Origin: Thermodesulfobacteriales bacterium
GTDB taxonomy: Bacteria; Desulfobacterota; Thermodesulfobacteria; Thermodesulfobacteriales; Thermodesulfatatoraceae
NCBI GenBank assembly: GCA_026988575.1
Contig: JALSKZ010000079.1
Coordinates: forward strand, 1 to 32,843
Reading direction: 5' to 3'
DNA length: 32,843 nt
The notes under the pieces are model-generated. The model saw only the letters and a list, made by a program, of their open reading frames with translations, did no database searches and was not told the origin of the DNA. Shown here piece after piece: positions 1-32,843 of the stretch; positions within the stretch are counted from its first letter, which is position 1, and the number at the start of each line of letters is the position of its first letter. Both the position numbers and the translations under genes were made by a program.

Positions 1-1044
<1,044 letters not shown>

Positions 1045-1452
1045 CTATTTTTTAGGAGACACTATAAACTCTATATCAGAAGTTTGAGCCCAAACACGCC
1101 CGGACTTCACGCCTACCAATTTTATACCCAAAATATCTTTGGCATCGAGCCCTGCGGGTAAGGTCATGATAAAACTAGCCCCTTTAAAACGCCCTAATTC
1201 TTGGCGCAGATGGTCTCTCCGGCACACTAGCACTATAACCCCTTCTGGAAATTTATCTTTTAGCTTGATGACCAAGTAATAGGAACCGTCTTTACGACGT
1301 CGACAAAAGGCCTTCCCCCAAGGGGTGCCTGCCATATCCTTAATGGTGCCCCTCCATATAGTGAGGGTCTGAGAGTGGTGGAAATGTAACGAGAGCAGAT
1401 AAACCACTACTAATACAAACAGTACATAGACTAAAGAACGTTGCAGCCCCAT
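1045..1452 (-). CDS. Small membrane-anchored protein of unknown function
   Basis: 135 residues; I do not recognise the family. Residues about 6-23 form one strongly hydrophobic segment (LVYVLFVLVVVYLLSL) after a short basic N-terminus, so this is a signal anchor with the remaining ~110 residues probably outside the cytoplasm. The soluble part is basic and predicted beta-rich, with no Cys pair or catalytic motif visible apart from two isolated Cys. It ends 30 bp before the pyrG start on the same strand, so the two probably share a transcript. GGAGG lies only one base from the ATG at 1452, an unusually short gap, so the true start is uncertain. It resembles LptC-type single-anchor proteins in size and topology only; I see no sequence support for that assignment. 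Confidence 0.6.
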   Translation of the reverse strand: MGLQRSLVYVLFVLVVVYLLSLHFHHSQTLTIWRGTIKDMAGTPWGKAFCRRRKDGSYYLVIKLKDKFPEGVIVLVCRRDHLRQELGRFKGASFIMTLPAGLDAKDILGIKLVGVKSGRVWAQTSDIEFIVSPKK

Positions 1453-1654
1453 GCCTCCACTATAGCCAGCCTATCTCTGGCTTCAAGCATATTTTTTACC
1501 CGCCGGTGGGACTACCCAAAAATAACAAAACTAGCACTTACCGTAATCTTCATTTTCGTAATATTATGAACGGGATAATAACATTTTTGTTAAAACCTCT
1601 TTAGAGACTTACACAAAAACAACAAGATAATCAGGACTTATAGACAAAGAATTT

Positions 1655-1670
1655 TGGCCTCCTTTTTGCT
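1655..1670 (+). promoter_or_regulatory. Sigma-54 (-24/-12) promoter of amt
   Basis: TGGC at 1655-1658 and TTGC at 1666-1669 have exactly 10 bases between the invariant GG and GC, matching the sigma-54 consensus TGGCACG-N4-TTGCW. It lies about 65 bp before the amt ATG, leaving a leader of roughly 50 bases that contains the AGGAGG ribosome site. Control of ammonium transporters by sigma-54 with NtrC is well established in other bacteria. I could not find a clear NtrC dyad (TGCACC-N5-GGTGCA type) in the 200 bp upstream. Confidence 0.7.
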
Positions 1671-1733
1671 TGCCAGAACAAGGCCTATTTTTCCGGGCCA
1701 CAACATTTACAAAAATGTTTAGGAGGAGCCTTT

Positions 1734-2954
1734 ATGATCAACAGCGGGGATACAGCATTTGTCTTAATTTCGGCGGCCTTGGTCTTGCTTATGACTCCAG
1801 GTTTGGCCTTGTTCTACGGAGGTATGGTCAGGCGCAAAAACGTCCTGGGTACCATACTGCAAAGTTTTATTATGATCAGCGTCATTGGTTTAGAATGGAT
1901 ATACTTAGGCTATACTCTATCTTTTGGATCAGACGTAGCCGGATTCATCGGCAACCTGGATTTCGTCGCCCTTAAGGGAGTAGGCACTTCTCCTAGCCCT
2001 ACTTATGCAACCACCATCCCTCATCTATTATTTATGATTTATCAGTGTATGTTTGCCATTATCACACCGGCCCTCATTACCGGGGCCTTTGCCGAAAGGA
2101 TGCGCTTTGGACCATTTTTGCTCTTTAGCCTCCTTTGGGCCCTAATAGTCTACAACCCTGTGTGTCATTGGGTATGGGGTGGAGGTTTTCTAGCCCAGCG
2201 AGGGGTACTGGACTTTGCTGGAGGTCTGGTAGTCCATCTGACTTGCGGTGTAGCTGCCTTGGCTGCTGCGATAGCCATAGGACCCCGTCGCGGTTATGGT
2301 CGAGAAAATTTCAAACCACACAATCTACCCTTAACCCTCTTAGGGGCCGGCCTCCTCTGGTTTGGCTGGTTTGGTTTTAACGGCGGAAGCGCTTTGGCCG
2401 CCAACGGTTTGGCTGTCTCTGCCTTTGTGGCCACCCATTTGGCTGGCCTTACCGCCATGTTAGTGTGGATCTTGGTGGAATGGCTCCACTACGGGAAACC
2501 CACTTCCCTCGGTGCAGCCAGTGGCGCCATTGCGGGCTTGGCTACCATAACCCCTGCTGCAGGTTTTGTAGGCCCAAACGCCGCGGTGGTCATAGGTGCC
2601 CTGGCCGGACTCATTTGCTATTTGGCCGTGATGGCCAAAAATAAATTTGGTTATGATGATAGCTTAGATGTGGTAGGCATCCACGGTGTGGGGGGCCTTG
2701 TGGGCACCCTTTGCGTAGGAATCTTCGCCTCTAAGGCCATAAACCCCGCAGGGGCAAACGGCCTTCTGGCTGGTAACCCCTCTCTCTTAGGCACACAAAT
2801 TCTGGGTATTTTGGTAGTAGGGGTATACACTCTGGTAATCAGTTTTATCCTGTTAAAGGTTATTGACTTTGTTTTCGGCCTACGACTCTCGGTTGAAGAC
2901 GAAGTCTCTGGCCTCGACTTGAGCCAGCACAGTGAAGAAGCCTACGATTTTTAG
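1734..2954 (+). CDS. amt: Ammonium channel/transporter, Amt family
   Basis: Inner-membrane trimeric channel that takes up ammonium. The 406-residue protein has about 11 hydrophobic segments and keeps the functional residues at almost the same numbers as mature E. coli AmtB: F107 and F215 (gate), W148 and S219 (outer ammonium site), D160, and the pore twin histidines H168 (VVHLTCG) and H317 (GIHGVGG). There is no N-terminal signal peptide like that of E. coli AmtB. AGGAGG lies 7 bases before the ATG. No glnK/PII gene is adjacent, which is unusual because amt is commonly paired with glnK. A sigma-54 promoter precedes it, which fits nitrogen-limited expression. The C-terminal tail after the last helix is short (about 25 residues), but it still contains the conserved FGLRLSVEDEVSGLD region known to contact PII. 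Confidence 0.97.
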   Translation: MINSGDTAFVLISAALVLLMTPGLALFYGGMVRRKNVLGTILQSFIMISVIGLEWIYLGYTLSFGSDVAGFIGNLDFVALKGVGTSPSPTYATTIPHLLFMIYQCMFAIITPALITGAFAERMRFGPFLLFSLLWALIVYNPVCHWVWGGGFLAQRGVLDFAGGLVVHLTCGVAALAAAIAIGPRRGYGRENFKPHNLPLTLLGAGLLWFGWFGFNGGSALAANGLAVSAFVATHLAGLTAMLVWILVEWLHYGKPTSLGAASGAIAGLATITPAAGFVGPNAAVVIGALAGLICYLAVMAKNKFGYDDSLDVVGIHGVGGLVGTLCVGIFASKAINPAGANGLLAGNPSLLGTQILGILVVGVYTLVISFILLKVIDFVFGLRLSVEDEVSGLDLSQHSEEAYDF

Positions 2955-2962
2955 ACTTGCGT

Positions 2963-3002
2963 AAGGACAGGCAGGCTAAAAACCCTGGCCTGGCCTGTCC
3001 TT
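2963..3002. terminator. Hairpin between convergent amt and ispG
   Basis: AAGGACAGGC at 2963-2972 is the exact reverse complement of GCCTGTCCTT at 2993-3002, giving a 10-bp stem with a 20-base loop. On the plus strand it is followed by the T-rich TTTAGTTCTTGT. It overlaps the last codons of ispG, so it probably ends amt transcription mainly and perhaps acts in both directions. Confidence 0.6.
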
Positions 3003-4073
3003 TAGTTCTTGTAAAAATCTTTCTACCTCGGCAAAAAAGGCGGGTAGAATATCTTTTTCAGGGACCTTTTTTATGATTTTACCCTTTTTGAAGATCAACC
3101 CTACCCCCTTTCCCCCGGCAAGGCCTATATCGGCTTCGCGGGCTTCACCTGGCCCATTTACCACACACCCCATCACCGCAAGCTTTATGGGTTGGGCAAT
3201 TTTTTGGGCGTATTTCTCCACCTGTTCAGCAATGGCAAAAAGGTCTATTTCACAACGTCCACAGGTAGGACACGATATTATTTCCGGCCCCCGATTACGT
3301 AACCCTACAGCCCTCAAAATCTCATAGGCCACCTGAACTTCCTCGGTAGGATCGCGCGTAAGGGACACCCTTAGGGTATCTCCTATACCCTCGGCCAGGA
3401 GAGTACCCAAGGCAAAAGCACTTTTTACCGTACCAGCTATAAGCCCCCCGGCCTCGGTAACCCCCAAGTGCACCGGGAAATCACTGCGCTTAGAAAATAA
3501 GCGGTAGGCCTCAATAGTCGTCCACACATCAGAAGATTTAAGAGAGACTTTAAGGTTTTCAAACCCTAAATCTCCTACAATAAAATCTAGATGCCGCAAG
3601 GCACTCTCCACCAGGGCCTCTGCGGTAGCCCCACCGTGGCGATGATAGAGATCTCTTTCTAAAGAGCCCGCGTTGACCCCTATACGAATGGCCGCCCCCA
3701 AATATTTGGCCGCCAAGACTACGCGCTTTACATTCTCAAGGCCCTTAATATTGCCGGGGTTAAAGCGAATGGCATCTGCCCCGCATTCCAAGGCCTTAAG
3801 GGCCAAACGCCAATCAAAATGGATGTCCGCAATAAGGGGGATACTGATGGCCGGCTTTATTTTTTTTAAGGCTAAAGCCGCCTCCTCGTCAGGGACCGCT
3901 ACCCGAATTATCTCACAACCACATTCTTCGAGACGCTTAATCTGGTTGATAGTCGAGGTAATATCTCGTGTATCTGTATTGGTCATAGACTGCACTACTA
4001 TTGGCGAATTACCCCCAATGGGGACTGAACCAACATAGATTGTTCTAGTGGGGCGTCTCTTAGCAATGGCCAT
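2976..4073 (-). CDS. ispG: 4-hydroxy-3-methylbut-2-enyl diphosphate synthase (IspG/GcpE)
   Basis: Catalyses the reductive ring opening of methylerythritol cyclodiphosphate to HMBPP, the penultimate step of the MEP isoprenoid pathway. The 365-residue protein has the N-terminal TIM-barrel region (VQSMTNTDTRD at 28-38, ADIHFD at 82-87, RFNPGN at 103-108) and a C-terminal iron-sulfur domain. The expected [4Fe-4S] ligands are all present: C268 and C271 in CPTCGRC, C303 in MGCVVNGPGE, and E310. This is the short bacterial form without the extra insert domain of plant and some Bacteroidetes/Chlamydia enzymes. It faces amt tail to tail. The ATG at 4073 leaves about 75 bp to the YkvA-region start on the other strand, so the two are divergently transcribed. 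Confidence 0.97.
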   Translation of the reverse strand: MAIAKRRPTRTIYVGSVPIGGNSPIVVQSMTNTDTRDITSTINQIKRLEECGCEIIRVAVPDEEAALALKKIKPAISIPLIADIHFDWRLALKALECGADAIRFNPGNIKGLENVKRVVLAAKYLGAAIRIGVNAGSLERDLYHRHGGATAEALVESALRHLDFIVGDLGFENLKVSLKSSDVWTTIEAYRLFSKRSDFPVHLGVTEAGGLIAGTVKSAFALGTLLAEGIGDTLRVSLTRDPTEEVQVAYEILRAVGLRNRGPEIISCPTCGRCEIDLFAIAEQVEKYAQKIAQPIKLAVMGCVVNGPGEAREADIGLAGGKGVGLIFKKGKIIKKVPEKDILPAFFAEVERFLQELKDRPGQGF

Positions 4074-4202
4074 AATAATATTTCACCCGGCAAATATCTT
4101 TTTAGATAAAGTAACCTTGTCAAAATCTCTCAGAAGTATATCATTTTTTTGCATTATGCCTATTATAATAGAGTCCCAAAATCGGGCAGGAGGTTTCTAA
4201 AA

Positions 4203-4580
4203 TTGACTTTAAAAATCAAGAGATATTTGGCATTAATACCCAATCTTTTACGACTCATATTAGGGCTTTTAAAAGATTCTCGCGTCCCTGCAGAAGATAA
4301 GGCCATCCTAGCGGCTGCCCTAGCCTATGTCCTAAACCCGGCGGACTTTGTCCCAGACACCATACCGTTTTTTGGGCTGGTAGACGACTTATATCTCATC
4401 GCTCTGGCGCTTATTAGGCTTCTAAACCACGTAGACGAAGAGGTGTTACGCACCCACTGGACAGGAGACGAAGACCTACTACCTCTTGTTCGTGAAGCCG
4501 CCCGCTTGGGAGCCAAGCTTTTACCTGAACGAATACGTAAAGCAGTAGTAGGCCAAATAAAGGAGGATGGCGTTGCTTGA
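4203..4580 (+). CDS. YkvA-family (DUF1232) small membrane protein
   Basis: About 125 residues with the DUF1232 signature ALAYVLNPADFVPDTIPFFG, followed by the VDDLYLIALALIRLL helix. The function of the family is not established. Members are small membrane-associated proteins, and here two hydrophobic stretches (about LALIPNLLRLILGLL and FFGLVDDLYLIALALIRLL) fit that. I chose the TTG at 4203 because AGGAGG at 4188-4193 lies 9 bases ahead. An in-frame TTG at 4149 would add 18 residues but has no ribosome site. The 3' end overlaps the next gene by a few codons, which implies a shared transcript and translational coupling with the LysR regulator. Confidence 0.75.
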   Translation: MTLKIKRYLALIPNLLRLILGLLKDSRVPAEDKAILAAALAYVLNPADFVPDTIPFFGLVDDLYLIALALIRLLNHVDEEVLRTHWTGDEDLLPLVREAARLGAKLLPERIRKAVVGQIKEDGVA

Positions 4581-5478
4581 TTTTAGAAAACTCCAGGTAT
4601 TCACCTTGGTGATGGAACAACGCAGTTTTTCCAAGGCTGCAGAACTGTGCTACCTCACCCAACCCACGGTCTCTGGGCACATAAAACTCTTGGAAGAACA
4701 TTTTGACCTGACCCTCTTTGACCGGCACACCCGCGAAGTAGTCCCCACTCCCGCCGGTACCCTCTTGTATCGTTACGCCAAGCGCATTGTACGTCTGGTA
4801 GAAGAAATGGAACGCGAAATGGCCTCTTATAAAGGGGGGCGTAAAGGGAAACTGCGCTTAGGCGGAAGTACCATACCTGGACAATATATTTTGCCCTTTT
4901 TGCTAAGTGACTTTAACGCAAAATTTCCAGACGTAAGAGTAGCGGTACAGATTGCCGACACCCGGATTATTGCCGAAATGGTGGCCGAAGGAGAATTAGA
5001 AGCAGCTATCATAGGGGCCAAGGTGTTAGAATCTAATCTTGTCCATGAACCCTGTTACGAAGACGAGATCATCTTAGTTATACGTAAAGACTTCAAAATA
5101 CCTAAGATAAATCTGGAAAAGGGTTTCCTGGAACCAGAAGAATTGAAATATTTACCTCTTATTGTACGGGAAAAGGGCTCTGGCACATGGCTTACCACCA
5201 AAAAGGCCTTAAGGGCCATAGGAGCTTCTCCGGAAAGGCTTAACACGGTAGCCGAATTGGGTTCCACCGAAGCGGTACGGCAGGCCGTAAAGGCCGGTTT
5301 AGGGGCGGCTTTTATCTCCCGCAGGGCTGTTCAGGAAGAACTAGAAGAAAATATCTTGGTAGATATCCCTGTAGAAGGGCTCTCTATAAAACGTAATTTC
5401 TATTTGGTTTATCCTTCAAGGAAGACATTATCTCCTACAGCCCAAATGTTTGTAAATTTTGTAAAAGAGAGTAAATAA
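4573..5478 (+). CDS. LysR-family transcriptional regulator
   Basis: About 301 residues. The N-terminal winged helix-turn-helix spans residues 1-60 (LQVFTLVMEQRSFSKAAELC, then TQPTVSGHIKLLEEHFDLTLFDR in the recognition region), with a linker helix and a periplasmic-binding-protein-like effector domain from about residue 90. Overall it resembles the CysB/CysL/CbbR-like group, but the effector and targets cannot be read from the sequence. AGGAGG at 4561-4566 directly abuts an ATG at 4567, which is too close for that codon to be used efficiently. The TTG at 4573 has a 6-base spacer, so I place the start there; the difference is two residues. It overlaps the YkvA gene. The next gene, ino1, is 128 bp downstream and may or may not be its target. 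Confidence 0.9.
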   Translation: MLDFRKLQVFTLVMEQRSFSKAAELCYLTQPTVSGHIKLLEEHFDLTLFDRHTREVVPTPAGTLLYRYAKRIVRLVEEMEREMASYKGGRKGKLRLGGSTIPGQYILPFLLSDFNAKFPDVRVAVQIADTRIIAEMVAEGELEAAIIGAKVLESNLVHEPCYEDEIILVIRKDFKIPKINLEKGFLEPEELKYLPLIVREKGSGTWLTTKKALRAIGASPERLNTVAELGSTEAVRQAVKAGLGAAFISRRAVQEELEENILVDIPVEGLSIKRNFYLVYPSRKTLSPTAQMFVNFVKESK

Positions 5479-5606
5479 AACTTGAATCTTTGAATATTTT
5501 ACATGAGGCAGGTTTGCAATAATTTTGGTGGTGTTGTAATTTTTTTTACGTTTTATTTACATTCTATTTAGGGCCTTTGAGCTAAAATTTCTGCTGGAGG
5601 TGAGCA

Positions 5607-6716
5607 ATGGCGGGTAAGAATATTCCCGTGGCGATTGTCGGAGTGGGTAATTGTGCCAGTGCCCTGATCCAAGGCATTTTCTACTACAAGGAAAAGGGAC
5701 TTAAAGCCGTTGAAGGGGTTATGTTCCCGGATATAGGGGGCTATTATCCATGGAATTTAGAGATTGTAGCCGCCTGGGATATAGACGCCCGCAAGGTGGG
5801 CAAGGACGTCTCCGAAGCCATTTTTGCCCTTCCCAACTGCACCACAGTGTTTTATCCCGAAGTTCCTAGGCTTGGCGTAACCGTCCGCAAGGGCAAAGTG
5901 CTGGATGGCTGTGCCTCCCACATGCAAGAATTTCCCGAAGAGAAGACCTTTGTAGTGGCCGAAAGTAAAGAAGACGAGTTGGAAGACGTGGTGGCCATAC
6001 TCAAAGAAACCGGGGCTGAGGTACTGATCAATTATGTACCTGTGGGCTCCGAACAGGCGGCTCGTTTCTACGCGGAGGCCTGTCTCAAGGCCGGGGTGTC
6101 TTTTGTAAACGCCATGCCCACTTTTATCGTCTCTGACGCAGAGTGGGGTAAACGTTTTGAAGAAGCCGGAATCCCTGTAGTAGGAGACGACATAAAGAGT
6201 CAAGTAGGGGCCACTATTGTCCATCGTGTACTTACCAAGCTTATGATCGACCGTGGAGTCCCGGTGAAACGGACCTACCAGGTAAACTTCGGCGGCAACA
6301 CCGATTTCCTAAACATGCTGGCCCGAGATCGTCTAAAGACCAAAAAGGTCTCCAAGACCGAAGCCGTGGCCTCTATCATGCCTTATGACATAGGCCAAGA
6401 CAATATCCACATTGGCCCTTCAGACTGGGTCCCCTGGCTTAAAGATCGCAAAATAGCTTATATCCGTTTAGAAGGGGAGTTGTATGGCGGCGTACCCATG
6501 TCTATCGAACTAAAATTAGAGGTGGAAGATTCACCCAATTCGGCCGGTTCTGCCATGGATGCTATTCGATGTGTAAAATTGGCCCGAGACCGAGGGATTG
6601 CTGGCCCCCTCCTTTCTATCTCGGCCTACACCATGAAACATCCACCAGAACAGTATCCGGACTACGTTGCTCGCCAAATGGTGGTGGAATTTATAGAAGG
6701 CAAACGCAACCGTTAG
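5607..6716 (+). CDS. ino1: myo-inositol-1-phosphate synthase
   Basis: NAD-dependent isomerase that turns glucose 6-phosphate into 1L-myo-inositol 1-phosphate. The 369-residue length matches the short prokaryotic form. Visible features are the N-terminal Rossmann motif VGVGNCASALIQGI, the block NYVPVGSEQAARFYAEACL, then NAMPTFI, GDDIKSQVGAT with the catalytic-region Lys, NFGGNTDFLNM, and SKTEAV. AGGTG lies 6 bases before the ATG. It starts a run with dapL, folK and a YHS protein, with only 11 bp before dapL. Inositol phosphate could feed inositol phospholipids through the PIP-synthase-like gene at 19980-20570. It could instead feed the thermophile solute di-myo-inositol phosphate, for which I see no dedicated gene here. 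Confidence 0.95.
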   Translation: MAGKNIPVAIVGVGNCASALIQGIFYYKEKGLKAVEGVMFPDIGGYYPWNLEIVAAWDIDARKVGKDVSEAIFALPNCTTVFYPEVPRLGVTVRKGKVLDGCASHMQEFPEEKTFVVAESKEDELEDVVAILKETGAEVLINYVPVGSEQAARFYAEACLKAGVSFVNAMPTFIVSDAEWGKRFEEAGIPVVGDDIKSQVGATIVHRVLTKLMIDRGVPVKRTYQVNFGGNTDFLNMLARDRLKTKKVSKTEAVASIMPYDIGQDNIHIGPSDWVPWLKDRKIAYIRLEGELYGGVPMSIELKLEVEDSPNSAGSAMDAIRCVKLARDRGIAGPLLSISAYTMKHPPEQYPDYVARQMVVEFIEGKRNR

Positions 6717-6727
6717 GGGGAATAGAA

Positions 6728-7891
6728 ATGGGCTGCTTTTCACAACGGCTAAAGGCCCTGCCGCCTTATTTATTCGTAGAACTTGATCGGCTTAAGGCAG
6801 AAGCTGTGGCGCAAGGGGTAGACGTTATTGACCTGGGCATTGGGGATCCTGATCTCCCTACCCCTCCCCATATCGTGGAGGCGGCTATAGAAGCACTCAA
6901 AAAACCCGAAAATCACCATTACCCCTCTAGCGTAGGGATGTTGGCCTTTCGAGAGGCAGCTGCTTCTTGGCTCAAAAAGCGCTTTGGGCTAAATGTTGAC
7001 CCCCAAAAAGAAATTGTCACTCTTATTGGCTCCAAAGAAGGTATTGCCCACTTTCCCTTGGCCTTTATTGACCCTGGCGACATAGTCTTGGTCCCTACTC
7101 CGGCCTATCCTGTCTACCACATAGGGACCCTTTTCGCCCAAGGCCAAACCTATTTTATGCCCTTGTACGAAAAAAACGGCTTTTTACCCGATCTTGAGGC
7201 CCTCCCCCCTGAAATCTTAAAAAAGGCCAAGATCCTGTGGTTAAACTACCCCAACAACCCCACTTCTGCTGTGGCTGATCTGGACTTTTTTAAGCAGGTA
7301 GTGGCCTTTGCCCAAAAACACCAATTAATAGTGGCCCACGATGCCGCCTATACGGAACTATATTTTGAAGATTTTATCCCCCCCAGCATCCTACAAGTAG
7401 AAGGGGCCCAAGAAGTGGCTATTGAATTTCATAGCCTTTCCAAGACCTATTGCATGACGGGTTGGCGTATCGGATTTGCGGTGGGGAACCAACACCTTAT
7501 AGAAGGACTCACCAAGGTAAAAAATAACGTAGATTCGGGAGTCTTCCAGGCCGTGCAGGAGGCAGGCATTGCCGCCCTTTCGGGTGATCAGGCCTGTGTA
7601 GAAAATTTCCGCCAGACCTTTAAAGGGCGGCGCGACGTAGTAATAGAGGGGCTCAAAAAACTGGGCTTTGACCTGCATCCGCCTTTGGCCACCTTTTATG
7701 TCTGGGCCAAAGTACCAGAGGGCTATACTTCTGCTGACTTTTCGGCCAAGCTCCTAAAAGAGGCAGGCATTGTAGTTACGCCAGGCCACGGGTTTGGCGA
7801 CCCAGGAGAGGGATATTTTCGTATAGCCCTCACCGTAGACCAGAAACGTCTGGAGGAGGCAATATCACGAATAGCCGACCTCAAACTCTAA
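6728..7891 (+). CDS. dapL: LL-diaminopimelate aminotransferase (or close class I aminotransferase)
   Basis: PLP-dependent aminotransferase of about 387 residues. DapL converts tetrahydrodipicolinate directly to LL-diaminopimelate for lysine and peptidoglycan, bypassing the succinylase or acetylase route. Seen in order: DLGIGDPDLPTP near the N-terminus, NYPNNPTSA, the aspartate-bearing HDAAYTELYF, and the PLP lysine motif SLSKTYCMTGWRIGF, which is close to the SLSKTYNMTGWR typical of the DapL2 type. A late Arg (GEGYFRIALT) is in place for substrate carboxylate. The ATG at 6728 with AGGGGG upstream lies 11 bp after ino1; the frame extends further upstream but only inside ino1. An aspartate or alanine aminotransferase role cannot be ruled out by sequence reading alone. 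Its 3' end overlaps the probable start of folK. Confidence 0.88.
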   Translation: MGCFSQRLKALPPYLFVELDRLKAEAVAQGVDVIDLGIGDPDLPTPPHIVEAAIEALKKPENHHYPSSVGMLAFREAAASWLKKRFGLNVDPQKEIVTLIGSKEGIAHFPLAFIDPGDIVLVPTPAYPVYHIGTLFAQGQTYFMPLYEKNGFLPDLEALPPEILKKAKILWLNYPNNPTSAVADLDFFKQVVAFAQKHQLIVAHDAAYTELYFEDFIPPSILQVEGAQEVAIEFHSLSKTYCMTGWRIGFAVGNQHLIEGLTKVKNNVDSGVFQAVQEAGIAALSGDQACVENFRQTFKGRRDVVIEGLKKLGFDLHPPLATFYVWAKVPEGYTSADFSAKLLKEAGIVVTPGHGFGDPGEGYFRIALTVDQKRLEEAISRIADLKL

Positions 7892-8391
7892 AAAAAGTAT
7901 ATATCGGGGTCGGTTCAAATTTAGGAGATAGAGAGGCCTATTGTTTGTGGGCCATAAAGGCTTTAGGAGAAAAAGCAGGGTTTTTTCTGCGCCGGGTATC
8001 TAGCATATATCTTACAGAGCCCGTAGGCTTTTCGTCGGACAAATGGTTTTATAACCTGGTAATAGAAATAGAAACGTCCTTTTCGCCGTGGGAGGTCTTT
8101 TTGATACTCCAGGCCTTAGAAAAAAAGGCTGGACGTGAACGCAGGGGCGAAATTTCCGACCGTACCCTTGACTTAGATCTCTTACTATATGAAGACTTGG
8201 TTTTAAAAACCAATCTCCTTACTATCCCTCATCCGCGCTTACACCAGCGGCGTTTTGTCATGGTGCCCTTGGTAGAAATAAACCCCTTAGGTAGACACCC
8301 ATTGATAGGGCAACAATTTAAGACCCTGTTGGCCCAAATTACTGATAATTCTCAAGTAAAACGGGTGGCCAGACTAAAGTGTTGCGCATAA
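7864..8391 (+). CDS. folK: Dihydropterin pyrophosphokinase (HPPK) with an apparent non-canonical start
   Basis: Transfers pyrophosphate from ATP to 6-hydroxymethyl-dihydropterin in folate synthesis. Diagnostic segments are VYIGVGSNLGDRE at the N-terminus and SDRTLDLDLLLYED, IPHPRLHQRRFVMVPL in the second half. The conserved N-terminal strand begins at 7897, yet there is no ATG, GTG or TTG in frame between the dapL coding region and that point. The first canonical in-frame start, TTG at 7945, would delete the conserved block. A strong GGAGGAGG at 7852-7859 lies just before an in-frame ATC at 7864, which is my best guess for the start (about 175 residues). It overlaps the dapL end by 28 bp, so coupled translation is likely. 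The alternative is a small sequencing error in the A7 run at 7890-7896. Confidence 0.85.
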   Translation: MTNSRPQTLKKVYIGVGSNLGDREAYCLWAIKALGEKAGFFLRRVSSIYLTEPVGFSSDKWFYNLVIEIETSFSPWEVFLILQALEKKAGRERRGEISDRTLDLDLLLYEDLVLKTNLLTIPHPRLHQRRFVMVPLVEINPLGRHPLIGQQFKTLLAQITDNSQVKRVARLKCCA

Positions 8392-8678
8392 TATTAATTA
8401 TTCTCCTAATAATGTTTATTTTCGGGATAGTGCGCTCTATTTGGCGAGATGTCCTCGATTCTATAAATAGACAGCAAAAGGCCTCACGTCGTTCTCGCTC
8501 TGGTCCTCAGCCCCCGCCTCTACCTACCGACACCCTGGTTCAGGACCCTGTTTGCGGTGTATATTGCCCCAAAAAAAAGGCCCTTACCGCCATCTACAAA
8601 GGTAAAGTGTATTATTTCTGCAGCGAAGAGTGTCGTCAAAAATTCATAAACGAGCATATGGCTTCCTCGCGAGACTAA
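8379..8678 (+). CDS. Small membrane-anchored YHS/TRASH-like metal-binding protein
   Basis: 99 residues. Residues 1-19 are almost entirely hydrophobic (LRIILIILLIMFIFGIV), then comes a basic, proline-rich linker (QKASRRSRSGPQPPPLP). The C-terminal YHS/TRASH-type domain has DPVCGVYC (C59, C63) and YYFCSEECRQKF (C81, C85). YHS/TRASH domains are small beta-hairpin modules that bind or sense transition metals; C63 is an extra ligand candidate compared with the simplest YHS pattern. The start GTG at 8379 overlaps the folK end by 13 bp and has no clear ribosome site, so translation is probably coupled. It meets the beta-CASP gene tail to tail with a 4-bp overlap. Specific function unknown. Confidence 0.75.
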   Translation: MLRIILIILLIMFIFGIVRSIWRDVLDSINRQQKASRRSRSGPQPPPLPTDTLVQDPVCGVYCPKKKALTAIYKGKVYYFCSEECRQKFINEHMASSRD

Positions 8679-9991
8679 AAGGCAAAACTCCGTCCTACCT
8701 GAGGTCTTTCTGATGGCCATCCAAAACGCAATTTTACCTCCCTTTGCAGGGCTACCCGAGAGGGTTCTTCCCCATGGGTTATAAAGAGTCTCTTTACGCC
8801 CTGAAGCGCAGACAACCAGCGTATAAGCTCTTGGTGATCGGCGTGGGCTGAAAAGGCCTCTAGCCGAAAGACTTTGGCCTTATTAGCCACCCAATGGTTA
8901 TCGAGTTTTATAACCGGCCGTCTCTCCAGTATAGCCCGGCCAGGAGTACCCTCACCTTGGTACCCCACAAAGACTATCCAGGTGTGCGGGTCTCCGAGAT
9001 GGTGTTTGAGGTGTGCCACAATACGCCCTCCGGTAACCATACCTGAACCAGCAATCACCAGATAAGGTGGTTGTAAGCGGTCTATGTGTCTGGAGGACGC
9101 CACAGAAGGAGTAGAAAAGAGTAGCGGAAAGGAAAAGATCTCGTCTCCAGAAGCCAGTCGTTTCAGGGCCTCTTCGTCGTAAAGTTCGGTGTGTTTGGCG
9201 TATATCTTGGTAACCCTTAAGGCCATGGGGCTGTCTAAAATTACGGGGAAAGGTTCTACTTTACCCGACTCCACCAGCTCATTTAAGAAATAGAGGATCT
9301 CCTGGGTACGTCCAATGGCAAAAGAGGGCATGAAAAGCCGCACCTTTTTGGACCTGGCCAAACGCAACAATTGTTGCAATTGTCTCTTGGCCGTAGACCA
9401 GGAGGGGTGTCTCTTGCCCCCATAAGTACTTTCTACCACTACGTAATCGGCCTCGGTAATAGGGGTGGGGTCTCTGATAATGGGGCTTGCCCAGCGACCA
9501 ATATCTCCAGAAAAAACAAATTTTTGGCCTTCTGCCCAAAGCTCTAAGTGGGCAGAACCCAAAATGTGCCCGGCATCTTGGAAACGAAAGCTCAAATAAG
9601 GAGAAATCTCTACAGTCTCGTGGTAAGCAAAAGGCCAGCAAAGCTCTAACAATCGGGAAAGATCTCCTTCGGTACCGGCCTGAGGGTCTAAATGGAGTCT
9701 ATCCCTTAAGACGATCTCCAAGAGTTCTATGGTGGCCTGTAAGGTGAGTATTTCCCCCCGGAACCCCCCTCTTACCAATTCCAGGAGCCGACCACTGTGA
9801 TCGAGATGGGCATGGGTCAAAAAGACATAATCGATCTCTTGGGGATCAAAAGGCAAACTCCTCTCTTGGCCCACAGCCTCGACACCCTGATAGAGACCAC
9901 AATCCACCAAGATCTTTTTGCCCGCCGCCTCCATTAAATAGAGGCTGCCGGTTACCGTGCCACAGGCGCCGTAAAATGTTAACCTACCCAT
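8675..9991 (-). CDS. Metallo-beta-lactamase / beta-CASP family hydrolase (predicted ribonuclease)
   Basis: About 438 residues, probably a two-zinc RNA-processing enzyme related to CPSF73/Ysh1. The metal-binding motif LTHAHLDHSG gives H60, H62, D64 and H65. Later metal and beta-CASP motifs are FSGDIGRW, VVESTYGGKRH, ASSRHIDR, the GMVTGGRIVAHL glycine-rich block, and AFSAHADHQEL. The C-terminal RMMBL-like segment includes FITHGEEPS. There is no KH domain. I use the ATG at 9991 (GRLTFYGACGTVTGS is the family's usual N-terminus); a TTG three codons earlier is possible. No strong ribosome site is visible for either. It is flanked by the convergent YHS gene and the divergent PilZ gene, so it appears to be monocistronic. 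Confidence 0.92.
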   Translation of the reverse strand: MGRLTFYGACGTVTGSLYLMEAAGKKILVDCGLYQGVEAVGQERSLPFDPQEIDYVFLTHAHLDHSGRLLELVRGGFRGEILTLQATIELLEIVLRDRLHLDPQAGTEGDLSRLLELCWPFAYHETVEISPYLSFRFQDAGHILGSAHLELWAEGQKFVFSGDIGRWASPIIRDPTPITEADYVVVESTYGGKRHPSWSTAKRQLQQLLRLARSKKVRLFMPSFAIGRTQEILYFLNELVESGKVEPFPVILDSPMALRVTKIYAKHTELYDEEALKRLASGDEIFSFPLLFSTPSVASSRHIDRLQPPYLVIAGSGMVTGGRIVAHLKHHLGDPHTWIVFVGYQGEGTPGRAILERRPVIKLDNHWVANKAKVFRLEAFSAHADHQELIRWLSALQGVKRLFITHGEEPSRVALQREVKLRFGWPSERPQVGRSFAF

Positions 9992-10084
9992 AAAAAACAA
10001 GGTGCTCTAGCATATGATTTGTGTCAATAAAAAAAAGGACCGATCTAATGACAAATAAGCAGTTAAAAAAGAAAAGGAGTGCCT

Positions 10085-10456
10085 ATGCTTGTTTCTGAGC
10101 GACGAAAATATCCGCGCTACGCCTGTTATCTCCCAGCCTATATAAGAGACATAGAAGTACAGGTATTCCTGTGTGATCTTTCTCTAAACGGCTGTTTTGT
10201 AGAAGTACCTGAGAAATATTTCCTCCCTGTAGGAGAAAAGATCTGGCTTAACCTTTATTTACCCTGTGTAGGAGAAATTTCCGTAGAGGGCCTAGTAATG
10301 CACCACGGCACGCCCACCCGAAAGGGGATGGGCATAGAGTTTATTCGTTTCCCCGACCGCCTACACCTGGTCTATGCTAAATTCATCAAGATATTACCCA
10401 TTCTTAATGAGGCCCAGCAACTACTGCACAAGCTCACTAAAAAGGACAAAGAGTAA
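10085..10456 (+). CDS. PilZ-domain protein (cyclic di-GMP receptor type)
   Basis: About 123 residues forming a single PilZ domain. The two cyclic-di-GMP-binding motifs are present: RRKYPR near the N-terminus (RxxxR) and DLSLNGC about 30 residues later ((D/N)xSxxG). This suggests real ligand binding rather than a degenerate PilZ. AAAGGAG lies 5 bases before the ATG at 10085; a GTG two codons earlier overlaps the ribosome site itself. Only 4 bp separate it from the prepilin peptidase gene. A role in regulating type IV pili or type II secretion is plausible from that pairing, but it is an inference. The C-terminus ends in a basic helix (LHKLTKKDKE). Confidence 0.88.
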   Translation: MLVSERRKYPRYACYLPAYIRDIEVQVFLCDLSLNGCFVEVPEKYFLPVGEKIWLNLYLPCVGEISVEGLVMHHGTPTRKGMGIEFIRFPDRLHLVYAKFIKILPILNEAQQLLHKLTKKDKE

Positions 10457-10460
10457 AGAA

Positions 10461-11240
10461 ATGGATGTACTACAACCCCTTGCTAGCTTTATTTTAGGGC
10501 TTATTTTAGGCAGCTTTCTCAATGTATGCGCCTATCGGTTGCCCAGAGAAGAGTCCATTGTCTACCCCCGTTCCAGGTGTCCAAACTGTAAGGTACCTAT
10601 AAGGTGGTACGACAATATTCCTGTCTTGAGTTTCGTGTTCCTGCGTGGCAAATGTCGTTTTTGTAAGGCCCCAATATCCTGGCGTTACCCTGTGGTAGAA
10701 CTCCTAACCGGTTTTATGGCCCTAGGCCTGTTTATCCGATATGGATTTAACCCGGTCTATTTTTATCTCCTTGCCTTTGGGGCGGCCTTAGTGGTCACGA
10801 GCTTAATAGACCTAGAGTTTCAGATCATACCCGATGAGATAAGTCTGCCCGGCATATTAGTTGGCTTAGCAGGTTCCTTTTGGAACCCTTTGGTAACACC
10901 CCTAAGCAGCCTATTAGGTGCCCTGGTAGGGGCAGGAAGCCTCTACTTAGTGGCGGAATACTACTATTTTATTACCAAACGGGAAGGTATGGGGGGAGGA
11001 GACCTCAAACTGCTGGCCATGATCGGGAGTTTTTTGGGTGTCTCTAGCCTCTTGCCCGTAATTTTTATGGCCTCCTTGGTGGGAGCCGTAGCAGGGTTAA
11101 TCTTGGCCTTTTGGCAAAAAGTGCACGACAAACGTCATTTAGCCCTTCCGTTCGGTCCCTTTCTTGCCCTGGGCGCCCTAATTATCTTGTTTTATCCCCA
11201 GGTGGTGGACCTATTCTTCGGGATTTGGTTTGCCCAATAA
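10461..11240 (+). CDS. pilD: Prepilin peptidase / N-methyltransferase (PilD/GspO)
   Basis: Membrane aspartyl protease that cleaves and N-methylates type IV pilin and type II secretion pseudopilin precursors. The 259-residue protein starts at the ATG at 10461. A cytoplasmic methyltransferase-type domain after the first helix carries two Cys pairs, C40/C43 and C65/C68. Several membrane helices follow. The catalytic aspartates are D117 in LIDLEFQIIPDE and D181 in GMGGGDLKLL (family GxGD motif). The gene name pilD is used in the generic sense; gspO would be equally valid, as no pilin or secretion genes lie here. Its last 59 bp overlap the 3' end of the Sua5/YrdC gene on the opposite strand. Confidence 0.94.
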   Translation: MDVLQPLASFILGLILGSFLNVCAYRLPREESIVYPRSRCPNCKVPIRWYDNIPVLSFVFLRGKCRFCKAPISWRYPVVELLTGFMALGLFIRYGFNPVYFYLLAFGAALVVTSLIDLEFQIIPDEISLPGILVGLAGSFWNPLVTPLSSLLGALVGAGSLYLVAEYYYFITKREGMGGGDLKLLAMIGSFLGVSSLLPVIFMASLVGAVAGLILAFWQKVHDKRHLALPFGPFLALGALIILFYPQVVDLFFGIWFAQ

Positions 11241-11853
11241 GCCTTATCTCCTCCCAAGAGATCTTTCCCGCCCGGACAAGCCTTGGCTCAGGAGTAGTGA
11301 GATCCACAATGGTAGAAGGCTTCCCTCCGCCGGTAGGACCAGCATCTAAGATAAGGTCTACTCCGGGTAACATCTCGGCCACCTCTGAGGCCTCTACGGC
11401 AGGAGGAAAGCCACTTAGGTTAGCGCTTGTACCGGTAATAGGAGCCCTAAAAAGGCACGAAAGTCGGGTAGGGAGGGGATGTGAAGAAAACCTAACGGCT
11501 ATAGTACCCGTGGCTGCGGTCAGTTCTACCGGCAGATGGCGCTGGGCCTTAAAGATCAAAGTAAGCGGCCCGGGCCAGAACCGAGCTATTAAAGTCTTTG
11601 CCAAAGGAGGGACCTCTTTTACCAAAAGCGAGAGCATCTCCAACTTGCCAATGAGCACCAGGATTGGTTTTTGGACAGGTCGTTTTTTGAGGACAAAAAG
11701 TTTTTTCAGGGCCCTGGGAGAGAAGGGATCCACCGCAAGGCCGTAAAAGGTCTCGGTAGGTAAGGCCACTACTCCATGGTCTTTAAGCACGGAAACGGCC
11801 CTCTCTAAACAAACAGAGGGCCGTTTAGAATCTACCTTTATGATGTGTGACAT
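11182..11853 (-). CDS. tsaC: L-threonylcarbamoyladenylate synthase (Sua5/YrdC family)
   Basis: Makes threonylcarbamoyl-AMP from threonine, bicarbonate and ATP, the first step of t6A37 tRNA modification. The 223-residue protein has the family pattern GVVALPTETFYGLAVDP near the N-terminus, the nucleotide-binding LKKRPVQKPILVLI, WPGPLTLIF, TIAVRFSSHP and TSANLSG, ending in the STIVDLT / LVRAGKIS strand. There is no long Sua5 C-terminal domain, so it is the short YrdC/TsaC type. The ATG overlaps the purD-purE stop by one base (TAATG), a clear sign of translational coupling. The last ~14 residues are basic and Gly/Pro-rich and overlap the pilD 3' end on the other strand. Confidence 0.93.
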   Translation of the reverse strand: MSHIIKVDSKRPSVCLERAVSVLKDHGVVALPTETFYGLAVDPFSPRALKKLFVLKKRPVQKPILVLIGKLEMLSLLVKEVPPLAKTLIARFWPGPLTLIFKAQRHLPVELTAATGTIAVRFSSHPLPTRLSCLFRAPITGTSANLSGFPPAVEASEVAEMLPGVDLILDAGPTGGGKPSTIVDLTTPEPRLVRAGKISWEEIRLIGQTKSRRIGPPPGDKTR

Positions 11854-13580
11854 TACTTACACGCCATTTTTTCGCGATATCTTTTAAGCCGTTTAGCCAA
11901 ATCTTCCTGGGAAAGGGCCAATATTTCCAAGGCCAAAAAGGCTGCGTTTTTGGCCCCGTTTATGGCCACAGTGGCCACAGGTACCCCCGGAGGCATTTGC
12001 ACCGTAGAAAGTAGGGCGTCAAGACCTCCCAAACTCCCCGCCGCAATAGGTACCCCTATGACCGGAAGAGTAGATTCCGAAGCCAAGGCCCCGGCCAGGT
12101 GTGCAGCAAGCCCAGCCCCGGCAATAATTACTTTGAGGCCCCTTTTTTCTGCCTCGCGGGCAAACTGCCGCACCTTTTCGGGCTGGCGATGGGCCGAAGC
12201 AACCAATACCTCGTAGGGTACGTCAAACTGGGTCAATATTTCCTCCGCCCCTTTCATTACTTCAGCATCTGATTTACTGCCCATAAGTACCGCTACTACT
12301 GGGGGACGAAGGTGTCTCAAGGCTTTGGCGCCAATATCTGTGCGATAATAAACCCCTTCCCAAGAGATCTTTTCTACCGCTTTATAGGCCCTTGTTATGG
12401 CCTCGGGGATATCTTTACCCAGGGCAGTAACCCCAAGGACTCTACCACCGGCCGTAACAAACTGCCGTCCCTTCCGGGCCGTACCAGCGTGGAAGACCTT
12501 GACGTCTTTCATTCGAGCCACCTGGGCCAGCCCTTTAATGGGCTTTCCTTTCTCATATTTACCCGGATAACCTTTGCTCGCCATGACCACACACACCGCG
12601 GCCCTATCGTCTACCTCTAATTGTTTTTCCGCCAAAGTACCCTCTATTGAAGCCTGGATTAGCTCGGCCAGATCACTTTTGAGGCGCATCATCAAGGGCT
12701 GACACTCTGGATCCCCAAAACGACAATTAAACTCTAATACGTAAGGTTTACCCTCCCTGATCATGAGCCCGGCATAGAGGACCCCTTGGTAAGGAACGCC
12801 TTCCTGGGCCAAACCCCGGATAACAGGGCCCATGATGGTATCCATAATTTCTTGCGCTAACGACTCTGTCACCACCGGCGCTGGAGAATAGGCCCCCATC
12901 CCTCCGGTATTAGGCCCTTTATCTCCGTCTAAGAGGGGCTTGTGATCCTGCGAGGTAGGAAGAGGGAGTATAGTCTGTCCATCGGTGATCACCATAAAAG
13001 AGGCCTCTTCTCCCTCTAAACAATCCTCCACGATAAGGCGTTTACCAGCCTCTCCAAAGACCTTTTCGACCATAATTTTGTGTACAGCCTCGCGGGCCTC
13101 ATCTAAACTTCGACACACAATAACCCCTTTTCCCGCAGCCAAACCATCGGCCTTTACCACAATAGGGGCTCCCTTCTTTTCAATATAGTCCAAGGCCTCC
13201 TCGGGCTGTTCAAATACCGCAAAATCAGCCGTAGGGACACCGTATTTACGCATTAGCTCCTTGGCAAAAACCTTACTCCCTTCGATGAGGGCCGCCTTAG
13301 CTCGAGGCCCAAAAATGCGCAACCCCCTTTCCTGGAAAAAATCCACAATACCTCGCACCAAAGGATCTTCAGGACCTACCACGGTGAGATCAATACCTTC
13401 TTGCTGCACAAGCTCGGCTAAGGCCTCAAAATCGTCTGCCCTAATGGGCCTACAATCGGCCTCTAAAGCTATGCCGGCATTGCCTGGGGCACAAAATACC
13501 TTTTCTACCAAGGGGCTTTGGGCTAATTTCCAGCACAGGGCATGCTCCCTACCTCCACTTCCTATTACTAAGACCTTCAT
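11853..13580 (-). CDS. purDE: PurD-PurE fusion: GAR synthetase plus N5-CAIR mutase
   Basis: One 575-residue frame joins two purine enzymes. Residues 1-424 are phosphoribosylamine-glycine ligase: [14 protein letters not shown] at the N-terminus, the ATP-grasp loop [13 protein letters not shown] at 143-155, [20 protein letters not shown] at 210-229, and [11 protein letters not shown] at 282-292. Residues 427-575 are a full-length PurE: GSKSD at 434-438, the active-site SAHR at 462-465, and [11 protein letters not shown], then [11 protein letters not shown]. The linker is only a few residues (LRHLRPP). Both halves keep their active-site signatures, so both should work. Class I mutase (needing PurK) versus class II carboxylase cannot be decided here. 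It is upstream of and coupled to tsaC, and divergent from the HDOD gene. purD-purE fusion is not the usual arrangement; separate genes are the norm. Confidence 0.95.
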
Positions 13581-13616
13581 ATCTGCCTCCTTTTCCTGGC
13601 GCCTATATTTTTTGGC

Positions 13617-13685
13617 GATCCTAGATGAGGATCAAAAATAATGTCAAGGTCTTTAAGAACCACAATGAGCATCGACCAAGTCGAT
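13617..13685. repeat. Two short inverted repeats in the purDE/HDOD divergent region
   Basis: GATCCT-AGATG-AGGATC at 13617-13633 and ATCGAC-CAA-GTCGAT at 13671-13685 are perfect 6-bp-arm dyads in the 156-bp gap between the divergent purDE and HDOD genes. Their size suits operator sites or small hairpins. There is no evidence for a particular regulator. Confidence 0.4.
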
Positions 13686-13736
13686 AATAATCAAGCCTAG
13701 GGCCTTAAATCTCGATAAAAAAGGGGGGCGCAGAAT

Positions 13737-14864
13737 ATGTCCTATTACCTATTGGTGCTAGGGTTATTTATCATAGTGGGGCTTTTGATACTGTTATACC
13801 ACTTTTTAAAATCCCCTAAAGAACCCTTTGAAGCCTTCAAAGGGGAGCAGCCTCTTGACTCCAGAGACGCTCCCCCCCCAGTTGCTGCCCCCCAAAAGAT
13901 GTTATTTAAAAAAGAAATCGAATACAAACTTGCCCGCTGTAAAAAATTTGACCTCTCAAAACATAAAATGCGCTCTCCCCAAGAACTATCTCCCCAGCAA
14001 CAAAAAATAATCTATCAGGAACTAAAAAACTTTGTCCTCCCCTCGGCCGTGGGCACGCGCCTTGCCGCTCTATTGAGAGACCCCAACGCCAGCGCCCGAG
14101 AAATAGCCCAATTGATCGCCACCGATCCCCTCCTCTCGGCCCGACTCCTGGCCATTGTCAATTCAGCCTACTTTCGCCAACCAGAGGGCAAAAAAATACA
14201 TTCCATTCACCAAGCCATCCTGCTCTTGGGATTTAACCAAGTACGCAACCTTGTGTTCCACAGTTTTCTAGAAAACACCTTAAAGGGTAAATTGCCCTTA
14301 CCTACCGAAGAGGTAAAAAAAATCTGGATACATTCGGCCACTGTGGCCTCGGTGGCGGGTTTTTTGGCCAAACAAATAAACAGGGCCTCAGGTCTTGCGG
14401 TAACCGCCGGCCTGCTTCACGACATTGGTAAGTTCTTCCTCCCCCTATTTGATATGGGAAACGAGGGCTCCATCTCCTTGCAAGAAGACACCGAAAACTT
14501 GCCCCCTTTTGTAGAAGAAGAAATAAAATATGGGTTTAACCACTGCGTTATCGGAGGCTTTTTAAGCCAGTTATGGAAACTGCCTGAAGAAATGACCAAA
14601 ATCATTCTTTATCATCATTTGGGGCTAAGAGAACATCTCCAAAGGCTTAACAAAGAGGTCCAAGAAGCTATAATTTTAGTCATTTTGGCGGACAATATTT
14701 GTCATATATTGGGCGCAGCGGAAGAAGAAGCCTATATCTACACCTTGCCCCCCGAAACGCTTCAGATACTGAATCTACCTAAACAATGGGAGACTTTCAT
14801 TACCCCTGAGCTCAAAAAAGAGGTTGATAAAACAATTTATATGCTAAATGAATTTTATCGATAA
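13737..14864 (+). CDS. Membrane-anchored HDOD-domain protein
   Basis: 375 residues. Residues 1-24 form one hydrophobic anchor (YYLLVLGLFIIVGLLILLYHFL), followed by a ~75-residue charged and proline-rich linker. The HDOD domain begins near residue 100: LPSAVGTRLAALLRD, ATDPLLSARLLAIVNSAYF, IHSIHQAILLLGFNQVRNL. The HD motif is LLHDIGKF, and further conserved histidines follow (YHHLGL). HDOD domains are related to HD hydrolases, usually lack catalytic activity and act in signalling, but this one keeps an intact His-Asp pair. An N-terminal membrane anchor on an HDOD protein is less common than cytoplasmic forms. GGGGGGCG lies a few bases before the ATG. It overlaps the amidase gene tail to tail by 10 bp. 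Confidence 0.85.
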   Translation: MSYYLLVLGLFIIVGLLILLYHFLKSPKEPFEAFKGEQPLDSRDAPPPVAAPQKMLFKKEIEYKLARCKKFDLSKHKMRSPQELSPQQQKIIYQELKNFVLPSAVGTRLAALLRDPNASAREIAQLIATDPLLSARLLAIVNSAYFRQPEGKKIHSIHQAILLLGFNQVRNLVFHSFLENTLKGKLPLPTEEVKKIWIHSATVASVAGFLAKQINRASGLAVTAGLLHDIGKFFLPLFDMGNEGSISLQEDTENLPPFVEEEIKYGFNHCVIGGFLSQLWKLPEEMTKIILYHHLGLREHLQRLNKEVQEAIILVILADNICHILGAAEEEAYIYTLPPETLQILNLPKQWETFITPELKKEVDKTIYMLNEFYR

Positions 14865-16522
14865 GAAATTTTTATCTGCTTCATGTAACGCTCAATCCCT
14901 TGTGCTAGGCCCCGGGCAATTGTTTTCAAATAAGCTTGATTACGCAATCTCCTTTCTTCGTAGCGATTACTAATAAAGCCTATTTCTACCAACACAGCCG
15001 GCATACGGGTCCCGATCAAGACGACAAAAGGGGCCGTTTTTACCCCCCTATCCTTTACGTAGGGATAACGTTTACGCAGCTCTCTAACAAGTGATTTTTG
15101 GATATCGTAGGCCAAACGTCTTGATTCTTTTATTTTGGTGTTAAGGAGTAGGTGTTTCAGGAGGTCCTGTAAATCTCCTAAAGACCTGGCCGAGGTTGCG
15201 TTTTCTAGGGCCGCAACCCGCATGGCCTCTTTATCTCTGGCAAAATTTAGATAATAGGTCTCCACGCCGCGAGCGTGACGATTAGGCGAACTATTTACAT
15301 GGACAGAAACGAAAAGATCGGCCTTTCTCATATTGGCAATGGCTGTACGGTGTTCTAAGGGTAAAAAGACATCTCTATTGCGGGTAAAAATTATCTGAAA
15401 GCCCCGTTTTCTCAGCTCCTGGGCAAGCAAACGGGCTACCTTAAACACCACCTCTTTCTCTTTTAGCCCACTTCGCCCCAGGGCTCCAGAATCTTTTCCC
15501 CCGTGTCCGGGATCGATAACTATCCTCTTTACACAGAGGCCAAGCTGTTGGGCAAGGCTGAGAGGGCCTTCTTTTATCTTTATCTTATGGGTATTCCGGC
15601 AGCCCTGCCCCTCAGAGGGCGTATAATTGCCTACTAAATCTACTACTAATCGAGACGGATCATTTAAAAAAAACACCCTATAATCAGATAGGCTCTTTAA
15701 ATCCAAGACAATACGTACTGTTTTAGGCCGATACTGCCCCACTCTTACCTGATACAAAAGCCCATCGCTTATACGCCATAAGGGTTTTATATAGGGAGAA
15801 AGACGGGCTGGTGTACAATCTATATAGAGTCGCGGAGGTTTACCCGCGTGGGCCTTTAAGAGATGGACCTTAAATTTCACTTTGCCTGAAAGATCTATCA
15901 CTACACGACTATAATCTTGACTGGACCAATGACGTATATCGCGCACCTCTTTTGTCTTTTTAAAGGCCAAGGTGGTTCGTGAGGTTTTAGGGGAAGATCT
16001 CCTAGGAGAAGGGCGAGCCTGGGCCTTTAGGGGAGGCTTCTGGTGGGTAGACCATCGACGCAGTTGGCGCTTTAGCGCCAAGGCCTGGACAGGGTTTCGG
16101 AGATAATTTTCATAAATAAATATCGACCGTTTTAAGGCGTTTTTGACCAAGGGATTTTGGGGATAACGTTCCCATAAAAGCCGATAATACTTGAGGGCAT
16201 AAATTAAGTCGCCCCGGCGCCCAGAATATCGATAAAGTTCTTCATATAACCTTGCGGTCTTGTATAGGGCTTTAGGAGCCACAGGGCTTTCAGGGTAGCG
16301 AAAATAAACCCTTTTAAAGCGTCCAATGACCCGGAGCCAACAACTTCGATAACGAACCTTTCTGGACTTGGCAAAGACAGACAGGGCCTCTTGGGCCTGC
16401 CTATAGGCCCGCTGGGCCTCGCTGGAACGGGCATAGATAGGGGCTAAACTCCACAGGTGTCCTACAATGAAAATTAGCCCAATTATTACAATTTTTGAAC
16501 ATAAGGAAATATTTTTTTTCAT
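14855..16522 (-). CDS. amiC: N-acetylmuramoyl-L-alanine amidase with TPR-like and AMIN domains
   Basis: Secreted zinc amidase that cuts septal peptidoglycan. The 555-residue protein starts at the ATG at 16522, two bases after the mutS stop; a TTG two codons earlier overlaps mutS. Domains in order: signal peptide about 1-32 (ending PIYARS); a helical TPR/YbgF-like region about 35-155; a basic Pro/Ser linker; AMIN domain about 193-298 (DYSRVVIDLSGKVKF, RLYIDC); amidase_3 domain about 333-550. Zinc ligands and the catalytic Glu are visible: VIDPGHGGKDSG (H340), LKEKEV, FVSVHVNSS (H408) and VLVEIGFISN. The added N-terminal TPR-like part distinguishes it from E. coli AmiC but is common in delta-type bacteria. 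The symbol is by family resemblance. Confidence 0.92.
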   Translation of the reverse strand: MKKNISLCSKIVIIGLIFIVGHLWSLAPIYARSSEAQRAYRQAQEALSVFAKSRKVRYRSCWLRVIGRFKRVYFRYPESPVAPKALYKTARLYEELYRYSGRRGDLIYALKYYRLLWERYPQNPLVKNALKRSIFIYENYLRNPVQALALKRQLRRWSTHQKPPLKAQARPSPRRSSPKTSRTTLAFKKTKEVRDIRHWSSQDYSRVVIDLSGKVKFKVHLLKAHAGKPPRLYIDCTPARLSPYIKPLWRISDGLLYQVRVGQYRPKTVRIVLDLKSLSDYRVFFLNDPSRLVVDLVGNYTPSEGQGCRNTHKIKIKEGPLSLAQQLGLCVKRIVIDPGHGGKDSGALGRSGLKEKEVVFKVARLLAQELRKRGFQIIFTRNRDVFLPLEHRTAIANMRKADLFVSVHVNSSPNRHARGVETYYLNFARDKEAMRVAALENATSARSLGDLQDLLKHLLLNTKIKESRRLAYDIQKSLVRELRKRYPYVKDRGVKTAPFVVLIGTRMPAVLVEIGFISNRYEERRLRNQAYLKTIARGLAQGIERYMKQIKISYR

Positions 16523-16524
16523 TA

Positions 16525-19095
16525 TCAATTTTTATCAATTATTTCTTTCAGCTCGTACAAATACTTCAAGGCCTCCAGAGGCGTGATTCGGTCAGGATCT
16601 ATAGCCTTAAGCTTCTCTACCAAAGGAGTCTGCGAGGGAGCAGAAAACAGGGGTAAATACTGTTGTTGAGGGCGCGACACCAGTGTTTGTTTGCTTTCCA
16701 AGCGGACTAATATTTCCTTTGCCCTCCGGACCACTTCTTTAGGCAGACCAGCTAGAGCCGCTACCTGTACCCCGTAGGACTCATTAGCTGGCCCTGGCAA
16801 CAGCCGGTATAAAAATATTATTTGTTCGTCCCACTCCTTTACCGCTACGTTAAAATTTTTTACTCCAGGACTCTGGCGGGCCAATTCAGTCAACTCATGA
16901 TAATGGGTGGCAAACAAGGTACGGACACGCTGCTTTACCAAATATTCCGCTACGGCCCAAGCAATGGCCAGACCATCAAAGGTGCTGGTCCCCCGACCGA
17001 TCTCGTCTAGAACCACTAAACTATCCGGCGTAGCATGATGCAATATATGGGCACACTCGGTCATTTCTACCATAAAGGTACTACGCCCCCGCGAGAGCTG
17101 ATCCGAGGCCCCAACCCTGGTAAAGATCCGATCACACACACCTAAACGGGCGTATTCAGCCGGGACAAAGCTACCCATCTGGGCCATGATAACGATAAGG
17201 GCCGCCTGGCGAAGGATAGTAGACTTACCAGCCATATTGGGACCGGTAATAATAAGTAAGAGGTTTTCTTCATCATCAAGCAACAGATCGTTGGGCACAA
17301 AATTCCCTGAAGCGAGGGTCTTTTCCACCACCGGATGGCGGGCCTCTCGAAGCTCAAGCACACGCTCTTGGGTCATCTCAGGCCGGATGTATCTTTCTTG
17401 TACCGCCACCTGGGCCAGGGAGATTAAGACATCAAGAGTAGCCAAGGCCTTTGAGGTATCCTGGAGGGCCTTGACCTCTTTGGCCACTTCCTCCCGGAGG
17501 CTAACAAACAGTTCGTATTCAAGGGTCTTAATCCGTTCCTCTGCCGACAGTACCTTGGCCTCAAATTCTTTGAGTTCAGGAGTGATAAAACGTTCTCCCC
17601 CAACCAAGGTCTGCTTACGCACATATTCCGGAGGAATTTTTCCCAAATGACTCTTAGAAACCTCAATGTAGTAGCCGAATACCCGATTATAGCCCACTTT
17701 CAGGTTGGGTATACCGGTACGTTTCCTCTCGCGCGCCTCCAGTTGAGACAGAAAACTCAAGCCATCTGTCTTAAGGGCCCTAAGTTCATCGAGCTCTTTA
17801 TGTACACCTTGTTTTATAATACCCCCGTCTTTTATGCTCACCGGGGCATCCTCTAGGAGATTAGCTTCTAAACGTTCCGTAAGGGACTCAAAATTGTGTA
17901 TGTGGTCTCTGATATGGGCCAAAAGCTCGGGCTCGGTAGAATTAAGCAGCGCGATTATCTTGGGCAAACGTTTTAGGCCCTCTTTTAGGGCCAAGAGATC
18001 TCTAGGGTTGGCTAGTCGCATAGCCACGCGACCAGCCAGGCGTTCCAGATCGGCCATGGAGCCAAGCTCCCTTCGCAGGGCCTCCCGCAGCAAGGGGTTT
18101 TCCACCAAATATTCCACCGCCCGGTGGCGCGCACCTATCTCCTCGATATCCCGCAGGGGATACAACAACCATTCCTTTAGTAAGCGCCCCCCCATGGGGG
18201 TAACCGTTCGATCCAAGACCCAAAGTAAACTTCCCCGGCGGGTACCATCTAAACTATTGCGTAATAATTCCAAATTGCGCTTAGTGGCCTCGTCGATGAC
18301 CAGATAACGGGTCAAGTGATAATATTTGGGTGGACTAAGGTGCTCTAAGGCCGTTTTCTGTGTTTCCTTGACGTAGAGGAGGAGGCTACCCGCTGCCGAA
18401 ATAATCTCCGGGGCCTCAAGACCATAGCCTGCCAGATCAAGGACCTGGAAATGCTCTTTCAAGAGTTCTTCACTGGAAGAGGACTCAAAATCTCGACTCG
18501 GCCGAACAGATAAGAAAACGGTGGGTAAAACCTCTCTAACCTTTTGTAAGAAAACAGCCTCTTCGTGGCCCTCTGGCACAAGAATCTCTCTGGGTTCCCG
18601 GCGAAAAAGCTCGTTTAAGAGCTCTTCTTCTCCCTGTACACCGGTAACCAAAAAGTCTCCGGTAGATAGGTCTAACCAAGCCAAACCAAAAGCCTTTCCC
18701 GGGCAAATAGAAGCCACAAAGTGTTGCTCTTTGGCGGCCAAAGAATCCTGATCTACGTTGAGGCCCGGAGTGATGACCCGTACGACCTCGCGCCGCACAA
18801 GGCCCTTGGCCTGCTTTGGGTCTTCTACCTGTTCACAAATGGCTACCTTGTAGCCTGTCTCAACCAGACGGTTTATATAGGGCGCCGCGTTGGCCACCGG
18901 CACTCCACACATGGGGACTTTTTCTTTGGTCCCCTTATCCCGAGAAGTAAGAGCTATGTCTAGTAAACTTGCGGCCAGCTTGGCATCTTCAAAAAACATC
19001 TCGTAAAAGTCACCTAGCCTAAAGAAGACAATGGCATCGGGATAGTTCTTTTTGATCTCTAGATATTGTCTGAACATGGGGGTAAGACGCGCCAT
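16525..19095 (-). CDS. mutS: DNA mismatch repair protein MutS
   Basis: Full-length MutS1 of 856 residues, which recognises mismatches and small loops and recruits MutL. The mismatch-binding motif GDFYEMF is at 28-34, with F30 and E32 matching E. coli F36 and E38. Connector, lever and clamp regions follow. The ATPase holds the Walker A motif ITGPNMAGKST near residue 615, the Walker B/signature segment VLDEIGRGTSTFDG, and ATHYHELTEL. The C-terminal end (TPLEALKYLYELKEI) is the usual dimerisation tail. The ATG at 19095 (MARLTPMFRQYLEIKK) fits the family. It lies 40 bp after rsmI and 2 bp before the amidase, in an apparent four-gene minus-strand operon. No mutL is in the window. Confidence 0.98.
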   Translation of the reverse strand: MARLTPMFRQYLEIKKNYPDAIVFFRLGDFYEMFFEDAKLAASLLDIALTSRDKGTKEKVPMCGVPVANAAPYINRLVETGYKVAICEQVEDPKQAKGLVRREVVRVITPGLNVDQDSLAAKEQHFVASICPGKAFGLAWLDLSTGDFLVTGVQGEEELLNELFRREPREILVPEGHEEAVFLQKVREVLPTVFLSVRPSRDFESSSSEELLKEHFQVLDLAGYGLEAPEIISAAGSLLLYVKETQKTALEHLSPPKYYHLTRYLVIDEATKRNLELLRNSLDGTRRGSLLWVLDRTVTPMGGRLLKEWLLYPLRDIEEIGARHRAVEYLVENPLLREALRRELGSMADLERLAGRVAMRLANPRDLLALKEGLKRLPKIIALLNSTEPELLAHIRDHIHNFESLTERLEANLLEDAPVSIKDGGIIKQGVHKELDELRALKTDGLSFLSQLEARERKRTGIPNLKVGYNRVFGYYIEVSKSHLGKIPPEYVRKQTLVGGERFITPELKEFEAKVLSAEERIKTLEYELFVSLREEVAKEVKALQDTSKALATLDVLISLAQVAVQERYIRPEMTQERVLELREARHPVVEKTLASGNFVPNDLLLDDEENLLLIITGPNMAGKSTILRQAALIVIMAQMGSFVPAEYARLGVCDRIFTRVGASDQLSRGRSTFMVEMTECAHILHHATPDSLVVLDEIGRGTSTFDGLAIAWAVAEYLVKQRVRTLFATHYHELTELARQSPGVKNFNVAVKEWDEQIIFLYRLLPGPANESYGVQVAALAGLPKEVVRRAKEILVRLESKQTLVSRPQQQYLPLFSAPSQTPLVEKLKAIDPDRITPLEALKYLYELKEIIDKN

Positions 19096-19135
19096 GGCCT
19101 AAATTGTAATCGCAAGATGGGACAAGGCCAAAGGG

Positions 19136-20005
19136 CTAATCGTCTTTTTTAAATAATTCTAAGGCCTTCTTATAAAGTTGGGTCCGGGGGAGACCAAAAA
19201 ATTTGGCGGCCTCCTTGGCGGCGTCTTTTATGCTTAGCCCCTGTGCTCGGGCCTCTTTCAAAAACGCAGCTATATCCTCCTCGCTAGGGATCGATTCACA
19301 GGCCGAGGCCCCGGCCACCACCAACGTAAATTCACCTCGAGGTTCCTTTTGTTGAAAATGGTAATACAACTCTTTGATGGTAGTGCGTAAATACTGCTCG
19401 TGTTTTTTGGTCATTTCCCGCGCCATAAAGACCTCGCGGTCGCCAAACATTTCTAAAAGATCAACCAATGTGGCCAAAAGGCGATGAGGGGCCTCGTAAA
19501 ATACCAAGGGCACCTTTATAAAGCGCAGTTCCTCCAGACGCTTTATCCTCAAGGAGGCCTTAGAGGGCAAAAAACCCACGAAAAAAAAACCTTCCCCTAT
19601 ATCAAAGCCCGCACAGCTCAAAGCAGTAATAACCGCCGAAGGGCCAGGAACAGGACGTACTTTGAGCCCAGCCCTGTGTATCTCCGCGATTAAATAAGCC
19701 CCTGGATCAGAAATGGCCGGAGTACCCGCCTCGCTTACCAAGGCCACTGCTGCCCCACGCCGTAAGGAATCCACCAACCCTCTTGCCCGCTGTTTTTCAT
19801 TGTGCTCGTGGAGAGAAATTAGTTTGGGACCTTTGATCTTATAATAGCTCAATAACTTGGCAGTAGTACGGGTATCCTCAGCAACAATAATGTCTACAGC
19901 TCGTAAAGTGCGTAAGGCCCTCAGAGTTATATCTTCTAAATTACCCAAAGGGGTTGCCACCACATAAAGCGTGGCGGGCTCAACTGCGGGCCTGTTTCCA
20001 GACAT
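19136..20005 (-). CDS. rsmI: 16S rRNA (cytidine1402-2'-O)-methyltransferase RsmI
   Basis: SAM-dependent methyltransferase acting on C1402 of 16S rRNA in the decoding centre. The 289-residue protein shows the tetrapyrrole-methylase-like fold signatures LYVVATPLGNLEDITLRA, VAEDTRTTAKLL, VSEAGTPAISDPG and VPGPSAVITAL. These are followed by GFLPSK and FYEAPHRLL, which are typical of RsmI rather than of cobalamin methylases. The C-terminus has the small helix-turn-helix-like domain SIKDAAKEAAKFFGLPRTQLYKKAL. The ATG overlaps the upstream PIP-synthase-like gene by 26 bp, so the two are translationally linked. Confidence 0.96.
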   Translation of the reverse strand: MSGNRPAVEPATLYVVATPLGNLEDITLRALRTLRAVDIIVAEDTRTTAKLLSYYKIKGPKLISLHEHNEKQRARGLVDSLRRGAAVALVSEAGTPAISDPGAYLIAEIHRAGLKVRPVPGPSAVITALSCAGFDIGEGFFFVGFLPSKASLRIKRLEELRFIKVPLVFYEAPHRLLATLVDLLEMFGDREVFMAREMTKKHEQYLRTTIKELYYHFQQKEPRGEFTLVVAGASACESIPSEEDIAAFLKEARAQGLSIKDAAKEAAKFFGLPRTQLYKKALELFKKDD

Positions 20006-20570
20006 GAAGGACCCTCTGCAAGGCCGTAAAATACGTAAATACAGCTAAAATAACCAAAACAGGAAGGATTATCCGAAAGAGGAGCCCGATAGTGAGGATG
20101 ACCAACCGCTCAAAGCGGGTTAGGAGCCCTATTTTACACTCAAACCCCAAGGCCTCGGCCCGGGCACGGGTATAACTTACCATTAAAGACCCCGTTAGAG
20201 CCAAAAAAGCAATTATAACGGCAAAATAAGCCTCATTGTGCTGCAAATAAAAGATAAGGCCGGTAAAAATAGCTATTTCGGAAAAACGGTCCAAAGTAGA
20301 GTCTAAAAAGGCCCCGAATTTGGTCTGACGCCCACTACGGCGCGCCAGCAACCCGTCTACAGCATCAAGGGGGCCAAAGAGAATCAGCAAAAACCCGGCC
20401 CCTTTTGGGTAGCCCAAGGCTAACACTACCCCCACTACGACACAGCCCAAAAAGGCACAAATAGTCACCACATTGGGGGGTACCCGACAGCGGGCCAAAA
20501 AATCAGCAATAGGCACGAGGAAAGGCTTACTCCATGCTCTTACACGATCGGTTACCGTAAAAGAAGACAT
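19980..20570 (-). CDS. CDP-alcohol phosphatidyltransferase, phosphatidylinositol-phosphate synthase-like
   Basis: 196-residue membrane enzyme with about five to six hydrophobic segments and the complete CDP-alcohol phosphotransferase signature: D69-x2-D72-G73-x2-A76-R77-x8-G86-x3-D90-x3-D94. The part after the signature (SYTRARAEALGFE, then LTRFERLVILTIG) resembles mycobacterial PIP synthase and archaeal archaetidylinositol-phosphate synthase more than PgsA, in the region known to bind inositol phosphate. The likely reaction is CDP-diacylglycerol (or a CDP-ether lipid) plus inositol 1-phosphate giving phosphatidylinositol phosphate and CMP. This fits the presence of ino1 at 5607. Phosphatidylglycerophosphate synthase remains an alternative. 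It heads the rsmI-mutS-amidase run and is next to a mobile-like repeat. Confidence 0.8.
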   Translation of the reverse strand: MSSFTVTDRVRAWSKPFLVPIADFLARCRVPPNVVTICAFLGCVVVGVVLALGYPKGAGFLLILFGPLDAVDGLLARRSGRQTKFGAFLDSTLDRFSEIAIFTGLIFYLQHNEAYFAVIIAFLALTGSLMVSYTRARAEALGFECKIGLLTRFERLVILTIGLLFRIILPVLVILAVFTYFTALQRVLHVWKQARS

Positions 20571-20760
20571 AATCGTCTCGCTAGATAATCGCTCCTTATG
20601 GGCCCGTCAACTTTTTAGTTACCTTTTACCAAAAAATAATCCGGTAGATAAGCCCCTTTTATTCACTTTCTGCTTACAGAAGAGACCTTTAAAACGAGAC
20701 CTTTGCAAAACACCTTTTCTTAAGGTCCGTTCAAGCAACCGTTCGGGTTTTTTGTAATGA

Positions 20761-20831
20761 GGCCGGTACGATCAATGCTAGAACTCGGGCTCCAGGCCCA
20801 AGGATCCGTACGATCTGTACCGGCCTTTTTT
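20761..20831 (+). terminator. Terminator-like hairpin inside the MITE-like element
   Basis: GGCCGGTACGATC at 20761-20773 pairs with GATCTGTACCGGCC at 20812-20825 with a single extra base, forming a stem of about 13 bp. It is followed directly by TTTTTT and a further T-rich tract. The ~38-base loop contains a smaller GGGCTCCAGGCCC-type dyad. It would act on transcripts moving rightwards, away from the rsmI operon and towards the protease gene. Confidence 0.5.
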
Positions 20832-20871
20832 CTTTTCATGTTTTACACCTTACCATGGATTCAATATACAA

Positions 20872-20914
20872 GGATCTGTTCCCATTTTTCGAAACGAAAA
20901 ATAGGAACGGATCC
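20872..20914. repeat. Near-perfect 20-bp stem palindrome inside the MITE-like element
   Basis: GGATCTGTTCCCATTTTTCG at 20872-20891 and CGAAAAATAGGAACGGATCC at 20895-20914 pair over 20 positions with one mismatch and one G-T pair around an AAA loop. The arms also share GGATCCG with the neighbouring hairpin. Confidence 0.75.
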
Positions 20915-21084
20915 CTTGCGGTTGTGCTTGCAACACTGATCCCGATGATTTTGCAAAGGTTTCTAAAACATAAATAAAGACGGGCTTTGATCCGGATTTT
21001 GCAAGGGGTAAAAGATACTTGGGCCTTTAAGTAATTTTTAAGGGAACTCCTTGACAAAGTAATCTAAAAAAACCCAACAAGTGT

Positions 21085-21113
21085 TTGACGCTAGGGCTTT
21101 AGCTTGCTACTTT
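21085..21113 (+). promoter_or_regulatory. Possible sigma-70 promoter of the M16 protease gene
   Basis: TTGACG (21085-21090), a 17-base spacer and TACTTT (21108-21113) preceded by TGC, an extended -10 pattern. The -35 is good and the -10 is poor. It is 41 bp before the protease start and outside the repeat element. Confidence 0.35.
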
Positions 21114-21154
21114 TCAGGGGTTGAGAAACCTATGGGCCAACAGAAGAGGCGCTT

Positions 21155-23794
21155 ATGAAAAGGCATATTCTTATCTTTTTGGTTGTTCTGGCAAGCGTAT
21201 TATGGGGGAAGGCCATGGCTATGGAGATTGCTCCGGGTATCTACCGTACAGTGTTAGACAATGGTTTGGTCCTCATTGTAGAGGAGAATCATCGCGCCCC
21301 AGTAGTAGCAGTGCAGGTCTGGGTCAAGGCCGGCAGTGTTTACGAAACAGACAAAGAGGCTGGAATTACCCACCTCATTGAACATATGATCTTTAAAGGC
21401 ACCAAAAAACGCGGCCCAGGTGAAATTGCCACCCTCATAGAGAGCATGGGGGGCTCCATTAACGCCTTCACCTCCTACGACTACACCTGCTACCACGTCA
21501 CAGGCCCCAAAGAAATATTAGACACGGCCTTAGATGTACTCTCTGATGCCGTGTTTAATTCTGTGTTTGACCCCAAGGAACTTGAGCGAGAAAAACAGGT
21601 GGTCTTGGAAGAGATGCGCATGCGGGAGGATCAACCTTCTGTAGCCCTGGCTGAAGCGGTTATGAATAAGGCCTACCAAAAATTTCCCTATCGTCGACCT
21701 ATAATAGGCTATCCAGAGACCGTAAAAAGTTTTACCCGTCAAGACATCCTCAAATATATGGCCAGACGTTACCGGCCGTGTCAAATGGCGGTGGTTATTG
21801 TAGGAGACCTAGACCCAGAGAGCACCTTGGCCAAGGCCGCAGAATTTTTTGGGCACTACGGCAAAAAGCCCCCCGAAGAGGTCAAATTTCCCGAGGAACC
21901 GCCCAAGACAGCGGCAGAGTTGGTCACCCTAAATCGTGACGTGCAAGAGGGCTATTTCCAAGTGGCCCTTCCCGGCCCCAACCTTCTCTCTCCCGATGCC
22001 CCGGTAATGGATGTAATAGCCGCTATCTTAGGCGAAGGAGAGTCCAGCAGGCTGTACCGCAAACTGGTACGTAACGAAAACGTGGCTCACACCGTCTCGG
22101 CCTACGATTTTACCCCTATGGGCCCGGGGTTATTTGAGGTCATGGGCACTGCCTCTCCAGAAAACCTGCGTGCCGCCCTAAAAGAAAGCCTGGTAGAGAT
22201 CTTTCGCCTAAAATACGAACCCGTACTGCCTGAAGAATTAAAAAAGGCCAAGGTTATGGTAGCGGCAGACTTTGTCTATAGCCGAGAGACCATGCAGGGA
22301 GAAGCTCGCAAACTCGGCATATTTGAAATGCTTGCTCAAGATCCCCTAAAATCTCGAGCCTACTACGAGGCCGTAAAGAAAGTCACGGCCGAACAAATAC
22401 GCGAAGTAGCCAATAAGTATTTTTCCAAGAAAGCGGTAGTAGCAGGCCTCTTGGCTGCCGGAGCCGACAAGATATTAACCCCCGAGGAAATTCAATCGCT
22501 GGTGGACGATGCTGATCTTCAGGCCTCAGGTATTGAGCCTGGTTCCAACGTCTGGATCGTCCCCACCATCCGCAAAAAACTACCCAACGGGCTAACCGTA
22601 TTGATTACTCCCCAGAAAGATGTACCCACGGTGGCCATGACCCTGATTTTTCCCGGGGGGTTGCGTTACGAGACCAAGCAGACCAATGGTCTATTCCGCA
22701 CCATGACTACTTGCTGGACCAGGGGGACAGATCAATACCCTGCCGAGGTTTTGGCCACCAAAGTAGAGTCCATGGGGGGAGAGATAAAAGGATTTGCGGG
22801 GCGCAACACCTTTGGCCTCCAAGCCGAATTCCTGGCCGATTATTTTGCAGACGCCTTAAAGCTCTTTGCCGACGTGACCCTTCACCCCACCTTTTCACCC
22901 GAAGAACTTGCTAAGGCCCGTCCTGAACTGCTGGCGGCTATTTCCCGCCAAGAAGACGATCCCTTACAACTGGCTATACGGGAATTTTATCGGCTCCTTT
23001 TTGCACCACATCCTTACGGGCTAAATATTTTGGGAGACCCCAAGGTTATCCAGAGTCTCACGAACACCGATTTAAAAAAGGCCTATCACCGCTATGTACG
23101 TCCAGACGAAGGGGTATTGGCCATTGTAGGAGACGTAGACCCAGAGAAGACCATGGCCTTGTTACAAAAGCTTTTCTCTTCCTGGAAGGCCCCAGAGGTA
23201 AAACCTCCGCAAGACAAGGCCCCTGAACCACTATTTGAGCCCCGTATTTCTAGCATCTCTTTAGATAGAGAACAGGTCCACATCATCCTTGGCTTTCGTA
23301 CAGTGGGGATCTCTTCGGCCGACCGTTTTCCCCTAGAAGTGCTTAATGCCGTACTTGCCGGGCAAGGGGGGAGGCTTTTTAAGGTCTTAAGAGACCAGGA
23401 GGCCCTGGCCTATTCGGTGACCTCTTTTCTCACCTTTGGGGTAAATACCGGTGGTTTAGGCTTTTACATTGCTACAGCCCCCGAAAAGAAGAAAAAGGCC
23501 CTGGAAGACCTGTGGAGAGAAATTGCACGCATAAGCCAAGAGGGCGCCTCGGCCCAAGAACTTGAACGGGCCAAGAGCTGGCTCATCGGACACTACCAGA
23601 CAGGACTTCAAACCAATAGCGCCCAAGCCATGGAACAGGCCTTAAATGAAGTATTGGGGCTGGGATACAACTTTGGATTACGCTATATCCAAAAAATCCA
23701 AGACATTACCCCTGAACAAGTGCAACAGGTGGCCCAAAAATATCTCCAAAACCAGCCCTATGTCCTGGTTACAGTAGGGCCTGGAGGCCCCTAA
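21155..23794 (+). CDS. Secreted M16-family zinc protease, two-repeat form
   Basis: 879 residues. Residues 1-22 are a signal peptide (basic start, hydrophobic core, cleavage near AMA), so it acts in the periplasm or outer membrane. It contains two M16 halves. The first (about 28-440) has the inverted zinc motif HLIEH (H73, E76, H77) and the distal ligand Glu about 75 residues later in VVLEEMRMRED. The second half (about 465-875) has the same fold pattern (KLPNGLTVLITPQKDVPTVAM) but lacks the HxxEH motif: the equivalent segment reads NGLFRTMTTCWTRGT. One active and one inactive half in a single chain is a known M16 arrangement. GAAGAGGCG lies ahead of the ATG. Its stop overlaps the small membrane protein gene on the other strand. 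Confidence 0.95.
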   Translation: MKRHILIFLVVLASVLWGKAMAMEIAPGIYRTVLDNGLVLIVEENHRAPVVAVQVWVKAGSVYETDKEAGITHLIEHMIFKGTKKRGPGEIATLIESMGGSINAFTSYDYTCYHVTGPKEILDTALDVLSDAVFNSVFDPKELEREKQVVLEEMRMREDQPSVALAEAVMNKAYQKFPYRRPIIGYPETVKSFTRQDILKYMARRYRPCQMAVVIVGDLDPESTLAKAAEFFGHYGKKPPEEVKFPEEPPKTAAELVTLNRDVQEGYFQVALPGPNLLSPDAPVMDVIAAILGEGESSRLYRKLVRNENVAHTVSAYDFTPMGPGLFEVMGTASPENLRAALKESLVEIFRLKYEPVLPEELKKAKVMVAADFVYSRETMQGEARKLGIFEMLAQDPLKSRAYYEAVKKVTAEQIREVANKYFSKKAVVAGLLAAGADKILTPEEIQSLVDDADLQASGIEPGSNVWIVPTIRKKLPNGLTVLITPQKDVPTVAMTLIFPGGLRYETKQTNGLFRTMTTCWTRGTDQYPAEVLATKVESMGGEIKGFAGRNTFGLQAEFLADYFADALKLFADVTLHPTFSPEELAKARPELLAAISRQEDDPLQLAIREFYRLLFAPHPYGLNILGDPKVIQSLTNTDLKKAYHRYVRPDEGVLAIVGDVDPEKTMALLQKLFSSWKAPEVKPPQDKAPEPLFEPRISSISLDREQVHIILGFRTVGISSADRFPLEVLNAVLAGQGGRLFKVLRDQEALAYSVTSFLTFGVNTGGLGFYIATAPEKKKKALEDLWREIARISQEGASAQELERAKSWLIGHYQTGLQTNSAQAMEQALNEVLGLGYNFGLRYIQKIQDITPEQVQQVAQKYLQNQPYVLVTVGPGGP

Positions 23795-24120
23795 TAGCCA
23801 AAATAGGTAAAACCCTTAGGATGGGGAAGATTTAGATAGTCGTGTAGAGACTGACTTATGGAACAGGCCAGGGCCAACCAAACAACAATTTTTATGCCTG
23901 TTTTTAGGGAAAAAGTCTTCTTAAATAGCTTTTGCAAGAGACCATGCAATATAAAAGTAAGGGCTACAGAATAGAAAAAAAAGCCGAAGATCCAACGAGT
24001 TGATTCAAAAATTGTTTGTTGCCAATCGTGGGGGTAGTAGCGGATGCCAAAAATTATGCAAAAAAAGACCCCTAAGAAGAGATTTATCTTTTCGCGACGA
24101 TCAAAACTAGGCCATTGCAT
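23791..24120 (-). CDS. Small hydrophobic membrane protein, unknown
   Basis: About 109 residues from the ATG at 24120; a TTG at 24147 would add nine. It has three hydrophobic segments (about LFLGVFFCIIFGIRYY, WIFGFFFYSVALTFILHGLL and IKIVVWLALACSI). The family is not recognised. Reasons to believe it is real: it fills the gap between M16 protease and tldD almost exactly, its stop falls at the protease stop (4-bp tail overlap), and its composition is that of an integral membrane protein. Against it: there is no strong ribosome site, and its 5' end lies in the region expected to hold the tldD promoter. Confidence 0.5.
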   Translation of the reverse strand: MQWPSFDRREKINLFLGVFFCIIFGIRYYPHDWQQTIFESTRWIFGFFFYSVALTFILHGLLQKLFKKTFSLKTGIKIVVWLALACSISQSLHDYLNLPHPKGFTYFGY

Positions 24121-24180
24121 GGTCCTAACATAACGGAAGTTTTCCAAAGTGAAAATAGTTTGGCAAGAAAGGGGGTAGCG

Positions 24181-25557
24181 ATGATACCCGAAGGGGTAGA
24201 AAAGATATTAGAAGTGGCCCGGGGGCAAGGTTTTTTTGCCGATTTGTACTTTGAACACACCACCACTACCCAGATTGTCTTAGAAAACAACCGCTTTGAG
24301 AAGGCTGTCAGTGGCACAGACACCGGAGTGGGCCTGCGCTCTATCTACGGTGATTTTTCCACTGCCTACGCCTATTCCAACGATTTGCGCTACACAAATT
24401 TGATGGCCCTGGCCCAAGAACTGAACAGACTCACCGGGTCTTCTCTCAAAAAGGTCGTTATTAACGATTTGAAAGAAGTCCCCCCGGTAGAGATCAAAAA
24501 AAATCCTTTAGCCGTTCCCCTAAAAGAAAAGGCCTCCTTGGTAAAAAGGGCAAACGACGTAGCCCGAGGATATTCGCCTAAAGTGGTCCAGACTCAGGTT
24601 ATCTACCAAGATATACTAAAGAAAATCACCATTATAAACACCGAAGGCCAGTGGATTACCGGTGAACGGATCTATACCCTATTGGCTGTACAGGTAGTAG
24701 CACGGGAGGGGGATATAATCCAAACTGGGTACGAACCCCTGGGGGGACACATTGGCCTAGAGATCTTTGAAAAAACCCCTCCCGAAGAAATAGCCTTAAA
24801 AGCGGCCCAACGTGCCCTCTTAATGCTTTCGGCACGTAAGGCCCCAGGGGGTACCATGCCTGTAGTGCTCTCTTCTGAAGCAGGCGGCACTATGATCCAC
24901 GAGGCCGTAGGTCATGGGCTGGAAGCCGACTTGGCGGAAGAGGGTTTTAGCGTATATGCTGGGCGTATAGGAGAACAAGTAGCTTCACCTTTAATAACCG
25001 TAATAGATGACCCCTCCATCCTTTACCAACGAGGCTTTTATCAATTCGATGATGAAGGAGTGTTCCCTCAAAAAACAGTACTTATTGAAAAAGGCATACT
25101 AAAGACCTTCCTTTACGATCGCCTCTCGGCCATGAAGGCTGGGGTAGAATCTAACGGCCACGGACGAAGAGAGTCTTACAGATTCAGACCCATACCCCGC
25201 ATGAGCAACACCTATATAGCCCCTGGCAACCATCGTCCTGAAGAAATCATCCGCAGTGTGGAAAAGGGGCTATTTGTGAAAAAAATGGGAGGCGGACAAG
25301 TAGACACCATCTCGGGAAACTTTGTCTTTGAAATTGCCGAGGGCTACCTTATTGAAAAGGGCCTACTAGGAGAGCCGGTTCGCGGTGCTACTATATCGGG
25401 AAACGGACCTCAAATATTGCAAACCATTGACATGGTGGGCAATGATATTGGTTTTGCCATCGGCACCTGTGGTAAAGACGGACAAGGGGTACCTGTTTCT
25501 GATGCTCAGCCAACTTTACGTATTCCTGAAATTGTAGTAGGTGGAGCTGTTAGTTAA
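24181..25557 (+). CDS. tldD: TldD-type metalloprotease
   Basis: 458-residue protein of the TldD/PmbA family, U62 peptidases that work as TldD-TldE heterodimers and cut unfolded or modified peptides. It is the catalytic TldD type because it carries the zinc motif HEAVGH (H240, E241, H245) followed by GLEAD. PmbA/TldE subunits lack this motif. Other family blocks are DTGVGLRSIYGDFSTAYAYS near the N-terminus and GTCGKDGQGVPVSDAQPTLRI at the C-terminus. I start at the ATG at 24181, with AAGGGGGT 5-10 bases ahead; an in-frame ATG at 24115 would overlap the gene on the other strand and has no ribosome site. A TldE partner gene is not in the window. purF follows after 12 bp. Confidence 0.93.
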   Translation: MIPEGVEKILEVARGQGFFADLYFEHTTTTQIVLENNRFEKAVSGTDTGVGLRSIYGDFSTAYAYSNDLRYTNLMALAQELNRLTGSSLKKVVINDLKEVPPVEIKKNPLAVPLKEKASLVKRANDVARGYSPKVVQTQVIYQDILKKITIINTEGQWITGERIYTLLAVQVVAREGDIIQTGYEPLGGHIGLEIFEKTPPEEIALKAAQRALLMLSARKAPGGTMPVVLSSEAGGTMIHEAVGHGLEADLAEEGFSVYAGRIGEQVASPLITVIDDPSILYQRGFYQFDDEGVFPQKTVLIEKGILKTFLYDRLSAMKAGVESNGHGRRESYRFRPIPRMSNTYIAPGNHRPEEIIRSVEKGLFVKKMGGGQVDTISGNFVFEIAEGYLIEKGLLGEPVRGATISGNGPQILQTIDMVGNDIGFAIGTCGKDGQGVPVSDAQPTLRIPEIVVGGAVS

Positions 25558-25569
25558 GGAGAGGAGCAT

Positions 25570-26952
25570 ATGTGTGGTGTAATAGGAGTCTTTGGACACA
25601 AAGAAGCGGCAAAGATAGCCTTTTTTGGGCTATATGCCTTACAGCATAGGGGGCAAGAGAGCGCAGGGATAGCGGCCTCTGATGGCAAACTGGTCCGAGA
25701 ACATCGGGGGTTAGGGCTGGTGGCCGAGGTCTTTAACGAAAAGGTCCTCAATAACCTTGAGGGCCATATCGCTGTAGGCCATGTACGTTATTCCACCACC
25801 GGTTCTTCCACGGTCAAAAATGCCCAGCCTTTCTGTGTAAGCCACGGTTATTGCACCTATGCCCTGGCCCACAACGGCAATCTGGTAAATGCCCACTTTT
25901 TACGTACCGAACTTGAAAAAGAAGGGTCCCTCTTCCAGACTACCATGGACAGCGAGATCATCGTACATCTGTTGGCCAAGGCCTTAAAACGAGGCTTAAT
26001 AGAGGCCATTCGGGAGACCATGGGGCTCATAAAGGGGGCTTATTCCATTGTCCTCTTGGCCCACGATAAACTTATCGCCTTTCGAGACCCTTATGGTTTC
26101 CGCCCTTTGTGTCTGGGAATGTTAAACGGTGGCTATATTGTGGCCTCAGAGACCTGTGCCCTAGACTTGGTACAAGCCCAATACATCAGAGAAGTAGCCC
26201 CTGGAGAAATATTGGTCATCGATAAAAACGGCTTGACCTCCTATGAAGGGGTCAAAAGCGAACGGTTGGCCCATTGTATTTTTGAGTTTATCTACTTTGC
26301 CCGGCCCGACAGCTACATCTACAACGAAAATGTATATTCCTTTCGTAAACGCCTAGGGCAAAACCTGGCCCAAGAATGTACAGTGGAGGCCGATTTTGTC
26401 ATGCCCTTTCCCGATTCAGGCAATTACGCCGCCATAGGATATGCTCAAAAGGCGGGGCTTCCCTTTGAAATGGGTATCATTAGAAACCACTACGTCGGTC
26501 GCACTTTTATCCAGCCCTCCCAAAGTATGCGCGACTTTTCTGTACGGGTAAAACTAAACCCCGTACGGGAGATCCTGCGGGGGAAAAAAGTAGCAGTGGT
26601 AGACGACTCTTTGGTACGGGGGACCACCAGTCGGACCAGGATTAAGGCCATAAAAGAAGCCGGGGCCTATAAAGTAAACATGCTTATAAGCTGTCCTCCT
26701 ATTCGCTTTCCCTGTTTTTTTGGCATAGATTTTCCGACCAGAGGAGAACTCATTGCCTCTAAACACTCCGTGGAAGAGATCAGGCGCTACCTAGACTTAG
26801 ACCTCCTTCACTATTTGAGTCTAGAAGGGCTCCTTAAGGCGGCTAAGAAAGGTAAAAAAAATTATTGTTTGGCCTGTTTCACCGGCGAATATCCTATTCC
26901 CATAGATGAAGAGCTCGACAAGCACATTTTTGAGACCACAAAAGAAGTCTAG
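25570..26952 (+). CDS. purF: Amidophosphoribosyltransferase (iron-sulfur type)
   Basis: First committed step of purine synthesis, making phosphoribosylamine from PRPP and glutamine. The protein begins MCGVIGVFG, so the catalytic N-terminal Cys is residue 2 and no propeptide precedes it. The frame upstream closes at the tldD stop and AAGGAGAGG sits just ahead of the ATG. The glutaminase domain is about residues 2-235. The PRPP loop VAVVDDSLVRGTTSRT lies in the phosphoribosyltransferase domain. Four Cys at 236, 382, 433 and 436 (HCIFEF, PCFFGID, YCLACF) match the [4Fe-4S] ligands of the Bacillus subtilis enzyme. Fe-S members usually carry a short propeptide, so its absence is notable. It forms a two-gene unit with tldD and is convergent with secA. 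Confidence 0.97.
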   Translation: MCGVIGVFGHKEAAKIAFFGLYALQHRGQESAGIAASDGKLVREHRGLGLVAEVFNEKVLNNLEGHIAVGHVRYSTTGSSTVKNAQPFCVSHGYCTYALAHNGNLVNAHFLRTELEKEGSLFQTTMDSEIIVHLLAKALKRGLIEAIRETMGLIKGAYSIVLLAHDKLIAFRDPYGFRPLCLGMLNGGYIVASETCALDLVQAQYIREVAPGEILVIDKNGLTSYEGVKSERLAHCIFEFIYFARPDSYIYNENVYSFRKRLGQNLAQECTVEADFVMPFPDSGNYAAIGYAQKAGLPFEMGIIRNHYVGRTFIQPSQSMRDFSVRVKLNPVREILRGKKVAVVDDSLVRGTTSRTRIKAIKEAGAYKVNMLISCPPIRFPCFFGIDFPTRGELIASKHSVEEIRRYLDLDLLHYLSLEGLLKAAKKGKKNYCLACFTGEYPIPIDEELDKHIFETTKEV

Positions 26953-26970
26953 GCATCTTAACTAGCCCTC

Positions 26971-29727
26971 TTAATGGACCGCCTTGGCCTGTTTACTTTT
27001 CGCCCCGGGGCGGCCACAACATTTTTTGTATTTTTTACCACTTCCACAGGGGCAGGGGTCATTACGACCGATCTTTTTGCCACGCCTGATGGGCTTCTGT
27101 TTGGGTTTCTTTTGCTGATCATCATCGTCTCCACGGCTATAGACCAACCGCAGACGCTGGTTCCTTTTTTCTTCTTCTATTCGTTCTATCTCTTCTTCTC
27201 GGGTTACCTGTACGCGATACAGAAAGCTAAGGGTCTGTTCTTTTATACGGTCCACCAACTGGGCAAACATCTCAAAGGCCTCGCGTTTGTACTCCTGGAG
27301 GGGGTCCTTTTGGGCATAACCACGCAGCCCAATCCCCTCGCGCAGGTGATCCATGGACAGGAGATGGTCTTTCCAGAGGGTGTCTATGGTGTGTAAGAGG
27401 AACATGCGTTCAAGCTGCCGCATAAGTTCCTGGCCTACCTCGGCCTCTTTGTCCTGATAGGCCTTATGGGCCTGATGGCGCAACTCTTCTACAAGTTCCT
27501 CTGGGCCTCGGAAGTCTTCAGGAAAACGGGGCTCAAAGTCAAAAACACCTTGGAACCGTTTGCTTAGGGCCTCTAGGTCCCATTCCTCTTGAGAGACTTT
27601 GTCGCTTACAAATTCTGCCACTATATTTTCCACTACGTCGTCAATCATATTGGCGATCCAGTCCTTGATACTCTCACTGGCCAAGATCTCTTTACGCTGG
27701 GAATAAATAACCTCTCGTTGGCGGTTCATCACGTCGTCATATTCCAGCAAATGCTTACGAATCTCGAAGTTATGGGCCTCTACTTTCTTCTGGGCCTGTT
27801 CTATGGCCTTGGACAGAAAGGAATGTTCAATGGGTTCGCCTTCTTCCATGCCAAAACGATCCATCAAACCGCGCAACTTATCCGAACCAAAAAGCCTTAG
27901 CAGATCGTCTTCAAGAGAGAGGTAAAACCGCGAAGAACCCGGGTCGCCCTGTCGGCCGGCCCGGCCACGAAGCTGGTTATCTATACGCCGCGATTCGTGT
28001 CTCTCTGTACCAATAATGTGTAACCCCCCTAAGGACTTGACGCGCTGATAGTCCTCTTGACATTCTTTTACCTTCTCAAAAAGCACTTCTGCCCAGCGTT
28101 GCGGATATTTCTGGGTAGGATCTTGTCCGGCCTTGGCCATGTGGAGGGCATCGGTCCAGGCAATGGTATCTATACTTTCTAGGTCATAGCCTTCGGCCAC
28201 CAGGGCCTCCTTGGCCAGACCTTCTGGATTGCCCCCAAGGAGGATGTCTACACCTCGACCCGCCATGTTGGTAGCAATAGTGACCGCCCCCGAACGCCCG
28301 GCCTGGGCAATGATGGCCGCCTCTTTTTCATGATACTTAGCGTTTAACACCTGGTGGGGAATCTTTTTCTTTTTAAGCATGCTGGAAAGCTTTTCACTCT
28401 TTTCAATACTTGTGGTGCCCACCAATACAGGCCGCCCCTGGCGATGAAGTTCTACGATCTCTTCCACCACGGCCTCGAATTTTTCCTTCTGGGTACGATA
28501 GACCACATCGGGGTGATCTACACGAATCATGGGCTTGTTGGTGGGTATTACCACCACATCCAGGTTATATATCTCTTTGAATTCCGCCGCCTCGGTCTCT
28601 GCTGTACCGGTCATACCCGCAAGCTTTTCGTACATGCGAAAATAGTTTTGGAAAGTAATGGTGGCCAAGGTCTGGTTCTCTCTCTCTATGCGCACCCCCT
28701 CTTTGGCCTCAATGGCCTGGTGCAGACCATCAGACCAGCGCCGACCAGGCATGAGCCGACCCGTAAACTCGTCTACGATGATGACCTTGCCGTCTTTGAC
28801 AATGTAGTCCACATCGCGATGAAATAGATGATGGGCCCTTAAGGCCTGATTGATAGTGTGTACCAAATTGATGTGGCGAGGGTCATAAAGATTTTCTATG
28901 CCTAGGAGACGTTCCATTTCTGCCACCCCTTCTTCGGTGAGCAGGGCTGTCTTGGCCTTTTCGTCAAGGGTGAAGTGGATATCCTTTTTGAGGTGCCGGA
29001 CCAGTTTGTTGATGTGGTAATAGATCTCGGTGGACTCTTCTGAAGGCCCCGAAATGATAAGTGGTGTTCGGGCTTCGTCGATGAGGATAGAATCTACTTC
29101 GTCTACAATGGCAAAATAGTGCTCCCTCTGGACCATATCTTCCAGGGAGTACTTCATATTGTCCCGCAGGTAATCAAAACCAAACTCGTTATTCGTTCCG
29201 TAAGTAATGTCACAGGCATAGGCCTGTTTGCGTTGGGCATCATCAAGGCCTGAGACAATCACCCCTACGGAAAGACCCAAAAAGCGGTATATCTCACCCA
29301 TCCACTGGGCATCTCGTTTGGCCAAATAGTCGTTTACCGTAACGATATGGACCCCTTTACCGGTAAGGGCATTGAGGTAGGCCGGGAGAGTGGCCACCAG
29401 GGTCTTACCCTCACCGGTTTTCATCTCGGCAATCTTTCCCTGATGGAGGACAATGCCCCCCATAAGTTGGACGTCAAAGTGCCTCATCCCCAACACACGC
29501 CGCCCAGCTTCTCTAACCACCGCGAAGGCCTCCGGGAGTAGGTCATCCAGAGATTCTCCTCGAGAAAGACGCTCTTTAAATTCTTGGGTCTTGGCCTTTA
29601 GCTCGGTATCGGAGAGACGTTTTATCTGAGGCTCAAGCTCATTAATACGCGTCACTGTAGGACGCAGACGCTTGAGCTCTCTTTCGTTCTTTGTCCCTAC
29701 TATTTTGGATAAAATCTTGGTAAACAT
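26971..29727 (-). CDS. secA: Preprotein translocase ATPase SecA
   Basis: Motor of the Sec export pathway at the SecYEG channel. 918 residues from the ATG at 29727, chosen because GGTGGAGG lies 6 bases ahead; the frame's earlier GTG (four codons upstream) lies within that ribosome site. Visible: Walker A region [11 protein letters not shown] near 103-113, [20 protein letters not shown], the preprotein cross-linking region, [16 protein letters not shown], the [13 protein letters not shown] helicase motif VI, and the C-terminal zinc-binding tail [13 protein letters not shown] that contacts SecB and phospholipids. Length is typical of proteobacterial SecA. It is convergent with purF, with an 18-bp gap. 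Confidence 0.98.
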
Positions 29728-29977
29728 ATAAGCCTCCACCTAACAAACACCGAAGTCTAGTAAGTTATTAAACTGCTGGTCATCTTGTCCCGCAAGGACC
29801 TTTACCCTTTAGATCGACCAAATTAATTTTTTATGATACTCGGGACTTGCTCCCCCAAATTATTTCGCTCATTACGCTTACTTGCCCTGATCAAAAACGT
29901 CCGCTCGGGATTCAGATGTCATCTGTTTCGGGCTCCTGATAATATATTATGTAAAATATTTTTTAAAGGAGCCCAAA

Positions 29978-30199
29978 ATGGAAGATAATTACCCAAAAAG
30001 ACCAAGAAAACGCATCTTGCGCCGAAAGACCGTGGCAGGGCGGTGCGATGTATGCGGACAAGAGATGCCCCTTTGTTATAAATGCCAAAAATGCGGCTAT
30101 CTTATCTGTCAGCAATGTATGGCCCATGGTCCTCGACGCTTTTCGTGTAATACTGTTACTTGGGTATGTCCTAATTGCCTGAACTGGGAAACCCTTTAA
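29978..30199 (+). CDS. Ten-cysteine zinc-finger-like mini-protein, unknown
   Basis: 73 residues. A basic N-terminus (KRPRKRILRRK) is followed by ten Cys at 23, 26, 33, 36, 39, 44, 47, 57, 64 and 67, plus His50. The spacing CxxC...CxxC..C....CxxC...C......CxxC is compatible with two interleaved zinc sites, as in RING/FYVE-like or double zinc-ribbon folds. I cannot assign a family or partner. A good ribosome site (AAAGGAGC) lies just ahead of the ATG, and the 85-bp gap to the siroheme decarboxylase gene allows co-transcription. The basic N-terminus could bind nucleic acid, but this is speculation. Confidence 0.75.
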   Translation: MEDNYPKRPRKRILRRKTVAGRCDVCGQEMPLCYKCQKCGYLICQQCMAHGPRRFSCNTVTWVCPNCLNWETL

Positions 30200-30284
30200 A
30201 TATTGTCAAGACTCTAAGGCCCTTTGGCCGAAAGGAGAAACAAAGACTTGCCAAAAAACTTTCTAAAAGGCAGTATCATTATCC

Positions 30285-31256
30285 ATGAAGGACAAAGAAC
30301 AACTACTCCTAAACGCCATCCAAAGAGAATTCCCCTTGGTGCCTGAACCCTATAAGGCTTTAGGGTTAAAGGTGGGTCTTTCGAGCCAGGAGGTCAAGGC
30401 CGCCCTTAAACAATTAAAAAAAGAAGGCATATTGCGTCAAATAAGCGCCATCTTTAACCCTCAGGCCCTGGGTTACCAGACCACTTTGGTAGCCGCAGCA
30501 GTTGAAGCTACGAGAGTAGAAGAGGCAGCCCAGGTAATCAACGCCTACCCGGGAGTGAGTCATAATTATCTCCGCAATCATTACTATAATCTCTGGTTCA
30601 CCATTGCTGTCCCCCCAGGCGAAAGCCTATCCTTGGTCGTCCGGAATTTATTAGAAAAGGCCCGCCCGGAAGACTTTCTCCTTTTACCCATTAAGCGGGT
30701 CTTTAAGATTGCCCTTATCTTGGATCTCGGCGAAGAGAATAATGCGTCCTCAAAGGAACCCTATGTGGTAATAGAAACTGCCCCAGCCCCTGACCCTCAG
30801 ACCATCACCCTGGTAAAAATCACCCAAGAAGATCTCCCCCTTGTGGATCGGCCTTTTGAGGCCTGGGGGCAAAAGGTCTCCATGTCTCAAGAAGAAATAA
30901 TCCACTGGATCAAAAAAGGTTTAGCAAACGGCCTTATCAGGCGCTTTGCCGGGCTTGTTCGTCATCAAAAGGCCGGCTTTCAGGGAAATATTATGGTGGC
31001 CTGGAAGGTGCCTGAAGAACGCGTAGAAACAGTAGGCCAGGGCCTGGCCCAAGAAAAAGGCATTACCCATTGTTACGAACGAAAGACTTACCCCCAATGG
31101 CCCTACAACATATACACCATGCTTCACGCTCGAAAACAAGATAAGGCCCTTGCTAAGGTAAAGGAGCTGGCCGCCAAATACCAGATTCCTGAATTCCTGC
31201 CGTTGATCAGTCTTCAAGAATTCAAAAAAGTGCGCCTCAAGCTATTCTGGACTTAG
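30285..31256 (+). CDS. ahbAB: Fused siroheme decarboxylase (AhbA-AhbB / NirDL type, Lrp-like)
   Basis: 323 residues made of two Lrp/AsnC-like halves. Each has an N-terminal helix-turn-helix-like part and a C-terminal alpha/beta domain. Half one is about 1-150 (RQISAIFNPQALGY at 51-64, SHNYLRNHYYNLWFT at 92-106). Half two is about 172-323 (RRFAGLVRHQKAGF at 219-232, THCYERKTYPQWPYNIYTM at 261-279). The second motif is characteristic of siroheme decarboxylase subunits rather than of amino-acid-responsive Lrp regulators. AhbAB converts siroheme to didecarboxysiroheme in the alternative haem pathway of sulfate reducers and archaea; the NirDL branch leads to haem d1. In sulfate reducers the two subunits are usually separate genes, so a single chain is noteworthy. 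No ahbC, ahbD or nir genes are here, so haem b versus d1 is undecided. Confidence 0.88.
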   Translation: MKDKEQLLLNAIQREFPLVPEPYKALGLKVGLSSQEVKAALKQLKKEGILRQISAIFNPQALGYQTTLVAAAVEATRVEEAAQVINAYPGVSHNYLRNHYYNLWFTIAVPPGESLSLVVRNLLEKARPEDFLLLPIKRVFKIALILDLGEENNASSKEPYVVIETAPAPDPQTITLVKITQEDLPLVDRPFEAWGQKVSMSQEEIIHWIKKGLANGLIRRFAGLVRHQKAGFQGNIMVAWKVPEERVETVGQGLAQEKGITHCYERKTYPQWPYNIYTMLHARKQDKALAKVKELAAKYQIPEFLPLISLQEFKKVRLKLFWT

Positions 31257-31265
31257 GAAATCTTA

Positions 31266-31299
31266 GGAAATAATTTACCCAAGTGGGAAAAATTTTTCT
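31266..31299 (+). promoter_or_regulatory. Pair of putative enhancer (activator-binding) sites, first copy
   Basis: Two 14-base sites, GGAAATAATTTACC at 31266-31279 and GGAAAAATTTTTCT at 31286-31299, start 20 bp apart. They fit the consensus GGAAAWWWTTTWCC shared with the second exported-protein gene (32131-32164). They start 87 and 67 bp before the -24 element, in the usual range for sigma-54 activator sites. The tract is AT-rich and followed by T8, so it could also partly serve as a weak terminator for the upstream gene. Confidence 0.5.
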
Positions 31300-31352
31300 T
31301 TTTTTTAAAGATCTCAAACCCCTGCTTAGCCTTTATTTGCGTCTGTTTTAGA

Positions 31353-31368
31353 TGGCATAATTATTGCT
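31353..31368 (+). promoter_or_regulatory. Sigma-54 promoter of the Cys-rich PEP-CTERM gene
   Basis: TGGC at 31353-31356 and TTGC at 31364-31367 have exactly 10 bases between GG and GC (TGGCATAATTATTGCT). This is a close match to the sigma-54 consensus. It is about 50 bp before the start codon. Confidence 0.78.
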
Positions 31369-31405
31369 TAGTCAATAGTTATCAACCTAATAAGGGGAGG
31401 GGCTT

Positions 31406-31798
31406 ATGCTTAAGCTGATCTTAGGAAGTAGTCTATTTTTCTTGTGTTTTGTCTCGGCTGTATATGGTGCCCATATCCATTTTGAGGAATTTTACCTAAA
31501 AGATGTCTCCTTTAATCAAAATAATAATTCTTACCAATGGACCTTTGACCTAGATAAAGACCTTCTTTACCTCTGGAACCTCGATGACGCACAGGTCCAA
31601 AACCAATCGCAAGATTTTGTTACCATTACTCCCAATGAAGACGAGAACCATTTTACACTGTTACCGAATTGGTTCGAGGGGACAATGCTTCCTGAAAACA
31701 ACCTACACCACGCCTATCTCACCATGCGCTTTACCAGCCAAAGTGGCTGCTGTGGTGGAGGGGGGTGCTCTACTCAGGCTCAGGCTTCTTTGTACTAG
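31406..31798 (+). CDS. Exported PEP-CTERM protein, 5' part (frame broken at a G6 run)
   Basis: 130 residues as read. Residues 1-21 form a signal peptide (LKLILGSSLFFLCFVSAVYG, then AH). The mature part is acidic and Asn/Gln-rich (FDLDKDLLYLWNLDD) and resembles the beta-sandwich ectodomain of surface proteins; I do not recognise a named domain. After CCGGGG the frame continues for ten unconvincing residues (CSTQAQASLY) and stops. Shifting by -1 at the G6 tract (31760-31765) joins it to the frame ending at 32115 and gives a 236-residue protein with a normal PEP-CTERM end. The two parts are therefore one gene. GGGGAGGGG lies ahead of the ATG, and a sigma-54 promoter lies upstream. If not corrected by slippage, the product would be secreted but unsorted. 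Confidence 0.8.
   Translation: MLKLILGSSLFFLCFVSAVYGAHIHFEEFYLKDVSFNQNNNSYQWTFDLDKDLLYLWNLDDAQVQNQSQDFVTITPNEDENHFTLLPNWFEGTMLPENNLHHAYLTMRFTSQSGCCGGGGCSTQAQASLY
31760..31765 (+). other. G6 homopolymer at the frame break
   Basis: Six consecutive G read as GGG GGG in the signal-peptide frame. Reading the last G again (-1), or having a seventh G, opens the frame through the PEP-CTERM signal. It could be a sequencing or assembly error, a contingency (phase-variable) tract, or a slippage site. Confidence 0.7.
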
Positions 31799-32115
31799 AC
31801 ACCTCTTCCTACTGGTCTGGAACGGTAAACCCAGGTAGTATTTTCAATCCTATCGACGTCTATACTTATATGGAAAACGACCACAAACTAATAGTCCAAC
31901 TCATATTGGACTCCTGTAGCAGCGGGTGTAGCGGCGGATGTGGATGCGGCGGCGGATGTAACTGTTGTGATTGTGGCTTTACAGTAGATTGGGTCAAACT
32001 CTCTGGTTGTTTTGATTGCACAACCTGTGACCCTATTCCAGAACCCTCAACCCTAATCTTAGCCGGCCTGGGCCTATTGGCCCTATCTAGAATAAAGCGT
32101 GGCCGACTTTTCTAG
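31765..32115 (+). CDS. Exported PEP-CTERM protein, 3' part with Cys/Gly-rich region and sorting signal
   Basis: Continuation of the gene that starts at 31406, in the -1 frame; the GTG at 31765 is unlikely to be a real start because it lies inside the G tract. It encodes FFVLDTSSYWSG, then a Cys/Gly-rich run with eight Cys between residues 51 and 70 of this frame (CSSGCSGGCGC and CNCCDC). Next come GFTVDWVKLSGC with CxxC pairs, and finally IPEPSTLILAGLGLLAL plus the basic tail SRIKRGR. That end is a textbook PEP-CTERM signal: the PEP motif, one membrane helix, and Arg/Lys. An exosortase would recognise it and anchor or release the protein at the cell surface, after export by Sec. Exosortase itself is not in the window. 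The Cys cluster could bind metal or form disulfides. Confidence 0.85.
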   Translation: MLYSGSGFFVLDTSSYWSGTVNPGSIFNPIDVYTYMENDHKLIVQLILDSCSSGCSGGCGCGGGCNCCDCGFTVDWVKLSGCFDCTTCDPIPEPSTLILAGLGLLALSRIKRGRLF

Positions 32116-32130
32116 TCTAACACCCCCTTA

Positions 32131-32164
32131 GGAAAATTTTTTCCACCCATGGAAATATTTTACC
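32131..32164 (+). promoter_or_regulatory. Pair of putative enhancer sites, second copy
   Basis: GGAAAATTTTTTCC at 32131-32144 and GGAAATATTTTACC at 32151-32164 again start 20 bp apart and match GGAAAWWWTTTWCC. They begin 108 and 88 bp before the -24 element, compared with 87 and 67 bp for the first gene. The offset differs by 21 bp, two helical turns, so all sites lie on the same DNA face relative to the promoter. Confidence 0.5.
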
Positions 32165-32192
32165 CCTCTACTCCTAGTGGAGGGGTTCTTTT
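32162..32192 (+). terminator. Rho-independent terminator after the PEP-CTERM gene
   Basis: ACCCCTC-T-ACT-CCT-AGT-G-GAGGGGT at 32162-32186 forms an 11-bp stem (one T-G pair) with a three-base loop, followed by TCTTTT. It separates the two exported-protein genes, consistent with each having its own promoter. Its left arm touches the second enhancer-like site. Confidence 0.75.
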
Positions 32193-32238
32193 CCGCCTAA
32201 AAACAGCACTAAATAAGCCTTTTTTAGTTACTTAAAGT

Positions 32239-32254
32239 TGGTATATTTTTTGCT
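32239..32254 (+). promoter_or_regulatory. Sigma-54 promoter of the second exported-protein gene
   Basis: TGG at 32239-32241 and TTGC at 32250-32253 with exactly 10 bases between GG and GC (TGGTATATTTTTTGCT). It shares the following TTA with the first promoter. It is about 40 bp before the start codon. Confidence 0.75.
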
Positions 32255-32293
32255 TAATTCAAAAGCAAAACTGAATGCGGGAGGGGCAAAATC

Positions 32294-32843
32294 ATGAAAG
32301 CATTATGGAGTGTAGTAATTTTCTTTTTTGTACTGGGTATAACGCCCGCCACTTACGGACACACGATTTTTGTTGACGGCGACCTTTCGGATTGGGGAAT
32401 CGCGGTAACTACTTTTGGGGCAAATGGCAATAATTGGTCCTCGCCGTATCCTGATGTCTATGTAAGTCAGGAAGATTGGGTAGGTAACAACGGATATGTG
32501 GGCCCAGGTTTTGGAGGTCAACCTTACGACGCAGAAGCCCTATTGATGACCTGGGACGCCCAAAATCTTTATTTGGCCTTGGCCACCGGGTTTAATCTGC
32601 AAGGCCAGGATTATTACGGCACCACCACTTATCCTGGAGATCTCCTAATAGACCTTCATAACGATCATTCTTACGATTTGGCCTATGTCTTCAATAACGT
32701 AGACAGACCCTCGTTACCCCCAGGCCTTTACCAAATAGACTCGTCCTTGGCCCTGGAAAATACCCAGTATTACGCCGCCTCTGATCCGTTTCGCCTGGAC
32801 CCAAACGGGGCCTTTTATACCTATATAGCCTCGGGTACTAGTA
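32294..32843 (+). CDS. Exported surface protein, N-terminal 183 residues (runs off the right edge)
   Basis: Starts at the ATG at 32294 with GGGAGGGG ahead. Residues 1-22 are a signal peptide (KALWSVVIFFFVLGITPATYG). The mature protein begins HTIFVDGDLSDWGIAV; the DGDLSDW opening is typical of CBM9/DOMON-like beta-sandwich domains. It then has EDWVGNNGYVGPGFGGQ, PYDAEALLMTWDAQNLYLALATGF, and Tyr/Asp/Asn-rich segments. It has no Cys in the part visible. The frame is open at the last base, so a C-terminal PEP-CTERM signal is expected but not seen. Shared promoter type and upstream motif with the gene at 31406 suggest one regulon. Exact ligand unknown. Confidence 0.8.
   Translation, partial: MKALWSVVIFFFVLGITPATYGHTIFVDGDLSDWGIAVTTFGANGNNWSSPYPDVYVSQEDWVGNNGYVGPGFGGQPYDAEALLMTWDAQNLYLALATGFNLQGQDYYGTTTYPGDLLIDLHNDHSYDLAYVFNNVDRPSLPPGLYQIDSSLALENTQYYAASDPFRLDPNGAFYTYIASGTS

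Follow-up and report, generated by a model that had tools for sequence, protein, structure and literature searches.

The element in the window and its surroundings

The window analyzed here (32,843 nucleotides in total) carries a 268-bp element at positions 20696 to 20963, flanked by a gene for a CDP-alcohol phosphatidyltransferase (19980 to 20570, minus strand; PF01066), which is oriented like the genes down to mutS, and by one for an M16 peptidase (21155 to 23794, plus strand; PF00675/PF05193). Its two 15-bp ends, GAGACCTTTGCAAAA on the left (20696 to 20710, plus strand) and TTTTGCAAAGGTTTC on the right (20949 to 20963, minus strand), are 93% complementary, and the hexamer TAAAAC stands at both borders (20690 to 20695 and 20964 to 20969). 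No open reading frame of at least 100 amino acids covers the element, and two strong hairpins lie within it: one pairs 20760 to 20769 with 20817 to 20826 and is followed by a T run, and the other pairs 20872 to 20891 with 20895 to 20914. The terminal inverted repeats (TIRs), the hairpins, and the lack of coding capacity had all been recognized in the initial annotation and were reproduced here. Elsewhere in the window, a single open reading frame (11853 to 13580) seems, by eye, to join PurD-like and PurE-like sequences.

Comparison with other copies divides the interior into four parts. The left arm (20711 to 20744, plus strand) is common to the 131-bp copies and carries the CAAGCAACCGTTC variant that L016 and L021 also have. 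It is followed by an insert (20745 to 20868, plus strand) that the 131-bp copies lack, by a 43-bp palindrome (20872 to 20914), and by the right arm (20915 to 20948, plus strand), which starts with CTTGCGGTTGTGCTTGCAAC. The insert sits in the left arm and adds 137 bp, including a repeated CAAGGATCYGTTC joint, which is why the window copy measures 268 bp instead of the typical 131 bp. Its modules begin at CAAGGATCCGT-like motifs, which are common to the insert joints and spaced 67 and 70 bp apart. Parts of the insert recur in the same genome on contigs C49 and C35 and in tandem in genome G004 (C10 and C22), and nearly all of it is found in G006 (C72), where it adjoins the right half of a MITE. 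Thus, the 268-bp unit of the initial annotation is correct as the size of the window copy, but the usual unit is 131 bp, and the insert had gone unnoticed.

The first hairpin, formed by GGCCGGTAC and GTACCGGCC together with the T run (20760 to 20831), lies inside the insert and is terminator-like on the plus strand. The scanner's terminator rule called no terminator in the element; this hairpin is beyond the scanner's loop limit. A candidate promoter, the only match in the element (minus strand; 0.7 expected), was dropped.

A multicopy family with target duplications

In its own genome (G000; 2.01 Mb in 88 contigs), DNA of the element is found at dozens of related places distributed over dozens of contigs. 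The family's 15-bp ends, GARACCTTTGCAAAA, occur there 34 + 30 times with at most one mismatch, compared with 2 + 0 times for the reversed pattern, so the ends of the window copy are not a product of chance. The genome search proposed in the initial annotation showed the unit to be multicopy: from 39 stretches plus the window, we obtained 28 complete copies of 78 to 268 bp, window copy included, and 14 of these measure exactly 131 bp. Across the order Thermodesulfobacteriales, the exact TIR is present in 13 of 41 genomes. Two copies with identical immediate flanks, L028 (G000, C14) and L063 (G004, C2), come from two genera, reflecting a shared insertion or transfer.

Flank identity over 5 bp averaged 0.63 among the 28 complete copies, compared with 0.38 in a control in which the flanks of different copies were paired. 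Exact duplications of 5 bp border 8 of the 28 copies (0.3 expected), those of 6 bp border two (TAAAAC of the window copy and that of L034; 0.1 expected), and one copy has an exact 7-bp duplication. Given that 6 bp match exactly in only 2 of the 28 copies, the hexamer of the window is real but of the minority type; the TAAAAC repeat of the initial annotation therefore stands, while the family as a whole usually duplicates 5 bp. Among nine relatives from the same family of organisms, the gene junction of the window is absent from all nine, and each of them has another gene upstream of the M16 gene, leaving no orthologous empty site. In G004 (L060, C22), a homologue of the window's CDP-alcohol phosphatidyltransferase gene has MITEs directly upstream and a different gene beside it.

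The sequences just outside the element resemble further ends of the same family. On the left, GAGACCTTTAAAAC (20682 to 20695, plus strand) aligned with the TIR at a gapped score of 11, which was reached in 0 of 200 shuffles; on the right, the end of TTTGATCCGGATTTTGCAAGGGG (20970 to 21010, plus strand) scored 9 (p 0.01). Gapped scores of at least 9 were found in 4 of the 56 flanks of the 28 copies (0.46 expected), and an ungapped test for extra ends was weak (at least 10 matches in 11 of 56 flanks, about 4.7 expected). When the flanks were joined with one TAAAAC, the resulting 55 bp resembled the 55-bp copy L070 with a score of 13.5, compared with a maximum of 7.5 in 2,000 shuffles; 29 of 6,036 sliding windows of G000 loci reached this score. 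It thus looks as if the window element was inserted into the remnant of an older, decayed copy, and both the extra degenerate ends and the nested insertion suggested in the initial annotation find support in these scores and in the likeness to L070.

Insertion sequences with the same ends

Transposase remnants adjoin the same end at L062 (G004) and L077 (G010). Through relatives of these remnants, we found eight loci at which an insertion sequence (IS) of about 1.2 kb retains both ends, either intact (L131, L143, L151, L158, L144, and L132) or broken (L135 and L146); the intact ISs occur in G003, G004, and G021. All three transposases tested against NF033581 scored 243 to 248 bits (cutoff, 140), and both of those scanned with Pfam contain DDE_Tnp_1 and DUF772. 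Exact duplications of 5 to 6 bp border three of the eight IS copies (TCTTCC at L158, TAATC at L132, and a run of A at L143), and none was found at the other five. A duplication of 5 to 6 bp is not known to be the usual length for IS5 subgroups.

The assembled G000 contains pieces of the parent IS and no intact gene for it. On contig C15, a TIR and the start of the transposase gene run off the contig, and C42 carries a 93%-identical IS fragment with a right end of the IS type, TTATTCAAAGGTCTC. Because relatives carry intact ISs of about 1.2 kb that combine the same ends with an IS5-family DDE transposase, we firmly assign the window element to the IS5-family MITEs, in agreement with the initial annotation, whose MITE reading is borne out by the copies, the target duplications, and the ISs with the same ends; the full-length ISs it had proposed to look for are intact in relatives. 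The closest known systems on this side are the IS5-family ISs of the NF033581 type (transpos_IS5_4), from which the window element differs by its lack of a coding part. The ends also differ: most intact ISs have GAGACCTTTGAAWAA as their right end, whereas both ends of the MITE are of the left-end type.

The same ends also enclose other DNA. At L071 to L074 (G003 and G005), elements of 219 to 354 bp have the same TIRs around an interior that is a different dispersed repeat. In G004, two facing TIRs about 1.08 kb apart (L061, 470 to 1551) enclose a gene, possibly a passenger, that resembles the PEP-CTERM-like protein encoded at 31406 to 32115 of the window, where the frame is apparently broken.

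The core palindrome is also a dispersed repeat

The second hairpin of the window element is the 43-bp palindrome GTTCCYATTTTTCGNNNCGAAAAATRGGAAC, with the core pattern GGATCYGTTCC..GGAACGGATCC. It is present at the same place in 23 of the 28 complete G000 copies and missing from five at the 4-mismatch level. With up to three mismatches, it has 38 sites in G000 (control, 0); with up to two, it has 98 in G004, 21 in G009, 8 in G006, and none in G003 or G005. For clustering, 109 sites were used (39 from G000, 49 from G004, 20 from G009, and 1 from G006), the totals above having been obtained with other patterns, stricter in the case of G000. Clustering of the flanks yielded several arm types, arms C and E among them, in mixed pairings. 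By eye, neither a GTAG nor a CGTC foot was found in the palindrome sites inspected. Loops occur in both orientations, and the mismatch at position 12 stands in one orientation more often than in the other.

IS5-type ends stand on both sides of 23/39, 18/49, and 6/20 examined sites in G000, G004, and G009, respectively. Three alternative explanations were weighed. First, the palindrome could simply be the own core of a plain IS5-family MITE, with solo palindromes being decayed MITEs. Its constant place in the complete copies fits this view, as does the single TIR kept at 5/39 sites in G000 and 16/49 in G004. However, neither kind of end is found at 6/39 sites in G000 and 11/49 in G004, and some palindromes have other arms (C and E); in G009, 8 of 20 lie between a second pair of inverted ends, TATTAMTGRGAGCAT. 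These ends delimit a second MITE-like family around the same palindrome (L255 and L264 to L269). The initial annotation was thus right in describing a palindromic element with hairpins but had missed that the core hairpin forms a repeat family of its own.

Second, repeat growth driven by slippage or hairpins could, without transposition, account for the copies and the duplications. Such events would be in keeping with the loops in both orientations and with the two 94-bp copies, L011 and L075 (G004), in which the palindrome is exactly missing and one GGATCC is left. Nevertheless, they sit poorly with copies spread over dozens of contigs, with the flanking duplications, and with an IS that has the same ends, and we regard this explanation of the family as very improbable, although slippage may still account for the loss of the palindrome.

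Third, the element could be a structured regulatory RNA or a leader of the M16 gene, a reading to which its strong fold (z of −7.55 for the whole element) and the preservation of the palindrome in many copies lend some appeal. Against it, the element is multicopy and lies in unrelated places, it was not found upstream of the M16 gene in any of the nine relatives, and no Rfam family came near its threshold. Moreover, base pairs are formed in 1,987 of 2,180 cells, compared with a mean of 1,986.9 after shuffling of columns. We therefore rejected the structured RNA, which is hardly credible. The initial annotation had contrasted its proposal with a single-copy RNA kept by compensatory changes and sharing its ends with no IS; what was found is a multicopy element whose ends are shared by ISs and whose pairing is no better than in the shuffles.

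RAYT-like genes are bordered by the palindrome or its half-sites

A Pfam scan for Y1_Tnp in six genomes gave two 53-bit matches, on C179 of G009 and C7 of G004. Both proteins are above the cutoff of PF01797, have 213 amino acids, and are 95% identical. The DNA of the two units, which look mobile, aligns over 796 nucleotides at 91% identity; the alignment begins within one palindrome and breaks off where another ends, with different surroundings, and the half-site GGATCCGTTCCTATTTTT lies directly 5' of the ATG. Three further, diverged genes, two of G002 (75 and 70%) and one of G008 (55%), were recovered by searching 14 genomes. While full palindromes border the gene in G004 and G009, half-sites are also found at both G002 genes and at that of G008; in all, related half-sites stand at or near the edges of five of five RAYT-like genes (0.1 expected per shuffled locus), compared with none of seven loci of the other Y1 type, that of G000 included. 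Four aligned RAYT-like proteins share NHVHF/L and RYIERNP, invariant or nearly so, which we take to be the catalytic motifs. Because the proteins score 67 bits with the NCBIfam RAYT model NF047646, below its 80-bit cutoff, we refer to the genes as RAYT-like. No relative in the PDB was found by sequence.

Inside the RAYT-like genes lies a further palindrome, AAAAATGGGATCNGATCCCATTTTT (25 bp, 20 to 24 positions self-complementary; L275 735 to 759, L276, L289, L294, and L290). Its reading phase in G008 differs from that in G009 and G004, though the flanking codons align, so that the DNA palindrome has been kept and the peptide has not.

G000 and G006 contain palindromes, and no RAYT-like gene was detected in either; the only Y1 gene of G000 is of another type, 28% identical, and without half-sites. 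Under the plain MITE explanation introduced above, the proximity of palindromes and RAYT-like genes would be a coincidence or a later insertion. However, the boundaries of the RAYT-like unit coincide with palindromes, and RAYT-like genes that have diverged still show half-sites. Together with the arms and ends described above, this makes the plain MITE an unlikely account. Instead, the core is likely a REP-like palindrome.

Discussion

Taken as a whole, the explanation that we consider highly probable is that the window holds an IS5-family MITE built around a separate REP-like palindrome, enlarged by a 137-bp insert, and lying within what remains of an earlier copy. Weighing against it are the lack of an intact transposase of either kind in the assembled G000 and of an orthologous empty site, the five IS copies with no exact 5- to 6-bp duplication and the length of these duplications, the RAYT model score below its cutoff, the lack of a PDB match and of a GTAG or CGTC foot, the palindromes of G000 and G006 with no RAYT-like gene detected, and the 29 sliding windows that equal the score of the joined flanks. 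The transposase of the IS would bind the GAGACCTTTGCAAAA ends and move the MITE in trans. The REP-like palindrome would have been captured once by the MITE and amplified with it afterwards, and the window copy would also have gained its insert, apparently through repeats joining at CAAGGATCCGT motifs, and have entered the older copy.

Several described systems combine some of these features. QMITE2 of Coxiella burnetii, as presented in PMC5896051, is a MITE of comparable size with a GTAG REP inside it (its REP content is also given in the review PMC10969869) and duplicates 7 to 11 bp, and its small versions resemble bare REPs; by comparison, the palindrome described here is 43 bp long, edged by GGATCC, and present in more than one MITE-like family. 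In REPtrons, according to the accounts of RAYT/TnpAREP in PMC6006769 and PMC8266576, the latter of which treats REP recognition, a Y1/HUH gene is likewise bordered by high-copy dispersed palindromes, and the half-sites vary with the gene. In contrast to these, the proteins found here are below the NCBIfam cutoff and the palindromes have no GTAG or CGTC foot, although PMC6006769 does describe REPtrons with atypical palindromes and atypical feet in some classes. GTAG-15 dimers in long palindromes of Anabaena variabilis (PMC3733652) are also REPs lying regularly inside another repeat; section 7 of that article does not give transposon ends or an IS partner for them.

It is tempting to speculate further that several unrelated MITE families have the RAYT-linked palindrome as a core that can be exchanged. 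Its HUH transposase, acting on single strands, might seed or remove this core at exactly GGATCC, and DDE transposases would carry core and arms to new sites, so that two systems would jointly build and spread the elements. We offer this wider idea tentatively and consider it possible rather than probable.

Our literature searches gave one unrelated paper on MITEs of Thermodesulfobacteria and no report, for this group, of a RAYT-like gene whose palindrome is edged by GGATCC. The family offers a concrete case in which the origin of MITE interiors is traceable, the same ends enclosing the RAYT-linked palindrome in G000, G004, and G009 but another dispersed repeat in G003 and G005. Finally, a RAYT-like unit that ends sharply at palindromes in each of two contexts bears on the question of whether REPtrons move as units.
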